Source of the DNA: Pleomorphomonas sp. T1.2MG-36
GTDB lineage: Bacteria > Pseudomonadota > Alphaproteobacteria > Rhizobiales > Pleomorphomonadaceae
Reading direction: 5' to 3'
Assembly: GCF_950100655.1 (NCBI RefSeq)
Contig: NZ_CATNLY010000012.1
Location: 744,001 to 808,000, forward strand
Length of the DNA stretch: 64,000 bases
Of the stretch, positions 1 through 64,000 are shown piece after piece. Position 1 is the stretch's first letter; each line of letters starts with the position of its first letter. The translations under genes and the position numbers were made by a program. Below the pieces are notes generated by a model. It was not told the origin of the DNA and made no database searches. It was given only the letters and a program-made list of their open reading frames with translations.

Positions 1-1092
1 CCGATCCTCGACTACGAGTTCCATGGGCCGGATGCGCTGGAAGGCGACTATCTCGTTGCCCGCCCGTCGTTTGCCGAGAGTTTCACGCCGCGCCTGCCCG
101 GCGGCCTCAACGCCGGTGCGCAGATTTTCTGGCAGGCGAGAACCTTCCCGGACGCCTTCGCGAAGGTGACGGCCATCCTCCCCTACCCGCAGTACTGGGC
201 GTTCCGGTTCACCGGCATACTGGCCAGCGAGCGAACCTCCCTCGGCGTCCACACCGACCTGTGGGCGCCGGAGAAACGCGGCTACTCGTCGTTCGCCAAG
301 GCAGAAGGCTGGAGCAGATTGTTCGCCCCCCTGTGCTCGGCTTTCGACCGTCTCGGCACGGTGACGGCGGAAATCGCCGCACGAACGGGCCTTTCTTCCG
401 ATACGCCGGTCTATTGTGGCATCCACGATTCCAATGCTTCGCTGCTGCCGCATCTGCTCGGCCGCCAGCCGCCGTTCACGGTGCTTTCCACCGGAACCTG
501 GGTGATCGTTCTCGCCGTCGGCGGCGACGCGTCGGCCCTCGATGCCCGCCGCGACGGCCTGTGCAATGTCGATGCCTTCGGCAATCCGGTACCATCGGCG
601 CGCTTCATGGGCGGGAGGGAGTTCGACCTGCTGACAGGTGGACGCCCCCAGAAGCCGACACAGGACGACATTCGCGCGGTGATCGACGGTGGCGTGATGG
701 TTCGCCCGACGTTCGTGCCGGGCTGCGGCCCATTCCCGGATGGAAAGGGCGAATGGAGCACGGACCCCGCCTCGCTCCCGGGCGGCGTGCGCACGGCGGC
801 GGTGAGCCTCTATCTGGCATTGGTGGCGCGGGCGGCCATGGCCGTGGCCGGGGCGGCCGGTCCGATCATCATCGAGGGTCCGTTCGGCCGCGATGCGCTG
901 TTCGCCGAAGCCTTGCAGCGGCTCACGAAGCGGCAGGTCGCCATCGCCTCGGGAACCACGGGCACCTCGACAGGGGCGGCCATGCTGGCTCTCGGCCAAG
1001 GCGGGCGCCCCAATCTGCCGCCCGACCGGCCGGTCGGCGGTGTCTTCAATCTCTCGGGTCTCGAAAGCTACGCGGAGCGCTGGGCGGGCTGA
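1..1092 (+). CDS. FGGY-family carbohydrate kinase, 5' end outside window
   Basis: ATP-dependent sugar kinase of the FGGY/hexokinase superfamily; the sugar is not identifiable. The frame is open from base 1, so the N-terminal part with the first phosphate-binding loop is missing. The visible part has the substrate-side stretch GIHDSNASLLPHLL with the expected catalytic Asp, then the second-domain motif LSTGTW, and a C-terminal adenosine-binding region (IIEGPFGRDALF, SGTTGTSTGAAMLALG). The layout resembles rhamnulokinase/fuculokinase relatives more than xylulokinase. Its last 25 bases overlap the convergent kinase gene. The family call is firm; the substrate is open. Confidence 0.85.
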   Translation, partial: PILDYEFHGPDALEGDYLVARPSFAESFTPRLPGGLNAGAQIFWQARTFPDAFAKVTAILPYPQYWAFRFTGILASERTSLGVHTDLWAPEKRGYSSFAKAEGWSRLFAPLCSAFDRLGTVTAEIAARTGLSSDTPVYCGIHDSNASLLPHLLGRQPPFTVLSTGTWVIVLAVGGDASALDARRDGLCNVDAFGNPVPSARFMGGREFDLLTGGRPQKPTQDDIRAVIDGGVMVRPTFVPGCGPFPDGKGEWSTDPASLPGGVRTAAVSLYLALVARAAMAVAGAAGPIIIEGPFGRDALFAEALQRLTKRQVAIASGTTGTSTGAAMLALGQGGRPNLPPDRPVGGVFNLSGLESYAERWAG

Positions 1093-2459
1093 AGCTGCGG
1101 GCCGACACGCCCCCTCACTCCGTAGGCGAAGCCCGCCGGAGAAAGATCGAGCGCCGTCACCTCGCCATCCAGGACGACTGGGATGACCGTGCGCAGCAGA
1201 AGCTGGCCGAAGGCGCTGACCTCGATCGAAGACGCCCCAACCATGCGCCATTCCAGGCGAAAGCCCCCATCCGGCAACATCGCCCACGACACGACAGTGC
1301 GCTCGGGAGGGCGTTCGGCCTCGGCGGCCGCCACGACCAGTTCGTGCGCCCCGAGCATGACGTTCTGCGCGACATCCGGGCCGAGCAGGACGCGCGGACC
1401 ATCCAGTTCGACGCGGATGCTTGCCGTTCCCTCAACGTCGGCCCAGGCGCGGGTCACCACTTCATCGAGCAGGATGCCGCGCCAGCCGTTCTGCACCAGC
1501 AACTCGTGGGCCGCTGAAAGGGCCAGAAGGCGGCCACTGAAGGGAGCCAGGAAGCCGGCGGCCTCGGGACAGCCCTCGGCGCTTTGCCGCGCTATGCCCT
1601 GCACCACTGCCAGAAGATTCTTGGAACGGTGGGTGAGTTCGCGCAGGATGTCACGCATCTCGCGCTCGTGTTCCTTGTAGCGGGAAACATCGATGGCTGC
1701 CGCCAGCACGCCAGTGATGCGTCCATCCGCCGAGACCGGCTCGATAAAGCCTTCAAACCAGCGCTGCTGCCCGGCCAGAACGAAGGTAATCTCAAATCGC
1801 TCCGGCGGACTGCCGGCCAGGACGCGCCGTGCGATACCGACGAACTCGGCCGCTTCGGCAGGTGGCAGGAGATCGCCCGGCCGGCGCCCCAGGACGTCGA
1901 CCTGGGTGAGCGGGCGAGGCGGATTGTGCACCCAAGTGAACAGGAGGTCGGCATCGAGCTCCATGATCGAGATGTCGGATCCTTCAAGTGCCATCTCGAA
2001 CCGATGACGGACGGTTTCCAGCTCGGCGGTGCGCCCGGCAACCCGGCTTTCGAGATCGCGATTGAGGTCGCTCAACTGATCGATCAGTCTTCGGTTCGCC
2101 GCCTGCCCTTCGACGAGCAGCGCGGTAGCTTCGTTGGCCTCCTGTCGGGTCGGTTGACCGACAAGCCTCGGGATCATCGGCCAGACGGCAATTCCGACGA
2201 CGAAAGCGATGGCGGCGGTCACCGTTTCCAGCAGGACGGGAAGGCCGCCACCGGCTGTACCAGGCAAGAGGCGGCCGATGGCCCCGACGGCGATAGCCAG
2301 GACAAAGACGCACAACAACGCGGATGTGCCCATCAACCCGCCGGCACGTTGGCGCATGCGAAAAAGATACGTCACGAGGCCCGCCGACACTGAGGCGCAG
2401 GCGGCAACGGTCATGACTCTCGCCAGCGTCTTGAGTGTCTCGAGCTCATCGGGCTGCAC
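1068..2459 (-). CDS. Membrane HRxxN/HWE-type sensor kinase next to phyR, degenerate ATP site
   Basis: Likely sensor partner of PhyR. Three hydrophobic segments fill residues 14-100, followed by a coiled coil (110-150), a PAS domain (about 150-265) and a dimerisation box ILRELTHRSKNLL with phosphoacceptor His277 in the HRxxN signature. The ATP-binding half is abnormal. Where the family has HELATNAxKYG, this protein has HELVVAAAEA, so the Mg-binding Asn is Ala377, and the GFG loop reads AFG. It may therefore work as a phosphatase or phosphotransfer partner rather than a kinase; PhyR-linked HisKA_2 proteins with phosphatase roles are known (PhyP of Sphingomonas). GTG start chosen because GGAGG lies 5-6 nt upstream. 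It lies 57 bp after phyR on the same strand, so co-transcription is likely. Confidence 0.85.
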   Translation of the reverse strand: MQPDELETLKTLARVMTVAACASVSAGLVTYLFRMRQRAGGLMGTSALLCVFVLAIAVGAIGRLLPGTAGGGLPVLLETVTAAIAFVVGIAVWPMIPRLVGQPTRQEANEATALLVEGQAANRRLIDQLSDLNRDLESRVAGRTAELETVRHRFEMALEGSDISIMELDADLLFTWVHNPPRPLTQVDVLGRRPGDLLPPAEAAEFVGIARRVLAGSPPERFEITFVLAGQQRWFEGFIEPVSADGRITGVLAAAIDVSRYKEHEREMRDILRELTHRSKNLLAVVQGIARQSAEGCPEAAGFLAPFSGRLLALSAAHELLVQNGWRGILLDEVVTRAWADVEGTASIRVELDGPRVLLGPDVAQNVMLGAHELVVAAAEAERPPERTVVSWAMLPDGGFRLEWRMVGASSIEVSAFGQLLLRTVIPVVLDGEVTALDLSPAGFAYGVRGRVGPQLQPAQRSA

Positions 2460-2516
2460 CTTGCCCTCCGCGTCAGACGGCCGACGATCGGGAAGTTCAC
2501 CTGTGGCCGATCAACG

Positions 2517-3320
2517 TCAGGCGCTGTCCTTCAGTCGCAGCGAGGCAACCTTGTCGAAGAACAAAGCCTGGGAGATCACCGCCTTCACCATCTCCTCGCG
2601 GAATGGCTTCGCTATGAGGAAGGTTGGCTCGGGCCGCTCGCCCGTCAACAACGACTCCGGATAGGCGGTTATGAAGATGACCGGCACCTCGAAGCTGGTG
2701 AGGATGTCGTTGACCGCATCGAGACCCGAGGAACCGTCGGCAAGACGAATGTCAGCCAGGATCAGGCCCGGCCGCTCGCGTCGGGCCATAGCAACCGCCT
2801 CATCCCGCGTGCGCGCGTTGCCGACCACGGTATGGCCCAGCCCCTCGACCAAGCCTTCGAGATCCATGGCGATCAACGGCTCATCCTCGATGACGAGAAC
2901 GCGCGACGCAACCTGCTCGCCGATCTGGCGCGCGGCTTCCGACAGCAAGGCCGAGAAGGCTTCCGGCCCCACATCGAGAATGCGCGACGCGTCGAAGGGA
3001 GAAAACCCTTCCATGGCGGTGAGAAGGAATGCTTGCCTGGGCAGCGGCGTGATGGCGTCAAGGCGACGATCGGCCGCCGGGCGTTCGCCAAGTTCGTCCA
3101 GCCGCATGTAGTTCATGGGGTTGGCGTTCCAGACCGACGAGAAAAGCTTGTAGACGCCGAGCCGCGGATCGAGCGACGGATCGAAACCATCGGGGTCGGC
3201 CACCAGTTGTTCCAGCATGGCCACGACGTGACTATCGCCACTCGCCTGGCTGCCGCTCAGTGCCCGCGCATAGCGACGGAGAAGGGGAAGCTGCGGTGCG
3301 ATCAAGGCCGTGATAGACAT
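2517..3320 (-). CDS. phyR: PhyR anti-anti-sigma response regulator
   Basis: Master switch of the alphaproteobacterial general stress response: when phosphorylated, its sigma-like domain sequesters NepR and frees EcfG. Residues 1-125 form the sigma-like domain (PLLRRYARALSGSQ, then a region-4-like part LPRQAFLLTAMEGFS), and residues 135-255 form a receiver (VLVIEDEP, phospho-acceptor Asp in ILADIRLADGSSG, Lys in IAKPF). An upstream in-frame extension to 3350 is rejected because the ATG at 3320 gives the family N-terminus and has AAGG upstream. An EcfG promoter at 3379-3403 implies autoactivation. It is divergent from nepR-ecfG. Confidence 0.95.
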   Translation of the reverse strand: MSITALIAPQLPLLRRYARALSGSQASGDSHVVAMLEQLVADPDGFDPSLDPRLGVYKLFSSVWNANPMNYMRLDELGERPAADRRLDAITPLPRQAFLLTAMEGFSPFDASRILDVGPEAFSALLSEAARQIGEQVASRVLVIEDEPLIAMDLEGLVEGLGHTVVGNARTRDEAVAMARRERPGLILADIRLADGSSGLDAVNDILTSFEVPVIFITAYPESLLTGERPEPTFLIAKPFREEMVKAVISQALFFDKVASLRLKDSA

Positions 3321-3378
3321 GAGAAACCTTTCCAACGCCTGGACGGGCAATCAACAAAAGAGAACTGTTCTGCATAAA

Positions 3379-3403
3379 AACGCCGGAGAGGATAACCGGT
3401 TCC
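3379..3403 (-). promoter_or_regulatory. EcfG-type promoter of phyR
   Basis: Read on the minus strand this is GGAAC, 16 nt, CGTT, an exact match to the consensus known for EcfG/GSR sigma factors. The -10 lies about 59 nt before the phyR ATG. It faces away from the nepR-ecfG promoter 31 bp to the right. Confidence 0.87.
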
Positions 3404-3434
3404 CCCTCCCCATGATTATTTTTATCGCATGATC

Positions 3435-3459
3435 GGAACCGGAGCCAATCATCCGCGTT
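3435..3459 (+). promoter_or_regulatory. EcfG-type promoter of nepR-ecfG
   Basis: GGAAC (3435-3439), 16 nt, CGTT (3456-3459). The expected transcript start near 3467 leaves a leader of about 75 nt before nepR. It forms a back-to-back pair with the phyR promoter, so EcfG should activate both arms of its own circuit. Confidence 0.87.
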
Positions 3460-3541
3460 CAGCACAAGATGCGAATGTGCAGCCTTCGCCGCGAGATCGT
3501 CGATAGGACTGTTGTCTTGAAGTCGTCCTGAAAGAGCCGCC

Positions 3542-3751
3542 ATGTCAGATAAAAAAGAAACGTCAGAGCGCCCTGCCCTAGAGCCGCCGATCCAAGCCCA
3601 TCTCGGTGACCAGCTAAAGAAGCTTTACGGTTCGATCCTTTCGGAACCCATTCCCGAAAAGCTGACCATGCTGCTCGACCAACTCGAAAAAGCCGAAAGA
3701 AAGGAGCGAGAGGGCCAGTCGGGACGTACCGACGGGGGTGGCGATCAATGA
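3542..3751 (+). CDS. nepR: NepR anti-sigma factor
   Basis: Small (69 aa) cytoplasmic anti-sigma factor that holds EcfG inactive until phospho-PhyR competes for it. The core LGDQLKKLYGSIL followed by EPIPEKLTMLLDQLEKAE gives the two helices of the NepR family with the characteristic EPIP turn. Its stop overlaps the ecfG start by ATGA, so translation is coupled and anti-sigma and sigma are made together. The charged C-terminal tail (RKEREGQSG) is low complexity. Diagnosis rests on motif and gene order together. Confidence 0.93.
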   Translation: MSDKKETSERPALEPPIQAHLGDQLKKLYGSILSEPIPEKLTMLLDQLEKAERKEREGQSGRTDGGGDQ

Positions 3752-4251
3752 CAGCTGTCGCGGCCTTCAAGACCGCTCTCCTGGCGGAGCTTCCGTCATT
3801 GCGCGCCTTCGCCATTTCCTTGTCCGGCAGCCACGATCATGCCGACGATCTCGTGCAGGAAACGGTGATGAAGGCATGGGGCGCACATGCCAGCTTCATT
3901 CCGGGCACCAGTCTCAGGGCCTGGCTGTTCACCATCATGCGCAACACCTATTTCAGCCAGTATCGCAAGGCCCGGCGCGAAGTGCAGGACAGCGATGGCG
4001 AGGCGGCGGCCCGGCTGGTCTCGGCGCCCGCCCAGGACGGTCATCTCGATCTGGCCGATTTTCGCTCGGCCCTTGAGAAACTGCCCGATGACCAGCGCGA
4101 AGCGCTTATCCTCGTTGGCGCCTCGGGCTTTTCCTGCGAAGAGGCGGCGGAGATCTGCGGATGCGCCGTAGGAACCATCAAGAGCCGCGTCAACAGGGCG
4201 CGCCAGAAACTCATGCAACTCATGGCGATTCGGAACGCGGGTGACCTCTGA
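3748..4251 (+). CDS. ecfG: EcfG general stress sigma factor
   Basis: ECF sigma factor (167 aa, region 2 and region 4 only) that directs RNA polymerase to GGAAC/CGTT promoters. Region 2 (residues 12-75) contains HADDLVQETVMKAW and the DNA-melting helix around TIMRNTYFSQYRKARRE. Region 4 (105-160) contains LPDDQREALILVGASGFS, then EEAAEICGCAVGTIKSRVNRAR. Only one ecfG is seen here, but many relatives carry extra copies elsewhere. Translation starts inside the nepR stop. Confidence 0.95.
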   Translation: MTAVAAFKTALLAELPSLRAFAISLSGSHDHADDLVQETVMKAWGAHASFIPGTSLRAWLFTIMRNTYFSQYRKARREVQDSDGEAAARLVSAPAQDGHLDLADFRSALEKLPDDQREALILVGASGFSCEEAAEICGCAVGTIKSRVNRARQKLMQLMAIRNAGDL

Positions 4252-4281
4252 TCCTCCCGTAGTTTTCCTTCTCTTCATCGG

Positions 4282-4316
4282 CGGCCGGCTCGCAAAACGC
4301 GCCGGCCGTTTCGTTT
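4282..4316 (+). terminator. Hairpin terminator after ecfG
   Basis: Inverted repeat CGGCCGGC (4282-4289) / GCCGGCCG (4301-4308) with an 11-nt loop followed by TTTCGTTT. The T tract is interrupted, so efficiency is uncertain. It lies between the convergent ecfG and permease genes. Confidence 0.5.
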
Positions 4317-4319
4317 GCG

Positions 4320-5471
4320 TCAGGACGGAAGCGTTGCGCGGGTCTCGGCCTTGAACTCGCTGCGGATCGTACGGGCTATCAGCAACAGCGGCACCGCCAG
4401 GACCGCGCCGATGGCGCCCCACATCCAAGTCCAGAAGATGATCGCCACGAAAACGAGAAATGGATTGATCTCGAAGCGACGCCCCAACACCGCCGGGACG
4501 ACCGCATTTTCGCAGACGAGATGAACGAACATGAAGGCGCCAACCGGCCAGATGACCGACAACAGACTGTAGTCGAGCAGCAGACCGCTGGAGGCGATGG
4601 CCAACGACACGACGGCCGGCCCCAGAAACGGCACGAAGCTCATGGCGAAGGCGAACAGCCCCCAAAGGATCGGCGCCGGCAGTCCCGCCGTCAGGGCGAT
4701 CAGGCCGGTTGCGGTACCGACGCTGGCATAGATCACCGAGGCCGTTCCGAAATAGCGGGTCAGTGAAGCCTCCGTCGCGTTGAAGATGCGGATGGCGGCA
4801 AGGCGCTCCTCCCGACCACCAAAAGCAAGGATCGACTGGCGCCTGAGCTGGGCTCGTCCGGCCACATAGAACACAAGGGTGGCGAGGAAGATCAGGAATT
4901 CGCCGAAGGCCGGTGTCAATCCGCCGACAAAGCCGGCAACCAGGCCGAAATCCATCGATCCGAGCATCTTCTCCAGGCTGGCCATTCCATTGTCCGAGCC
5001 CATGCTGCCGCCGGTGAGGCGCGCCTGCAGCGTCGTGAAGGGGGCCAGCAGCTCGCCGAAGGCGGCAACGAGACGCGGCAGGACCTGCGGCAATCGTTCG
5101 ATCAGCGACGTGACCGGCTCGGCCACCGCTTCGATCAAGAGAAACATGCCGGCACCCAGCACGGCGGTGAGAGCGAGGCCGGCCACCATCGGCGAGATGC
5201 CGATGCGCGCACCACGGTCGCCGGCATGGGCGATGACGCTGCCGACGATGACGGCCGCCACCATGGGCATCACTAGAGAGGCGGCGGCGTGCAACGCCAC
5301 CAGCAGCCCCAGCACGAACAGCCCGATGATCGACAGCTCGGTCAAAGCCCGGCGCGTCTCCGACGAGGTCCCGTCGTCCGGCGACGGGCGTCCGCCTTGC
5401 AGGTGCCGGTCGAGGGGAGGCCGGTGGGCGATGTATTTCAAGGAAAGCGCTCCGTCACCTGAAGACCGCAT
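4320..5471 (-). CDS. AI-2E/PerM-family membrane permease
   Basis: Polytopic membrane protein of the AI-2E exporter (PerM/TqsA-like) family; the substrate is unknown, and members include autoinducer-2 and Na+/H+ carriers. After a charged cytoplasmic N-terminus (about 40 residues) come hydrophobic segments near 45-75 and 95-120, a long amphipathic loop, then a C-terminal bundle with the family-like stretch WGLFAFAMSFVPFLGPAVVS and NPFLVFVAIIFWTWMWG. ATG start at 5471. A near-consensus EcfG promoter lies just upstream, which would place it in the stress regulon. Confidence 0.85.
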   Translation of the reverse strand: MRSSGDGALSLKYIAHRPPLDRHLQGGRPSPDDGTSSETRRALTELSIIGLFVLGLLVALHAAASLVMPMVAAVIVGSVIAHAGDRGARIGISPMVAGLALTAVLGAGMFLLIEAVAEPVTSLIERLPQVLPRLVAAFGELLAPFTTLQARLTGGSMGSDNGMASLEKMLGSMDFGLVAGFVGGLTPAFGEFLIFLATLVFYVAGRAQLRRQSILAFGGREERLAAIRIFNATEASLTRYFGTASVIYASVGTATGLIALTAGLPAPILWGLFAFAMSFVPFLGPAVVSLAIASSGLLLDYSLLSVIWPVGAFMFVHLVCENAVVPAVLGRRFEINPFLVFVAIIFWTWMWGAIGAVLAVPLLLIARTIRSEFKAETRATLPS

Positions 5472-5501
5472 CCGGCGGGATGTGGCGCAGTATCCCTCAC
5501 C

Positions 5502-5526
5502 AATGCGCCAGTGACCGTCCGGTTCC
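5502..5526 (-). promoter_or_regulatory. Weak EcfG-like promoter for the permease
   Basis: Minus-strand GGAAC, 16 nt, CATT: perfect -35 and spacing, one mismatch in the -10. It would give a leader of about 25 nt before the ATG at 5471. Suggestive only. Confidence 0.35.
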
Positions 5527-5582
5527 GCGCGACTGTGCGGCGCCAGATGGGTGACGCAACGGAGGCGCTGGGCGAATTGCGA

Positions 5583-5607
5583 GGAACCCGACGCAATATC
5601 GGGCGTT
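5583..5607 (+). promoter_or_regulatory. EcfG-type promoter
   Basis: GGAAC (5583-5587), 16 nt, CGTT (5604-5607). It places the transcript start near 5615, ahead of the ATG at 5693, and rules out the in-frame start at 5606. Confidence 0.82.
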
Positions 5608-5692
5608 GTTTTGCCAGATGCCCGTTTGGAGCAAGGCCGACATAGCCTCGATTTGCCGGGCTATCTTGCCACAGAGAAGAAAGGATCAAGCC

Positions 5693-6220
5693 ATGCTCAC
5701 TCCTGACCCCTCGGCCCCGAAGACCGGCTCGGGCGCGACCGACAAGATCAAGAAGGACGCCGGCGCAGCGATGTCTTCGGCCAAGGCGGCCGTGGAAGAC
5801 GCGGCGAACGAAGTGCGCGAGGAATTCGGTGCGTCCGAATCCAGCGGCGCCAGGGTCGTCGCCGAAAATGCCCGAAAAATCAAAGAGGACCTCGGCGCAG
5901 CCGGCAGCGATCTCGCTGGCAAGGCAGGCGACGTGGCAGTAGCGGCGCAGGAGGCGCTTAGTCAGATGAAACGTATCATGGACGAATTCGCGGCCAAGAC
6001 CGGCACCAAGGCATCCGAGGCCGTGGAAACGGTCAAGGCGACCGGCGCCGACACGGCCGACCACATCGGTGCAGCCCTCAGCGGTGCCAGCTCGCTCGGC
6101 AAGGAAAGCATCGACGGCATCGCCGATGCGGCTGCCAGACGTCCAGTGACGGCCATGGCCATCGCAATGGGTGTGGGCCTGCTTCTCGGTCTCGCCTCGC
6201 GTGGCAGTTCGCGCGCATGA
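5693..6220 (+). CDS. DUF883/ElaB-YqjD-like helical membrane-anchored stress protein
   Basis: 175-residue protein, almost all charged amphipathic helix rich in Ala, Lys, Glu and Asp, ending in one hydrophobic anchor (PVTAMAIAMGVGLLLGLAS) and a short tail. This is the layout of the DUF883/YqjD family, whose E. coli members attach to the inner membrane and bind ribosomes in stationary phase. A ribosome role here is inference. Start chosen at 5693 because AAAGGA precedes it and the EcfG promoter at 5583-5607 is upstream. Overlaps the next gene by ATGA. Confidence 0.75.
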   Translation: MLTPDPSAPKTGSGATDKIKKDAGAAMSSAKAAVEDAANEVREEFGASESSGARVVAENARKIKEDLGAAGSDLAGKAGDVAVAAQEALSQMKRIMDEFAAKTGTKASEAVETVKATGADTADHIGAALSGASSLGKESIDGIADAAARRPVTAMAIAMGVGLLLGLASRGSSRA

Positions 6221-6615
6221 TGCTCGCGCGTCTCCTCGGCATTGATGTGCCTCGGATCAAGCGGCGCGGCGGCTTTGCCGTCGTTGCCGCGATGATCGCG
6301 GCCATGATGACGATCCTGGCGATCGGATTTGCCGCATTGGCTGGGCACATCGCGCTTTCCCGCCGCTTCGATCCGGAGATCGCCGCGCTGATCGTCGCCG
6401 GTTCTCTGATGGTGCTGGCCTTGATTGCGCTTCTTGTTGCACGGCAAGTGCTCAACAGAACGCAGCGAGAGTTGAAATCCGCCATCGCTTCCAGCGCTGC
6501 GGTCGCCTTCGTCCCGACGGCGGCTTCGATGGCTGCGCGACATACTCGATTGGCCGCGGTCATCGGAGTGGCGGGCGTCGGCTTCTGGCTGGCGCGTAAC
6601 GCCTTCCGCCGCTAA
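6217..6615 (+). CDS. Small membrane protein, YqjE/holin-superfamily-like
   Basis: 132-residue integral membrane protein. Two strong transmembrane segments occur near residues 22-48 (FAVVAAMIAAMMTILAIGFA) and 58-78 (ALIVAGSLMVLALIALLVA), with a weaker one near 112-128. This resembles the YqjE/Phage_holin_3_6 group that often follows DUF883 genes, so the pair probably acts together at the cell envelope under stress. Translational coupling to the upstream gene through ATGATG supports one operon. Exact family not certain. Confidence 0.65.
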   Translation: MMLARLLGIDVPRIKRRGGFAVVAAMIAAMMTILAIGFAALAGHIALSRRFDPEIAALIVAGSLMVLALIALLVARQVLNRTQRELKSAIASSAAVAFVPTAASMAARHTRLAAVIGVAGVGFWLARNAFRR

Positions 6616-6636
6616 AAAAGCCTTGCGCGGCGGAGG

Positions 6637-7692
6637 TCAGCCGAGAGGGAACTCGATGCAGACCGAGGTGCCCGGAGCGAGATCGGAATAGGAGACCTCG
6701 GCATCGAGATTGCGCGCCATGGCCCGCAGAACCTTGGAGCCGATCCCCGTCCCTTGCGCCGGCCCCGTTCCGTCAAAGCCGATGCCGTCGTCGTCGACGC
6801 AGACCTGCAGTCGGCCATTCTCGGACTTGCGGGAATGAACGCGGATTTCTCCAGTGGTCTCCGGCGGATAGGCATACTTGAAAGCGTTGGTCACCAGCTC
6901 TCCGACCATGACACCGAGCGTCACCGCCTTGTCTGTCGGCAGAGCGATGGGGAGGAGATCCGTCTTGACCATGCGGAGCGCGCCTCCGCCCGCGAGCGAT
7001 GCCGAAAGCTCGCCGACAAGGTGCCGAAGATAGGCGCCGATATCGACTTCGCCTATGTTGTCGGACGTGTAGAGGTGGCGATGAACCCCGGCGACGGCGG
7101 AGATACGGCTTTGCGTCTCCTCAAGGGCGTGTCTGGCGTGAGGATCGCTGACGGCGGCCGCCTGCATGCGGACCATGGCCGCGACCAGCCCCAGCGAGTT
7201 GGCGACTCGATGATTGACTTCCTTCAAAAGCATTTCGGCGCGGTCGCGCGCTTCGCGGATCAGCTGCTGATCGCGGGCCTGCGCATTCTTGAGACGCCAG
7301 CGCTCGAAAGCCTGCTCAAGCGCGGCGATCAACAGATCGAAAAACTCCTGTGAGGTGTCCTTGATCACGTAATCGTCGGCGCCCTGCTTGAGGGCCTCGA
7401 TGGCCAGTCGGGCGTCCATGGAGCCGGTGACATAGACCACCGGCGGCCGGGCGCTGCGCGGGCCGATGCGCGTCAGGATATCGAGACCGGTCTCGGCGGC
7501 AAGCGTGTGGTCGAGGGCGACAATGTCGACGCCACCGGAGGCGATGATCTTCAACGCCTCGTCACCCGTCGTCACATGAACCGTCTCATGACCTCGTCGG
7601 GCCAGAGCCTTGCGGACCAGCGCGGCAAGGGCGAGATCGTCCTCGACATGCAGAACCTTGATGGACTCCTTGAGATCGGTTCCGTACGGCAT
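6637..7692 (-). CDS. Receiver-HRxxN histidine kinase (soluble)
   Basis: Cytoplasmic hybrid with an N-terminal receiver and C-terminal HisKA_2 kinase. The receiver (residues 11-125) has VEDD, phospho-acceptor Asp61 (VALDHTL) and Lys111 in VIKD. A linker helix leads to LLKEVNHRVANSLGLV with His161, and an intact ATPase follows (GELVTNAFKYAYP, VDDDGIGFDG, GTGIGSKVLRAMA). HRxxN kinases are the class that feeds PhyR in alphaproteobacteria, so it may be a stress input. It starts directly after the response regulator stop, in a three-gene operon with the CHASE3 kinase. Confidence 0.88.
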   Translation of the reverse strand: MPYGTDLKESIKVLHVEDDLALAALVRKALARRGHETVHVTTGDEALKIIASGGVDIVALDHTLAAETGLDILTRIGPRSARPPVVYVTGSMDARLAIEALKQGADDYVIKDTSQEFFDLLIAALEQAFERWRLKNAQARDQQLIREARDRAEMLLKEVNHRVANSLGLVAAMVRMQAAAVSDPHARHALEETQSRISAVAGVHRHLYTSDNIGEVDIGAYLRHLVGELSASLAGGGALRMVKTDLLPIALPTDKAVTLGVMVGELVTNAFKYAYPPETTGEIRVHSRKSENGRLQVCVDDDGIGFDGTGPAQGTGIGSKVLRAMARNLDAEVSYSDLAPGTSVCIEFPLG

Positions 7693-8139
7693 TCAATCCA
7701 GCTCCGGAATCTGCATCACCGAGAGGAACAGGCCTAGCTGGCGGATGGCGTTGGCGAAGCTCTCGTAGTTGAGAGGCTTGGTAATGTAGACGTTGGCGCC
7801 CAGATCGTAGCAGCGCTGAATCTCGCGCGCGTCGTCGGTGGTGGTGAGGACGATCACCGGCGTGCGGCGCGTGTGCTCGTTGGCCTTGAGGCGCGCAAGA
7901 ATGTCGATGCCGGTCATGTCCGGGAGATTGAGGTCGAGCAGCACGAGCGATGGCCGGCCGATGGCGACCAGGCCCGATCCGTCGGAACCAAGCAGATAGT
8001 TGACGCCGGTGGTACCATCGCGGAACGAGATGATCTCGTTGGTGACGCCGGCGCGCCGAATGTTCTTCTCGATGAGACGGGCATGCCCCTCATCATCTTC
8101 GATCATGATGATCGCCACGGGCTTGGGCTCTTTGCTCAC
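7693..8139 (-). CDS. Single-domain response regulator
   Basis: 148-residue receiver with no output domain, resembling phytochrome-associated Rcp1-type regulators. Acidic pocket in IMIEDDEGH, phospho-acceptor Asp in VLLDLNLPDMTG, Thr in VLTTTDD and Lys in YITKPLN. GTG start whose GTGA overlaps the stop of the upstream kinase; GGGGAG lies about 11 nt before it. Probable relay: CHASE3 kinase to this protein to the following receiver-kinase. Confidence 0.9.
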   Translation of the reverse strand: MSKEPKPVAIIMIEDDEGHARLIEKNIRRAGVTNEIISFRDGTTGVNYLLGSDGSGLVAIGRPSLVLLDLNLPDMTGIDILARLKANEHTRRTPVIVLTTTDDAREIQRCYDLGANVYITKPLNYESFANAIRQLGLFLSVMQIPELD

Positions 8140-9644
8140 GCTTCGTTTCTCCCCATACGCAATACAAGGTCACGGGCGATCGTCACGATGAACGTCGTCC
8201 CTGTCTCACCGTCGCTCTTGACGGAGACGTCGCCGCCAAGGCGGCGAGCAAGCATGCGGGTATGCGCCAGACCAATGCCGTCTCCCGGCTTGTCCTGAAC
8301 GCCCGCACGTCGAAACAGCTCGAAGATACGCTCGAAATCAGCCTCGGCAACGCCACGGCCATTGTCTTCCACCTCGAACACAGCCGATCCGCGTTCGAGG
8401 CGACCGCGTACAGTGATTTGCCCCGAGCGTCCATCCTTCAGATACTTGGTCGCGTTGTCGAGCAAGTTCGTGAAGACCTGTTGCAAGGCCGAGCGATCCG
8501 AAACGACGTCCGGCAGCCGGCCCTCGATGCGAACTTCAGCTCCCGCCTCGTCGAAACGCTGGCGAATGGAATCTATGCACTCGGAAACGAGGCTCTGCGT
8601 ATCCAGCGGAACCGGTTCGAGCACGCGGCGGCCGGCACGGGACAGCTTCAGGATCTCGTTGATGAGGCTATCCATGCGCTTCATTGAGGAGCGAATGAAG
8701 CCAAGCGCTTCCGGTATGTCCTCGTCGACGGCAAGAAGGGCGTCGGCCCGGTCGAGATCGTTGGCGTCTTCGCTGGTTTTCCGAACGTAGGTGGTAAGCT
8801 TCTCGGTGGCGGATTCCAGCTCGGACGTGAAGCCCATGATGTTGACGAGCGGAGCCCTGAGATCGTGGCTGACGATGTAGGCGTAGCGCTGCAGCTCGTC
8901 ATTGGTGCGCATCACCGCTTCGGTGCGCTCCCGAACGCGCGACTCCAGCTCCTGATTGATCTCGATGAGCTCCTGCCGGGCCTCATCGATCTGCCTGAGA
9001 TGGCGGATCATGATCATCGTGGCGCCGGCCGTCAGCACGACGATCATGGCGACGCCGAGACTGATCATGGTCCTCAGCATGGTGGCGGTATCGCGCATGG
9101 CGGCGGCGCGGGCGATGCGCACGGCCACGGCAATCTCGCGGATATCCGCCCCTTTCTGACGGATCTGGTCCATCAGTACGCGCCCCTTGTCGGAAGCGAT
9201 GACCAATCGCAACTCGTCGAGGTTTCCAGCCCGGAACTCCGCCAGATTGTGCCCGACAAGATCCATTTTGGCCTGACCGAGCCTGATCAGCTCTTCCACG
9301 GGCTCGGGCGCGATGGCCTTGCCTTCGTCGACCTCCGCGGCCCGCAGCCTCAGATCGGCGGCATCCTTGGCGAACTGCGACAGCGCGTTCTCGTAGGGTT
9401 GAAGAAAGGCTTCCTTTTTCGTGATGATGAAGCCGCGTTGGGCGGTTTCCGCGTCGACCAGGTCCGAGATGAACTCCAGAATCAGGCGGTCGACACGGGC
9501 CGCCTTCAGCGATTCAGTTCCATGCAGTTGCGAACGGGAGGAAAAGATGAAGGCGGCCGAGACGATCATCAACAAGACGACCGCCCCGCCCGCCAGGAAC
9601 AGAAGGCTATAGCCGACGAGCCGGCCGGCACCCCATCTCACCAT
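8136..9644 (-). CDS. CHASE3 membrane sensor histidine kinase
   Basis: Classical histidine kinase with two transmembrane segments (about residues 8-32 and 185-207) bracketing a CHASE3-type periplasmic sensor whose core reads DAETAQRGFIITKKEAFLQPY. A coiled coil leads to the phosphoacceptor box YIVSHDLRAPLVNI, and the ATPase carries LLDNATKYL, VEDNGRGVAEADF and GDGIGLAHTRMLARRLGG. This kinase core resembles those of bacteriophytochrome kinases, but there is no chromophore-binding part. ATG at 9644 preferred over a GTG at 9668 that has no ribosome-binding site. First gene of the operon. Confidence 0.88.
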   Translation of the reverse strand: MVRWGAGRLVGYSLLFLAGGAVVLLMIVSAAFIFSSRSQLHGTESLKAARVDRLILEFISDLVDAETAQRGFIITKKEAFLQPYENALSQFAKDAADLRLRAAEVDEGKAIAPEPVEELIRLGQAKMDLVGHNLAEFRAGNLDELRLVIASDKGRVLMDQIRQKGADIREIAVAVRIARAAAMRDTATMLRTMISLGVAMIVVLTAGATMIMIRHLRQIDEARQELIEINQELESRVRERTEAVMRTNDELQRYAYIVSHDLRAPLVNIMGFTSELESATEKLTTYVRKTSEDANDLDRADALLAVDEDIPEALGFIRSSMKRMDSLINEILKLSRAGRRVLEPVPLDTQSLVSECIDSIRQRFDEAGAEVRIEGRLPDVVSDRSALQQVFTNLLDNATKYLKDGRSGQITVRGRLERGSAVFEVEDNGRGVAEADFERIFELFRRAGVQDKPGDGIGLAHTRMLARRLGGDVSVKSDGETGTTFIVTIARDLVLRMGRNEA

Positions 9645-9764
9645 ATGCCAGCGCCCCCCCGCCCACACTGAAACAATCGATGCATACTGCCTGCGAGGCG
9701 GAAAACTACAAGTTCCATTCTAGTGACCGCTCCCTCGCAGGACACAAAAGCACTGGGCAAGTCG

Positions 9765-9926
9765 TCAAGCCTGGAGCAGTTGGAAGACGAAACTCACCAC
9801 GAACAGGATGAGGAACAGGCCGAACAGGACCCTGGCAATGCCTGCCGAGGCGGCTGCGATGCCGGAAAAGCCGAAGACGGCGGCGACCAGGGCGACAACA
9901 AGAAAGACGAGAGACCAATAAAGCAT
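9765..9926 (-). CDS. DUF1328 small membrane protein
   Basis: 53-residue protein made of two transmembrane helices ([20 protein letters not shown] and [19 protein letters not shown]), the signature of DUF1328/YtjA proteins. Function unknown; family members are commonly stress-induced. In-frame upstream ATGs at 9965 and 9941 are possible, but the family N-terminus begins at MLYWS. A canonical EcfG promoter at 9964-9988 strongly favours a start inside that transcript. Confidence 0.85.
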
Positions 9927-9963
9927 GGCAAACAACTCCATCCGATGCGCTTTCGGATGGAAC

Positions 9964-9988
9964 AACGCAGGATCGCGAGGACGGTTCC
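9964..9988 (-). promoter_or_regulatory. EcfG-type promoter of the DUF1328 gene
   Basis: Minus-strand GGAAC, 16 nt, CGTT, ending 38 bp before the 9926 ATG. The predicted transcript start near 9956 excludes the 9965 start codon. Confidence 0.82.
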
Positions 9989-10045
9989 GGCCATATCGGA
10001 TGTCTCGTTTCGTCCATTGCGAGGAAGACGCCGCGCACGGCGTCA

Positions 10046-10070
10046 GGAACCGGCAAGAAGATTGGGCGTT
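10046..10070 (+). promoter_or_regulatory. EcfG-type promoter
   Basis: GGAAC (10046-10050), 16 nt, CGTT (10067-10070). The first start codon with a good context downstream is that of the 24-residue peptide at 10145; the metallopeptidase at 10344 may share the transcript. Confidence 0.8.
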
Positions 10071-10144
10071 GTACTCGTCGAAGCCCGCGGACGAGAGCTG
10101 TCCCGGCCGGGCATTCGGTTCACCCCAGCAATGGAGCAGGTACC

Positions 10145-10219
10145 ATGCGAAGCATACTTCTCTGGTTTCTCGGCGTTCCCATTCCGATCATCATCCTGAT
10201 CGCCCTCCTCTATCGCTGA
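10145..10219 (+). CDS. 24-residue single-pass membrane peptide
   Basis: Encodes a 24-residue peptide with an [10 protein letters not shown] start, a central [11 protein letters not shown] and a C-terminal YR. It is one hydrophobic helix with a Gly-Val-Pro break and a basic end. An EcfG promoter lies 75 bp upstream and AGCAGG precedes the ATG by about 7 nt (GAGCAGGTACC). I recall similar Ile-rich peptides with a GIPIPI-like core in related genomes, but this is memory rather than a search. Function unknown. Confidence 0.62.
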
Positions 10220-10343
10220 GGTGGCCGCCGGACCGGCCGGCAGGCCGCTCGTGCAGATTGGGTTCGATCTTCGCCGCCGGTCTTCACAGAAGGCCGGCGG
10301 TTTTGTGCCGACAGACGGTCCGGTGGTCCCGGTGGAGACAGCA

Positions 10344-11411
10344 ATGCGACTCTTTTCCTGCGATGCCTGCGGCAACACCGTCCATTTCGACAATGACGCC
10401 TGCGTGGCCTGCAACAGGCGGATCGGCTACGTTCCCGCACAATCGCGCATGACGGCTCTCGAGCCCTCGGGCGACGCCTGGGTTTCTCCAGCCAGCGGCG
10501 CGCGCTTCGCCTTCTGCGCCAATGCCGAGGCGGCCGCCTGCAACTGGCTGCTTCCCGCGGAGCAAGCCGGACAGCGATGCCCGGCCTGCCGGCACAACCG
10601 GACCATTCCCGCTCTCGACGACGGCAAGACGATCGAAGCCTTTCGCCGCATCGTGTCGGCCGAGCGCCACCTCTTCTATTCGCTTCTCGCCTGGGGCCTG
10701 CCGGCGCCCGACAAGGCCGAAGATGCCGAAGCGGGCCTCGCTTTCGATTTCCTGGCCGACGAGGTCGGGCCGGACGGCGCCGTCACACCGGTCATGACAG
10801 GACATGCCGACGGGATCATAACGCTGGCCATCGCCGAAGCTGACGACGCAGCCCGGGAAAGCCGTCGCGTCCGTCTCGGCGAACCCTATCGGACCCTGCT
10901 CGGCCATTTCCGGCACGAGATCGGCCACTATTACTGGGATCGACTTGTCCGCAACGGCGGCCGCCTCGACGCGTTTCGTGCCCTGTTCGGCGACGAACGG
11001 CAGGATTATGCCGAAGCGCTTGAGCGAAACTACCGCGATGGGCCGCCGGTCGACTGGCAGAACCGGTTCGTCAGTTCCTATGCCGCCTGCCATCCGTGGG
11101 AAGATTTCGCGGAAACCTTCGCCCACTACATTCATATGGTGGACGCGCTGGAAACGGCGCATGCGCTTGGCCTCGTTGTGTCGCCGCGCGTGGCGAACTC
11201 GGAGCGGCTCGACCTTGAGGTCGACTTCTCACCCTATCGCCAGCAGGACTTTTCCGCGATCGCCGACGCCTGGCCGCCGCTCACCGTTGCGATCAACGAG
11301 ATCAACCGGTCGCTGGGGCAGCGAGACTTCTACCCGTTCGTCCTCTCGGAAGACATCTTGTCAAAGCTGAAGTTCGTTCACGCGCTCGTGGTATCGCGAG
11401 GCGGGTGGTAG
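10344..11411 (+). CDS. Zinc-ribbon, HExxH-type putative metallopeptidase (COG4307-like)
   Basis: 355-residue soluble protein. N-terminal zinc ribbon with two pairs of cysteines (CDACG and CVACNR), then a second Cys-rich patch (FCANAEAAACNW, CPACRHN). The catalytic motif RHEIGHYYWDRL (HExxH) is followed about 70 residues later by HPWEDFAETFAHY, whose Glu/His can supply the third zinc ligand. This matches the putative zinc-binding metallopeptidase family DUF2248. Substrate unknown, no signal peptide. ATG at 10344 has GGAG upstream; the longer frame adds unrelated sequence. It lies in the stress-island group of genes. Confidence 0.85.
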   Translation: MRLFSCDACGNTVHFDNDACVACNRRIGYVPAQSRMTALEPSGDAWVSPASGARFAFCANAEAAACNWLLPAEQAGQRCPACRHNRTIPALDDGKTIEAFRRIVSAERHLFYSLLAWGLPAPDKAEDAEAGLAFDFLADEVGPDGAVTPVMTGHADGIITLAIAEADDAARESRRVRLGEPYRTLLGHFRHEIGHYYWDRLVRNGGRLDAFRALFGDERQDYAEALERNYRDGPPVDWQNRFVSSYAACHPWEDFAETFAHYIHMVDALETAHALGLVVSPRVANSERLDLEVDFSPYRQQDFSAIADAWPPLTVAINEINRSLGQRDFYPFVLSEDILSKLKFVHALVVSRGGW

Positions 11412-11427
11412 CCGCATGAAACGCCCA

Positions 11428-11458
11428 CAAAAAAGCCCGGCTCCAAGGGAACCGGGCT
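11428..11458 (-). terminator. Rho-independent terminator for minus-strand small gene
   Basis: AGCCCGG/CCGGGCT stem with an additional TCC/GGA step and a 3-nt AAG loop. Reading on the minus strand it is followed by six T residues (11434-11429). It supports the 11486-11701 gene being transcribed leftwards. Confidence 0.78.
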
Positions 11459-11485
11459 ATGGGCGAAGCATGGAAGGCACGAAGG

Positions 11486-11701
11486 TCATCCCCCGATTTT
11501 CCGATTGCGCGACCGGCGCGGAACGATCTCGGCAGCCGGAAGCCGACGTCCGCCGGCGGACAGGGCGGCCACCAACAGGATAACGGCGGCGATCAGCGGA
11601 GCCAACGCCAGAAACTGCGCGGCCAGGGTCGTCACTTCGGGACCCGTCATCGCCGGAAGATGGGAAAGGGCTGCTTGGTCAGCGAGGGCAAGAGCGGCCA
11701 T
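11486..11701 (-). CDS. Small hypothetical membrane protein (71 aa)
   Basis: Unrecognised. One clear transmembrane segment (TLAAQFLALAPLIAAVILLVAALSAGG) follows a 30-residue mixed N-terminus, and a strongly basic tail (RRSRNRKIGG) should stay in the cytoplasm. ATG at 11701 chosen because AAGAGGA lies 7-8 nt upstream. A strong minus-strand terminator sits 28 bp after the stop, which argues that it is a real transcription unit. It is flanked by other small membrane genes. Confidence 0.6.
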   Translation of the reverse strand: MAALALADQAALSHLPAMTGPEVTTLAAQFLALAPLIAAVILLVAALSAGGRRLPAAEIVPRRSRNRKIGG

Positions 11702-11789
11702 GGCTTGATCCTCTTCTTGCAACGGCCATCGGACCTTTGGTCAGACGGCGATGCCGATTGCGGACGGGGACAGGCGAGTTTCGCCAGGG

Positions 11790-11936
11790 TCACTTTCCTT
11801 CGACCGACACGCCATTTTCACCGATCGAGATCTCGACACCGTCCGGCTGCTTCTTCTCTTCGTAGAGTTGATAACCGAGCACGCCAACACCGGCGGCAAG
11901 CAGAACAATGACGGCAACGAGTATCTGACGGTTCAT
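11790..11936 (-). CDS. Small single-pass membrane protein (48 aa)
   Basis: Encodes a 48-residue protein: MNRQILVAVIVLLAAGVGVLG forms a membrane helix or uncleaved signal anchor, followed by YQLYEEKKQPDG and a short beta-like end (VEISIGENGVSVEGK). The polar tail would be periplasmic. Similar short proteins with an LGYQLY then IEISVG pattern are, as I recall, common in Hyphomicrobiales; function unknown. A weak EcfG-like promoter lies upstream at 12019-12044. Confidence 0.66.
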   Translation of the reverse strand: MNRQILVAVIVLLAAGVGVLGYQLYEEKKQPDGVEISIGENGVSVEGK

Positions 11937-12018
11937 GACGTCTCCCCAACTTGGTCACCGGACCGAATGACCCGGCGTAGCGAGTGAAGCTCGGCAAATT
12001 CCCGACCCTCGTAGAGAA

Positions 12019-12044
12019 AACACTTCGGTCGCCCCCTTGGTTCC
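12019..12044 (-). promoter_or_regulatory. Weak EcfG-like promoter
   Basis: Minus-strand GGAAC, 17 nt, TGTT, about 80 bp before the 48-aa gene. Spacing and -10 each deviate by one from the strict sites in this window. Confidence 0.35.
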
Positions 12045-12159
12045 CTTCGTCGTGAAATATTCGCGGTATCCCCGCCTGTATCCTGAGCGTCGGCGCTGGC
12101 GCGGAACTGACCACGCCCGAGCAAGACACCCGAGAGTATGGGGCACGCAAAGCAACAAG

Positions 12160-12185
12160 CCCGGCGTTCCTTTCGGAGCGCCGGG
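12160..12185 (-). terminator. Hairpin after ftrC
   Basis: CCCGGCG/CGCCGGG stem extended through a G-T wobble to TCC/GGA, with a TTTC loop. On the minus strand it is followed by CTTGTTGCTTT, a poor T tract. Probable end of the ftrABC transcript. Confidence 0.48.
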
Positions 12186-12216
12186 GTTGAGATGGTCGAA
12201 ACGACGCGATGTGAGA

Positions 12217-13053
12217 TCAGGCGACCGTCGGCGCGGCCGACCGTCTCGGGCGCAGGATCACCAACAGCACCAAGGCCCAGTAACCGACGAAGACCAGGAG
12301 TTCCATCAGGTTGGGCGTGGCCCGATAACCGGTCAGCGCCGAGATGAAGCCACCGGTGGCATTGCCGTCGGAGAGCAGCCAGCCGCTATCCCAGAGGCGG
12401 CGCGACAGGCGCGGCAGGACTTCCAGATCGATCAGGCCATCGATGCCGGTCATCAGAAGCGCACAGGCAAGGAACAGCAGCATGACTTCGGTGATGCGGA
12501 AGAACAGGCGCCAGGAGAGAACGCGGCTGCCGGCCTGAAGAAGGCCGTAGCTCAGGAGCGCCAGAACAAAGCCGAACAGGCCGGCGCCGACACCTGAGAA
12601 GAGATCGCCGGCCGCCCCCGAGGACAGGATGCCGTACAGGAAGATCACCGTTTCGCTGCCCTCGCGGGCGACGGCGACCAGCGCCAGAACGAAAACGCCC
12701 CACCACGACCGGCGGACGACGGCGATGGAGAGTTGCGCCTCCAGATCGCGCTTCATCGATCGGCCGTGCTTGCGCATCCAGAACACCATCTGCAGGATGA
12801 GCGCGGCGGCGACCAGCACGACGACCGTCGTGTAGGTGAGCTGCGCCTCCTCGGAGATGGCTTCGCCAAGCCGCACCAGCAGCCCGGCCAGAACGCCGGC
12901 GAAGGCGAGGCCGGCGACCACGCCACCCCACAGGAACATCCGGGCGCGACCGGTATCGCGCGCCTCGGCGCGCAGCCATGCATCCAGGATGCCGATGACC
13001 AGCAACGCCTCGACGCTCTCGCGCCAGACCACGAAGGCTATGGAGCCGAACAT
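12217..13053 (-). CDS. ftrC: FTR1-family iron permease (FtrC)
   Basis: High-affinity iron permease of the inner membrane, 278 residues with seven predicted helices. The two REXXE iron-binding motifs are present: RESVEALL near residue 10 and REGSET near residue 130. It is the third gene of ftrA-ftrB-ftrC and works with the periplasmic ferrous-binding FtrA and the cupredoxin FtrB, which is thought to oxidise Fe(II) for transfer. The C-terminal half is family-typical (FFRITEVMLLFLACALLMTGI). Confidence 0.91.
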   Translation of the reverse strand: MFGSIAFVVWRESVEALLVIGILDAWLRAEARDTGRARMFLWGGVVAGLAFAGVLAGLLVRLGEAISEEAQLTYTTVVVLVAAALILQMVFWMRKHGRSMKRDLEAQLSIAVVRRSWWGVFVLALVAVAREGSETVIFLYGILSSGAAGDLFSGVGAGLFGFVLALLSYGLLQAGSRVLSWRLFFRITEVMLLFLACALLMTGIDGLIDLEVLPRLSRRLWDSGWLLSDGNATGGFISALTGYRATPNLMELLVFVGYWALVLLVILRPRRSAAPTVA

Positions 13054-13091
13054 AGAACTAGACCTCGTCTTGGGACGTCACGCCCGCCCGC

Positions 13092-13463
13092 TCACTTGGC
13101 GATGAGGACGGCGGGCGGCGCTTCCGGGTGGAAGTCGTCGAAGAAGGAATACTCGCCCGGATCGAGATACTTGATCACCATGGAGGTGGTGACGCCCGGA
13201 CCGATCACCTTCTCCTTGCGGAGCGGCACGCTCTCGAACTCGGCCGGCGTCTTGCCGAGATTGACCAGCTGGAGCTCGAAACGGGTATCGGCCGGCACCT
13301 CGATGCGGGCCGGCGTCATGGTTCCGTCGTTGAACTCGATGCGGAACACCGGATCGTCCTCGGCGGCGGCCGGAGCGGTCGCCGCGAGGACCACGAGCAG
13401 GCAACCGGCGGCCTGGCAAAGCCGCCGCCGGTGCGTCGTGCTGAGGAGGGGCTCAGTAACCAC
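13092..13463 (-). CDS. ftrB: Periplasmic cupredoxin FtrB
   Basis: About 123 residues: signal peptide (RRRLCQAAGCLLVVLAATAPAAAE) then an EfeO/FtrB-type cupredoxin domain (TPARIEVPADTRFELQLVNLGKTP, later EYSFFDDFHPEAPPAV). Proposed role is oxidation of Fe(II) for uptake by FtrC. GTG at 13463 is my start choice: GGGGA lies about 6 nt upstream and it overlaps the ftrA end by 11 bp. The longer open frame (to 13577) only antiparallels ftrA codons and lacks a signal-like start. Confidence 0.8.
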   Translation of the reverse strand: MVTEPLLSTTHRRRLCQAAGCLLVVLAATAPAAAEDDPVFRIEFNDGTMTPARIEVPADTRFELQLVNLGKTPAEFESVPLRKEKVIGPGVTTSMVIKYLDPGEYSFFDDFHPEAPPAVLIAK

Positions 13464-13995
13464 CCTTCTTCCCCGTGCCGGCGTAGGTGAACTCGTACTT
13501 GGCCTCGAAGGGCTCGAACCAGGGCGCGACGCCGGTTTCCTTGTCGACGTGGCGGCCGAACATCGCCATGTGGCCACTGCTGGCGGGCGGAGCGATGCGG
13601 TAGGTGAGCTGGTAGACGCCGGGGCCGTCCAGCTTGACGTTGTCGCCGTAATGCGGACCGTCCGAGGCGACCATGCCCATGAACGGCCCCTTCGACACGG
13701 TCTTGCCGTCCTTGGTCAGCTCGTAGGTGATCTCGAGATAGGGAACCCAGTCGCCATTGGCGAAGCCGTTGACGTTGTCCTTGGTCGCGTGAATGTCGGC
13801 CTCGAGGTGGATGTCCGCCTTGTCGGCGGCCAGCATCATGCCGGCCGGCTCCATCTCGATCGGCTGCAGATAGACGGCAGCCACTTCCATGCCGCCGCCG
13901 AACTGCGGCTCGCCAATCGGATACTCGAGCGCATAGGCGCTCGTCGCAAAGCCGATGACCGCCGAGGTCAGGACCAGTCCGTTCAGGATACGCAT
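13453..13995 (-). CDS. ftrA: Periplasmic P19/FtrA-type iron-binding protein
   Basis: 180-residue secreted protein of the P19/Tp34 family, which binds copper and ferrous iron in the periplasm. Signal peptide MRILNGLVLTSAVIGFATSA with cleavage after AYA. Mature part contains the Met/His-rich metal segment PAGMMLAADKADIHLEADIHAT and the core GPFMGMVASDGPHYGDN, then GHMAMFGRHVD. ATG at 13995 used; the frame upstream only has a TTG. First gene of ftrABC, divergent from ftrD. Confidence 0.89.
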   Translation of the reverse strand: MRILNGLVLTSAVIGFATSAYALEYPIGEPQFGGGMEVAAVYLQPIEMEPAGMMLAADKADIHLEADIHATKDNVNGFANGDWVPYLEITYELTKDGKTVSKGPFMGMVASDGPHYGDNVKLDGPGVYQLTYRIAPPASSGHMAMFGRHVDKETGVAPWFEPFEAKYEFTYAGTGKKGGY

Positions 13996-14012
13996 TTTGT
14001 TGCCCCGTTTTT

Positions 14013-14031
14013 GCAAATGATTGTCATGAGT
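14013..14031. promoter_or_regulatory. Fur-family-like box upstream of ftrA
   Basis: Sequence GCAAATGATTGTCATGAGT; its centre ATGA-TTG-TCAT is an inverted repeat and 12 of 19 positions fit the classical Fur box. It lies 18 bp before the ftrA ATG. In these bacteria iron genes are more often controlled by RirA or Irr, so the regulator is uncertain. Confidence 0.35.
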
Positions 14032-14168
14032 ATTTTCAGCCCGACACCCGCGTCAACCGTAGGGAAACTCCGGATAGCGATGTCGCTCAGCGCAAGCCGC
14101 TGATTTCACCTGAAATTTTGGCGGGTGTGCATCCTCCAGATTTCATGAGGGAAACCACCAGCTTGATG

Positions 14169-14199
14169 CGAGATGCAATTGCGAGCAGTTAGCATCTCG
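14169..14199. repeat. 8-bp inverted repeat in ftrD leader
   Basis: CGAGATGC (14169-14176) and GCATCTCG (14192-14199) around 15 nt, 60 bp before the ftrD start. It could be an operator or an RNA hairpin controlling ftrD; no T tract follows, so it is not a terminator. Confidence 0.5.
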
Positions 14200-14259
14200 G
14201 TGTCCTTTACGGACGGGTGAAGCGGCACCACTCGGAACCGGTGTCGGAGGGACGCATCG

Positions 14260-15711
14260 ATGAATAGGCTTGTCCGTGGCGACGACTTTGTCGGCCCGGC
14301 CGTGAGAACCATGATCGAAGCCGAGGGCACCGCTTCGCGCAGCCCCTTCACCCGCAAGGTCGAGGCACTGTTCGTCCGCTGGCGCCGGCACTTCGGTTGG
14401 GTCCAGGTGCTGATGTTCGGCGTGTTTCTGGTGGTCATCGGCCTGCCGGTCCTGCTGCCCGATCCGCCCGCCGAAAGCGGCATCCTCTCCAACCCGACGC
14501 TGTTTCTGCGCTATCTTCTCTGGGGCATCTGGTTTCCGCTGGTTTTCCTGTCGGTGATCGTGCTCGGCCGCCTGTGGTGCGGGACGCTCTGCCCGATGGG
14601 CGCCGCCTCCGAACTGGCCAACAAATACGGTCTTCAGCGCGCCATCCCTGCCTGGATCAAGTGGGAGGGCACGCCGGCCCTCAGCTTCATCATCATGACG
14701 CTCTACGGCCAGACGATCGGTGTGCGCGACCATCCCGAAGCGGCTGCCGGACTGTTCGGCGGCACCATGCTGCTCGCCATCGCCATCGGCGGCCTCTACG
14801 GCCGCAACAAACGCGTCTGGTGCCGTCATCTCTGCCCGATCGGCCGCGTCCTGGGCCTCTACTCCCGGCTGGGCGCCGTCCAGTTCACGCCCAAGGTCCG
14901 GCTCAGCGGCGGCGACGCCTATACCGAACGCGGCGCCTGCCCGACCATGATCGACCTGCCACGCAAGGTCGAGAGCCGCCATTGCATCGAGTGCTTCCGC
15001 TGCGTCAATCCGAAAGCGGCCGGCAGCATCCGGCTCGATCTGCGGCGACCGGGCGTCGAAGTGGAGGAAATCCGCGACCACCGCGCCAATCCGGCCGAGG
15101 CTTGGTTCCTGTTCCTCGACACCGGCGTGGCGCTCGGCGGCTTCCTGTGGCTGGTGCTGCCGCAGTATCAGGCGATGCGCCAAGAGCTTGGCGTATGGGC
15201 GCTCCAGAATCACATCGACTGGATCACCCGCATCGGCCCGTCATGGCTGATGAGCGTGCACCCGGCCCGTGCCGAAACCTTCCTCTGGCTCGACTTCATC
15301 ATGATCGTCGGCTTCATGCTCGGCACCATGGCGATCCTTACCGCTGTTCTCGCCAGTCTGACGGCCGTCGGCGCCATGATCGCCCGTCGGCTCGGCGCCG
15401 ATGGCGGGTTCGGTCAGGTATTCACCGAACTCGGCTATCAATACGCGCCGGTGGCGTTGATGAGCCTGATCATCGGTCTCGGCGCCGAGCTGCTGACGCC
15501 GTTGCGCTACACCTTCGTCGGCATGGACGGCGTGCACGCGATCCGCGGCGGCCTGTTCCTGATCGGCGTCGTCTGGAGCATCTGGCTCGGCGACCGCATT
15601 CTGCGCCGTCAGGGACTGCCGCTCTCCAGACGCTGGGTGCCCCTCATTCCGGGCATCGCAGGCAGTCTGTTCGTCGGTTTCGGTTGGTGGCCGGCCATCT
15701 TCGGGCTGTAA
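14260..15711 (+). CDS. ftrD: FtrD-like membrane polyferredoxin
   Basis: 483-residue inner-membrane iron-sulfur protein, the electron-transfer partner of Ftr iron uptake (takes electrons from the periplasmic ferroxidase step). NapH/NosR-type segments carry two CxxxCP motifs, RLWCGTLCPMG and VWCRHLCPIGR, plus a ferredoxin-like CIECFRCVN. About eight membrane helices, including several near the C-terminus. GGAGG 9 nt before the ATG. Usually last gene of ftrABCD; here it is split off and divergent from ftrABC. A perfect terminator follows. Confidence 0.86.
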   Translation: MNRLVRGDDFVGPAVRTMIEAEGTASRSPFTRKVEALFVRWRRHFGWVQVLMFGVFLVVIGLPVLLPDPPAESGILSNPTLFLRYLLWGIWFPLVFLSVIVLGRLWCGTLCPMGAASELANKYGLQRAIPAWIKWEGTPALSFIIMTLYGQTIGVRDHPEAAAGLFGGTMLLAIAIGGLYGRNKRVWCRHLCPIGRVLGLYSRLGAVQFTPKVRLSGGDAYTERGACPTMIDLPRKVESRHCIECFRCVNPKAAGSIRLDLRRPGVEVEEIRDHRANPAEAWFLFLDTGVALGGFLWLVLPQYQAMRQELGVWALQNHIDWITRIGPSWLMSVHPARAETFLWLDFIMIVGFMLGTMAILTAVLASLTAVGAMIARRLGADGGFGQVFTELGYQYAPVALMSLIIGLGAELLTPLRYTFVGMDGVHAIRGGLFLIGVVWSIWLGDRILRRQGLPLSRRWVPLIPGIAGSLFVGFGWWPAIFGL

Positions 15712-15745
15712 ACGCCCTCAGCGTCGATGTCAGGTTTTCGTTGAT

Positions 15746-15784
15746 GTCCCGGATGAACTTGTCGATCATCCGGGACAATTTTTG
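15746..15784 (+). terminator. Strong rho-independent terminator after ftrD
   Basis: Perfect 11-bp stem GTCCCGGATGA / TCATCCGGGAC (15746-15756, 15766-15776), 9-nt loop, then five T residues (15779-15783). Confidence 0.93.
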
Positions 15785-15866
15785 TCATACCTGCAAGTCA
15801 TTGGGCACTTTCGTTTCCAGCTTGCGACAATTCCATATCCGGTTACAATTACGCTCCAGCAAGACG

Positions 15867-15902
15867 TTGACTTGGCAAAGTGCGGGAAACTATTGATCCC
15901 GC
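15867..15902 (+). promoter_or_regulatory. Promoter with overlapping operator for the efflux operon
   Basis: TTGACT (15867-15872), 18 nt, TATTGA (15891-15896). An inverted repeat GCGGG-N11-CCCGC (15882-15902) spans the -10, as expected for repressor control of an RND operon. No TetR-type repressor gene is adjacent. The start codon at 15968 lies 66 bp downstream. Confidence 0.5.
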
Positions 15903-15967
15903 CTACGACTATCGTCCTAAGACGTGTTTCCAAGCGTTTTGATCGCAGAACTCAAGGCTGGGCTACG

Positions 15968-17155
15968 ATGACCATACGCAATATCGGAAGATGCGGCGGC
16001 CTATTGCTCTTGCTTGCCCTCGTTGGCGCGTGCCAGCCGAGCGGACCATCCGGGCCGCCGCCGGCCGGCAAGGCTGAGGTCGGCACCATAACGCTCCAAC
16101 CGACAAGCGTGCCGCGCACCATGGAACTGCCGGGCCGCATCATCGCGTTGGCCACCGCGGAAATCCGTCCGCAGGTGAACGGCATCGTCCGGAAGATTGC
16201 GTTCAAGGAAGGACGCGTGGTCAAGGCCGGCGACGTGCTCTACGAACTCGAAGATGCCAAGTTCAAGGCCGCCTACGCCGCCGCGGCAGCTGCCGTAAAG
16301 AAGGCCGAGGCGGCGACGGCCGGTGCCCAAACCGCCTTCGACCGCTACTCCAAACTTGGCGAGAGCAACGCGGTCGCCGCCCAGACGGTCGACGATTCCC
16401 GCTCGACCCTCCTTCAAGCCGAGGCCTCTGAGGAGGCCGCCCGGGCCGATCTGGAAACGGCACGCATAAACCTCGAGAACGCCACCATCCGCGCTCCGAT
16501 CGACGGTCTGATCGGAGTATCTTCGGTCAGCGTCGGCGCGCTCGTCACCGAGAACCAGACCGCCGCGCTCGCCACCATCCGTCAGATCGATCCCATCAAC
16601 GTCGATCTCGTCGACTCCAGCGCCAACCTCCTGCGCATCCGCGAAGATGTGGATAGCGGACGGCTGGGCCAGGACCTCGGCAAGCCGCCTGCGGTGAGGC
16701 TGACGCTCGAGAATGGCAAGGCCTATGCGGAAACGGGCGTGGTCTCGCTCGCAGAGCCGGTGGTCAGCGAAACCACCGGAACCTTCACCCTTCGCGCCAC
16801 CTTCCCGAACAGCCAGCGAATCCTGCTGCCCGGCATGTTCGTTCAGGCCAGCGTCGATCTCGGCACGCTCAACAACGCCTTCCTGGTGCCGCAACGCGCG
16901 GTGACGCGCGGCGACGACGGAGTCGCGACGATCTACGTCGTGTCGGCCGCCAACAAGGCCGAGACCAAACGCATCACGACGGCGGGCACCTCAGGCAACA
17001 ACTGGATCGTCACCGACGGCGCCTCCCCGGGCGATCGGCTGATCGTCGACGGCTTTCAGAAGGTCTCGGCCGGGGCCGACGTCGTCCCCGTCGAGGCGAC
17101 CATCGACGAGGACGGCGTCGTCGATCAGGATTTGAAGGCGGAGAGCGGCAAATGA
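15968..17155 (+). CDS. RND efflux periplasmic adaptor (AcrA/MexA-like lipoprotein)
   Basis: Membrane-fusion protein that links the inner-membrane pump to an outer-membrane channel. 395 residues with a lipoprotein signal (LLLLALVGAC), then a lipoyl/barrel-sandwich half (EIRPQVNGIVRKIAFKEGRVVKAGDVLYEL), an alpha-hairpin rich in Ala and Glu (residues about 100-165), the second lipoyl half (ATIRAPIDGLIGVSSVSVGALV), and beta-barrel and membrane-proximal domains. Start at 15968 gives the lipoprotein signal; the longer frame has none. ATGA overlap with the pump. No outer-membrane TolC gene follows. Confidence 0.92.
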   Translation: MTIRNIGRCGGLLLLLALVGACQPSGPSGPPPAGKAEVGTITLQPTSVPRTMELPGRIIALATAEIRPQVNGIVRKIAFKEGRVVKAGDVLYELEDAKFKAAYAAAAAAVKKAEAATAGAQTAFDRYSKLGESNAVAAQTVDDSRSTLLQAEASEEAARADLETARINLENATIRAPIDGLIGVSSVSVGALVTENQTAALATIRQIDPINVDLVDSSANLLRIREDVDSGRLGQDLGKPPAVRLTLENGKAYAETGVVSLAEPVVSETTGTFTLRATFPNSQRILLPGMFVQASVDLGTLNNAFLVPQRAVTRGDDGVATIYVVSAANKAETKRITTAGTSGNNWIVTDGASPGDRLIVDGFQKVSAGADVVPVEATIDEDGVVDQDLKAESGK

Positions 17156-20100
17156 GCCTCACCTCGCCGCGCAACGCGCTCGCCAGCTTCTTCATTGCCC
17201 GGCCGGTATTTGCCATCGTCTTGGCCATCGCCACGCTGCTCGCCGGTGTGATGGGCATCTATTCGCTGTCGATCTCGCAATACCCCGATATCGCGCCGGT
17301 GACGGTCCGCATCTCGGCCACATACTCTGGCGCCACCGCCGAAGCGGTCGAGAACTCGGTCACCAAGAAGATCGAAAGCGCCATGACCGGGCTCGACGGC
17401 CTTCTTTACATGGAGTCGTCGTCAAGCACCGGATCCGCCTCGATCGAACTCACCTTTGCCAACGGGACTAATCCCGAACTGGCTCAAGTGGAGGTGCAGA
17501 ACAAGCTTTCGCGTGTCGAGTCGCAACTGCCCGATGCCGTGCGGGATGCCGGCGTTCGCGTCAATCGGTCGCCGTCCGGCATTCTGATGATCGGCAACAT
17601 CATCTCCCGCGACGGCCGCTACAGTTCGGACGAACTGTCCGACATCATGTCCAGCCAGATCGAGGATCGCATCGAGCGACTCGACGGCGTCGGTGGCGTA
17701 CAGTCCTTCGGGGCCGGGTATGCCATGCGCATCTGGCTCGATCCCGGGGCGATGCTGAAATACCAGCTGGTGCCGAGCGACGTGACCGCCGCCATAAAGG
17801 CGCAGAATGCCCAAGTGGCCGCCGGCTTCATCGGGGCCTCACCCGTCGTCAAGGGACAGCAGCTCAAGGCCAGCATCGTCGCGCAGTCGCAAATGACGTC
17901 GGTCGACGAGTTCAAGCGCATCAGCCTGAAGACCACCGGCGACGGTTCCGTCGTGCGCCTGTCCGATGTGGCCCGCGTCGAGATCGGTCTTGAGAGCTAC
18001 GGCCAGCGGACAAGCTTCAACGGCATGCCGGCAGCCGGTTTCGGCGTCCAGCTCGCATCCGGCGCCAATGCCCTGAACACGGCCGAACTCGTCCACGCCG
18101 AACTCGACAGCCTCAAGGACTCGCTGCCCGAGGGGGTGGAGGTCGCCTACTCCTACGAGACGACGCCCTTTGTCGAGCTCTCCATCGAAAAGGTGGTGGA
18201 GACGCTGATCGAGGCCATCGTTCTCGTCTTCCTGGTGCTGCTTCTCTTCCTGCAGAACATCCGCGCCACACTGATCCCGATGATCGCCGTACCGGTGGTG
18301 TTGCTCGGAACCTTCGGCGTGCTTGCCGCCCTCGGCTACTCGATCAACATGCTGACCATGTTCGCCATGGTTCTGGCGATCGGCCTGCTCGTCGACGACG
18401 CCATCGTCGTGGTCGAGAATGTCGAGCGCATCATGCGCGACGAGAAACTGCCGGCGCGTGAAGCGACCGAGAAATCGATGGGCGAAATTACCGGTGCGCT
18501 GATCGGCATTGCGCTGGTCTTGACCGCCGTGTTCATTCCGATGGCGTTCTTTTCCGGCTCGGTCGGCGTCATCTACAGACAGTTCTCGGTCACGATCGCC
18601 AGCGCCATGCTGTTGTCGGTGCTGGCCGCCGTCATCCTGACTCCGGCTCTTTGCGCGCTCATGTTGAAGCCCAGCCACGAGGGGCCTCTTCACCGCTGGT
18701 TCGGCTGGTTCGATCGCGGCTTCGCGCGCTTGACGAACGGCTATTCCGGCATGGTCGGCCGGATAGTCGTGCGTCCCGCGCGAATGTTCGCCGTTTTCCT
18801 CGCGCTGATCGCAGGTTCCTACGGCCTCTACAGCAAGCTGCCGACGTCGTTCGTGCCCGAGGAGGATCAAGGCGTCCTGATGACGATGATCACGCTGCCG
18901 GCCGGCGCCAACGCCGCCCGCACCCAGGCGGTGATCGACAAGGTACAGGACTATTTTCTCAACGACGAGAAAGACGCGATAGAGAGCGTGTTCATGACGC
19001 TGGGCTTCGGCTTCGGCGGCAGCGGCGAGAACAGCGCCATGGGGTTCGCCCGCCTGAAGGACTTCGACCAACGAACCGACAGCCGTCTATCGGCGAGCGC
19101 GGTCGCCGCGCGCGCTTCGGCCCACTTCCGGACGATCCGGGATGCTGAGGTGTTCGTGCTGGCGCCGCCCGCCATCCAGGGCCTCGGCCAGACCAGCGGC
19201 TTCTCGATGTACCTCCAGGACAGCGGCAACGCGGGCCGCGACGCGCTCAACGCCGCCGCCAACGAGATGGCCGACAAGACGGCGACCAACGCATCAATCG
19301 CCAATCTGCGCGGCAATAGCCGCACCCAGGAGTCCCAGCTCAAGATCAATATCGACCGGAACAAGGCCGGTGCGCTCGGGGTCGACCTGTCCGGCATCAA
19401 CAGCCTGATCACCACCGTGTTCTCAGGCTCGAACGTCAACGACTTCATCTACCATGGAGAGATCAAGCCGGTGTACGTGCAGGGCGACACGCCCTTTCGC
19501 ATGCAACCGGGCGACATCGATCGCTGGTACGCCCGAAACAGCAGCGGCGAGATGGTGCCATTCTCCGCCTTCGTCAGCACGGAATGGGTGAAGGGCTCGC
19601 CGTCGCTTGCCCGCTTCAACGGAACGGCGGCCATCGCCCTCGATGGAACGGCGGCCAGTGGCGTCAGCTCCGGCGATGCCATGACGGCAGCCGAAACGTT
19701 GGTGGCGGAGCTCGACGGCGGCTATACGGCGGCCTGGTCCGGCCTTTCCTATCAGGAGCGTCTGGCCGGTTCGCAGGAAATGCTGCTCTACGCGGTCTCG
19801 CTTGTGGTGGTCTTCCTGTGCCTCGCCGCGCTCTACGAGAGTTGGTCGATCCCCTTCTCGGTGCTCTTGGCGGTACCGGTCGGCGTGTTCGGCGCGCTCG
19901 CCTTCGCCCAGCTGTTCGGCCAGTCGAACGACGTCTATTTCAAGGTGGGACTGCTCACCACAATAGGTCTCACCGCCAAGAACGCCATTCTGATCGTCGA
20001 GTTCGCCAAGGACCTGATGGAACGCGGCAGTACGGCGGTAGACGCGGTGGTCGAGGCTGCCCGCCTGCGCCTCAGGCCAATCGTCATGACGTCGCTTGCC

Positions 20101-20298
20101 TTCGTGCTGGGCGTGACGCCGCTCGCCCGGGCCACCGGCGCCGGTTCGGCGGCGCAGAATTCCATCGGCATCGGTGTGATGGGCGGCATGATCTCGGCCA
20201 CCGTGCTCGGCGTGTTCTTCGTCCCGCTGCTGTTCGTCACCGTCCGCCGGATCACGGCCGGCAAGGGGAAGGATCAAGGTCGAGCGAAAGAGGCTTGA
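17152..20298 (+). CDS. RND multidrug efflux permease (AcrB/MexB-like, HAE-1)
   Basis: 1048-residue inner-membrane proton-driven drug pump with twelve helices and two large periplasmic loops. It starts with the HAE-1 N-terminus (FFIARPVFAIVLAIATLLAGVMG, then SISQYPDIAPVTV) and carries the helix-4 charged pair that relays protons (MVLAIGLLVDDAIVVVENVERIM: two adjacent Asp) and the second-half signature GLTAKNAILIVEFAKDL. Length is normal for the family. The adaptor/pump pair resembles BepDE/AcrAB-type systems; substrates cannot be predicted. Confidence 0.96.
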   Translation: MSLTSPRNALASFFIARPVFAIVLAIATLLAGVMGIYSLSISQYPDIAPVTVRISATYSGATAEAVENSVTKKIESAMTGLDGLLYMESSSSTGSASIELTFANGTNPELAQVEVQNKLSRVESQLPDAVRDAGVRVNRSPSGILMIGNIISRDGRYSSDELSDIMSSQIEDRIERLDGVGGVQSFGAGYAMRIWLDPGAMLKYQLVPSDVTAAIKAQNAQVAAGFIGASPVVKGQQLKASIVAQSQMTSVDEFKRISLKTTGDGSVVRLSDVARVEIGLESYGQRTSFNGMPAAGFGVQLASGANALNTAELVHAELDSLKDSLPEGVEVAYSYETTPFVELSIEKVVETLIEAIVLVFLVLLLFLQNIRATLIPMIAVPVVLLGTFGVLAALGYSINMLTMFAMVLAIGLLVDDAIVVVENVERIMRDEKLPAREATEKSMGEITGALIGIALVLTAVFIPMAFFSGSVGVIYRQFSVTIASAMLLSVLAAVILTPALCALMLKPSHEGPLHRWFGWFDRGFARLTNGYSGMVGRIVVRPARMFAVFLALIAGSYGLYSKLPTSFVPEEDQGVLMTMITLPAGANAARTQAVIDKVQDYFLNDEKDAIESVFMTLGFGFGGSGENSAMGFARLKDFDQRTDSRLSASAVAARASAHFRTIRDAEVFVLAPPAIQGLGQTSGFSMYLQDSGNAGRDALNAAANEMADKTATNASIANLRGNSRTQESQLKINIDRNKAGALGVDLSGINSLITTVFSGSNVNDFIYHGEIKPVYVQGDTPFRMQPGDIDRWYARNSSGEMVPFSAFVSTEWVKGSPSLARFNGTAAIALDGTAASGVSSGDAMTAAETLVAELDGGYTAAWSGLSYQERLAGSQEMLLYAVSLVVVFLCLAALYESWSIPFSVLLAVPVGVFGALAFAQLFGQSNDVYFKVGLLTTIGLTAKNAILIVEFAKDLMERGSTAVDAVVEAARLRLRPIVMTSLAFVLGVTPLARATGAGSAAQNSIGIGVMGGMISATVLGVFFVPLLFVTVRRITAGKGKDQGRAKEA

Positions 20299-20514
20299 GG
20301 TCTTCTACATAGGAGAGCAAGACGCCGGCCGCCGCACACCCGATCCACCGAAACGCACCATGCGCAAGCGGTTTGCGGCAAAGCGGCGTACAAGCGGCAT
20401 ATCGTTCCGACGATCGGCAGAAAAAGGAAAAACCAGCCCTGATGATCCCTTCCGACATTGGTTAGCCTTTTCGGACGCTGGCATCGCCGCCATGGCAGTC
20501 ATCCGAGAGGGAAC

Positions 20515-21444
20515 ATGTCCGAAGGGAGCACGCCAGGCAGACCGGCCGCCATCGGCGGCTTGCAGCTATCGCGGATCGGGCTTGGCACGGCGGCTTTAGG
20601 GGCCGACGCAAGCCGGACTGGCGAAGCCATTCGCCGGGCGCTCGAACTCGGCATCAACTGGATCGATACCGATGCCATCTTCGAACGCGGCGAGATCGAG
20701 CGGCATGTCGGCAGCGCCCTTGCGGCATTGCCGTCCGGTGACCGCCCCTTTGTCGCGCTGGCCGTCGGATTCGACTGGGACGGACGCTCCCGGCAGGCGC
20801 AATTGCGCCCGACCTTCGAGCCGCGCCGGCTGCGCCGACAACTTGAGCGGTCGCTCGCCCGCCTCGCCATCGAGACGGCGGATCTGGTCAAGCTCCATCT
20901 CGCCGCTACCTCCGACGCGCTGTTCGAGGACGCTTGGTCCGTGCTCCTCGATCTGCGGCAAAGCGGGCTCGTGCGAAGCCTGGGACTGGTCGCGCCCGAC
21001 AGCGCCAGTCTTGAGCGCGCCGAGCGGATCGGCATCTGCGATGCCGTCCACGTCGAGATGTCGCTCTTCGACCGTCGCGTCAGCGATGGCGAACTGCTGT
21101 GGCGGCGCCAGCCGACGCCGGTGGTCATCGCCAGTCATTCGTTCGCCGTCATCGGATCGGCTGAAGCCGGCGACAGCCTGGAATCGATGCAACGGCTGCT
21201 CCGGATCATCGCCATACGCCGACACTCCAATCCGGCCGCCGTGGCGGCGGCCTGGACGCTGAGCTGGCCGGGCGTGGCCGCCCTGGCGGTCAGTGTCCGC
21301 GATGCCGACGAGCTCTCGGCCGTCGCCAAGGCAACGGAGATCAGCCTGTCGGCACGGGATTTCTCCGACATCAGCAAGCTGCTGCCGGCGCTCGGCAGCG
21401 GGCGGGGACCGGTCCATCCCCACCGAGCGGTCGATGCGGCCTGA
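20515..21444 (+). CDS. Aldo/keto reductase-like protein lacking catalytic Tyr/Lys
   Basis: 309-residue (beta/alpha)8 protein with the AKR layout: GLGTAALG near 22-29, ELGINWIDTDAIFERGEIE (44-62), then LARLAIETADLVKLHLA (115-130). The catalytic Asp51 and His128 are recognisable, but the Tyr of the usual DTAxxYG is Phe56, and the strand that normally ends in Lys reads FVALAVGFD. Reductase activity is therefore doubtful; it may bind a ligand or cofactor without catalysis. GAGAGGG precedes the ATG; the longer open frame is rejected. No operon partner. Confidence 0.75.
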   Translation: MSEGSTPGRPAAIGGLQLSRIGLGTAALGADASRTGEAIRRALELGINWIDTDAIFERGEIERHVGSALAALPSGDRPFVALAVGFDWDGRSRQAQLRPTFEPRRLRRQLERSLARLAIETADLVKLHLAATSDALFEDAWSVLLDLRQSGLVRSLGLVAPDSASLERAERIGICDAVHVEMSLFDRRVSDGELLWRRQPTPVVIASHSFAVIGSAEAGDSLESMQRLLRIIAIRRHSNPAAVAAAWTLSWPGVAALAVSVRDADELSAVAKATEISLSARDFSDISKLLPALGSGRGPVHPHRAVDAA

Positions 21445-21553
21445 GACCGTCTGCGCCGGAAGTCGCGCTGCCATGGCCTTGCCGACGGCTTGATCATCGC
21501 CGCCAATGCGGCAACACTCCCCCGCAGCGTTTCACCGGTCTCGGGGCAAGCCA

Positions 21554-22042
21554 ATGAGCCAGTTTCGCATCACAGGCGGCTGCCAGTGTGGCGCCGTCCG
21601 TTACGTACTCGATCAGCAACCGCGAAATGTGCATGTTTGTCATTGCCGCATGTGCCAGAAGGCCGTGGGCGGTCCATTTGCGGTGATCTGCCCGATACCC
21701 AAGTCGGCTTTCCGCCTGACGCGGGGCGCCCTCAGCTATTTCATGAGCTCGGATGTCGGGCGCCGGGGCTTCTGCAGCGCTTGCGGAACGCCGATGAGTT
21801 TCGACTATCCCGACGATGGCGAGTTTGGCGTGCTGGCAGGCACCCTCGACGACCCCGATCGCGTGCCTCCAGAAAACCAGTATGGCAACGAGAGCCGCGT
21901 GTCCTGGTATGCCGGCCTGCCGCAGGTACCCGGCGACCTGCCGACCTATGCCGGCAATCCCGACATGCTGCACCGGATCAGCAGCAGCAATCACCAGCAC
22001 CCCGATCATGACACCGAGGTCTGGCCGCCACACCGATCCTGA
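21554..22042 (+). CDS. GFA/CENP-V-family zinc protein
   Basis: 162-residue member of the GFA family (named after a formaldehyde-glutathione enzyme; most members have unknown substrates). Zinc ligands are visible as CQCGAVRY (residues 9-16), HCRMCQK (29-35) and FCSACGTPMSFDY (74-86), in the expected order and spacing. ATG at 21554 begins the conserved SQFRITGGCQCG. It is convergent with the FAD oxidoreductase that ends 17 bp later. Confidence 0.85.
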   Translation: MSQFRITGGCQCGAVRYVLDQQPRNVHVCHCRMCQKAVGGPFAVICPIPKSAFRLTRGALSYFMSSDVGRRGFCSACGTPMSFDYPDDGEFGVLAGTLDDPDRVPPENQYGNESRVSWYAGLPQVPGDLPTYAGNPDMLHRISSSNHQHPDHDTEVWPPHRS

Positions 22043-22058
22043 CGGTAGCGAACGGAGC

Positions 22059-23378
22059 TCAGGCCTCGGCGCGCGAGCGCCAAAGCTCGAAGGCAAAGCG
22101 GGTGCGGACGCCGATGTCGAGCGCGGGGCGCGGCGGGATCCAGGCCGGCCCGGACACCGCCTCGATGTCGGCGATCAGCGGGTTCTTCACCCCGACTGCC
22201 TTGTCGGCCAGGAGCAGGCCGCCGATGGTGCCCTTGGTCATGCCGACCGCGTTCTGGCAAACCGACGCCCAGACGCCCGGCGCCACCTCGCCGAACCCCG
22301 GAGCACCATTTCTCGACAAGCAGATGTAGCCGGTCCAGGTGTGGGCGATTGTGACGTCGGACAGGCCGGGGAAGCGCTGATCGAACAGGCGCTTGTGGTC
22401 GACCGCGACGCGCGACCGCTCGGCGTCGTCGGCGCGAAGCCCTGGCCGGAAGCTGACGTTCTGACGGACGAGAATGCGATTGTCGGCTGTCCGGCGCATG
22501 GTGATGCCGGCGAAGGCGTTGGCCGGCGTCAGACCCCAGCGCGCCTTCCCTTGCAGCTTGGCGATCTCGGCATCGGTCAGCGGACGCGTCAGGCTGGCAT
22601 GGGCGGCAAAACTCAGGAGGCGATGCCGGAAGTAACCGAAGCGGTCGGCGAAGCCGTTGACGGCAATGACGACCTGGCGCGCCTTCACCTCGCCCTCCGG
22701 CGTGACGAGACGCGACGGCGCGCCCGGCTCGAAGCGGACCACAGGCGTCGTTTCGTAAAGCGTCACGTTGTCGGGCAGGCTGTCGGCGAGGCCGCGCGAC
22801 AGCGCCGCGGGATTGACGAGGTAGCCACCGGGCGTGAACACGGCGGCCGCGTAATAGTCGGTCCCGATCTCGTCGGCGAGCGTTTGGCGATCGACCCAAC
22901 GATGGTCCTCCGCCGACCGGTCGAGTTCGGCGACAAGCGGCTTCAGCACCGATTGCACCGCCCCTTCCGATACCGCAGCGTGATAACGGCCGTCCTGCGC
23001 CCAGTCGCAATCGATGTCATGCGCCTTGATCACGCCATCGAGATGGTCGATGGCGGCCCTGTAGAGGCGCTTATAGCGAGCGGTCTCGTCGAGCTCGGCC
23101 ATCGACGAGGTGACGTTATGCGGCAGGTCGATGGCAAAGCCGGCATTGCGGCCCTGCGCGCCCTCGCCCGCGGTCCCGGCCTCCAGAATGACGATCCGAT
23201 CGCCCGGGCGATGCTCGGCAAGACGACGCGCGGCGGCAAGGCCGGCATAGCCGGCGCCGATGATCGCCCAGTCCGCCACGACCGTCTCGGCAAGGCGCGG
23301 CTTCGACGCGCGCGGCGGCAACACGGCCGACCAGCCGTTGGTGGTGTCGTTTTCCGGAAGCAGCCTGATGGCGACCAT
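22059..23378 (-). CDS. DAO-type FAD-dependent oxidoreductase
   Basis: 439-residue flavoprotein of the D-amino-acid oxidase/gamma-glutamylputrescine oxidoreductase type. Rossmann motif WAIIGAGYAGLAAARRLAE (residues 38-56) with the acidic ribose ligand in IVILEAG; GRNAGFAIDLPHN is the family FAD-contact stretch. C-terminal GYICLSRNGAPGFGEVAPGVWASV and GMTKGTIGGLLLAD complete the FAD site. Substrate probably an amine or amino acid. ATG at 23378 with GAGGA upstream; it is divergent from metQ. Confidence 0.88.
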   Translation of the reverse strand: MVAIRLLPENDTTNGWSAVLPPRASKPRLAETVVADWAIIGAGYAGLAAARRLAEHRPGDRIVILEAGTAGEGAQGRNAGFAIDLPHNVTSSMAELDETARYKRLYRAAIDHLDGVIKAHDIDCDWAQDGRYHAAVSEGAVQSVLKPLVAELDRSAEDHRWVDRQTLADEIGTDYYAAAVFTPGGYLVNPAALSRGLADSLPDNVTLYETTPVVRFEPGAPSRLVTPEGEVKARQVVIAVNGFADRFGYFRHRLLSFAAHASLTRPLTDAEIAKLQGKARWGLTPANAFAGITMRRTADNRILVRQNVSFRPGLRADDAERSRVAVDHKRLFDQRFPGLSDVTIAHTWTGYICLSRNGAPGFGEVAPGVWASVCQNAVGMTKGTIGGLLLADKAVGVKNPLIADIEAVSGPAWIPPRPALDIGVRTRFAFELWRSRAEA

Positions 23379-23672
23379 GATGTCCTCGCTGGCGGCCGGC
23401 CACGTGGCGCGCGTGGCGGCATCGGTTTTGTTGGGTGGCCGCACAATAGTCCGGCTGCGGCCGCCGGTCGTGGCGCTTGGCGCTCGTCACATCTTGCGCC
23501 ATAGAAAATTCATCCGGATTGCACCAACATATTGGCAGAACTTTTCGCAGGCACATTGCACAAGCGCTGTGCACAGCGTCGCCGTGATAAGCGGCATCTG
23601 CCATAGTCTCAAGCGAAGACGACGCCGTCGTTCTGACGTCCGACTGCCGGACAGCGAACAGGAACCTACGAG

Positions 23673-24512
23673 ATGACCAAGACGCTCCTCACCACCTCCC
23701 TTACTCGTCGCGCGGGCCTCGCCGCCCTTGCCGGCGCCGCGGCGCTTGCGTCCGTCGCCGGTCTCGGCACGATGGCGGCGTTCGCAGCCGACAAGACGTC
23801 GGTCAAGGTCGGCATCATGGCGGGCGAGGATGAAGACGTCTGGCGGGCAGCGGCGGCCGAGGCGGAGAAGGTCGGCCTGACGCTGGAGCTGGTCACCTTC
23901 AATGACTACACCCAGCCGAACGAGGCGCTCGAACGCGGCGAAATCGACGCCAACGCCTTCCAGCACAAGCCCTATCTCGACAACCAGATCCAGCAGAACG
24001 GCTATCATATCGTCGTTGCCGGCTACACCGGCCTGTGGCCGATCGGCCTCTATTCCAAGACCCACACCAAGGTTGCCGACCTCAAGGAAGGCGCCAGCAT
24101 CGGCGTGCCGAACGACCCGTCCAACGAGGGCCGCGCTCTCAAGGTGCTGGAGCAGCAGGGCCTCATCAAGCTGAAGGACGGAACCGGCATTCTCGCCACG
24201 GTCGCCGACATCGCCGAAAACCCCAAGAATCTCGAGATCAAGGAACTCGACGCCGGCGTGGTCGGCCGGGCCATCGACGACCTCGATGGCGCGGTGGTCA
24301 ACACCGACTGGGCGCTGAAGGCTGGCCTGACCGCCGACAACCGCATCGCCCAGGAAGCGATCGCCGACAATCCCTACCGGAACTTCATTGCCGTGCGCCA
24401 GGCCGACGCCAAGGAGCCCTGGGTCGTGAAGCTCGTCGCCGCCTACCAGAACCCGACCGTCAAGGCCGTCTTCGACGATGTCTACAAGGGCACTGGCGTC
24501 GCCGCCTATTGA
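23673..24512 (+). CDS. metQ: Methionine ABC transporter substrate-binding protein
   Basis: 279-residue NlpA/MetQ-family binding protein that captures methionine in the periplasm. Tat-like or Sec signal: TRRAGLAALAGAAALAS, cleaved near AFA-AD. Mature domain has KVGIMAGEDEDVW, then NEALERGEIDANAFQHKPYLDNQ, a hallmark of MetQ, and DGAVVNTDWALKAGL. First gene of metQ-metN-metI, which is an unusual order (E. coli has metN first). I looked for a SAM riboswitch in the leader and did not find one. Confidence 0.92.
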   Translation: MTKTLLTTSLTRRAGLAALAGAAALASVAGLGTMAAFAADKTSVKVGIMAGEDEDVWRAAAAEAEKVGLTLELVTFNDYTQPNEALERGEIDANAFQHKPYLDNQIQQNGYHIVVAGYTGLWPIGLYSKTHTKVADLKEGASIGVPNDPSNEGRALKVLEQQGLIKLKDGTGILATVADIAENPKNLEIKELDAGVVGRAIDDLDGAVVNTDWALKAGLTADNRIAQEAIADNPYRNFIAVRQADAKEPWVVKLVAAYQNPTVKAVFDDVYKGTGVAAY

Positions 24513-24539
24513 CCCAAGGGACAGAAAGCCGTTGAAGAA

Positions 24540-24567
24540 GCGATCCGGCGGTTTTCCGCCGGATCGC
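24540..24567 (+). terminator. Intercistronic hairpin between metQ and metN
   Basis: Perfect 12-bp stem GCGATCCGGCGG / CCGCCGGATCGC with a TTTT loop; only GTTCATC follows. It is more likely a partial terminator or mRNA-stabilising hairpin keeping MetQ in excess over MetNI than a full stop. Confidence 0.62.
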
Positions 24568-24610
24568 GTTCATCGGGGGAGCCCGGTCGCGGTGCCCCTC
24601 CGGACGAGAC

Positions 24611-25717
24611 ATGACTGGAAGAAACGTGAACTCGCAGCCGTCCGCCACAGCCTTCGCGGCCGTGGACCCCGCAACCGGCGTTCCGGAGGTGCCGGTCGTC
24701 GCATTGTCCGGCGTCAGCCGCAGCTTCGGTCCGACACGCGCCCTCGACGATTTGTCGCTCACCGTGCGACGCGGCGAAATCCTCGGCATCATCGGCCGCT
24801 CCGGCGCCGGCAAGTCGACGCTGATCCGCTGCCTCAATGGCCTCGAACGCCCCGATAGCGGCTGCATCGAGATCGAAGGACGCGATATCGTCGGCCTCAG
24901 CGAAGGCGAGCTGCAGCCGATCCGCCGCAAGATCGGCATGATCTTCCAGCACTTCAACCTGATGTCCGCCAAGACGGTGGTGGACAACGTCGCCCTGCCC
25001 TTGAAGATCGCCGGCTGGGCTAAGGCAGAACGACGCACGCGCGCCTTGGAGCTGCTCGATCTCGTTGGCCTCTCCGACAAGGCCGGCTCCTATCCATCGG
25101 CGCTGTCGGGTGGGCAGAAGCAGCGCGTCGGCATCGCCCGGGCGCTCTCCGCACGACCTGCCCTGCTGCTCTCCGACGAGGCGACATCCGCCCTCGACCC
25201 CGAGACCACGCGCGCCATCCTGACGCTTCTCAAGGACATCAATCGCAAGCTGGGCGTCACCGTCGTCCTCATCACCCATGAGATGGAAGTGGTGCGGACC
25301 ATCGGCGATCGCGTGGCGGTGCTGGAAGCCGGCCGCATCGTCGAAGAAGGAGAGGTCTGGCAGGTCTTCTCCGACCCGAAGACGGAGCTGACGCAGAGCC
25401 TCCTGTCCGGCGTGCGGCCGCAGCTACCGGCGCATATCGCCTCGCGGTTCACCCCCGACGGGCGCGAAACGGTGCTTGGCGTCGATCTGACCGATCCCGC
25501 CCTCGGTGACGGACTGTTCGTCGACCTGCTGGAGCATCTGCCGTCGTCGGTGCACTTTCTCCATGGTGGCATCGACCACATTCACGACCAGCCGGTTGCC
25601 CGCTTCTTCCTGACCGTCCCGCGCGAGCCGGCCGGCCTCGTCGACGAGGCCACCGCCTATCTCCGGTCCATCAATGCCCGCGTCGAGGTGCTTGGCCATG
25701 TCTCCCGTCCTGTTTAA
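24611..25717 (+). CDS. metN: Methionine ABC transporter ATPase
   Basis: 368-residue ATPase with Walker A GRSGAGKST, Q-loop QHFN, signature LSGGQKQRVGIARAL, Walker B LLLSDEATSALD and switch His in THEM. A C-terminal NIL domain (about residues 285-365, ending VEVLGHVSRPV) provides the methionine-sensing inhibition known for MetN. The first 25 residues (SQPSATAFAAVDPATGVP) are an unconserved extension, so the start could be internal. Overlaps metI by 20 bp. Confidence 0.93.
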   Translation: MTGRNVNSQPSATAFAAVDPATGVPEVPVVALSGVSRSFGPTRALDDLSLTVRRGEILGIIGRSGAGKSTLIRCLNGLERPDSGCIEIEGRDIVGLSEGELQPIRRKIGMIFQHFNLMSAKTVVDNVALPLKIAGWAKAERRTRALELLDLVGLSDKAGSYPSALSGGQKQRVGIARALSARPALLLSDEATSALDPETTRAILTLLKDINRKLGVTVVLITHEMEVVRTIGDRVAVLEAGRIVEEGEVWQVFSDPKTELTQSLLSGVRPQLPAHIASRFTPDGRETVLGVDLTDPALGDGLFVDLLEHLPSSVHFLHGGIDHIHDQPVARFFLTVPREPAGLVDEATAYLRSINARVEVLGHVSRPV

Positions 25718-26354
25718 CCTGTTGCTCCAGTCGATCTGGGAGACGGTTGTCATGACGCTGGCCTCCGGCGTCATCTCCTTCGTCGCCGGCCTGCCGCTGG
25801 CCCTGATTCTTGTCGCCACCGACCGGGGCGGCATCGCCGAAAGCCTCGTCGTCAATCGCGCGCTTGGCTGGGTGATCAACGGTTTCCGCTCGGTGCCCTT
25901 CATCATTCTTCTGGTGGCCCTGATCCCGCTGACCCGGCTTCTCGTCGGCACGTCGCTCGGCACGGCAGCGGCCATCGTGCCGCTGGCCATCGCCGCGGCG
26001 CCCTACTATGCCCGCGTCGCCGAAGTGTCGCTGCGCGAGGTCGATCCCGGTCTGATCGAGGCGGCGCGCGCCATGGGCGGCAACCGCTGGACCATCGTGC
26101 GCGAAGTGCTGGTGCCGGAGGCGCTGCCGGGCATCGTCGCCGGGTTCACCGTGACGCTGGTGACGCTGGTCGGCGCCTCGGCCATGGCCGGTGCGATCGG
26201 GGCCGGCGGCCTCGGCGATCTTGCCATCCGCTACGGCTATCAGCGCTTCGAGACCGGCGTCATGGTCGCCGTCGTCGCCGTGCTGATCATATTGGTGTCG
26301 GGCATTCAGTGGCTGGGAGACCGATTGGTCGCCCGGCTCGACCATCGCGCCTGA
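25698..26354 (+). CDS. metI: Methionine ABC transporter permease
   Basis: 218-residue inner-membrane permease with five or six helices and the EAA coupling motif EAARAMGGNRWTIVREVLVPEALPGI. The N-terminus SIWETVVMTLASGVISFVAGLPLAL is characteristic of MetI. ATG at 25698 lies inside the metN end. Closes the metQNI operon. Confidence 0.93.
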   Translation: MSPVLFNLLLQSIWETVVMTLASGVISFVAGLPLALILVATDRGGIAESLVVNRALGWVINGFRSVPFIILLVALIPLTRLLVGTSLGTAAAIVPLAIAAAPYYARVAEVSLREVDPGLIEAARAMGGNRWTIVREVLVPEALPGIVAGFTVTLVTLVGASAMAGAIGAGGLGDLAIRYGYQRFETGVMVAVVAVLIILVSGIQWLGDRLVARLDHRA

Positions 26355-26516
26355 CGCGGACAACGGGTAGCGCCAAGCTCTCCGCCATCTCATGCCTACC
26401 AGTCCGCCCCGAATCCGAGCTCGGCGGCGCCTGCCGAGCCGTATCGAGCACCCATCCACGCCGATCGCCGAGATCGCCGCGTCCTTCGACGAGGCGGTGC
26501 GTTTCGGCGTGCTTAA

Positions 26517-26546
26517 GTTTGTATTTGCAAACGCCTCGCAATTGCA
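26517..26546. promoter_or_regulatory. Candidate metal-regulator site before sitA
   Basis: GTTTG-N6-CAAAC (26517-26532) followed by the palindrome GCAATTGC (26538-26545), in an AT-rich patch about 50-80 bp before the sitA ATG. Rhizobial sit operons are repressed by the manganese regulator Mur at TGCAA/TTGCA-type sites, which this resembles. I cannot confirm the exact box. Confidence 0.42.
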
Positions 26547-26595
26547 TATGATGCCTAGGCTACACATTCGAGATCAGCCTACAGGAGATCGAAGC

Positions 26596-27519
26596 ATGCG
26601 CGGCCTGCGGTTCCGAAACACGCGAGACTGGTTCAGGCTGGCGCTCGCCGCCATCCTGGCTCAGACGCTCTCTATGACGGGGGCCAGCGCCGAGGAGAAG
26701 TTCAAGGCGGTGACGACCTTTACCGTCATCGCCGACATGGCGAAGAACGTGGCCGGCGATGCCGCCATCGTCGAGTCGATCACCAAGCCCGGTGCCGAAA
26801 TTCACAATTACCAGCCGACGCCCGGCGACATTCAACGGGCGCAAGGCGCCAAGCTGATCCTGTGGAACGGGCTCAATCTCGAACTTTGGTTCGAGAAGTT
26901 CTTCGGCAACCTCCAGGACGTGCCAAGCGCCACCGTATCGGATGGCGTCGCGCCGATCGGCATTGCCGAAGGGCCATATTCCGGCAAGCCCAATCCGCAT
27001 GCCTGGATGTCGCCGACCTCGGCGCTGATCTATGTCGACAACATCCGCGACGCCTTCGCCCAGCACGATCCGGCGAATGCCGACACCTACCGGGCCAATG
27101 CCGAAGCCTACAAGGCGAAGATCACGGCGGCCATCGATCCCATTCGGGCGAAGCTGGCCGCCCTGCCGCCCGACAGGCGCTGGCTGGTGACGAGCGAGGG
27201 AGCCTTCTCGTATCTCGCCCGCGACTTCGAGCTCAACGAACTCTATCTCTGGCCGATCAATGCTGACAGCCAGGGCACGCCGAAGCAGGTCCGCAAAGTG
27301 ATCGACGCGGTGCGTGAACACGGCATCGCCGTCGTCTTCTCCGAAAGCACGGTATCTTCCAAACCGGCCGAACAGGTGGCTCGCGAAACCGGCGCCCGAT
27401 ACGGCGGCGTGCTCCATGTGGACTCGCTCAGCGAAGAGGGCGGCCCCGTGCCGACCTATCTCGACCTGCTGCGCGTCACGGCGGAGACGATTGCCAAGGG
27501 ATTGGCAGCGACACCCTGA
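26596..27519 (+). CDS. sitA: Manganese/iron ABC transporter binding protein SitA
   Basis: 307-residue cluster A-I metal-binding protein. Signal peptide near LALAAILAQTLSMTGASA; mature domain starts KFKAVTTFTVIADMAKNVAGD. The metal ligands are visible as His in EIHNYQPTP, His in PNPHAWMSP, Glu in TSEGAFSYL and Asp near VDSL, the SitA/MntC order. An internal GKPNPHAWMSP is typical of the Mn/Fe branch rather than ZnuA, which has a His-rich loop missing here. ATG at 26596 chosen for AGGAG upstream; a longer frame is noise. Confidence 0.91.
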   Translation: MRGLRFRNTRDWFRLALAAILAQTLSMTGASAEEKFKAVTTFTVIADMAKNVAGDAAIVESITKPGAEIHNYQPTPGDIQRAQGAKLILWNGLNLELWFEKFFGNLQDVPSATVSDGVAPIGIAEGPYSGKPNPHAWMSPTSALIYVDNIRDAFAQHDPANADTYRANAEAYKAKITAAIDPIRAKLAALPPDRRWLVTSEGAFSYLARDFELNELYLWPINADSQGTPKQVRKVIDAVREHGIAVVFSESTVSSKPAEQVARETGARYGGVLHVDSLSEEGGPVPTYLDLLRVTAETIAKGLAATP

Positions 27520-27561
27520 CGCCAACTCCGCCTCAAGATTTGCCGCTGAAAGAGCACGCCA

Positions 27562-28458
27562 ATGATCGAAAGGGCCGACCAGCAAGGAACGATCGCCGGC
27601 TCCGCCAGCGCGGGGATCGAGGTGAGATCGGCAACCATCACCTATCGCAACGGCCATACAGCCATGCGCGACGCCAGTTTCCTGGCCCCGTCAGGCACCA
27701 TCACCGCGCTGGTTGGCGTCAACGGCTCGGGCAAGTCGACGCTGTTCAAGGCGATCATGGGCTTCGTACGGCTGGCGCGTGGCTCCATTTCCATCTTCGG
27801 CATGCCGGTGGCGGAGGCGCTCGGCCAGAACCTGGTCGCCTACGTGCCGCAGAGCGAAGAGGTCGACTGGAACTTTCCAGTCCTGGTCGAGGACGTGGTG
27901 ATGATGGGCCGCTACGGTCGCATGGGCTTCCTGCGCCGGCCGCGCCCTGCCGACCATGAAGCGGTCGCCGTCGCCCTCTCCCGTGTCGGCATGGCGGAGT
28001 TTCGCAAGCGCCAAATCGGCGAGCTGTCCGGCGGGCAGCGAAAGCGCGTGTTCCTGGCGCGGGCGCTCGCCCAGGACAGCCGGGTCATTCTGCTCGACGA
28101 GCCATTCACGGGGGTCGACCTCAAGACCGAGGGCGCCATCATCGATCTGCTCAAGGAGCTGCGCGAGGAAGGCAGGGTCATGCTGGTGTCGACCCACGAT
28201 CTCGGCAGCGTGCCGGAATTTTGCGACCGCACCGTGCTGGTCAAAGGCACCGTGCTGACCTACGGCCCGACCGCCGAGGTGTTCACCCAGGCCAACCTCG
28301 AAGTGACCTTCGGCGGTGCCCTCCGTCAATTCATCCTCAGCGAGCAGCGCAACGGCGGATCGTATCCGGTCGGCGTCATCACCGACGACGAGCGGGCTCT
28401 CGTTCTGCGCGACGGCAAAGCGACCCGACTGAACGCCAGCTCGCAGGGGCCCGAATGA
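27562..28458 (+). CDS. sitB: Mn/Fe ABC transporter ATPase SitB
   Basis: 298-residue ATPase. Walker A GVNGSGKST, Q-loop PQSEEVDW, signature LSGGQRKRVFLARAL, Walker B VILLDEPFTGVD, switch His in VSTHDL. PQSEEVDWNFPV is characteristic of the SitB/MntB branch. The stop overlaps the sitC start (ATGATG). Confidence 0.92.
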   Translation: MIERADQQGTIAGSASAGIEVRSATITYRNGHTAMRDASFLAPSGTITALVGVNGSGKSTLFKAIMGFVRLARGSISIFGMPVAEALGQNLVAYVPQSEEVDWNFPVLVEDVVMMGRYGRMGFLRRPRPADHEAVAVALSRVGMAEFRKRQIGELSGGQRKRVFLARALAQDSRVILLDEPFTGVDLKTEGAIIDLLKELREEGRVMLVSTHDLGSVPEFCDRTVLVKGTVLTYGPTAEVFTQANLEVTFGGALRQFILSEQRNGGSYPVGVITDDERALVLRDGKATRLNASSQGPE

Positions 28459-29315
28459 TGGCCGCGCTGCTCGAACCCTTTTCCTACGACTACATGGTCA
28501 ATGCCATGTGGGTGTCGGCGCTGGTCGGCGGCGTCTGCGCCTTCCTGTCCTGCTACCTGATGCTGAAGGGATGGTCGCTGATCGGCGATGCGCTGTCGCA
28601 CGCCATCGTCCCCGGCGTCGCCGGCGCCTACATGCTCGGCCTGCCGTTCTCGCTGGGCGCCTTCTTCGCCGGCGGACTTGCAGCCGCCGCCATGCTCTTC
28701 CTCAACCAGCGCACCAAGCTGCGCGAGGATGCCATCATCGGCCTGATCTTCTCCTCCTTCTTCGGGCTGGGCCTGTTCATGGTGTCGCTGTCGCCGATGT
28801 CGGTGGACATCCAGACCATCGTGCTCGGCAACGTGCTGGCGATCGCACCGGCCGACATCCTGCAACTCGCGCTCATCGGCCTCGTCTCGCTCGTCGTGCT
28901 GCTCGCCAAGTGGAAGGACCTGATGGTGACCTTCTTCGACGAGACGCACGCCCGCTCGATCGGCCTCAATACCACCGCCCTCAAGATCATGTTCTTCACC
29001 TTGCTGTCGGCATCGACGGTGGCTGCCCTCCAGACCGTCGGCGCCTTCCTGGTCATCTCCATGGTGGTGACGCCAGGCGCCACGGCTTACCTCCTCACCG
29101 ACCGCTTCCCGCGCCTGATCGCCATCGCCGTGCTGATCGGCACGCTGACCAGTTTCGTCGGCGCCTACGCCAGCTATTTCCTCGACGGCGCCACTGGCGG
29201 CATCATCGTCGTCCTTCAGGCGACGATCTTCCTCACAGCCTTTCTGCTGGCGCCCCGCCATGGCCTGCTGGCTGCACGGCGGCGCGCCGAGCGAAGTCTG
29301 GAGACCTCCAGATGA
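28455..29315 (+). CDS. sitC: Mn/Fe ABC transporter permease SitC
   Basis: 286-residue ABC-3 family permease with about nine hydrophobic helices. Family stretches FLSCYLMLKGWSLIGDALSHAIVPGVAGA and GAFLVISMVVTPGATAYLLT are clear. Forms a heterodimer with SitD. It starts inside the sitB stop and ends overlapping sitD by ATGA. Confidence 0.92.
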   Translation: MMAALLEPFSYDYMVNAMWVSALVGGVCAFLSCYLMLKGWSLIGDALSHAIVPGVAGAYMLGLPFSLGAFFAGGLAAAAMLFLNQRTKLREDAIIGLIFSSFFGLGLFMVSLSPMSVDIQTIVLGNVLAIAPADILQLALIGLVSLVVLLAKWKDLMVTFFDETHARSIGLNTTALKIMFFTLLSASTVAALQTVGAFLVISMVVTPGATAYLLTDRFPRLIAIAVLIGTLTSFVGAYASYFLDGATGGIIVVLQATIFLTAFLLAPRHGLLAARRRAERSLETSR

Positions 29316-30151
29316 CCGTCGTCGACACGCTCCTTTCGCCATTCCAGTTCGACTTCATGGTTCGCGCGCTGGTCATCGCGGCGCTGGTGGCGGTGCCGAC
29401 GGCCCTGTTGTCCTGCTTCCTGGTCTTGAAAGGCTGGTCGCTGATGGGCGACGCCATTTCGCACGCCGTCTTTCCCGGCGTCGTCGTCGCCTACATCGTC
29501 GGCCTGCCCTATGCGGTCGGCGCGTTCACGGCCGGCATGCTCTGCGCGCTCGCCACCGGCTTTCTCAAGGATAACAGCCGCATCAAACAGGACACCGTCA
29601 TGGGCGTCGTGTTCTCCGGCATGTTCGGCCTGGGCCTCGTCCTCCACGTCAAAGTCCAGGCAACGGTGCACCTCGACCACATCCTGTTCGGCGACATGCT
29701 CGGTGTCTCCTGGCGGGATGTCGCGTTCACCGCGACGATCGCCATCATTGCCACCGGCATCATCGGCGCCAAATGGAAGGACCTGCTGCTGCACGCCTTC
29801 GACCCCACACAGGCGAAAGCCTCCGGACTGCCGGTCGGGCTGTTACATTACGGTCTTCTGGCATTGATCTCGCTGACCATCGTCGGCGCCCTCCAGGCGG
29901 TGGGCATCATCCTCGCCATCGCCATGCTAATCGCGCCAGGCGCTATCGCCTTTCTGGTCACCCGGCGCTTTGCCGCCATGCTCGCTGTCGCCACCGCCGT
30001 GGCAGTGGCGGCGTCACTCCTCGGCGTCTACCTGTCCTTCTTTATTGACAGCGCCCCGGCACCGACCATCGTGCTCCTGATGGCCTTCGTGTTTGTCGCA
30101 GCCTTCGTGACGTCGATCGTTCGGACGGCACGGGCGGAACAGGCCCTCTGA
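29312..30151 (+). CDS. sitD: Mn/Fe ABC transporter permease SitD
   Basis: 279-residue ABC-3 permease paralogous to SitC: LLSCFLVLKGWSLMGDAISHAVFPGVV and LQAVGIILAIAMLIAPGAIAFL mirror the SitC motifs. Two distinct permeases in one operon distinguish Sit/Yfe systems from ZnuABC. ATG at 29312 overlaps sitC; the large open frame upstream in this frame is a shadow. Confidence 0.91.
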   Translation: MTVVDTLLSPFQFDFMVRALVIAALVAVPTALLSCFLVLKGWSLMGDAISHAVFPGVVVAYIVGLPYAVGAFTAGMLCALATGFLKDNSRIKQDTVMGVVFSGMFGLGLVLHVKVQATVHLDHILFGDMLGVSWRDVAFTATIAIIATGIIGAKWKDLLLHAFDPTQAKASGLPVGLLHYGLLALISLTIVGALQAVGIILAIAMLIAPGAIAFLVTRRFAAMLAVATAVAVAASLLGVYLSFFIDSAPAPTIVLLMAFVFVAAFVTSIVRTARAEQAL

Positions 30152-30323
30152 GCGCCGCTTCAGGTCAGATGGTGGCGCGCGCGCCCCGAACTCCAACCGA
30201 CTCTTCTTCCTTACCGCCTCCGGCACGCCGAGCCCGCCGTTCGGCACGAACGTACCATTCGATGGATGGAACGCGACTTCCTCGACACATGCGATCGAGC
30301 CAATCAGATTGTAGGTCTATACA

Positions 30324-30343
30324 TATGAAATGTTCGTTTCATA
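30324..30343. promoter_or_regulatory. 7-bp-arm palindrome, probable operator
   Basis: TATGAAA (30324-30330), six bases, TTTCATA (30337-30343). Its N6 spacing matches the IolR-type GGAA-N6-TTCC sites in this window but the half-site differs. It may serve another RpiR-like or LacI-like regulator of the importer. Confidence 0.5.
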
Positions 30344-30493
30344 CGTTAGTATGACATGCACCACCACTTATGCACCCATGACGAGATCGCGCTACTTCGA
30401 TACTCATTCTAAATCAATTAATTACCCATATTACACCCCACTGATAACGATCAGGAGCTGCATAGTTCGCGACAAGGCCAAACTGAAAGGGGC

Positions 30494-30529
30494 TTGACGT
30501 CCCCGGGCTGAAGTGGAACTAATCTTCCA
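30494..30529 (+). promoter_or_regulatory. Promoter with IolR operator (importer operon)
   Basis: TTGACG (30494-30499), 18 nt, ACTAAT (30518-30523). GGAA-CTAATC-TTCC (30515-30528) exactly fits the GGAA-N6-TTCC motif reported for Sinorhizobium IolR and covers the -10. Repression in the absence of inositol intermediate is expected. Confidence 0.72.
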
Positions 30530-30699
30530 TTCTGAGCGAAAAAACAGTCGCTTCATTCCTGACCGAATGAGGCAAGGGAGGAGGCCGGTCCGCGGGGAGC
30601 CGACCGGCTGATGGGTGGGGAGAAGATGGTCAGGCAGCGAAGCCGGTTTCCGGGCGGCGCGGCGACCTGCTGCTCAGCACCGCAACCGAGGTATCGGAA

Positions 30700-32211
30700 A
30701 TGGCCGCCGATGGAATCCTGCTGAGAGTCAAAGGCTTAACAAAGAAATTTCCCGGGGTCGTCGCACTCGATGGTGTGGACATCGAGGCGCGTGCCGGCGA
30801 GATCCACGGCATCTGTGGCGAGAACGGTGCCGGCAAGTCGACCCTGATCAAGATGCTTACCGGCGCTCATACGCCGGACGGCGGAACGATCGAGTTCGAC
30901 GGCGTAACCTACACATCACTCGATCCGCGCCGGGCGATGGGCATCGGCATCGGTTGCATCTATCAGGAACTGAACCTCATTCCGCATCTCAGCGTCGCCG
31001 AGAATATCTTCTTGGGACGCGAGATGTATCTCGCACCGGCGCTCAATGTTCTCGATCGCGCCCAGATGAACGCCAAGGCGGCCGAACTGCTCGCCGACCT
31101 CGGGCTCGCCGTGTCGCCCACCGCCAGGCTCGGCACGCTCGGCGTCGGTCACCAGCAGATGGTCGAAATCTGCCGCGCCGTCTGGTCCAACGCCAAGCTG
31201 ATCATCATGGACGAGCCGACGTCCAGCCTCAGTGAGAAGGAAGCGCATGACCTTTTCCGCGTGATGGCTCAAATGAAGGCGCGCGGCGTCGCCATCCTCT
31301 TCATTTCGCACCGCCTCGACGAGGTGCGCGACAACTGCGACACCGTGACGGTGATGCGCGACGGCCGCACCATCGAGTCCTTCGCCATGAAGGAGCGCTC
31401 AGTCGCCGACATCATCCAGCTGATGGTCGGCCGCAGCATCCAGAACAAGTATCCGAAGGAGCCGGCGCCGCAGGGCGACGTCGTCCTGTCGGTCAAAAAC
31501 CTCAACAGGAAGGGCGTGCTGCACGACATCTCCTTCGACCTCCGAGCCGGTGAGGTCCTGGGGTTTGCCGGACTGGTCGGCGCGGGACGGACGGAGACGG
31601 CGCGCGCCATCACAGGTGCCGATCCCTATGATTCCGGCTCCATTGAGGTGTTCGGCAAACCGGTCAAAATCCGCCAGCCGCTCGACTCCATCAACGCCGG
31701 CATCGCCTTTCTGACGGAGAACCGCAAGGAACAGGGCCTGATCCTGATCCAGAGCGTCGCCTTCAACGCGACCATCGTCAAGATGCACAAGTACGGCAAG
31801 GCCGGCTGGCTGAGCCTCGGTCGCATCAAGGAGACAGCCAGGAAGGTCTGCGCCGAAATGCGCCTCAAGACCTCAGGCATGGACATGCTGGTGGGCAAGC
31901 TGTCGGGCGGCAACCAGCAGAAGGTGGTCATCGCCAAGTGGCTGCTGTCCAACGCCAAGATCTTCATCTTCGATGAGCCGACCCGCGGCATCGACGTGGG
32001 CGCCAAGGTGGAAGTCTACAAGCTTATCAACCAGTTGGTCGCAAATGGCGCCGGCGTCATCATCATCTGCTCCGAAATGGAGGAGGTGATGGGAATGGCC
32101 GACCGCATCCTCGTCATGCACGAGGGCGAGATCACCGGCGAGATGACGCAGGAAGAAGCGACGCAAGAGCGGATCATGTACGCCGCCTCCGGCTTCAAGC
32201 AGGCGTCCTGA
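30700..32211 (+). CDS. Inositol-type sugar ABC transporter ATPase (RbsA-like)
   Basis: 503-residue protein with two fused ATPase domains, as in carbohydrate importers of the CUT2 class. First half: Walker A GENGAGKST, LGVGHQQMVEICRA as signature and Walker B LIIMDEPTSSLS. Second half: a degenerate Walker A (GLVGAGRTE), intact signature LSGGNQQKVVIAKWL and FIFDEPTRGID. Myo-inositol is inferred from the IolR operator upstream and the iol genes downstream. The N-terminal MAADGILL is preceded by GGAAATG with a weak ribosome site (CGGAA). Confidence 0.92.
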   Translation: MAADGILLRVKGLTKKFPGVVALDGVDIEARAGEIHGICGENGAGKSTLIKMLTGAHTPDGGTIEFDGVTYTSLDPRRAMGIGIGCIYQELNLIPHLSVAENIFLGREMYLAPALNVLDRAQMNAKAAELLADLGLAVSPTARLGTLGVGHQQMVEICRAVWSNAKLIIMDEPTSSLSEKEAHDLFRVMAQMKARGVAILFISHRLDEVRDNCDTVTVMRDGRTIESFAMKERSVADIIQLMVGRSIQNKYPKEPAPQGDVVLSVKNLNRKGVLHDISFDLRAGEVLGFAGLVGAGRTETARAITGADPYDSGSIEVFGKPVKIRQPLDSINAGIAFLTENRKEQGLILIQSVAFNATIVKMHKYGKAGWLSLGRIKETARKVCAEMRLKTSGMDMLVGKLSGGNQQKVVIAKWLLSNAKIFIFDEPTRGIDVGAKVEVYKLINQLVANGAGVIIICSEMEEVMGMADRILVMHEGEITGEMTQEEATQERIMYAASGFKQAS

Positions 32212-32272
32212 CCTCAAGACCAGCCTTTCCCGGCCAGCGCTGCCGGACCCTACTCCGCGGGAGGAATTTCCG

Positions 32273-33286
32273 ATGTCCAACGACGTCCTGACCAACAACG
32301 GCAAGCTGCCGGCCGAAAAGGCCGCCGGCAAGAACGCCGCCATGACCGAAAAACTCTATCAGCTCGGCGTGCTGCTGAGCCTGATCCTGCTCTGCGCGGT
32401 CATGACCGTGCTGTCGCCCCGCTTCCTGACCATGGACAACCTGATGAACGTCGCCTCGCAGGCGGCGGTCAGCGCCATCGTGTCGATCGGCATGTTCCTG
32501 GCGATCCTGACGGCGGGCATCGACCTCTCCGTCGGCTCGGTTCTGGCACTGTCGGCCATGATGATGGGCATCGCCTCCGACCGTTGGGGCTGGGGACCGT
32601 ATCCCGCGATGCTGGTCTGCCTCGGCTCGGGGGCGCTGCTCGGGCTCGTCAACGGCCTGCTGCTCACCAAGCTGCGCCTGCCGCATCCGTTCATCTCGAC
32701 ACTGGGCATGCAGAAAATGGCCCGCGGCATCGCCCTGTTTGTGACCGCGGCCGCCCCGATCAGCATGTTCCCCGACGAGATTCAGTATCTCGGCAACAAC
32801 TCCATCGGTCAGGTCCCCGTCAGCTTCATCCTGGTCGCCATTCTCTACATCGGCATGTACTTCTTCCTGACCCGCACCTCGACCGGGCGATACATCTATG
32901 CCGTCGGCGGCAACAAGGAAGCGGCGCGCCTGTCCGGCATCAAGGTCAACAGCATCCTGAACCTCGTCTACACGATCTCCGGCCTCACCGCCGCGCTCGC
33001 CGGACTGGTTCTTGCCGGACGCGTCAATGCCGTCTATCCGCTGGCCGGCCTCGACTACGAAACGGACGCCATCGCGGCGGTCATCATCGGCGGGGCCAGC
33101 TTCTTCGGCGGCGTCGGCTCAATCGCCAACACCGTCATCGGTGTGCTGCTGATCGCCGTGCTTCGCAACGGCCTCAACCTTCTCAACGTCGATAGCGCCT
33201 TCCAGACCTTCGCCATCGGCGCGGTGATCGTGGTGGCCGTGGCCGTCGACGTCCTTCGTCAGAATGTCCTGAAATCCGGGCGCTGA
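32273..33286 (+). CDS. Inositol-type sugar ABC transporter permease (RbsC-like)
   Basis: 337-residue CUT2 permease with about ten helices. The conserved stretches AILTAGIDLSVGSVLAL and GRYIYAVGGNKEAARLSGIKVN are present, as are the C-terminal ETDAIAAVIIGGASFFGGVG and NTVIGVLLIAVLRNGLNLL. GGGAGGAA precedes the ATG. Works with the adjacent ATPase and binding protein. Confidence 0.92.
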   Translation: MSNDVLTNNGKLPAEKAAGKNAAMTEKLYQLGVLLSLILLCAVMTVLSPRFLTMDNLMNVASQAAVSAIVSIGMFLAILTAGIDLSVGSVLALSAMMMGIASDRWGWGPYPAMLVCLGSGALLGLVNGLLLTKLRLPHPFISTLGMQKMARGIALFVTAAAPISMFPDEIQYLGNNSIGQVPVSFILVAILYIGMYFFLTRTSTGRYIYAVGGNKEAARLSGIKVNSILNLVYTISGLTAALAGLVLAGRVNAVYPLAGLDYETDAIAAVIIGGASFFGGVGSIANTVIGVLLIAVLRNGLNLLNVDSAFQTFAIGAVIVVAVAVDVLRQNVLKSGR

Positions 33287-33318
33287 GGCACATCCTCAGC
33301 GGACGGATCGACCCGCCC

Positions 33319-33357
33319 TACGTCCACGACTTGGTTCCGATCGAGGAACCGGACGTA
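33319..33357. repeat. Nested inverted repeat between permease and binding-protein genes
   Basis: Outer arms TACGTCC (33319-33325) / GGACGTA (33351-33357) enclose inner arms GGTTCC / GGAACC (33333-33338, 33345-33350). A second stem CTCGC/GCGAG follows to 33385. No T tract. Likely an mRNA hairpin that protects or attenuates the message so that binding protein is made in a different amount from the permease. Confidence 0.6.
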
Positions 33358-33422
33358 ACGAGACCTCGCAACGAGGAGATGCGAGGCTCGGAAAACAAAC
33401 CAGTCTTATTGGGAGTGAGAGC

Positions 33423-34388
33423 ATGAACCGGAGAACTTTCGTCGCCGCTCTGATGGCCGGTGCCTTCGCCGTCGCAACGCTGCCCGCGATCACCGCTGTC
33501 AGCAGCCCGGCCGCGGCCGCCGAGAAGGTGAAGATCGCCGTCGTCCTCAAGACGCTGTCGAGCCAGTATTGGAAGATCGTCGCCGCCGGCGCCCAGGCTG
33601 CCGCCGACAAGAACAACGTCGACCTCATCGTGCTTGGGCCGCCGACCGAAGACGCCGTCGAGCAGCAGATCAACATGGTTCAGGACGTTCTCGCCCAGAA
33701 GCCGGATGCCCTGATCTTCTCGCCGTCGCAGCCCGATACCGCCGTCAACGTCATCACCAAGGTCCGCAAGGCCGGCATCCCGGTCCTGCTGGTCGATACC
33801 GGCATGCCCGAGAAGTTCACCGACTACGCGTCCTTCATCGGCACCGATAACATCGCCGCCGGCAAGGCGGGTGGCGAGGCGCTGCTCAAGATGCTGAAGA
33901 AGGGCGACAAGGTATTGCTGCTCGATGGCGCTCCCGGCAACCCGAGCATGACCCAGCGTTGCGACGGCGCCAAGGAAGTGCTGGAAGCCGCCGGCATCGA
34001 GATCGCCGCGCGCCAGCCGGCCTACTCCGACCGCGAGAAGGCCTACACGGTGACGCAGAACGTGCTGCAGTCGACGCCCGACATCGCCGGCGTGTTCGCC
34101 GGCAACGACGAAGAGGCGCTGGGTGCCTTGCGCGCCCTCAAGCAGAGCGGCAAGGAAGTTCCGATCATCGGCGTCGACGCCAATGCCGACAACCTCAAGG
34201 CCATCCTGGCCGGCGACCTCTACGGCTCCATCGCCCAGGGTAACTACGACATGGGTCGCCTCGGCGTTGAGAAGGCGCTGGAAGCGATCGCCGGCAAGAC
34301 CATCGACAAGCGCATCGACTCCGGCGCCACCTTGATCACCAAGGAAAACGCCCAGAAGCTCCTGGACTTCCGCGCCTCGATCAAGTGA
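33423..34388 (+). CDS. Sugar ABC transporter substrate-binding protein (inositol-type)
   Basis: 321-residue periplasmic binding protein of the type-1 (ribose/galactose) fold. Signal peptide RRTFVAALMAGAFAVATLPA cleaved after AAA. Mature N-lobe KIAVVLKTLSSQYWKIVAAGAQAAA, then the hinge region LLVDTGMPEK and GVFAGNDEEALGALRALKQSG. GGGAGTGAGAGC before the ATG. Last gene of the importer operon, unusually placed since binding proteins commonly come first. Myo-inositol is the inferred ligand. Confidence 0.9.
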   Translation: MNRRTFVAALMAGAFAVATLPAITAVSSPAAAAEKVKIAVVLKTLSSQYWKIVAAGAQAAADKNNVDLIVLGPPTEDAVEQQINMVQDVLAQKPDALIFSPSQPDTAVNVITKVRKAGIPVLLVDTGMPEKFTDYASFIGTDNIAAGKAGGEALLKMLKKGDKVLLLDGAPGNPSMTQRCDGAKEVLEAAGIEIAARQPAYSDREKAYTVTQNVLQSTPDIAGVFAGNDEEALGALRALKQSGKEVPIIGVDANADNLKAILAGDLYGSIAQGNYDMGRLGVEKALEAIAGKTIDKRIDSGATLITKENAQKLLDFRASIK

Positions 34389-34425
34389 TCCTCACCGCTC
34401 CGAACGAGTGCTGACGGCAAATATG

Positions 34426-34456
34426 GACGAGGCAGCCAGCGCCGCCTCGTCACTTT
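34426..34456 (+). terminator. Hairpin after the binding-protein gene
   Basis: GACGAGGC / GCCTCGTC stem (34426-34433, 34444-34451) followed by ACTTTC only. It sits 38 bp after the stop codon and is probably a weak terminator or mRNA 3'-end stabiliser. Confidence 0.5.
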
Positions 34457-34607
34457 CGGCCCCGTCGCTTCGGCGGCGGGAGCCGATTGGCCGTTTTGTC
34501 GACGCCAGTCCTGAATCGTTTTTCCGATTACCTGCAACAAACCACATTGCGCCGACCGCTCCGGTCCATCGCCGCCCGGTCCGGCGCCCATCTCGAGGTA
34601 GGTCCTC

Positions 34608-35612
34608 ATGTCCGCTTCCGTCCGCATCGGCATCGTTGGTCTCGGCCGGCTCGGCCGCCGCCATGCCGAAAACCTGGCCCTTCGCGTCCCCGGCGCCTCG
34701 CTGGTGGCAGCCGCGAGCCCGATCGCCGAAGAGCGCGCCTGGGCCGAGGCAACGCTTCCGGGCATCAAGACCTACCCAGGCCTGCCCGAGCTACTCGCCC
34801 ACCCCGGCCTCGACGCCGTCTGGCTGGTGACGCCGACATCGCTGCATGCCGACCAGTTGATCCTTGCCCTCGAAGCGGGCAAGCACGTCTTCTGCGAAAA
34901 GCCCCTTGCCCTGGAAACCGCCGACTGCGACCGGGTGGTCGCCGTCGCCGCCAAGCGCCCCAACCAGTTGGTGATGATCGGCTTCATGCGCCGCTTCGAT
35001 CCGGCCTATGCCGAGGCCAAGCGCCGGATCGCCGAGGGCGAACTCGGCGATGTCTTCTCCATCAGCTGTCGATCGGAGGACCCCGTCGATCCCGATGGAT
35101 TCTTCGTCCGCTTTGCGCCGACGTCCGGCGGCATCTTCCTCGACTGCTGCATCCACGACATCGATCTCGTTCGCTGGATGCTGGATGGAGCCGAGGTCTC
35201 GTCGGTGAACGCCGCCGGCAGCCGCGTCATGTATCCGGCCCTCGGTGGCTGCGGCGACGTGGACAACGGCTTTGCCACCGTGACCTTCAAGGGCGGACAG
35301 GTTGCGACGTTCCATGTCTCGCGGACTTCCCATCGCGGATACGAAGCGACGATGACCATTTCAGGAACGCGTGGCGGGCTCGACATCGGCCGGAGCGTGC
35401 CGCGCCGCCCGGTCACGCTTGAAGTCGGCGGCAATCGTCAGATCGAAGGTCAGGTCGATTTCTTCGAGCGGTTCGGTGACGCCTTCCTGCACGAGGCGCG
35501 TGCCTTCGTCGATGCCGTCCGGACCGGCGGACCGACGCCGAGCAGCATCACCGACGCCCGAGAGGCGACGCGGCTCGCCTGCGCCATGCGCGAAGCGCTG
35601 CGCGTGGGCTGA
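34608..35612 (+). CDS. Gfo/Idh/MocA oxidoreductase, inositol dehydrogenase-like
   Basis: 334-residue NAD(P)-dependent dehydrogenase. Rossmann start IGIVGLGRLGRRHAENLA, then FCEKPLALETA holding the catalytic EKP Lys, IGFMRRFDPAYAEA, and the C-terminal GGIFLDCCIHDIDLVRWML with catalytic Asp/His. It differs clearly from the second dehydrogenase at 38442, so the two may act on different inositol stereoisomers (myo versus scyllo/chiro). GAGGTAGG upstream of the ATG. It is 219 bp after the binding protein. Confidence 0.88.
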   Translation: MSASVRIGIVGLGRLGRRHAENLALRVPGASLVAAASPIAEERAWAEATLPGIKTYPGLPELLAHPGLDAVWLVTPTSLHADQLILALEAGKHVFCEKPLALETADCDRVVAVAAKRPNQLVMIGFMRRFDPAYAEAKRRIAEGELGDVFSISCRSEDPVDPDGFFVRFAPTSGGIFLDCCIHDIDLVRWMLDGAEVSSVNAAGSRVMYPALGGCGDVDNGFATVTFKGGQVATFHVSRTSHRGYEATMTISGTRGGLDIGRSVPRRPVTLEVGGNRQIEGQVDFFERFGDAFLHEARAFVDAVRTGGPTPSSITDAREATRLACAMREALRVG

Positions 35613-35652
35613 GCCCGGCCCACGAAGCGCAGGCACTCGCCCCTTCTGCCTG

Positions 35653-35682
35653 TGGCCCGGAGGCACCGCCTCCGGGCCATTG
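35653..35682 (+). terminator. Hairpin after the dehydrogenase gene
   Basis: Perfect 12-bp stem TGGCCCGGAGGC / GCCTCCGGGCCA with a 3-nt loop (35665-35667) and TTGTC behind it. Strong hairpin, poor T tract. Confidence 0.6.
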
Positions 35683-35746
35683 TCATGGCGGCACCGTTTG
35701 CGGTCGCTGCATTCTCCTTGGATGCCAAGCAGCATTGAGGACCAGC

Positions 35747-35778
35747 AAAAAGCCCTCCGGAGGCGTGCTCCGGAGGGC
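35747..35778 (-). terminator. Rho-independent terminator after iolE
   Basis: 11-bp perfect stem GCCCTCCGGAG / CTCCGGAGGGC with a 5-nt loop; reading leftwards it is followed by five T residues (complement of the A run 35747-35751). It ends 23 bp downstream of the iolE stop. Confidence 0.85.
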
Positions 35779-35801
35779 CAGTTCCGCGCAGGGACGGTTG
35801 G

Positions 35802-36683
35802 TCAGAGACGACCGGCTTCCGCCAGGAACCGCTTCAGGTTGGCGATGCCCATGTTGACGTATTTCTTCGGGTTGGCCTTCTCGGGATCCTGCTCGGCTTC
35901 CAGCACAACCCAGCCCGAGTAGTTCGGCAGCGCCTTGAACACGCCGGTGAAATCGATCGCCCCATCGCCCGGCACCGTATAGACGCCCTCAAGAACGGCA
36001 TCGAGGAAGGACCAGCCCTCGGCAAGCGCCTTCTTGGCGATCGGCGCGCGGACATCCTTGGTGTGGACGTGACCGATGCGGTCGGCATACTTGCGCGCCA
36101 TGGCCACGGCGTCACCGCCGCCCCAGGTCATGTGACCGGTATCGAGAAGAAGCTTCACGGCCGGGCCGGTGCCGGCCATGAAACGGTCGACCTCTTCCGG
36201 CGTCTGAACGACCGTGCCCATGTGATGGTGATAGACCACCTGCAGGCCATAGCCCTTCACCAGCTCGGCGAAACGGGTCATGCGCGGCAGGAAGACGGCC
36301 CATTCGGCATCGGTGAGCACCGGACGGCTGGTCAGCGGCGCCGACTTCGTACCGTGAACGGTACGCGTGCACTCGCAGACGATGAGAACCTCGGCGCCCG
36401 CTTCCTTGCGCCACTTCAGCTCGTTCTGAGCCGCCGCGAACTCGGCATCGGCGTCGCGCTCAAGCAGGAAAGTGGAATACCAGCCCGAGACGAAGACCAT
36501 GCCGTAGTCGGCGAGCAGCTTCTTGAGCGCCGGCCCGTCCTCAGGCAGCTTGTGGCCCTTTTCCATGCCCTGAATGCCGGCGTCGCGCGCTTCGGTCAGG
36601 CACTGCTCGACTGGAATGTCACCGCCGATTTCCCACAGATCGTCGTTCGACCAGCAGATGGGGTTGGCGCCAATGCGAATCAT
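35802..36683 (-). CDS. iolE: Inosose dehydratase
   Basis: 293-residue TIM-barrel dehydratase converting 2-keto-myo-inositol to 3D-(3,5/4)-trihydroxycyclohexane-1,2-dione. Begins IRIGANPICWSNDD, an IolE hallmark; metal ligands lie in VCECTRTVHG, YHHHMGTVV, LLLDTGHMTWGG and HTKDVR. GGGAGAAGAC before the ATG at 36683; the open frame continues upstream but without homology. Separate from iolCDB and on the opposite strand, with its own candidate IolR site. Confidence 0.93.
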   Translation of the reverse strand: MIRIGANPICWSNDDLWEIGGDIPVEQCLTEARDAGIQGMEKGHKLPEDGPALKKLLADYGMVFVSGWYSTFLLERDADAEFAAAQNELKWRKEAGAEVLIVCECTRTVHGTKSAPLTSRPVLTDAEWAVFLPRMTRFAELVKGYGLQVVYHHHMGTVVQTPEEVDRFMAGTGPAVKLLLDTGHMTWGGGDAVAMARKYADRIGHVHTKDVRAPIAKKALAEGWSFLDAVLEGVYTVPGDGAIDFTGVFKALPNYSGWVVLEAEQDPEKANPKKYVNMGIANLKRFLAEAGRL

Positions 36684-36809
36684 GTCTTCTCTCCCAGTAT
36701 CCGCACCGGCACGGGCCTTCGGCCGACCGGGCTGTCGTTTGCCAAACGCTTCGTCCGAACCGGACGTCAGGTCATCGCGCGGGCTATCCTCATCGCCCGA
36801 CAAGACCAT

Positions 36810-36823
36810 GGAACACGCATTCC
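36810..36823. promoter_or_regulatory. IolR-type operator upstream of iolE
   Basis: GGAA-CACGCA-TTCC, exact for the GGAA-N6-TTCC motif, 127 bp before the iolE start and inside its leader or promoter region. No clear -35/-10 pair was identified. Confidence 0.55.
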
Positions 36824-36967
36824 GCCCCAGCTCCGTTCCAAGAGCGAATCTTCAGCGCCAGGGACAAGCGTCGATCGCGAACCGGAAACGTTGGAACAAT
36901 CCGATCCATGACGACGATCAAGCCCGAAGGCTCGTCAATTTCTGATCTGATTATTCCCTATTTCATT

Positions 36968-37864
36968 TCATTCGGTATGTAAATTCTGTTTCTCGCGACC
37001 TCGACGAAGGTCGGCCACCGACACTGTCAGCGCCGTGGCAACCGTAAGGGTGGCCGCCAGCGACCTGAATCCCTCGAAATCGGCCTCCACGATCTCGAAC
37101 CAGGCGCCGTTCTCCGGCACCAGCGGACTGAACGGACTGTCGGTAATCACCACCAGAGGCACGCCCTGCAGAGCGACCTGCCGCATGTGATCGACCGTGG
37201 CGGATGCGTAGGGCGTGAAGCTGATGGCAAAGGCAGCGTCGCGAGGACCGGCGAAATTCAGGATCTCGCGGTCGATGCCGAGGGGAGACCCCACCAGCAC
37301 GGTACGGACTCCCAGCTTTCCGAAGGCGTAGGCCATGTAGGAAGTGATGGGGTAGGAACGACGCTGGGCCAGGAGATAGATGGTTTCCGCATCGGCGAGA
37401 ATGCGGGCGGCCTTTTCCATGACGGCCGGATCGATGCGCTCGCAGACACGCTCGACGGAACGGATCGCAGCCTTGCCGAATCCGTCCAGCATGGCCGCTG
37501 TGACGGGGCGACCGGACGAATGGGTGGAGAAGGCATCGAGACGCTCGTCGTAATTGGTCGGGCGATCTCGCAACCGCTCCTGAAACACGACCTGGAGCTC
37601 CGAAAATCCCTTGTATCCCATGGCCTTGGCGAAGCGAACAAGAGTCGAGGGCTGCACCTTGGCGGCGGTGGCTATGCTCGCCACCGTACCAAACGCGATC
37701 TCGTCGGGCGACTCGACGGCATAGGCGGCCACCTGCGCCAGCCGGCGCGGCAGCTTGTCGCGTCGTTCGACGATGATGTCGCGCAAGGCCCGGAACTCCT
37801 GCGGAGGCGTCCCGACACCCTCGGCGTCCTCGAAATCCATCGGTTCGCTATCTTCTTCGCTCAT
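36968..37864 (-). CDS. RpiR/MurR-family regulator (inositol cluster, copy 1)
   Basis: 298-residue regulator with an N-terminal RpiR helix-turn-helix (SIATAAKVQPSTLVRFAKAMGYKGFSELQ) and a C-terminal SIS sugar-phosphate sensing domain (IYLLAQRRSYPITSYMAYAF through VVITDSPFSPLV). Clearly paralogous to the regulator at 39566, sharing the SYMAY, FGKLG and TDSPFSP blocks. Lies between iolE and iolG. ATG at 37864 follows a GTG six bases upstream that could also be used. Confidence 0.9.
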   Translation of the reverse strand: MSEEDSEPMDFEDAEGVGTPPQEFRALRDIIVERRDKLPRRLAQVAAYAVESPDEIAFGTVASIATAAKVQPSTLVRFAKAMGYKGFSELQVVFQERLRDRPTNYDERLDAFSTHSSGRPVTAAMLDGFGKAAIRSVERVCERIDPAVMEKAARILADAETIYLLAQRRSYPITSYMAYAFGKLGVRTVLVGSPLGIDREILNFAGPRDAAFAISFTPYASATVDHMRQVALQGVPLVVITDSPFSPLVPENGAWFEIVEADFEGFRSLAATLTVATALTVSVADLRRGREKQNLHTE

Positions 37865-38441
37865 CCCCACATCGCTCCAGTCGAATTGGACGTTTCAAGC
37901 CCGTTCCATCGTTCCAACCGATGTTAGCCTATCCACCCTTTGTTGGCATCGACAAAGAGGCAGCCGGACGTTTCGGCACGCTACACCATGCGGTTGCCGG
38001 CGCCGGCTCATCCCTACAGGCTAGCGGCTCTCCCACCGGGCAACGAAACCGGTCATGAAGTTGTACCCAACTACTTAAAATAAAACAGAAATACCCCGTC
38101 CCGGCACGCGGGCGGACTCGCAATTCCGACACCGCCCGAGCCGGCACCTTCGACCAAATGGTAATGATCCGGATGTCCGCGACGGGTCGATTGAGCCGGG
38201 AAGGTCTTGACGGGGCAATAAAATGGAACTTAAATTCCATCTCGAAAATAGACTGTTCCATATCATCCACAAAACGCGTCATAAAGCTCAGCGCGGAGGA
38301 GTTGGAGCAGGCTTGCGACGGCCAATCCGAAAGGGATTGTGACTCGTTTTCACCTTTTGGCGCGGCGACGGGCAGACGCAATCAGCCGGCGGGGAAATCC
38401 GCGATGCCCCGGCGGAAACTGTCGAGGGAGAGAGCTCAATC
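37865..38441. other. 577-bp divergent region between the regulator and iolG
   Basis: No gene. Near the regulator, GTTCCA-TC-GTTCCA (37903-37916) is a tandem half-site within TTGGA...TCCAA arms, a candidate autoregulatory site. An AT-rich patch occurs at 38065-38095. The iolG promoter/operator is listed separately. A further half-site GTTCCAT lies at 38255-38261. Confidence 0.6.
38207..38238 (+). promoter_or_regulatory. Promoter with IolR operator (iolG)
   Basis: TTGACG (38207-38212), 18 nt, TAAATT (38231-38236), overlapped by GGAA-CTTAAA-TTCC (38225-38238). The same TTGACG-plus-overlapping-operator design as the importer promoter. The leader to iolG is about 200 nt. Confidence 0.72.
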
Positions 38442-39437
38442 ATGACGCTGAGATTTGGACTGCTGGGCGCCGGGCGCATCGGCAAGGTACATGCTGGCGC
38501 TGTCGCCGCCACCCCGGGTGCGAAGCTGGTGGCCGTGGCCGACGCCCTGCCCGAGGCAGCGGCCTTCATCTCGAAATCGTCGGGCGCCCAGGTGCGGACG
38601 ATCGACGAGATCATGAACGCCAAGGACGTCGACGCGGTCCTGATCACCACGCCGACCGACATGCACGCCGACATGATCGAGCAGGCGGCACGCGCCAAGA
38701 AGGCGATCTTCTGCGAAAAGCCGATCGATCTCGATGTCGCGCGCGTGCGCCGGTGCCTCGATACCGTCGCCAAGGAGAAGGCGGCGCTGATGATCGGTTT
38801 CAACCGGCGCTTCGATCCCAACTTCATGGAAGTGCGGGCCCGCATCGACGCCGGCCAGATCGGCGCGGTCGAAATGGTGTCCATCACCTCGCGCGATCCC
38901 TCCCCGCCGCCGGCCACCTATGTGGCGCGCTCGGGCGGCATGTTCCGCGACATGACCATCCATGACTTCGACATGGCGGCCTTCCTGCTCGGCGAGGATC
39001 CGGTCAAGGTGTTCGCCGTCGGGTCGAGTCTGGTTGATCCCGAAATCGGCAAGGCCGGCGACATCGACAGCGGCTCTGTCATTCTCACCACGAAGTCCGG
39101 AAAGATCGCCCAGATCTCCAACTCGCGCCGTGCAACCTACGGCTACGACCAGCGCATCGAGGTACATGGCTCGAAGGGGATGGTGCACGCCGAAAACCTG
39201 CGCGCCACCACCGTCGAAGTGGCGAACGCCGAGGGCTATTGCCGCGAGCCTCTGCTGGACTTCTTCATGACCCGCTACACGCAGGCTTACGCCAACGAGA
39301 TCGCCGCTTTCATCAAGGCGCTCGAGGCCGGCAAGCCGATGCATCCCTCGGGCGAGGACGGCCTCAAGGCTCTCGCCATGGCCGATGCGGCGGTGAAGTC
39401 GCTGAAGGAAGGCCGGCAGGTCGAGATCGTCTACTGA
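38442..39437 (+). CDS. iolG: Inositol 2-dehydrogenase
   Basis: 331-residue NAD-dependent myo-inositol 2-dehydrogenase, first step of inositol breakdown (to 2-keto-myo-inositol). Rossmann motif FGLLGAGRIGKVHAGAVA, EKPIDLDVAR with catalytic Lys, IGFNRRFDPNFMEV, then GGMFRDMTIHDFDMAAFLLG with the catalytic Asp and His. Begins after GAGGGAGAGAGC. Preceded by an IolR operator; followed by a regulator and iolC. Confidence 0.93.
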   Translation: MTLRFGLLGAGRIGKVHAGAVAATPGAKLVAVADALPEAAAFISKSSGAQVRTIDEIMNAKDVDAVLITTPTDMHADMIEQAARAKKAIFCEKPIDLDVARVRRCLDTVAKEKAALMIGFNRRFDPNFMEVRARIDAGQIGAVEMVSITSRDPSPPPATYVARSGGMFRDMTIHDFDMAAFLLGEDPVKVFAVGSSLVDPEIGKAGDIDSGSVILTTKSGKIAQISNSRRATYGYDQRIEVHGSKGMVHAENLRATTVEVANAEGYCREPLLDFFMTRYTQAYANEIAAFIKALEAGKPMHPSGEDGLKALAMADAAVKSLKEGRQVEIVY

Positions 39438-39565
39438 ATGGCCGACGGCCGGCGGTGACGCCGGCCGTCTTCCCCGGTTCGGCCGGATGTTCGCACCCGC
39501 CGTCTTCGACGGACTCGTGCGTCGAAATCGCCCATTGGCAAGGCCCTGCCACAAAGGGACCCCGT

Positions 39566-40429
39566 ATGCCCAGTCCAACGAACCAGTCGGGCGACCTCCA
39601 ACCCGCGCGGGCGGCGCTCACCGGCTATCAGCCGCTGAAGGAGGAAATCGTTCGTCGGCAGAAAACCCTGCCCAAACGCCTCCTCCAGATCGCCGCTTTC
39701 GCCCTCGACCGCCCCGACGAAGTCGCCTTCGGAACGGTTTCCTCGATCGCGAAACATGCCGGCGTACCGCCGTCGGCCATCATCCGCTTCGCCCAGCATT
39801 TCGGCTTCGACGGCTTCGTGGAGATGCAGCGCCTCTTTCGCGACCGGATGCGCGAGCGCAATTCGGAGTACGAGGAGCGCCTTCAATCGCTGAGCCGCGG
39901 CGTCGACCCGACCGACGACGCAGGCAAGACGCTGGAGGGATTCTTCGCGGCCGGGCGCCGGTCGATGGAAAGCGCGCTCCAATCCGTCAGCCACGAGGTG
40001 TTCTCGGCGGCGGCATCCGTCCTTGCCGACGGCGAGACCATCTATCTCCTGGCACGACGCCGCTCGTTTCCGATCGTCAGCTACATGGCCTATTCCTTCG
40101 GCAAGCTCGGACTGCGCTGCGAACTTGCGAGTTCGCCGATGGGAGTCGACAGCGACCTGCTGCAGTTCGCCGGCCCCAATGACGCCGCTCTCGTCGTCAG
40201 TTTCTCGCCCTATGCCTCCGAAACCGTCGCACAGGCCAGGGCCCTCCGGGAGCGGGGGGTCCCGCTGGTCTCAGTGACGGACTCACCATTCTCCCCTATC
40301 GCCGCAATTTCGAACGTTTGGTTCGAAGTTGTCGAAGCGGACTATGGAGGCTTCCGCCCGCTGTCGGCATCGATGGTGCTCGCCCTGGCGCTGTGTGTGG
40401 CGGTTGCCGAGAAAAAACAGTGGGATTGA
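39566..40429 (+). CDS. iolR: RpiR-family regulator, probable IolR
   Basis: 287-residue RpiR-type regulator: helix-turn-helix SIAKHAGVPPSAIIRFAQHFGFDGFVEMQ and a SIS domain with the sequence ARRRSFPIVSYMAYSFGKLG and VSVTDSPFSPIA. Position directly before iolC corresponds to iolR of Sinorhizobium, whose product represses iol genes in the absence of an inositol-derived inducer. ATG at 39566 with AAAGGGA upstream; an in-frame extension from 39239 overlaps iolG and is discarded. Confidence 0.9.
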   Translation: MPSPTNQSGDLQPARAALTGYQPLKEEIVRRQKTLPKRLLQIAAFALDRPDEVAFGTVSSIAKHAGVPPSAIIRFAQHFGFDGFVEMQRLFRDRMRERNSEYEERLQSLSRGVDPTDDAGKTLEGFFAAGRRSMESALQSVSHEVFSAAASVLADGETIYLLARRRSFPIVSYMAYSFGKLGLRCELASSPMGVDSDLLQFAGPNDAALVVSFSPYASETVAQARALRERGVPLVSVTDSPFSPIAAISNVWFEVVEADYGGFRPLSASMVLALALCVAVAEKKQWD

Positions 40430-40519
40430 CGACCCCGCTTGGGCGGAGCGCCGAAAACGCGCACTGCTCCGGGATACTACGTTGGTAGTAGAACAATAAT
40501 TTCATCGACGTTTTTGATC

Positions 40520-40533
40520 GGAACGTATATTCT
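40520..40533. promoter_or_regulatory. Near-match IolR operator before iolC
   Basis: GGAA-CGTATA-TTCT, one mismatch from GGAA-N6-TTCC, 51 bp before the iolC start. It probably controls the iolCDBA operon. Confidence 0.5.
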
Positions 40534-40583
40534 TATTGCAAAAGCGCGACATGGCGTAACGACGAAAGCCCTGCGAGGAAAAA

Positions 40584-42515
40584 ATGACAGACACCCCCAG
40601 CGCGGCCAAGACACTCGACCTCATTGCGATTGGCCGGGCCTCGGTCGACCTCTACGGTCAGCAGATCGGCACCCGCCTTGAGGACATCGGCAGTTTCGCG
40701 AAATCGGTCGGCGGATGCCCGGCCAACATTTCCGTCGGAACCGCCCGTCTCGGCCTCAGGTCGGCGCTGGTGACGCGGGTCGGCAACGAGCAGATGGGGC
40801 GCTTCATCCTGGAGCAACTCGCACGCGAGACCGTGGACACCTCGGGCATCGTCGTCGACAAGGACCGTCTGACCGCCTTGGTGCTGCTGGCCGTGGAAGA
40901 CGAGGGCGTGTCGCCGATGATCTTCTACCGCTCCGACTGCGCCGACATGGCGCTATCGGAGGATGACGTCGACGAGGCGCTGATTGCCCGCAGCCGGTCG
41001 ATCGTCGTCACCGGAACGCACTTCTCACGCCCGCATTCCGAGGCGGCGCAGCGCAAGGCGATCGCGCTTGCCAAGAAGCACGGCGCCAAGGTGGTGATCG
41101 ACATCGACTACCGGCCAAACCTCTGGGGCCTCGCCGGCCACGACGCCGGCTTCGAACGCTACGTCAAGTCGGATCGCGTCTCCGGGCTTCTGCGCACCGT
41201 GCTTGCCGACTGCGACCTGATCGTCGGTACCGAAGAAGAGATCATGATCGCCACAGGCGCCGACAGCGTCCTGGCGTCGCTGAAGTTGATCCGGTCGATG
41301 AATGCCGGCGCGACCATCGTTCTGAAGCGCGGCGCCATGGGCTGCATCGTCTACGACGGGCCGATTTCCGACGATCTTGAGGACGGCATCGTCGGCAAGG
41401 GCTTCCCGATCGAGGTGTTCAACGTGCTCGGGGCCGGTGACGCCTTCATGTCGGGCTTCCTGAGGGGATGGCTGAAGGGCGAACCGCTCGCCACTTGCGC
41501 CACCTGGGCCAACGCCTGCGGCGCCTTCGCGGTGTCGCGCCTTCTTTGCTCGCCGGAGTATCCGACCTGGGAGGAGCTCAGCCACTTCCTTGCCCACGGC
41601 AGCAGCGAGCGGGCACTTCGCAAGGATCCGTCCCTCAACCACATCCACTGGGCGACGACCCGTCGTGGCAGCTATCCGACGCTGATGGCCCTCGCCATCG
41701 ACCACCGCAGCCAGATGGAGGATCTGGCGCAGGACGCGGAGATGCTGAAGCGCATCCCCGATTTCAAGGTGCTGGCCGTAAAAGCGGCGCGGCGTGTGGC
41801 AGCCGGTCGCCCCGGCTTCGGCATGCTTCTCGACGACAAGTACGGCCACAAGGCGCTGTTCGCCGCTGGGGCCGGCAAGGGGCTGTGGGTCGCCAAGCCG
41901 ATCGAGCTGCCCGGCTCGCGACCGCTCAAGTTCGAGTTCAGCCAAGACCTCGGCGGCCGATTGGTCGAGTGGCCGCTTGAGCACTGCATCAAGGTGCTGT
42001 GCTTCTATCATCCCGACGATCCGGCCGACCTCAAGGCCGAGCAGACCGCCAAGCTCCTGACCGCCTATGAGGCCGCGCGCAAGGTCGGTCGCGAAATTCT
42101 GGTCGAGATCATCGCTTCCAAGGTCGGGCCAATCGAAAACGACACGGTGGCCAGGGCCTTGACCGAACTCTATGCCGCCGGTCTCAAGCCGGACTGGTGG
42201 AAGCTTGAACCGCAGGCGTCCGAGACCGCGTGGCGGGCGATCGATGGCGTGATCAGGCGCAACGACCCCTATTGCCGCGGCGTGGTACTCCTGGGACTGG
42301 AGGCACCGATCGAAGCGCTGAAGCAGGGATTCGCGGCTGCCAAGGCGGCGCCTTGCGTCAAGGGGTTCGCCGTCGGCCGCACCATCTTCGCCGACGCCGC
42401 CAAGCGCTGGCTCAACGGCGAGATCGACGACGAGGCAGCCATCGCCGACATGGCGCGGAAGTTCGGCGCCCTGGTGGATGTCTGGCTGTCGCTGGACGCC
42501 TCACGGGTGGCTTGA
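40584..42515 (+). CDS. iolC: 5-dehydro-2-deoxygluconokinase with C-terminal DUF2090 domain
   Basis: 643-residue fusion. Residues 1-330 form a PfkB/ribokinase kinase that phosphorylates 2-deoxy-5-keto-gluconate: GRASVDLYGQQIG, VGGCPANISVGTARLGL and the ATP/catalytic GAGDAFMSGFLRG. Residues 350-643 form the aldolase-like DUF2090 part (SYPTLMALAIDHRSQMEDL, AVKAARRVAAGRPGFGMLLDDKYG), probably the downstream IolJ-type step or its regulation. Such fusions are common in alphaproteobacteria. GAGGAAAAA precedes the ATG; an IolR near-match is upstream. Confidence 0.92.
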   Translation: MTDTPSAAKTLDLIAIGRASVDLYGQQIGTRLEDIGSFAKSVGGCPANISVGTARLGLRSALVTRVGNEQMGRFILEQLARETVDTSGIVVDKDRLTALVLLAVEDEGVSPMIFYRSDCADMALSEDDVDEALIARSRSIVVTGTHFSRPHSEAAQRKAIALAKKHGAKVVIDIDYRPNLWGLAGHDAGFERYVKSDRVSGLLRTVLADCDLIVGTEEEIMIATGADSVLASLKLIRSMNAGATIVLKRGAMGCIVYDGPISDDLEDGIVGKGFPIEVFNVLGAGDAFMSGFLRGWLKGEPLATCATWANACGAFAVSRLLCSPEYPTWEELSHFLAHGSSERALRKDPSLNHIHWATTRRGSYPTLMALAIDHRSQMEDLAQDAEMLKRIPDFKVLAVKAARRVAAGRPGFGMLLDDKYGHKALFAAGAGKGLWVAKPIELPGSRPLKFEFSQDLGGRLVEWPLEHCIKVLCFYHPDDPADLKAEQTAKLLTAYEAARKVGREILVEIIASKVGPIENDTVARALTELYAAGLKPDWWKLEPQASETAWRAIDGVIRRNDPYCRGVVLLGLEAPIEALKQGFAAAKAAPCVKGFAVGRTIFADAAKRWLNGEIDDEAAIADMARKFGALVDVWLSLDASRVA

Positions 42516-42589
42516 TCGACATCGGATTGACAGAGAAACGAGAAGGGGCCGGCCGCAACGACGACGGCGCCCGCTTCGGGAGGAAGAAC

Positions 42590-44443
42590 ATGGCAGGCAA
42601 GACAGTGCGACTGACGGTGGCGCAGGCGACGGTACGTTTCCTCGTCAACCAGAAGACCATCATCGACGGAGAAAAGCTGCCGATCTTCGCCGGCTGCTGG
42701 GCCATCTTCGGTCATGGCAACGTGGCCGGGCTGGGCGAGGCGCTCTACCAGGTTCGCGACCGGTTTCCGACGCTGCGCGCCCATAACGAGCAGGCGATGG
42801 CCCTGTCGGCGATCGCCTTTGCCAAGGCGTCCTTCCGCCGCCGCTTCATGGCCTGCACCACCTCGATCGGCCCCGGCGCGCTTAACATGGTGACGGCCGC
42901 TGCCGTCGCCCACGTCAATCGCCTGCCGTTGCTGCTGCTGCCTGGCGACATCTTCGCCAATCGCCGGCCTGACCCGGTGTTGCAGCAGGTGGAAGACTTC
43001 CAGGACGGCACCGTGTCGGCCAACGACTGCTTCCGTCCGGTCTCCCGCTATTTCGATCGCATTCAGCGGCCGGAACAGCTGATCCTCGCCTTGCAGCGGA
43101 CCATGCACGTGCTGACCGACCCGGCCGAGTGCGGCCCGGTGACGCTCTCCATGTGCCAGGACGTGCAGGCCGAAGCCTATGACTGGCCCGAAAGCCTGTT
43201 CGAGGAAAAGGTATGGACGCCGCGGCGCGTCCGCCCCGACGAGACCGAACTCGCCGCGGCCATCGCCCTCCTCAAGTCGGCGAAGAATCCGATGATCATC
43301 GCCGGTGGCGGCGTGCTCTACTCCGAGGCCTCGGCCGAGCTGGCCGCCTTCGCCGAAAAGCACCACATCCCCGTCGCCGTGACGCAGGCCGGAAAGTCCT
43401 CCATCGACGAAACGCACCCGCTGTCCCTTGGCGCCGTCGGTGTCACCGGTACCTCGGCGGCCAATGCGCTCGCCGCCGATGCCGATCTGGTGCTGGCCAT
43501 CGGCACCCGCTTCCAGGACTTCACCACCGGCTCGTGGGCGCTGTTCAAGAGCGGCGATCTCAAGATCGTCGCCCTCAACGTCGCCAGCTACGACACCACC
43601 AAGCACAATGCGGCGCCACTGGTTGCCGACGCAAAGGTGGGACTTGGCCTGTTGTCGCAAGGCCTCGGCGGATGGAAGGCGTCGCGCGTTGCCGAACGCG
43701 CCACCGCCGAAAAGGCGAAGTGGCTCCAAGAGGCCGACAAGGCGCTGGCTCCGACCAACGTCGAGAAGCCGTCCGATGCGCAGGTGATCGGCGCAGTCGC
43801 GCGGACGCTCGGCGGGCCTCAGACGGTGGTCGTCTGCGCCGCCGGCGGACTGCCCGGCGAACTTGACAAGCTGTGGGTGCCTTCCGTGCCGGGCAGCTAT
43901 CACCTGGAGTACGGCTTCTCCTGCATGGGCTACGAGATTGCCGGCGGCATCGGCGTCAAGATGGCCAACCCCGACAAGGAAGTGGTCGTCATGGTCGGCG
44001 ACGGCTCCTACATGATGATGAACTCCGAGCTCGCCACATCGGTCAGCCTCGGCCAGAGGCTGACGGTTGTGCTGCTCGACAATCACGGTTTCGGCTGCAT
44101 CAATCGGCTGCAGATGGCCACCGGCGGCGCCAACTTCAACAACCTCTGGCAGGACTGCGCCATGCAGGCCCAGCCGAATATCGACTTCCGCGCCCATGCC
44201 GAAAGCATGGGAGCCATCGCCGTCAAGGTGTCGTCGATTTCCGAGCTTGAAACGGAACTGGCGAAGGCCAAGACCGCAGACCGCTCCACGGTGATCGTCA
44301 TCGACACGGACCCGCTGGTCACCACCGATGCCGGCGGACACTGGTGGGACGTGGCGGTGCCGGAGACGTCGCCGCGCAAGCAGGTCGCCGGGGCGCGCGA
44401 GGCCTACGAGGCCGCCAAGCGCCTCCAGCGCATCTTCGACTGA
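42590..44443 (+). CDS. iolD: Trihydroxycyclohexane-dione hydrolase
   Basis: 617-residue thiamine-diphosphate enzyme that hydrolyses the inositol ring dione to 5-deoxy-D-glucuronate. N-terminal Pyr domain (LPIFAGCWAIFGHGNVAGLGEAL with catalytic HNEQAMALSAIAFAK), middle domain, and PP domain with GDGSYMMMNSELATSVSLGQ, where GDGS...N is the ThDP/Mg motif. ATG at 42590 with GGGAGGAAGAAC. Lies 74 bp after iolC. Confidence 0.93.
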   Translation: MAGKTVRLTVAQATVRFLVNQKTIIDGEKLPIFAGCWAIFGHGNVAGLGEALYQVRDRFPTLRAHNEQAMALSAIAFAKASFRRRFMACTTSIGPGALNMVTAAAVAHVNRLPLLLLPGDIFANRRPDPVLQQVEDFQDGTVSANDCFRPVSRYFDRIQRPEQLILALQRTMHVLTDPAECGPVTLSMCQDVQAEAYDWPESLFEEKVWTPRRVRPDETELAAAIALLKSAKNPMIIAGGGVLYSEASAELAAFAEKHHIPVAVTQAGKSSIDETHPLSLGAVGVTGTSAANALAADADLVLAIGTRFQDFTTGSWALFKSGDLKIVALNVASYDTTKHNAAPLVADAKVGLGLLSQGLGGWKASRVAERATAEKAKWLQEADKALAPTNVEKPSDAQVIGAVARTLGGPQTVVVCAAGGLPGELDKLWVPSVPGSYHLEYGFSCMGYEIAGGIGVKMANPDKEVVVMVGDGSYMMMNSELATSVSLGQRLTVVLLDNHGFGCINRLQMATGGANFNNLWQDCAMQAQPNIDFRAHAESMGAIAVKVSSISELETELAKAKTADRSTVIVIDTDPLVTTDAGGHWWDVAVPETSPRKQVAGAREAYEAAKRLQRIFD

Positions 44444-44468
44444 GGCCGCCGACGCGAAGGAGAATACC

Positions 44469-45296
44469 ATGCCCAACTCTCATCTCCGTGTCCGGCCGAA
44501 AGCCGGCCATGGCCTGGTCAGCGAAGTGACGCCGCAAAGCGCCGGCTGGTCCTATGTCGGGTTTGCCCTCAATCGTCTGGCGGCCGGCAGCGGCCTTGTG
44601 GCGGATACCGGCAAGCGCGAGGTCTGTCTGGTGCTGGTGTCGGGCAAGGTTCGCCTTGCCATCGACGGCAAGGACCTCGGCGAGATCGGCGAGCGGATGA
44701 GCCCGTTCGATGGCGCGCCCTGGGCGGCCTACGTACCACCCGGCGGGCGTTACGAGCTAACGGCCACCACGGAGGCCGAGGTCGCGGTCTGCTCGGCTCC
44801 CGGCGCCCCCGGCTTTCCGGCAAAGCTGATCCCGCCGGGCACGCATGAGCAGATCACGCGCGGCAAGGGCTCCAACACCCGGCTCGTCACCAACATCATG
44901 CCGGAGAACGACGGTTCGGCCCATGCGCTGCTGGTGGTCGAGGTGATCACGCCCGGCGGCAACACCTCCAGCTACCCGCCCCACAAGCACGACCAGGATG
45001 ACATTCCGGCGGAAAGCCATCTTGAGGAGACCTACTACCACCGCTTCAACCCGCCGCAGGGTTATGGCTTCCAGCGCGTCTACACCGACGACCGCAGCCT
45101 CGACGAGGTCGTGCTGCTCGAGGACGGCGACGTCGTCATGGTGCCGAAAGGCTACCACCCGGTGGCGACCATCCACGGCTACGACAACTACTACCTCAAC
45201 GTCATGGCCGGCCCGAAACGGGTCTGGAAATTCCACAACGAACCGGCGCACGAGTGGCTGTTCACCGGGCTGGGCGCCCCGACGGCTTCGCGCTGA
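44469..45296 (+). CDS. iolB: 5-deoxy-glucuronate isomerase
   Basis: 275-residue cupin-fold isomerase converting 5-deoxyglucuronate to 2-deoxy-5-keto-gluconate, the substrate of IolC. Metal ligands visible in SYPPHKHDQDD, HLEETYYHRFNP and GYHPVATIHGYDNYYLN. It starts 25 bp after iolD, AAGGAG upstream. Together with iolC, iolD and iolE the pathway to dihydroxyacetone phosphate plus malonate semialdehyde is complete. Confidence 0.93.
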   Translation: MPNSHLRVRPKAGHGLVSEVTPQSAGWSYVGFALNRLAAGSGLVADTGKREVCLVLVSGKVRLAIDGKDLGEIGERMSPFDGAPWAAYVPPGGRYELTATTEAEVAVCSAPGAPGFPAKLIPPGTHEQITRGKGSNTRLVTNIMPENDGSAHALLVVEVITPGGNTSSYPPHKHDQDDIPAESHLEETYYHRFNPPQGYGFQRVYTDDRSLDEVVLLEDGDVVMVPKGYHPVATIHGYDNYYLNVMAGPKRVWKFHNEPAHEWLFTGLGAPTASR

Positions 45297-45377
45297 CCAA
45301 ACCGGCAAGAGTTCCCGTCGCCCGAGCATCGGCTTGAAGGCGACCGATATCCCGAGACAAGTCCTACGGAGAAGATC

Positions 45378-46922
45378 ATGAACATGGAAATCCTGAAGCA
45401 CCAGTTCGGCAAGGTCGAGCGTCTCAGGTACCTCGTCGACAACGAGTGGCGGGTGTCGAAGACCACCAAGTACATGCCGGTGATGGACCCTTCGACCGGC
45501 AAGCAGATCGCCGAGGCACCCTGCTGCACGCAGGAAGAGGTCGACTCGGCCGTCGAGGCCGCTGCGCGCGCCTTCCCGGCGTGGCGCGATACGCCGATCC
45601 CGACGCGCATCCAGTTGATGTTCCGCTTCAAGCAGTTGCTGGATGCCCATCTCGACGAGCTGACTGAACTGCTCGCCACGGAGAATGGCAAGGTTCTGTC
45701 GGAAGCCAAGGGCGACGTTCTCAAGGCGATCGAAGTGGTCGAATGCGCCTGCTCGACCCATTACCTGATGCAGGGCGACACCTGCATGAACGTCTCGACC
45801 GGCTATGACACGGTCTCGTTCCGCGAGCCGCTCGGCGTCTTCGCCGCCATTGCGCCCTACAACTTCCCCGCCATGATCCCCATGGGCTGGATGATCCCGT
45901 TCGCCATCACCACCGGCAACACCGTGGTTCTCAAGGCCGCGTCGATGGTGCCGCAGACGGCGAGCCGCATGCTGGAGTTGCTGATCGAGGCCGGCTTGCC
46001 CAAGGGCGTCGTCAACCTCGTCACCTGTTCGCGCGTCGAGGCCGACAGCCTCCTCGTGAACCCGGCCATCAAGGGCGTCGCCTTCGTTGGTTCGACGTCC
46101 GTGGGCCTGCACATCTACAAGACCGCCGCCGCCAACGGCAAGCGCGTCCAGGCCCTGACCGAGGCCAAGAACCACGCCCTCGTCCTCGAGGACTGCGTGC
46201 TGGAGCGCACGGTGCGCGGCATTATCAACTCGACCTATGGCTGCGCCGGCCAGCGCTGCATGGCGCTGCCCGTCGTTTGCGTGCAGGAGAGCATCGCCGA
46301 CGAGTTCGTGGCCATGTTCAAGAAGCTCGCCCAGGAACTGAAGCTCGGCCCGGCCTATGTCGCCGGATCGCAGCTCGGCCCGGTCATTTCCCAGGGCCAG
46401 AAGGAGTCGATCGAGAAGGCCATCCAGCGCGGCGTCGACGAAGGCGCGACGCTGGTGCTGGACGGTCGCGGCGTCAAGGTGCCCGGCTATGAGGGCGGCT
46501 ATTTCGTCGGCCCGACCATTCTCGATCACGTCGGCCCCGGCAACTACGCCGGCGACGAGGAGATCTTCGGACCGGTGACGTCGATCAAGCGCGTCAAGGA
46601 TTTCGAAGAGGGCCTGGCGATCATGAACGCCAACCGCTTCGCCAACGGCTCCTGCATCTACACGACGTCGGGCCGCCACGCCCGCGAGTTCGCCAAGCGG
46701 ACGGACGGCGGCATGGTCGGCATCAATGTCGGCATTCCCGTTCCCTTCTCCATCTTCCCCTTCTCGGGCCACAAGCAGTCGTTCTTCGGCGACCTGCATA
46801 CGCTGGGCAAGGATGGCGTCGCCTTCTTTACCGAGACCAAGTCGGTCACATCCGTCTGGTTCTCCGAAGAAGACGCCAAGAAGGCCGTCAGCACCTGGGA
46901 CGGCACGCTGACCCGTAGTTGA
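45378..46922 (+). CDS. iolA: Acylating (methyl)malonate-semialdehyde dehydrogenase
   Basis: 514-residue CoA-acylating aldehyde dehydrogenase (MmsA/IolA) that turns malonate semialdehyde into acetyl-CoA, CO2 and NADH. Catalytic Cys in YGCAGQRCMAL near residue 285, NAD-binding stretch APYNFPAMIPMGWMIPFAITTGN, and GSTSVG near residue 240. ATG at 45378 after ACGGAGAAGATC. It ends the iol operon; a strong terminator follows about 60 bp downstream. Confidence 0.93.
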   Translation: MNMEILKHQFGKVERLRYLVDNEWRVSKTTKYMPVMDPSTGKQIAEAPCCTQEEVDSAVEAAARAFPAWRDTPIPTRIQLMFRFKQLLDAHLDELTELLATENGKVLSEAKGDVLKAIEVVECACSTHYLMQGDTCMNVSTGYDTVSFREPLGVFAAIAPYNFPAMIPMGWMIPFAITTGNTVVLKAASMVPQTASRMLELLIEAGLPKGVVNLVTCSRVEADSLLVNPAIKGVAFVGSTSVGLHIYKTAAANGKRVQALTEAKNHALVLEDCVLERTVRGIINSTYGCAGQRCMALPVVCVQESIADEFVAMFKKLAQELKLGPAYVAGSQLGPVISQGQKESIEKAIQRGVDEGATLVLDGRGVKVPGYEGGYFVGPTILDHVGPGNYAGDEEIFGPVTSIKRVKDFEEGLAIMNANRFANGSCIYTTSGRHAREFAKRTDGGMVGINVGIPVPFSIFPFSGHKQSFFGDLHTLGKDGVAFFTETKSVTSVWFSEEDAKKAVSTWDGTLTRS

Positions 46923-46984
46923 CCAACGAGGGGCGGCGGCTTCCTCCACCGCCTCCCCCCTAAAGGCGCCACTCCTCCGGCGCA

Positions 46985-47015
46985 GGCCGGCCCTCCCCCA
47001 AGGGCCGGCCATTTT
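46985..47015 (+). terminator. Terminator of the iol operon
   Basis: 10-bp perfect stem GGCCGGCCCT / AGGGCCGGCC (46985-46994, 47001-47010), 6-nt loop, then four T residues at 47012-47015. Confidence 0.82.
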
Positions 47016-47066
47016 CGTGCCCCGGCATAGCCTTGTCCAAGTCCGACGGACGACCGTTGAAACGTG

Positions 47067-47110
47067 AAAGCCGCCCGATCAGGACGGCTTTCTGTTTCTC
47101 GGGCGGCTTT
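47067..47110. terminator. Bidirectional hairpin between iolA and the chemoreceptor gene
   Basis: AAAGCCGCCCGA (47067-47078) pairs perfectly with TCGGGCGGCTTT (47099-47110). A competing inner pairing uses AAAGCCG with CGGCTTT at 47085-47091. T-rich on both sides, so it can end the leftward chemoreceptor transcript and back up the iol terminator. Confidence 0.72.
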
Positions 47111-47172
47111 GTTGGTCGATCGACCGGCGCGGTGGCTTTCACTCGCCACCCACCCGTCGGTTCCCCATCCGC

Positions 47173-49560
47173 CTATGCCGCCATGACGCGGTCTATGAAG
47201 CCCTCGACCGCGTCCCTCAATCGGCCTGCCTGCTCGTTCATGTCGTTGGATGCGGCCGAAACCGCCGACGCGGACTGCGACGTTTCCCCCACCACCCGGG
47301 TCAGAGCTTGCGTTTCCTCCGTGACCGCCCGGGTCCCGGCCGCCGCCCTCTGGGCATTGCTGGAAATCTCGGACGTCGCCGTACCCTGCTCGGTGACGGC
47401 GCTCGAAATGATCATGGTGGTACGATCGACGTCGACCATGATGTCGGAAATCGAACGGATGGCGGTCACCGCCTCGGCGGTGGAAACCTGGATGGCCGCA
47501 ATCTGGGTGGCGATCTCCTCGGTGGCGCTGGCGGTCTGACCGGCAAGGTTCTTGACCTCCGAGGCGACGACGGCAAATCCCTTGCCCGCTTCGCCGGCGC
47601 GCGCCGCCTCGATGGTGGCGTTGAGAGCGAGAAGATTGGTCTGCTCGGCGATGGCCTTGATCAGCGTCACCACATTGCCGATCCGCTCGGCCGCCTCGGC
47701 CAGACTGCCGATGGTCGCGTCGGTACGACGTGCCTCTTCCGATGCCCGACGCGCGACCAGGGTGGCGTTCTCCGTCTGGCGAGCAATCTCGGCAATGGAA
47801 GCGGAAAGCTCCTCGGCCGCCGCCGCCACCGTCTGAACGCTGACCGACGCCTCACCCGACGCCTCGGCGGCGCTGGTGGCTCGGGAACTTGCCTGCTCGG
47901 CAATCGAGGCGAGCGCATGCGCGGTTTCCTCCATCTGGTCGGCATTGCCCGAGACGGAGCTGAGCATGGTGGCAATCTCCTGGCGGAAGCCCTGGATAAG
48001 GCTTTCGATCGCCTCCTGCCGAGCCGTTCTCTTCAACTGTTCGGATTCCGCTTCCGAGGCGAGGCGATGGCGTTCGATGGCATTGTCCCTGAACACCTGC
48101 ACGGCCCTCAGCATGTCGCCGATTTCGTCGCGCCGGCTGTTGTTGCCGAGATCGACGTCGGTGTCGCCCTTTGCGAGACGCGCCATGGCGCGGGTCAATG
48201 AGACGATCGGCCTCGACACGAGCTTGGACATTCCGATGCTTACCGCAAGCGCCAGCAGCAGGGTGGCCGCTGTTATCACCGCCATGAGGACATAGGAGGA
48301 CGTACGGCTGTTGGCAGCGGCGACGGCATGCTGGTCGCTGACCGAGCGGATGGCCGACACCGCGGCGGCGGCATGCTGGGCCGATGCGTCGCGCGCCGCG
48401 GCAAAAGCCTTGGTGCCGACGACCAGATCGGCAAAGGCGGCGCCGAAACTCTGGATATCGGCCGAGGGATCGGCCAGTCCGCTGGTGGCAACGGCCTTGC
48501 CGGTCTCGACCGCGGTGGCCAGCATGGACTGGACGCTGGCCTCGTTTTCGGCGGTCGGTTCGAGTTTGTAAGCCGCCGTCTGGATGGTGAGGCTATCGGC
48601 GGTATAGCTGAGGGTGATTCCCTGGTCGAAGGTCGTGTTCGCTTTGGCCCGATCCTCGCCAGCCCGCTGGGCCGCAGCCTCCGCCGCCTTGCCAAGATCC
48701 CGGGCGGCCGCGACGACGGCTTCGGTTCCCCCGACAAAGGTGTCGATGCCGGAATCGGCCTGGAGTCTCAGCCCCTCGACTTCGGTGGCATCGGTCGCCC
48801 TCACCATCGAACCCATGATCTTGGCAAGCTCGTTGATCGACTTCGATGCCAGGCGCATCGGGTCGCCGATGGCGTCCGAACTGGCAAAATCATAAATGCG
48901 GCCGATGGCGGCTTTCGCCTGATCGACCGCCTCCTTCGCGGCGGCAATGTCCGCATTGTTGCGGCTCGACACGTATCGGACCAGCGATGTCCGGGCCCTG
49001 ACGGCCAACACCTGCCCCTGATAGGCCAACGCCAGGAACTCGGAAGCTTCGCGCACTTTCGCCTGCTCGGCCGCCGCGAGTTGTTCCATTTCCTGCGACT
49101 TCATTTTCGCATCCGCCTGGAGCTTGTGCGCGACCCAGCGAAGGGCGGAAACGGACTTGTCGGCGTTCCCCCAGGCAGTGGCAGTGTCAGCCGAAGCCTT
49201 GACGAGCGCGTCGATCGATTGCCTGAAGGCTCCGATGGCCTCGCCTGCCGACTTCAGCGCCGGGTCATCCGCTTCACCAAGAGCGGCAATGTCGGCGGTT
49301 ACCCGGTCAAGCAGACCGCCAGCGCTTTCCGCAGCGTCGGGACTTCGGGTCACGATGAAGCGATTGACGGCGTCGACCGCTCCACCGACCTCGGCGACCG
49401 CGACCGACGACCGCGAAGTCAGGTCCAGGGCGACGCCCAGACGGCTGAGTCCGAATGCACCAGCTCCGCCGACCACGGCCGCCATCAAGGCAAGCAAGAC
49501 GAGGCTTGCTGCGATTTTTCGACTGATGGACTGCCTGGCGAGCGCTTCTCCACGCTTCAT
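47173..49560 (-). CDS. Methyl-accepting chemotaxis protein
   Basis: 795-residue chemoreceptor. N-terminal transmembrane helix (about 12-35), a large helical periplasmic or extracytoplasmic sensor (about 35-400), second helix ([22 protein letters not shown]), HAMP, adaptation helices and the highly conserved tip [28 protein letters not shown]. No NWETF-type receptor tail. ATG at 49560 with GGGAGGAAGAACA; the frame upstream lacks a hydrophobic start. Its ligand is unknown, but it follows the inositol genes. Confidence 0.92.
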
Positions 49561-50146
49561 TGTTCTTCCTCCCAATTCGGACGGCCAGACATGCGCCAAG
49601 CCGAGCCGTTATCGTCCCATCACTCCCGTTCGCGTCCGGCGGCCATTTCCCTAGAAAGCCTAAGCCGTACACATTAGGGAATATTTATATCGATAACCAT
49701 TATAAAAGGTACGTACATTTCATTTACGTCACTCTAGACGCCGTCGGTTTCCCAATCGTTAGTTTTTGCAAGCCGCCCGCCAGCCTGCCCAAGGCATTGA
49801 AAATGTACCCATGCCGGGAACCGAACGAGGTCGATCGACGTTTGGAGTATGAGCATGGAGTGCGGGGAGCCAACCGGACATCAATGCAATCGATGCGCGG
49901 CTCCCGGCCTCCGATCACTTGAAACGTGTGCCGCCATTACCCATCTCGAAGGGACCTATTACGCGTTTCCTGTTGATTACAAATACTTTTAGACCGTCAA
50001 CAACCATCATCCGTTTGGAATACCGAGCCGATGCTGATCGAGACGCAAGAGAGCGGGGCCTTGCCTTAGCTCCGTTTCCTTCAATGCTTTCCAATAGCGA
50101 TCCGCGCCTGCCGTGGATGAGACCGCCAATTTCGGGAGATCCGCCA
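49561..50146. other. 586-bp divergent region, chemoreceptor versus glycosyltransferase
   Basis: No supported gene. 49672-49738 is AT-rich, with a TATAAT on the minus strand at 49699-49704 that may serve the chemoreceptor although no good -35 sits 17 nt away. An EcfG-like site for the rightward operon is listed at 49817-49842. From 49920 the strand is open in the glycosyltransferase frame but without a credible start before 50147. Confidence 0.6.
49817..49842 (+). promoter_or_regulatory. Candidate EcfG promoter upstream of the GT4/GH130 operon
   Basis: GGAAC (49817-49821), 17 nt, CGTT (49839-49842). One nt longer spacing than the strict sites in the left part of the window, but N17 is tolerated in some relatives. 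The leader to 50147 would be about 300 nt. Confidence 0.45.
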
Positions 50147-52435
50147 ATGACCAGCGACAACCTTACCCCACCCGTAAGCCATGTAGCCCTCATCGGGAAT
50201 TTTCCGCCTCGCAAGTGTGGCATCGCCACCTTTACCGCCGACCTGCGCGAAGCGCTGGCGACAACAGACGGCGACCTCAAGATCACGACCGTAGCCGTCA
50301 CCGACGATGGGCAGAAGCATGCCTATCCGCCCGCCGTTGGCTACGAGATCAGCCAGCTTGAGGCCGACGACTATGCGGCGGCGGCCGACCACATCAACGC
50401 CCTCAATCCCGACGCCGTATCGATCCAGCACGAGTTCGGCATCTTCGGCGGTCAGGCGGGCGAGTACCTGCTCAAGCTGACCGAACGCCTGCGCGCGCCC
50501 ATCGTGACGACGCTGCACACCGTTCTGGCCGACCCGACCCCGGATCAGCGGCGGGTGATGGAGCAACTGGCCGAGCACTCGGCCCGGCTGGTGGTCATGA
50601 CGGAAATGGGCCGCACCATCCTGACGCGCAACTGGAACTTCCCGAGCGAGAAGATCGCCGTCATCCCGCACGGCATTCCAGATGTTCCCTTCCTCGATCC
50701 GGCGTTCCAGAAGCACAGCTTCGGTCTGGACGGACGCAAGGTGGCTTTGACCTTCGGTCTCCTGTCGCCCAACAAGGGCATCGAGAACATGATCGATGCC
50801 CTGCCCGAACTGGTGCGGGCGCACCCCGACCTTACCTACGTCGTGCTCGGCGCGACGCATCCGCATCTGGTGGCCCGCGAAGGCGAAGCCTACCGCGAAA
50901 AACTGCAGGCCCAGGCCGATGCGCTCGGCATGTCCGACCACCTGATGTTCGTCAACGAGTATGTCGATGCGCCCGTGCTGAAGGACTGGCTTTCGGCGGC
51001 CGACATCTACGTCACGCCTTATCTGCACGAGGCGCAGATCACCTCCGGCACCCTGTCCTACGCCGTGGGCCTTGGCAAGGCGGTCGTCTCCACGCCCTAC
51101 TGGCACGCTCGCGAGCTGCTGGCCAACGATGTTGGCGCGCTGGTCCCCTTCGGCGACCCGAAGGCCCTCGCCTCGACCATCGGCGACCTGCTCACCGACA
51201 ACGGCCGTCGCGATCGTCTGCGCGCCTTTGCCTATGATGCCGGTCGCCAGATGATCTGGCCGGTCGTCGGCCGCGCCTATCTCGACCTGCTGGCGGAGGC
51301 CCGCTCCGGCGCGCGGATGCCGGCCCCGGTCAGCAACCTCAGGATCGGCCGACGGGCTCCGCTCGTCTCCACGCTCGCCGCCGTCGACCGCATGACGGAC
51401 GGCTGCGGCATGCTGCAGCATAGCCGGTCGACCATCCCCGATCGGCGCCACGGCTACTGCCTCGACGACAACGCCCGCGCCATGATGCTGGCGGTGGAGC
51501 TGAAGGCGGAAGGCATTGAGACCGAACGCGCCACCCGCATTGCCGACATCTGCGCTGCTTTTGTCGACTATGCATGGGATGAAGGCCGCGCCGCCTTCCG
51601 TAACTTCATGGGCTACGAGCGGAACTGGCTGGAAGACACCGGTTCTGAGGACAGCCACGGTCGGGCCGTCTGGTCGCTGGGCCGGGTGGTGGCGAGCACC
51701 GACGATCACGGGTTGAAGCTTTGGGCCACCGGCCTCGCCGACCGCATCATTCCGGCCAGCGCGCATCTCTCCAGCCCACGGGCCGCTGCTTTCACCATGC
51801 TGGGCCTGATCAGTTGGCTCTCGGTCTATCCGGGCCATCGCCCGTCACGCCTGTTGCTCGATACCTTTGCCGCCCGGCTGCACGCCCTGCTGCGGGAACA
51901 GCGGCGGCCCGACTGGCTGTGGTTCGAGCCGGTGCTGGCCTATGACAACGCCCGTCTGCCGGAGGCGCTGATCCGTGCCGGCCAGTGGCTGGGCAAGGAC
52001 GACATGGTGAGAGATGGCATCGCGGCCCTCGACTGGCTGGCCGAGCTCCAGACCGATACGGACGGCCACTTCCGGCCCGTGGGGACCGAAAGCTTCGGCA
52101 AGCTCTACAGCCGTCCCCTGCCCTTCGACCAGCAGCCGGTCGATGCCTGGGCGATGATCGAAGCGTCGGCCGCGGCATTCGATGCCACCGGCGACAGCCG
52201 CTGGCAACGCTACGCCGAAGCGGCCTTCGACTGGTTCAATGGCCGCAACGATCTGGGCCTCAGGCTCGCGACCCCGAATGGCGGCTGCTACGATGGATTG
52301 CAGGTCGATCGCGTCAACCTCAATCAAGGAGCGGAATCGATCCTCGCCTTCCAGTTCTCGGTGCGCTCGATACGGCAGCTCCAACGACTCGCCAACGGTC
52401 GCTCGGAACGCGTGGTGGCGAGGATTGGCCGATGA
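50147..52435 (+). CDS. Two-domain GT4-family glycosyltransferase
   Basis: 762-residue protein. Residues 1-385 form a GT-B/GT4 glycosyltransferase: HVALIGNFPPRKCGIATFTADL at the N-terminus, IQHEFGIFGG, TLHTVLADPTPDQR and HGIPDVPFLD; the sugar-nucleotide site has HEAQITSGTLSYAVGLGKAVVSTPYWHA, where the usual acidic residue is Glu of HEAQ. Residues 400-762 are an Ala/Trp-rich (alpha/alpha)6-like barrel domain of unknown role with DNARAMMLAVE and GRNDLGLRLATPNGGCYDGL. Coupled by ATGA to a GH130 protein; the shared glycan is unknown. ATG has GGGAG 9 nt upstream. Confidence 0.88.
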   Translation: MTSDNLTPPVSHVALIGNFPPRKCGIATFTADLREALATTDGDLKITTVAVTDDGQKHAYPPAVGYEISQLEADDYAAAADHINALNPDAVSIQHEFGIFGGQAGEYLLKLTERLRAPIVTTLHTVLADPTPDQRRVMEQLAEHSARLVVMTEMGRTILTRNWNFPSEKIAVIPHGIPDVPFLDPAFQKHSFGLDGRKVALTFGLLSPNKGIENMIDALPELVRAHPDLTYVVLGATHPHLVAREGEAYREKLQAQADALGMSDHLMFVNEYVDAPVLKDWLSAADIYVTPYLHEAQITSGTLSYAVGLGKAVVSTPYWHARELLANDVGALVPFGDPKALASTIGDLLTDNGRRDRLRAFAYDAGRQMIWPVVGRAYLDLLAEARSGARMPAPVSNLRIGRRAPLVSTLAAVDRMTDGCGMLQHSRSTIPDRRHGYCLDDNARAMMLAVELKAEGIETERATRIADICAAFVDYAWDEGRAAFRNFMGYERNWLEDTGSEDSHGRAVWSLGRVVASTDDHGLKLWATGLADRIIPASAHLSSPRAAAFTMLGLISWLSVYPGHRPSRLLLDTFAARLHALLREQRRPDWLWFEPVLAYDNARLPEALIRAGQWLGKDDMVRDGIAALDWLAELQTDTDGHFRPVGTESFGKLYSRPLPFDQQPVDAWAMIEASAAAFDATGDSRWQRYAEAAFDWFNGRNDLGLRLATPNGGCYDGLQVDRVNLNQGAESILAFQFSVRSIRQLQRLANGRSERVVARIGR

Positions 52436-53706
52436 CCCTGCGTCTGTTGCCCCAGCGCCTTTATCCCGACGCCAGCCGAGTGGTTGTCCGCAACTTCCAG
52501 CTCGCGGGAGAGCCGAGAGGACTAAACCCCACCTCGCAAGCGCGCGCGAGGCGGATTGTCGATACGGTTCAGGCCATGGACAATCGAACCGTCCAGGCCG
52601 AGCTTTCGCTGGTTATGGCCGACTTCGAGACCCGGCACCGCGAAGTTCGCCATTTCTTCGAGGAACGCTATGAAACCATCGCCGCGCACCTGGGCCTCGT
52701 CGAACCGTTGCGCGACGCCGAGCGACTGCTGATCGGCGCTTACTTCTGCCATGAGTATTCCTTCGAGGCAGCGGCCCTGATGAACCCCAGCGTCGTGCCG
52801 CATCCCGACCAGTCGGGCATGGCGCCGGGCGAGGTGCGCTTCCTGCTATCGCTCAGGGCGGTCGGGGAAGGGCACATCTCCTCCATCACCTTCCGCGAGG
52901 GGGTCCTTTCCGATCAAGGCGATCTGCAACTCACCGAGGACAGCCCCTTCGCCGTCGCGTCCAGGCCGGAGATCGGCGAGGACGGACGGGTGTGGGCCGT
53001 CCGCGAGGGCGAGGGACCGCTCGACGAAACCGTGCTGCTGCCGGTTACCTCGGCTCAACGAAACGGTCTCGAGGATCTGCGTCTCGTCCACTTCACCGAC
53101 CCCGACGAGGGCTCTCTCTGGTATGGCACCTACACCGCCTTCAGCGGTCAGGCGATCGCTTCGGAGTTCTTGATTACCCGCGACTTCCGGCGCTTCGAGC
53201 TGAGGCCCCTGTCTGGGCCGGCAGCCCGAAACAAGGGCATGGCCCTGTTCCCCCGCAAGATCGGCGACAGCTACACGATGCTGGGGCGGCAAGACAACGA
53301 GAACCTGTTCCTCATCCGATCGGACAACCTTTTCGAATGGGGCGAAGGCGAGCGCATCGCCGGGCCGCTGCACCCCTGGGAGCTTCTCCAGATCGGCAAC
53401 TGCGGATCGCCCATCGAAATCGACGAGGGGTGGCTCGTGCTGACGCACGGCGTTGGCCCCATGCGGAAGTATGCGATCGGCGCCATGCTGCTCGACAAGG
53501 ACGACCCGGCCCGCGTGCTTGGCCGCTCGCGCGTGCCTCTGCTATCGCCGTCCGACGCCGAGCGTGAAGGTTATGTGCCCAATGTGGTCTATACCTGCGG
53601 GGCGATGGCCCATGCCGGGCGTCTCTTCATTCCCTATGGCATCGCGGACAGCGCGGTGGGGTTTGCCAGCATAGGGATCGAGGACCTGCTAGCCTCGCTT
53701 GGATGA
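52432..53706 (+). CDS. GH130-family glycoside phosphorylase or hydrolase
   Basis: 424-residue five-bladed beta-propeller protein of family GH130, whose known members are beta-mannoside phosphorylases or beta-1,2-mannosidases. The residue pair in LEDLRLVHFTD matches the family EDPR acid position; KGMALFPRKIGDSYTMLGRQDNEN and GNCGSPIEIDEGWLVLTHGVG are family blocks with the phosphate-binding His region. The first 140 residues form an extra alpha-helical part (RRIVDTVQAMDNRTV, HREVRHFFEERYETI). Overlaps the glycosyltransferase by ATGA. Confidence 0.85.
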   Translation: MTLRLLPQRLYPDASRVVVRNFQLAGEPRGLNPTSQARARRIVDTVQAMDNRTVQAELSLVMADFETRHREVRHFFEERYETIAAHLGLVEPLRDAERLLIGAYFCHEYSFEAAALMNPSVVPHPDQSGMAPGEVRFLLSLRAVGEGHISSITFREGVLSDQGDLQLTEDSPFAVASRPEIGEDGRVWAVREGEGPLDETVLLPVTSAQRNGLEDLRLVHFTDPDEGSLWYGTYTAFSGQAIASEFLITRDFRRFELRPLSGPAARNKGMALFPRKIGDSYTMLGRQDNENLFLIRSDNLFEWGEGERIAGPLHPWELLQIGNCGSPIEIDEGWLVLTHGVGPMRKYAIGAMLLDKDDPARVLGRSRVPLLSPSDAEREGYVPNVVYTCGAMAHAGRLFIPYGIADSAVGFASIGIEDLLASLG

Positions 53707-53740
53707 TCAAGCCATCCGTCACTGCCTTCGTGAAAAGTGG

Positions 53741-53770
53741 ATGCGCCCTTTCGGGCGCATTTCATTGTTG
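53741..53770 (+). terminator. Terminator after the GH130 gene
   Basis: 8-bp stem ATGCGCCC / GGGCGCAT with a TTTC loop, followed by TTCATTGTTG, a moderate T-rich tract. Confidence 0.7.
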
Positions 53771-53872
53771 TCGGCAGGCATGGTCTTCGACGTTTTTCGG
53801 ACATTATGCCTGCCTCTAATGCCGATGCTGCGATTTCCGACAAGTATTCGAAGAATGCGGTAACTGCACAAC

Positions 53873-53889
53873 CGAGTCGCGTTTACTCG
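53873..53889. promoter_or_regulatory. CGAGT inverted repeat, possible XRE operator
   Basis: CGAGT (53873-53877), seven bases, ACTCG (53885-53889), 136 bp before the XRE start. Low support: only geometry and position. Confidence 0.3.
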
Positions 53890-54024
53890 CATTTGCATGT
53901 GACGCCGTTCCAAGTAAAAGGACACAGACGAACCGCTGCGCCATGGCGACGAGCCTCGAACGGCAATGGCAATCGCGTGAACAGAACCCAGCCCGGACCG
54001 CGGATGCTGGTAGGGAGTGCGTGA

Positions 54025-54456
54025 ATGGAGCCTGATACCGCCAAGAAGAAAGTCCCCAACCCCGCCGACGTCCACGTCGGGACTCGCATCCGCATGCGGC
54101 GCATGATCCTGGGTATCTCGCAGGAAAAGCTCGGCCAGGCGCTCGGCGTGACCTTCCAGCAGGTTCAGAAGTACGAGAAGGGGGCGACCCGCGTCGGTGC
54201 CGGGCGGCTGTTGGCGATAGCCAACTATCTTGGCGTACCGATCGGGTATTTCTTCGAGACCAGCACGTATGACGCCCAAGAGGGGCGAGACACGGGTGGG
54301 GCGGTCGCCTCGGCGCCCGACGAGTTCGATCAGTTCGTGAAGAGCTCGGAAGGCATCAAGCTCAACAACGCCTTCCTCGGCATCAGCGATCCGACCGTTC
54401 GCCGACACCTGCTCGATCTCGTCATCTCCATGTCGCGTGCCAGTCACGACGGCTGA
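54025..54456 (+). CDS. XRE helix-turn-helix regulator (PhrR/PraR-like)
   Basis: 143-residue regulator. N-terminal helix-turn-helix (residues 16-75): GTRIRMRRMILGISQEKLGQALGVTFQQVQKYEKG, then RVGAGRLLAIANYLGVPIGYFFE. This resembles the alphaproteobacterial PhrR/PraR group (acid/stress response and quorum-sensing repressors). The C-terminal half carries a predicted helix after a short Gly/Asp-rich linker. It begins the regulatory cluster; the next gene ends 15 bp later on the opposite strand. Confidence 0.88.
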   Translation: MEPDTAKKKVPNPADVHVGTRIRMRRMILGISQEKLGQALGVTFQQVQKYEKGATRVGAGRLLAIANYLGVPIGYFFETSTYDAQEGRDTGGAVASAPDEFDQFVKSSEGIKLNNAFLGISDPTVRRHLLDLVISMSRASHDG

Positions 54457-54471
54457 ACGATACCGACACGC

Positions 54472-54711
54472 TCAATGGCGACGTCGACGCTCGTCGAGAT
54501 CGACGACGTCCGGATCCGTTTGGAGGGCCAGAAGGCCCGAGAGTTCCGCGTTGGCGAGGCCGAGCAGCAGAGCGGCGGACACGCTGACTTCCCGTGCCTG
54601 CGGCATCAGATAGTCGATCATCGTCATCATCGCCCGGATGTTCATGGGACGATGGACGTCACCGGCATAGGTCTGCTCGTCCATTATGGGGTCGTCGATT
54701 TTAGCGCTCAT
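54472..54711 (-). CDS. Hypothetical protein (79 aa), coupled to the double-GNAT gene
   Basis: Unrecognised small soluble protein. It is largely helical, with a Met-rich segment RPMNIRAMMTMIDYLMPQA followed by REVSVSAALLLGLANAELSGLL and an acidic/basic tail (DPDVVDLDERRRRH). The ATG overlaps the stop of the upstream GNAT gene (ATGA), so it is translated together with it. Could be a partner or inhibitor of that protein. Its core weakly resembles the 57-aa protein at 57117. Confidence 0.75.
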   Translation of the reverse strand: MSAKIDDPIMDEQTYAGDVHRPMNIRAMMTMIDYLMPQAREVSVSAALLLGLANAELSGLLALQTDPDVVDLDERRRRH

Positions 54712-55943
54712 TGATCACCCGATATTCTTTCCAGGATGCCGGGCCGATTCCACTGCCCTTCCGGCCGCACGAGCACGGCGGCGCCGGAGTCCGGCGACAG
54801 CGCGTCCTCGGCCGGAGGAACGACAAGATCGGCCTCGTAGTAGGTTTCGTCGGTCAGGTAGTTGATGCCCGTGCCTTCGCGCAGGACGAAACCGAAGTGC
54901 TGCCAGATGGGAGCGACATTCGCCGCGGTCTGGCCGTAGAAGCGCGTGTAGCCCTTGGTGCGGCAGAGTTCGATGCCCGCCTTCACCAGCTTCAACGCCA
55001 GCCGGCTCTTGCGGAAGCGAGGCAACACGGCCAACCGCTCCAGTTTCACGAACCCCGCAAAGTAGCGAATGCGCAGGCAGCCGGCCGGCTCGTCACCAAC
55101 GAACCCGAGCAGGTGCGTCGCGGTGAGGTCGTTGCCGTCGACATCCTCGGCGAAGGGAATGGACTGTTCTGCAAGGTAGGTGGCCGCCCGGATGGCATGG
55201 ACCATCAGAAGCTGGTTGACGTCGTGAACGACGGTAATGCCGACCGCATTGCGCCGGCCGGTCACGCCAGGGGCACCAGGGTGCCAGGTATCGTAGGGCG
55301 CGCGCGGCATATCGAACTCGTCCTGCCGCTCCTCGTCGGTCAGACGGCGGCAGGTCATGATACCGGGGGCATAGGTGTCGCCGTGCCGGGCGCCCATCGT
55401 GAAGCCGATGCTCTCGAACAGATGACGGGCCTTGTCGTTGGCAGCCTTGCAAAACACCGGCAAACCGCGGAACTTGTCCGATGTCAGGCGCTCCATGACG
55501 AGCGAGATGCCGCCGGCAATCGCCGGGGAGATGTAGATGCCCCAAAAGTAGATGGCGACCGGCTTCTCCCATTGACGGGCGATGAAGCGATCGGCAGGGG
55601 CACCGGTGTCCATGCGACCATCGAAGAGGGCATCGAGGCCATCCTGATTGAGAGACAGGAGACAAACGAAGCCGAGAGGCCCGTTGCCGGCCTTTTCGCG
55701 CCACTGACCGCGACCGATGGCCAGGATGGTGTCGGGATTGCGCGTGTAGATGCGCATGACGGTTTCAAGACTGGCAACCCCTTGAATTTCAGGGGTCGCT
55801 TTTCTCATGAGATCTGCAATAATTTCGCTGGAGGGGCTGAAGACAGAAATGTTCCGGCCGTATTTCGAGTAATCGATACGATCAATGTGGCGGGACGAAT
55901 AGAAATCGGGTGTTTGTTCGTAATTTCGAGCGTGAGAATTCAT
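54708..55943 (-). CDS. Double GNAT-domain protein of unknown substrate
   Basis: 411-residue protein with two acetyltransferase-like halves. The first (about 90-215) has YFWGIYISPAIAGGISLVMERLTSDKF and KARHLFESIGFTMGARHG. The second (about 245-390) has VHAIRAATYLAEQSIPFAEDVDGND, then GCLRIRYFAGFVKLERLAVLPRFRKSRLALKLVKAG; its CoA-binding loop lacks the usual Gly residues (RFRKSRLA for RxxGxG/A). Family-level fold call only. ATG at 55943 with GAGGGG upstream. Divergent from the LysR gene, 107 bp apart. Confidence 0.8.
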   Translation of the reverse strand: MNSHARNYEQTPDFYSSRHIDRIDYSKYGRNISVFSPSSEIIADLMRKATPEIQGVASLETVMRIYTRNPDTILAIGRGQWREKAGNGPLGFVCLLSLNQDGLDALFDGRMDTGAPADRFIARQWEKPVAIYFWGIYISPAIAGGISLVMERLTSDKFRGLPVFCKAANDKARHLFESIGFTMGARHGDTYAPGIMTCRRLTDEERQDEFDMPRAPYDTWHPGAPGVTGRRNAVGITVVHDVNQLLMVHAIRAATYLAEQSIPFAEDVDGNDLTATHLLGFVGDEPAGCLRIRYFAGFVKLERLAVLPRFRKSRLALKLVKAGIELCRTKGYTRFYGQTAANVAPIWQHFGFVLREGTGINYLTDETYYEADLVVPPAEDALSPDSGAAVLVRPEGQWNRPGILERISGDQ

Positions 55944-56050
55944 TGTTCCCCTCGTTCTCAATGAGCACATCCCATTTCAATCTGGATTTAAGCGTAGCCA
56001 ATTCGGAGGCTGTTCCGTGCATCCGATTTTGACGCGGGGTGGTGAGGTAG

Positions 56051-57064
56051 ATGGAACACGGTGATGGACCGGCCGAACTGGATATCAACTGGGATGACGT
56101 CCGCGTATTCCTGCTGGTTGCGCGACTCTCCAGCTTCCGGGCGGCGTCGTTGGAAAGCGGCGTGTCCGTCAACGCATTGCGTCGCCGCATCGAAACACTC
56201 GAGCACAAGATCAACGCCGTATTGCTGACCCGTTCGGCGAAGGGGGTCGAACTCACCGAAGAAGGACGCAAGGTGGAGGAAACGGCGCAGGCGATGCTAG
56301 AGCAGGCGCGCGCGCTTGCCCGCCTGTCGTCACGTTCCAAGCGCGGCCTTCGGGCCACGGTTCGGGTGGGAGCCACCGAAGGGCTCGGCGCCTTCTGGCT
56401 GGTTCCCCGGTTGGTGGATCTGTTCGAGCGCGCACCGGGGATCCAGGTCGATTTCCGCAACGACATGCGCGTGCCCGACGTGTCCGGACTGGAGGTGGAC
56501 ATCGCGGTCCAGCTCGAACGGCCGGCGGACGAGGAGTTGAAGGTGGTCCGCCTCGGCTGGCTTCACATCGTCCTGTTCGCCTCCGGCGACTACATCTCCC
56601 GCAATGGCATCATCGAGACGTCACAGGACATTCCCCGCCACCGCTTCATCGAGATCAGCGCTCCTCAGATCCAGAGCGGGGCACTCAAGGACGAACTGCC
56701 GGAAGACGACACTCGCAGCTTCGTCGCCTTGCGGGTCAACACCGCGTCGGCACAGGTCCTGGCCGCGACGCATGGCGCCGGCGTGACGGCTCTGCCGACC
56801 TACGCCCGGCTGGTGACCCATAAGCTGCACCACGTCGCCCGCGAATACATGCTGAAGCGGGATATCTGGCTCTGCTATCATCCTGATATCGTGGAATTTC
56901 GCCATATGAGGCAGACCATCGACTGGATCAAGGCTTCGTTCGATCAGGAGAAATACCCCTGGTTCGGAGAGGATTACCTCCCTCCGGACGAGATCGATCG
57001 TCTGGCGGCAAAGCGAGGGCTTGGCACCCTCTTTTCCGGCTTCAAGGACGAGCATAAGCTGTAG
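56051..57064 (+). CDS. LysR-type transcriptional regulator
   Basis: 337-residue regulator. N-terminal winged helix (residues 12-75): NWDDVRVFLLVARLSSFRAASLESGVSVNALRRRIETLEHKIN, then the linker helix VEETAQAMLEQARALARLS and an effector domain from RATVRVGATEGLGAFWLVPRLVD. The C-terminus is about 30 residues longer than usual (ending GTLFSGFKDEHKL). Divergent arrangement with the GNAT gene over 107 bp suggests that it controls that operon and itself. Confidence 0.88.
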   Translation: MEHGDGPAELDINWDDVRVFLLVARLSSFRAASLESGVSVNALRRRIETLEHKINAVLLTRSAKGVELTEEGRKVEETAQAMLEQARALARLSSRSKRGLRATVRVGATEGLGAFWLVPRLVDLFERAPGIQVDFRNDMRVPDVSGLEVDIAVQLERPADEELKVVRLGWLHIVLFASGDYISRNGIIETSQDIPRHRFIEISAPQIQSGALKDELPEDDTRSFVALRVNTASAQVLAATHGAGVTALPTYARLVTHKLHHVAREYMLKRDIWLCYHPDIVEFRHMRQTIDWIKASFDQEKYPWFGEDYLPPDEIDRLAAKRGLGTLFSGFKDEHKL

Positions 57065-57116
57065 GGCAGGTACCGAGGACGATGTCGCATCGTCTCGAGC
57101 ATCTTCGGAGATGGCG

Positions 57117-57290
57117 ATGGATGAGAAAGCTTTGACACTCAGCCACGAACTGCCCCGCCTTATCGAAGCGGCAAAGGCCCTCGAAGCTTCGGTACTCGTC
57201 ATGCTCCTCATGTCTGCCGAGCAGGAGCTTAAAAAGCAGCGCTCCGAACAGCATCAACCCCCGGAAAACGCGCCACCCGACCCCTTCTGA
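57117..57290 (+). CDS. Small hypothetical protein (57 aa)
   Basis: Unrecognised. A helical core (HELPRLIEAAKALEASVLVMLLMSAEQELKKQRSEQ) is followed by a Pro-rich tail (PPENAPPDPF). No signal peptide. Start at the second of two in-frame ATGs because GGAG lies 6 nt before it. Lies 52 bp after the LysR gene and may be co-transcribed with it. Similar pattern to part of the 79-aa protein. Confidence 0.55.
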   Translation: MDEKALTLSHELPRLIEAAKALEASVLVMLLMSAEQELKKQRSEQHQPPENAPPDPF

Positions 57291-57569
57291 GCCCTTGGGT
57301 CCGGCGGGTATGGCCGCGTTCGTGTCCTTCGGCGAGGCCGGCGGGTCGATTGCGGGTCGACCACATTCCATTTCCTGAATATAATTGCGTGCCAACCTGT
57401 TGGCGGGGCGTTCGGCAGCCCCACTTTAAGACCAGTGCCCATTTTCCGAAATCGTTTTGTGACGAGCCGCAGGCCTGTTAAAGCTGAGACCAATTCGCAA
57501 GTAGGCGAGCCTGTTCTTGCCCTAACGGATTGGACTGCGCCTCGCTTCGTTTCCCTTCGCGAGTAAAAC

Positions 57570-59261
57570 ATGTCCGATAGTCGCCTCTCGACGAAATCCC
57601 TCGCCAAGTCCCCCACCGGCATCTCCGGCTTCGACGACCTCACGCTCGGCGGTCTTCCCAAGGGACGGCCGACGCTCGTCTGCGGCACCGCCGGGTGCGG
57701 CAAGACGCTTTTCGCAGCGACCTTTCTTGTTCATGGCGCGCGTGAGCTCGACGAGCCCGGCGTTTTCGTCAGCTTCGAGGAGCGCCCGAGCGATATTATC
57801 GAGAACGTGGCATCGCTCGGCTTCGACCTTGACGTGCTGATCGAGACAGAGAAGGTGGTCATCGAGCACATCGCGGTCGATCCGTCGGAAGTGGCTGAGA
57901 TCGGCGACTTCGACCTCGAAGGACTGTTCCTGCGTCTGGAACTTGCCATCGACTCCATCGGTGCCAAACGGGTGGTCCTCGACACGATCGAGAGCCTTTT
58001 TTCGGCCTTCACCAACCAGGCCGTTCTGCGTGCGGAAATCCGCCGCCTGTTCGACTGGCTGAAGGATCGCGGCCTCACGACGGTCATCACCGGCGAGCGG
58101 GGCGACGGAGCGCTGACCCGGCAGGGGTTGGAGGAATACGTCTCGGACTGCGTCCTGCTGCTGGATCACCGCGTCCAAAACCAGATTTCGACGCGACGGC
58201 TCCGGATCGTGAAGTACCGTGGCTCCAGTCATGGAACCAATGAGTACCCGTTCCTGATCGATCAGGGCGGCTTCTCGGTGCTGCCGGTCTCCTCGCTCGG
58301 CCTCAATCACCGGGTATTCGACGAGCGGGTGAGCACGGGCGTCGCCGATCTCGACGCCATGGTGGGAGGTGGCGGCTTTCATCGCGGGTCGAGCATTCTC
58401 ATTTCCGGCGTGGCCGGCTCGGGAAAATCGTCCCTTGCGGCGTGCTTCGTGGACGCGGCCTGCAAAGCGGGTCAGAAGGCCCTTTATTTCTCTTTCGAGG
58501 AGTCGCAGGACCAGACGGTTCGCAACATGCGCTCGCTGGGCATCGACCTCGGAAAGCACATCGCCGATGACAAGCTGAGATATGTGGCGGCGCGCCCAAC
58601 GTTCTACAGCCTTGAAATGCATCTCGCGCTGATGCTGCGGGAAGCGTTGGCATTCCGCCCGGATGTCTTCGTTCTCGATCCTTTGTCGGCCTTCACCGAA
58701 ACCGGGGACCGGACGGAAGTGCACGCCATGCTGCTGCGCATCGTCGACTTTCTGAAGTCGGAAGGCATTACCGGGGTTCTGACCCATCTCACCCAGAGCG
58801 GGCAGACGGTGATCGAAACCGAGTCCGGACTTTCCTCGCTGATGGACGCCTGGATCCTGCTGCTCAACCGCGAGTCCAACGGCGAGTTCAACCGAGAGCT
58901 CTACCTGCTCAAGGCGCGTGGCCTCCGCCACTCCAACCAGGTGCGGGAGTTCGTGATGGAGGAGGATGGCATCCGTCTCGTGTTGCCCTACGTTGGCCAA
59001 GGCCAAGCCCTGACCGGGGCGGCGAGACGCATAGCAGAGGCCGAAGAGCGGCGACGGGAACAGCGGCGCGAGATCGAGGCCGAGAAGGCTCAGCATTTGA
59101 TCGAGCAGCGACGGCGGCGCACGCTGGCTCAAATCGAGGTTCTACGGTCCGAACTGGAAGCCGACGAGGCCGAACTGCAGGGGCTCGTGCAATTGGAAAC
59201 GGATCGCCGCACACAAATTGAGACGGATGAAGCCGAGATGCGCAGATCTCGCGGCAACTGA
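57570..59261 (+). CDS. kaiC: KaiC-family tandem RecA ATPase
   Basis: 563-residue protein with CI and CII RecA domains. Walker A motifs GTAGCGKT (39-46) and GVAGSGKSS (280-288); catalytic Glu pairs FEERP (69-73) and FEESQ (309-313). The CII phosphosite position of cyanobacterial KaiC (Ser431/Thr432) corresponds to Ser422-Ser423 in GLSSLMDAWI, so it may autophosphorylate on two Ser. A C-terminal coiled coil (485-563, AEERRREQRREIEAEK) replaces the A-loop region and may bind the downstream partner. No kaiA nearby, as is usual outside cyanobacteria. Confidence 0.93.
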   Translation: MSDSRLSTKSLAKSPTGISGFDDLTLGGLPKGRPTLVCGTAGCGKTLFAATFLVHGARELDEPGVFVSFEERPSDIIENVASLGFDLDVLIETEKVVIEHIAVDPSEVAEIGDFDLEGLFLRLELAIDSIGAKRVVLDTIESLFSAFTNQAVLRAEIRRLFDWLKDRGLTTVITGERGDGALTRQGLEEYVSDCVLLLDHRVQNQISTRRLRIVKYRGSSHGTNEYPFLIDQGGFSVLPVSSLGLNHRVFDERVSTGVADLDAMVGGGGFHRGSSILISGVAGSGKSSLAACFVDAACKAGQKALYFSFEESQDQTVRNMRSLGIDLGKHIADDKLRYVAARPTFYSLEMHLALMLREALAFRPDVFVLDPLSAFTETGDRTEVHAMLLRIVDFLKSEGITGVLTHLTQSGQTVIETESGLSSLMDAWILLLNRESNGEFNRELYLLKARGLRHSNQVREFVMEEDGIRLVLPYVGQGQALTGAARRIAEAEERRREQRREIEAEKAQHLIEQRRRRTLAQIEVLRSELEADEAELQGLVQLETDRRTQIETDEAEMRRSRGN

Positions 59262-59267
59262 TAGGGA

Positions 59268-59558
59268 ATGTCGATGTCGACGGAAGAGGCCTCCACGCGC
59301 AAGCTGATCCTTTATGTTGCGGGCGAAACCCCCAAGTCCCTGGCAGCCATCTCGAACCTCGAGCGTATCTGCCGGGAACATCTGCCTGGAAAGTATCGAA
59401 TTGAGGTCATCGACCTCAAGAAGAACCCGCAACTCGCCCGCGAGCACAAGATCGTGGCGATTCCCACTCTCGTCAGAGAGTTGCCCATTCCCATCCGAAA
59501 GATTATCGGCGATCTTTCCGATGAGCAGAAGGTTCTGATCAACCTCAAGGTCGAATGA
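59268..59558 (+). CDS. kaiB: KaiB
   Basis: 96-residue thioredoxin-like clock protein: KLILYVAGETPKSLAAISNLERICREHLPGKYRIEVIDLKKNP and AREHKIVAIPTLVRELPIPIRKIIGDLSD are the family hallmarks (the fold-switching core). Starts 6 bp after kaiC with AGGGA before the ATG; a second ATG two codons later could also be used. It ends overlapping the kinase gene (ATGATG). Confidence 0.95.
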   Translation: MSMSTEEASTRKLILYVAGETPKSLAAISNLERICREHLPGKYRIEVIDLKKNPQLAREHKIVAIPTLVRELPIPIRKIIGDLSDEQKVLINLKVE

Positions 59559-61036
59559 TGCGGAACTCTCAGGAACAGGCGCTGCAAAGCCTCATCGACG
59601 ACCTCAGGCAGCGGGCGGCCGAGGCCGAGGAGACGCTGGCCGCCATTCGCGACGGCAGTGTGGACGCCGTGGTGGTCGGAGGGGAAGGCAAGGACGAGGT
59701 TCTCGTCATCGGCGACGACGCCTCGGCGTTCAGAAACTTCATGGAGGCCATGGAGCCCGGTGCGGTCGCCGTCGATTCCGCCGGACGCCTTCTCTATTCG
59801 AATGCCCGCTTCCGTCAGATCTTCGCCGAGGACTGGGATCGCTTGAAGGGCAAGCTCCTCTCCGAGATCCTTCCCGGGCCGGCGTCGCAACTCATCGGCC
59901 GACTGGTCAGCCCCGACAGTCACGATGCGGCGCCCGTTTCGGTGTCCTTCCTTGAGCGAGGCGTCGAACGCAACTACCTCGTTTCCGCCCGCCCCGTGCA
60001 TCTCGGAACGGTGCGCGGCTTTGCCGTCACCTTCTCCGACCTGACCGAACGCGTCCGTGCCGAAGCGGCGGAGCGAGCGCAACGGATCGCCAATGCGATC
60101 ATCGCCTCGGCGAACGAGGCGGTCATCGTCTGCGACCGCACGCTCACCATCACCCACGCCAACTTCGCCGCCGAGGCGCTGTCGACCGAGAAGCTGGTGG
60201 GCACACGGCTCGATGCGGCAATTCCGCTCAAGTTTCCCGATGCGACCGGCATCCTGGAGATCGGCGAGCTGGTCGAGTCCTCGCTCTCCGGAACGCCGCT
60301 TCGCAGCATCGAAGCCTTCGCTCCCATGTCGCCCGGCGCGCGGGACGTTCTCGTCAGCGCCGCGCCGCTCAACATATCGGACGACGGGCCCGAAGGCTGC
60401 GTGCTGACCCTGGTCGACCTCTCCCAGCGCAAGAAGGACGAGCGGCAGATGCATCTGCTGATGCGCGAGCTCGACCATCGCGTCAAGAACACCTTGGCGC
60501 TGGTGCTGTCGATCAGCAAACGCACGGCCGCCAGCGAGGAAACGCTGGAAGGGTTTCAAGGGTCGTTCAGCGGCCGCATCGAGGCCCTCGCGGCCACCCA
60601 CAACCTGCTCGCCGGCGCCTCCTGGGAGAGCCTGTCGCTGCGCCAGATCTTCAGCGCCGAGGTATCGCCCTATACGGAAACCAGCAGCGACCGCATCAAC
60701 ATCACCGGCGCCGATCTCAGCCTCTATCCGCGTGCCGCCATCGCGCTGGGCCTGATCTTCCACGAACTCGCAACCAACGCGACCAAATACGGGGCGCTAT
60801 CGGCGGAAACGGGCTCAATCGACCTGGAAATTCACCCCAAAACGGATGCGCCCTACGTCGAGGTAACGTGGACGGAGAAGGACGGACCGCCGGTGAAGTC
60901 CTTCTCCCGCAAGGGTTTCGGGCATACCGTCATCGCGCGGAGCCTCTCCTACTCGCCACATGGCGGCACTACGCTGGACTTCGAGCCGACAGGCGTCATC
61001 TGCCGCATCCGGATTCCAGTATCGGACGTGGCGTAA
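59555..61036 (+). CDS. PAS-PAS HRxxN histidine kinase linked to KaiBC
   Basis: 493-residue soluble kinase. A conserved N-terminal coil (ETLAAIRDGSVDAVVVGGEGKDEVLV) is followed by two PAS domains (about 60-165 and 172-290) and the phosphoacceptor box MRELDHRVKNTLALVLSISKRT with His308 in the HRxxN signature. The ATP domain is intact: FHELATNATKYGALSAETG and GFGHTVIARSLSYS. Translationally coupled to kaiB, so it is the probable clock output or input kinase. PhyR is a plausible target because HRxxN kinases serve PhyR. Confidence 0.92.
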   Translation: MMRNSQEQALQSLIDDLRQRAAEAEETLAAIRDGSVDAVVVGGEGKDEVLVIGDDASAFRNFMEAMEPGAVAVDSAGRLLYSNARFRQIFAEDWDRLKGKLLSEILPGPASQLIGRLVSPDSHDAAPVSVSFLERGVERNYLVSARPVHLGTVRGFAVTFSDLTERVRAEAAERAQRIANAIIASANEAVIVCDRTLTITHANFAAEALSTEKLVGTRLDAAIPLKFPDATGILEIGELVESSLSGTPLRSIEAFAPMSPGARDVLVSAAPLNISDDGPEGCVLTLVDLSQRKKDERQMHLLMRELDHRVKNTLALVLSISKRTAASEETLEGFQGSFSGRIEALAATHNLLAGASWESLSLRQIFSAEVSPYTETSSDRINITGADLSLYPRAAIALGLIFHELATNATKYGALSAETGSIDLEIHPKTDAPYVEVTWTEKDGPPVKSFSRKGFGHTVIARSLSYSPHGGTTLDFEPTGVICRIRIPVSDVA

Positions 61037-61037
61037 A

Positions 61038-61070
61038 GGGCGGCCGACGCCCGCACGGCGTCGGCCGCCC
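61038..61070. terminator. Perfect 14-bp hairpin between convergent genes
   Basis: GGGCGGCCGACGCC (61038-61051) / GGCGTCGGCCGCCC (61057-61070) with a 5-nt loop and no T tract. Placed 2 bp after the kinase stop and 15 bp from the GH65 stop, it is likely a shared 3'-end structure for both convergent transcripts. Confidence 0.65.
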
Positions 61071-61084
61071 GATGTCGATGCCCC

Positions 61085-64000
61085 TCAGGCGACGTAGTCG
61101 GCGAGCACGAAGTCGTCGAGGCTGGGTATGATCGCGTCGGCTTCGGTCAGAACCGACGACTTGCCGATCCCCAGCGCCGCCATGCCTGCCCCCTTGATCG
61201 AGGCGACACCGGCTACCGCGTCCTCGACGCCGAGGCAGTCGGCCGGATCGGCCCCGAGTTGAGCCGCCGCCTTCAGGAAGATTTCCGGATCGGGCTTGCC
61301 CCGCTTCAGCAGGCGCGCATCGACCACCGTATCGAACATGTCGGCAATGCCGAGCCGGTCGAGAATGGCCGGGGCGTTCTGGCTGACCGATGCGAGTCCG
61401 ATCTTGAGACCGGCGGCGCGCACGGCTTCAAGCGTATCGAGGGCGCCGGGCAGAAGGTCATCCCGGGTCATGGTACCGATAAGTTCCTTGTACCAGACGT
61501 TCTTCATGTCGGCGAGGCGGTCGAACTCGGCCGGCTCCAGCGTGACACCCCCCTTGTCGAGGATCATCTGCAAGGACATGCGGCGATCGATGCCCTTGAG
61601 ACTCTCTGCAAGCTCGTCATCGAAACCGATGCCGAGCGTGTCGGCCAACCGCTTCCAGGCGAGGTGATGGAAACGCGCGGTGTCGGTGATGACGCCGTCG
61701 AGATCGAAGACGACGGCCTTGAAGGGCTTCTTATCGAAGATCTTCGGCAAGGCCACACGGCGCGTCGGCTCGGCTGCCGAGAGGTCAACCGGTTCGCCGC
61801 GATGGAACAGGCGAATGGCCTCGCCCTCGACGAGCCGGAACTCCGTGCCGGCCGCCGATACGGCGACTTCCAGCGTCCGCCCATGATCGACAAGGCGGAA
61901 GCGATAGCGGCTCCAGCTCTTCGGCAGCGACGGCGCAAAGTGAAGCTCGCCCTTGATCGCCCTCAGGCCGGCGAAGCCATGCACGACACTCATCCACGTG
62001 CCGCCCATCGCCGCCGTATGGACGCCGTGGAACGTGTTGCCATGGCTGTTGTCGATGTCCATGCGGGCGGCATCCATGAAGAACTCATAGGCCCGCTCAT
62101 CCAGCCCGACTTCCGCGGCAATGATCGAGTGGATGCAGGTGGAGAGCGAGGAGTCGTGGGTGGTGATGGCTTCGTAATAGTCGAAGTCGCGCCGCTTCAC
62201 GGCCTTGGAGAACAGCTCGCCGCGCAGGAACAGGGCGAGCAACACGTCGGCCTGCTTGCAGACCTGATGACGGTAGATCACCAGCGGATGGTAGTGCAGG
62301 AGCAGCGGATAGTTTTCGGCCGGCGTGCCGGCAAAGTCCCACACCTTGCGGGACAGGAAGACATCGTCCTGAGCGTGGATGCCAAGCTTGTCGTCGTAGG
62401 GCAGCCGCAACCGGTCCGAAACGTCGGACCAGTGGGCGATCTCCTCACCGGCAAGGTCGATACGCTCGGAGAGCCTGGCAAACGCCTCGGGCTTCTCCCG
62501 GTTCATCCATCCTGCAATCTCGGCCGCGAAGGCCAGATGGGTCTTGGCCATCACGTTGGTGTAGAAGTTGTTGTTGACGAGGGCCGTGTACTCGTCCGGC
62601 CCCGTCACCTCGTCGATATGGAAGGCACCGTCGACGAGATGGGCGAGATCCGCCCAGACGCGCGCCGTTTCGAACACCAGTTCGGCCGCGCCATCGGCGA
62701 GCAAGGATAGATCACCGGTGGCTTCGACATACTGCTTGATGGCGAAGGCGATGTCGGCGTTGATGTGATATTGCGCCGTTCCGGCCGGAAAATAGGCCGA
62801 GCATTCCTCGCCGGTTATGGTCCGCCAGGGGTAGAGCGCGCCACGGATGTGGCCGAGATCGCGAGCGCGGGCACGCGCCTTGTCGAGATAGCCGATGCGG
62901 TGCTGAAGCACGGCGCGCGCCAGCTCAGGCATGGTGCGCAGGAAGACCGGCAGGACATAGATCTCGGTGTCCCAGAAGGAGTGGCCTTCATAGCCCTCCC
63001 CCGTCAGCCCCTTGGCGGCGATGTTGGTGCGACCATCGCGGCCGATCGACTGGAAGAGGTGATAGAGGTTGAAGTGGAGGCCCTGCGACAGGGCGTCGTC
63101 CCCTTCGATCTCGATGTCGGCCTTCTCCCAGAAGGCAGCAAGGCGGGTGCGCTGTTCGTCGGCGAGACCCGTAAAGCCAACGGCAAGCGCTCCATTCAGT
63201 GCCTCGTCGGCGCGGGCGGCCAGTTCGTCGGCCGGGGCGTCGCGACTGGTGACGATGGCGGTCATCTTTTCCAGTGTGACGGTTTCGCCGGCCTTGGCCG
63301 AGACGCCGAACCGCTGGGAAAGGACGCCGTTCGTCTCCGACGCCTCGCTCGAACCGGCGTCACCACCGACCAGACCGACCCGCGTTTCGATCCTGAGCGT
63401 CAGCCCGCTATTGTGGGTTCGCGAGACCAGGACCGACCGACCAGGGCCGGCGTTGGCTTCCACGACGCTAAGCGCCCTGGCCGAGGCACCGGACCCAAGG
63501 CGGGGATCGAAGCTTTCCTCGCCCCCCTGCACCCTGCTGTTGAGCGTGGCGACGAACTCGATGCTGGCGTCGGCATCGAGCGGCGTCACGGTTACCTGTT
63601 GGGAGAGAATGGCACTGCGGGACAAGCTGACGAGCCGCTTGGAAACGATGCGCACCCGCCGGCCGGCCGGCGACTTCCAGTCTACGCTGCGGACCAGAAC
63701 GCCCTCGCGAAAATCGAGGCTGCGTTCGTAGGCGAGGATCGCACCGGTCGCGAGGTTGAAGCGCTCGCCGTTCACGGCGATCTCGACACCCTTGGCGTTG
63801 GGCAGGTTGAGCATGAACTCGTTGATGCGCGCGAAGCCATAGGCATTCTCGGGATAGCGGATTGCCTCGGTGTCGTAGAAGCCGTTGACGTAGGTCCCTT
63901 CCATGCTGGCATCGGCCTCGCCCAACCAGGCCTCGTCGTGACTGCCACGGGTACCGATGTGGCCATTGCCGAGCGCGAACAGCGTCTCGCGCAGCAGACT
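61085..64000 (-). CDS. GH65 disaccharide phosphorylase fused to beta-phosphoglucomutase, 5' end outside window
   Basis: At least 970 residues, open to base 64000 (upstream codons give ETLFALGNGHIGTRGS, the GH65 N-terminus). Residues up to about 725 of the visible part form the GH65 phosphorylase with catalytic Glu in HIDEVTGPDEYTALVNNN and the barrel stretch GEGYEGHSFWDTEIYVLPVF. The last 220 residues are a HAD-type beta-phosphoglucomutase: AVVFDLDGVITDTARFHHLAW, with the Asp nucleophile, LASVSQNAP, GKPDPEIF and GVEDAVAGV. So maltose, trehalose, kojibiose or a similar disaccharide is cleaved to beta-glucose-1-phosphate and passed on to glucose-6-phosphate. Substrate undetermined. Confidence 0.93.
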   Translation of the reverse strand, partial: SLLRETLFALGNGHIGTRGSHDEAWLGEADASMEGTYVNGFYDTEAIRYPENAYGFARINEFMLNLPNAKGVEIAVNGERFNLATGAILAYERSLDFREGVLVRSVDWKSPAGRRVRIVSKRLVSLSRSAILSQQVTVTPLDADASIEFVATLNSRVQGGEESFDPRLGSGASARALSVVEANAGPGRSVLVSRTHNSGLTLRIETRVGLVGGDAGSSEASETNGVLSQRFGVSAKAGETVTLEKMTAIVTSRDAPADELAARADEALNGALAVGFTGLADEQRTRLAAFWEKADIEIEGDDALSQGLHFNLYHLFQSIGRDGRTNIAAKGLTGEGYEGHSFWDTEIYVLPVFLRTMPELARAVLQHRIGYLDKARARARDLGHIRGALYPWRTITGEECSAYFPAGTAQYHINADIAFAIKQYVEATGDLSLLADGAAELVFETARVWADLAHLVDGAFHIDEVTGPDEYTALVNNNFYTNVMAKTHLAFAAEIAGWMNREKPEAFARLSERIDLAGEEIAHWSDVSDRLRLPYDDKLGIHAQDDVFLSRKVWDFAGTPAENYPLLLHYHPLVIYRHQVCKQADVLLALFLRGELFSKAVKRRDFDYYEAITTHDSSLSTCIHSIIAAEVGLDERAYEFFMDAARMDIDNSHGNTFHGVHTAAMGGTWMSVVHGFAGLRAIKGELHFAPSLPKSWSRYRFRLVDHGRTLEVAVSAAGTEFRLVEGEAIRLFHRGEPVDLSAAEPTRRVALPKIFDKKPFKAVVFDLDGVITDTARFHHLAWKRLADTLGIGFDDELAESLKGIDRRMSLQMILDKGGVTLEPAEFDRLADMKNVWYKELIGTMTRDDLLPGALDTLEAVRAAGLKIGLASVSQNAPAILDRLGIADMFDTVVDARLLKRGKPDPEIFLKAAAQLGADPADCLGVEDAVAGVASIKGAGMAALGIGKSSVLTEADAIIPSLDDFVLADYVA

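Follow-up and report, generated by a model that had tools for sequence, protein, structure and literature searches.

A GNAT-LysR-XRE gene module in Pleomorphomonas that may be a LuxI-independent variant of the CinI-CinS-PraR and MmaI-MmaP-PraR systems

In Rhizobium leguminosarum the small protein CinS is co-expressed with the AHL synthase CinI, which is under LuxR-type control, and binds the regulator PraR (PMC4149787). A second account describes a related arrangement in Methylobacterium fujisawaense DSM 5686: MmaP, a PraR-binding protein of 59 aa co-expressed with the AHL synthase, is encoded directly behind mmaI in a system of the LuxI/LuxR type whose PraR is encoded elsewhere (PMC10790750). 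Here we describe a locus reminiscent of both in a 64,000-nucleotide stretch of DNA from Pleomorphomonas sp. T1.2MG-36 (positions 744001-808000 of contig C12), the whole of which is hereafter called the window. With CinI-CinS-PraR it shares an acyltransferase-type gene, a small protein encoded together with it and, as the presumed target of that protein, an XRE of the PraR type; in place of CinI and its LuxR-type control, however, it has a two-domain ElaA-like GNAT protein and a divergent LysR, and its XRE is a dedicated paralogue encoded beside the enzyme. The module resembles the CinI and MmaI systems in its logic, yet because enzyme and sensor belong to other families it stands as a variant and not as a member of them.

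Five open reading frames make up the locus. The gene for an XRE protein of 143 aa (54025-54456, + strand; Pfam HTH_3, E 3.1e-13) faces that of a conserved 79-aa small protein, p79 (54472-54711, - strand), which converges on it with 15 bases separating the two stops. As the preliminary description had noticed, p79 overlaps the gene of a two-domain GNAT protein of 411 aa (54708-55943, - strand), the GNAT stop and the p79 start sharing an ATGA at 54708-54711 on the same strand. Pfam, alignment, structure models and fold matches divide the GNAT protein into an N-half (residues 1-225) and a C-half (residues 226-411); its start is the ATG at 55943, in line with the starts of the closest homologues, and an alternative ORF from 55970 is less likely. 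A divergent intergenic region of 107 bp (55944-56050) separates it from the gene of a LysR-type regulator of 337 aa (56051-57064, + strand), behind which lies that of a conserved small protein of 57 aa, p57 (57117-57290, + strand), whose start is uncertain. All five ORFs first listed in the preliminary description were confirmed: tblastn recovered them at matching places in each of the nine Pleomorphomonas-type loci (L028-L036), so they are not chance frames. The ATGA overlap is kept in 8/9 of these loci, L028 having a 4-base offset.

Among the 14 genomes compared within the genus, which include our own, orthologues of the GNAT, LysR and XRE genes occur at adjacent coordinates in an identical set of 11, and all three are absent from the remaining three (G004, G006 and G007), when presence is defined by a full-length GNAT, a LysR match at E<=1e-60 and an XRE of at least 77% identity. 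One of the latter genomes, G006, has a distant GNAT gene comprising the C-half only, beside a LysR gene and an 80-aa ORF. This joint presence and joint absence implies, at the level of gene content, that the GNAT-LysR-XRE set forms a real unit, as had been suspected at the outset. More widely, 251 related stretches were considered and 80 kept, to which every count out of 80 below refers; in parts of this survey genes were called with a simple codon-score script of our own. A divergent LysR gene lies within 600 bp upstream of GNAT in 69/80 loci (all nine of the Pleomorphomonas-type and 60 of the 71 others). In ten of the 11 loci that do not show it the opposite strand carries a c14-cluster gene, with a PAS_5 domain by Pfam in both of the two scanned, and in the remaining one (L051) the locus is cut by a contig end and shows a partial LysR match. 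On the point raised in the preliminary description that the genes of a true module should not lie apart in most relatives, the GNAT-LysR pair thus holds together and the XRE does not, a PraR-like XRE (tblastn E<1e-8) being present in the flank of 36/80 loci only and absent from the flank examined in 44/80.

The LysR protein of the window contains HTH_1 and LysR_substrate domains, both above the Pfam cut-off, and is accordingly of the LysR type. In an alignment of 10 sequences the LysR-proximal half of the divergent region is well conserved; we do not claim a conserved LysR box there, because one self-complementary T-N11-A site, at 55955, sits in the poorly conserved part. LysR genes often lie divergent from their targets, and this makes room for an unremarkable operon for detoxification or catabolism under LysR control, in which LysR would sense a small compound, the GNAT pair would acylate it and the XRE and small proteins would serve as local regulators without any signal. 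Such an operon would also accommodate a gene found after GNAT in 37/80 loci, and not in the window, which encodes an isochorismatase-like hydrolase (PF00857, Pfam E 1.8e-20, with PDB profile matches) that could process the compound in the relatives; and the absence of the module from G004, G006 and G007 makes it dispensable. We nevertheless regard this explanation as rather unlikely, since it leaves unexplained both the likeness of the relatives' coupled small ORFs to ORFs downstream of LuxI and the adjoining PraR paralogue, which are taken up below.

The hydrolase itself departs from other PF00857 members. Across 12 aligned rows the first Asp is invariant, whereas the Lys at its canonical position, as placed with the PDB profile alignments, is replaced by Arg in 11 rows and by His in L109; the canonical Cys position holds Ala in nine rows and Ser, Asn or Thr in one each, a Cys standing one residue further on in 11/12. 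A search for an orthologue in the genome of the window returned distant matches only (best E 2.1e-14). Seven loci encode a ligase together with a condensation-domain protein, which suggests a further alternative, namely that the GNAT protein serves in the making of a small natural product, as an acyltransferase for tailoring or loading that uses carrier- or ligase-bound acyl donors, with the regulators only timing production. Next to the genes in the window neither a ligase nor a condensation gene was seen, and the form with LysR is far commoner (69/80 loci), so we consider a natural-product role quite improbable.

The core of the module, taken in the preliminary description to be an acyltransferase-type protein, appears to be just that from its GNAT Pfam match and the affinities of its C-half. 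The Pfam match above cut-off falls in the C-half only, the N-half matching FR47 below the cut-off of that family. By structure model and fold matches as well as by sequence the C-half is nearest to SACOL1063, YjcF and ElaA, and thus has the fold and sequence of the ElaA/YjcF group. Unlike those chains, which are single domains of 140-153 aa, the window family has a second GNAT domain, and in four genomes the two halves are two adjacent genes in the same gene context. The CoA loop of GNAT proteins has the motif Q/RxxGxG/A, from which the C-half deviates: the position of the first glycine is occupied by R/K in 74/89 aligned rows and by G in 3/89. The missing glycine pointed out in the preliminary description is thus real, and a trait of the family; decay of the second half is ruled out because the whole family shows the change and many residues are invariant. 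LuxI-type AHL synthases have a GNAT-related fold, and a link to them had been raised from the letters alone. A LuxI-type enzyme is not supported: the window GNAT shows no Pfam match to PF00765 at E<=1, which by Pfam rules out membership of the LuxI family, and no LuxI-type chain is among the matches listed for the two GNAT models, a more distant relation still being possible. What the module does share with LuxI genes, in some loci, is a neighbouring small ORF that belongs to a single family. The genome of the window has a separate LuxI gene on another contig (C54). The searches made turned up no characterised orthologue of the GNAT protein; such an orthologue is what the preliminary description had named as speaking against a new system.

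By sequence similarity the XRE protein of the window belongs with PraR/CdxA, as presumed when it was placed in a group that includes quorum-sensing repressors, and it is 53% identical to another XRE of its own genome that has metK downstream (G000:C23, where metK and an upstream lnt were identified by eye). A downstream metK is the neighborhood reported for PraR in the Methylobacterium account (PMC10790750), and the window XRE adjoins the GNAT module instead. Given the degree of identity and the metK-linked copy elsewhere, the window XRE is best classified by sequence as a paralogue tied to the GNAT module and not as PraR itself. The whole 5.2 Mb genome contains three PraR-like XRE genes, a low number against which the 36/80 module loci with such a gene in the flank count in favour of the association.

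We then compared the small ORFs of the relatives' modules with those next to LuxI genes in 73 LuxI loci (30 + 3 + 40), in two of which (L140 and L130) the LuxI frame is not open as read. LuxI-linked small ORFs were picked by eye in 15 of the 73 loci, and two HMM searches, over 2,049 and 7,710 ORFs, were run without picking. As seeds for the module profile served 14 of the 28 small ORFs behind the hydrolase, six c31-cluster ORFs and a single ORF from L109, the 14 Methylobacterium ORFs of cluster c8 being excluded; these seeds match by construction. Aligned with the LuxI-linked profile, the module small ORFs gave an hhalign probability of 91 and a score of 40.2, which was reached by none of 120 shuffles (best 11.3) and compares with 8.0 for the reversed profile. 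An HMM from the module ORFs alone placed LuxI-downstream ORFs at ranks 1-11 (one locus twice; best E 0.00047) among the 2,049 ORFs taken from the window together with the LuxI loci. An iterated profile search over the 7,710 ORFs, a thinned set that includes only 2/9 Pleomorphomonas-type loci, recovered 36 ORFs at E 0.01; among its best 46, 27 lie 3' of GNAT or its hydrolase (seeds counted), 11 behind LuxI and 5, including p57, 3' of LysR; a split-GNAT locus accounts for 1, and the other 2 come from different positions in module loci. M. fujisawaense DSM 5686 carries both a GNAT-hydrolase module (L066) and a LuxI locus (L144) with a 59-aa ORF directly behind LuxI; from the strain, the ORF length and its position, L144 is likely the mmaI locus and its small ORF MmaP. 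This ORF was outside the sets scored in the two HMM searches; together with that of L150 it scored 24.5 against the module small ORFs, a value reached by none of 40 shuffles (best 10.4). Judged by these profile comparisons, the small ORFs of the relatives' modules are homologous to LuxI-linked small ORFs, a homology of CinS/MmaP type established with the LuxI-linked ORFs. This link, the split GNAT genes and the relatives' hydrolase all go beyond the preliminary description. The Methylobacterium c8 ORF, which is the small ORF of L066, did not match: relation to the module profile is unsupported (20/100 shuffles reach the score), and 3/120 shuffles reach its score against the LuxI-linked ORFs.

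For the small proteins of the window the picture is less sharp. Neither p79 nor p57 has a Pfam match above cut-off, and the 68 homologues of p79 are, where named, annotated as hypothetical only. Directly behind an acyltransferase-type gene, whose stop it overlaps, p79 occupies the position of CinS and MmaP. A p79 profile of 65 sequences scored 21.9 with the module ORFs, beating 100/100 shuffles (18.4), and 21.7 with the LuxI-linked ORFs of L132/L133/L135/L136, beating 40/40 (16.0). With the mixed LuxI-linked set 4/120 shuffles reach the score, and with its subsets 0, 0, 1, 4 and 26 of 40, the last two being L144/L150 and L153/L162/L163, respectively. In the first module HMM p79 ranks 174 of 2,049, and in the iterated search 62 of 7,710 (E 10), where its Bosea homologue (L045) ranks 38 (E 0.25). 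Membership of p79 in the small-protein family is thus likely by position and suggestive by profile. The best window ORF in the iterated search is p57 (rank 37 of 7,710, E 0.21), and its place directly behind LysR is that of scoring members in L054, L088 and L043. Its score is reached by 1/100 shuffles with the module ORFs, by 10/120 with the LuxI-linked set and by 0, 2, 2, 3 and 11 of 40 with the subsets, which makes its membership only suggestive. Direct homology of p79 and p57 is unsupported (27/100 shuffles reach the score; hhalign 0.2%). Helical small proteins can resemble each other, which counts against a signalling circuit, as do the 44 loci whose flank is without a PraR-like XRE, the weak profile scores of p79, the E value of p57 and the unlinked c8.

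We tentatively propose, as a reading that is possible if somewhat short of probable, that the GNAT module reuses the CinI-CinS-PraR logic with a non-LuxI acyltransferase under LysR; lacking both LuxI and LuxR, the gene set may represent a signalling circuit not described before. At the sequence level the scheme is supported by the order of the genes, the overlap, their co-occurrence, the paralogy of the XRE with PraR and the homology of the relatives' small proteins to LuxI-linked ones; its every biochemical step, above all any diffusible signal, we infer. LysR would control the divergent GNAT operon, and both GNAT domains, separate proteins in some relatives, would act together as a single acyltransferase producing or modifying a small molecule, of which LysR may be the sensor. 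Through the ATGA overlap p79 would be produced in step with GNAT and, as a candidate CinS/MmaP-like partner, would bind and titrate the PraR-type XRE next door, a role in which p57 may be a second small partner; switching on the GNAT operon would then relieve the action of the XRE. A more far-reaching version, which we think unlikely, is full quorum sensing independent of LuxI/LuxR, in which the fused or two-subunit ElaA-type acyltransferase would make a new acylated signal with LysR as its receptor, the CinS/MmaP-type proteins would switch the PraR paralogue, and the relatives' hydrolase would trim or remove the signal.

No published description of a GNAT-LysR-XRE module was found in the open-licence literature searched, although one may exist elsewhere. 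If the proposal is true, the branch of alphaproteobacterial quorum sensing that runs through PraR would not be bound to LuxI, and small XRE-binding proteins would constitute a broader family, one that accompanies a different acyltransferase as well. A group of ElaA-like enzymes would gain a testable role and a set of anonymous small proteins a rationale, and there may be a new acylated signal in Methylobacterium, Bradyrhizobium, Bosea, Jiella, Pleomorphomonas and similar genera.

Downstream of p57, the gene for the 57-aa protein, and on the same strand, the window carries genes whose products were assigned with Pfam as a KaiC-like protein of 563 aa, a KaiB-like protein of 96 aa and an HWE histidine kinase (57570-61036). 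A tblastn search with the window genes recovered no match to KaiC in the Pleomorphomonas-type locus L030.

The genome also encodes a LuxI-type synthase (G000:C54:66457-67002; locus L116), and no small ORF was listed directly behind this gene within the size range searched. Across the genus the distribution of LuxI is patchy (4 of 14 genomes). In the LuxI locus L183 a single LuxI gene is followed by two consecutive, overlapping small ORFs (L183:647-919 and 870-1238), both of which belong to the small-ORF family linked to LuxI and GNAT genes.

Among the relatives, seven loci (L052, L065, L072, L081, L092, L097 and L101) place the GNAT gene within a small cluster of biosynthetic appearance, with a content of a PAS_5-type gene, an AMP-binding ligase, a TubC_N-containing condensation protein and MFS transporters. 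Elsewhere the GNAT gene is adjoined by a run of regulator genes, two of the XRE and two of the LysR type (L050:2601-5713), an arrangement that looks like a duplication of the regulator pair. In the isochorismatase-like hydrolases encoded behind the GNAT gene in relatives, the alignment (A4) shows that the positions of the usual catalytic Lys and Cys are altered; because of these changes, their chemistry may be a reaction other than amide hydrolysis.
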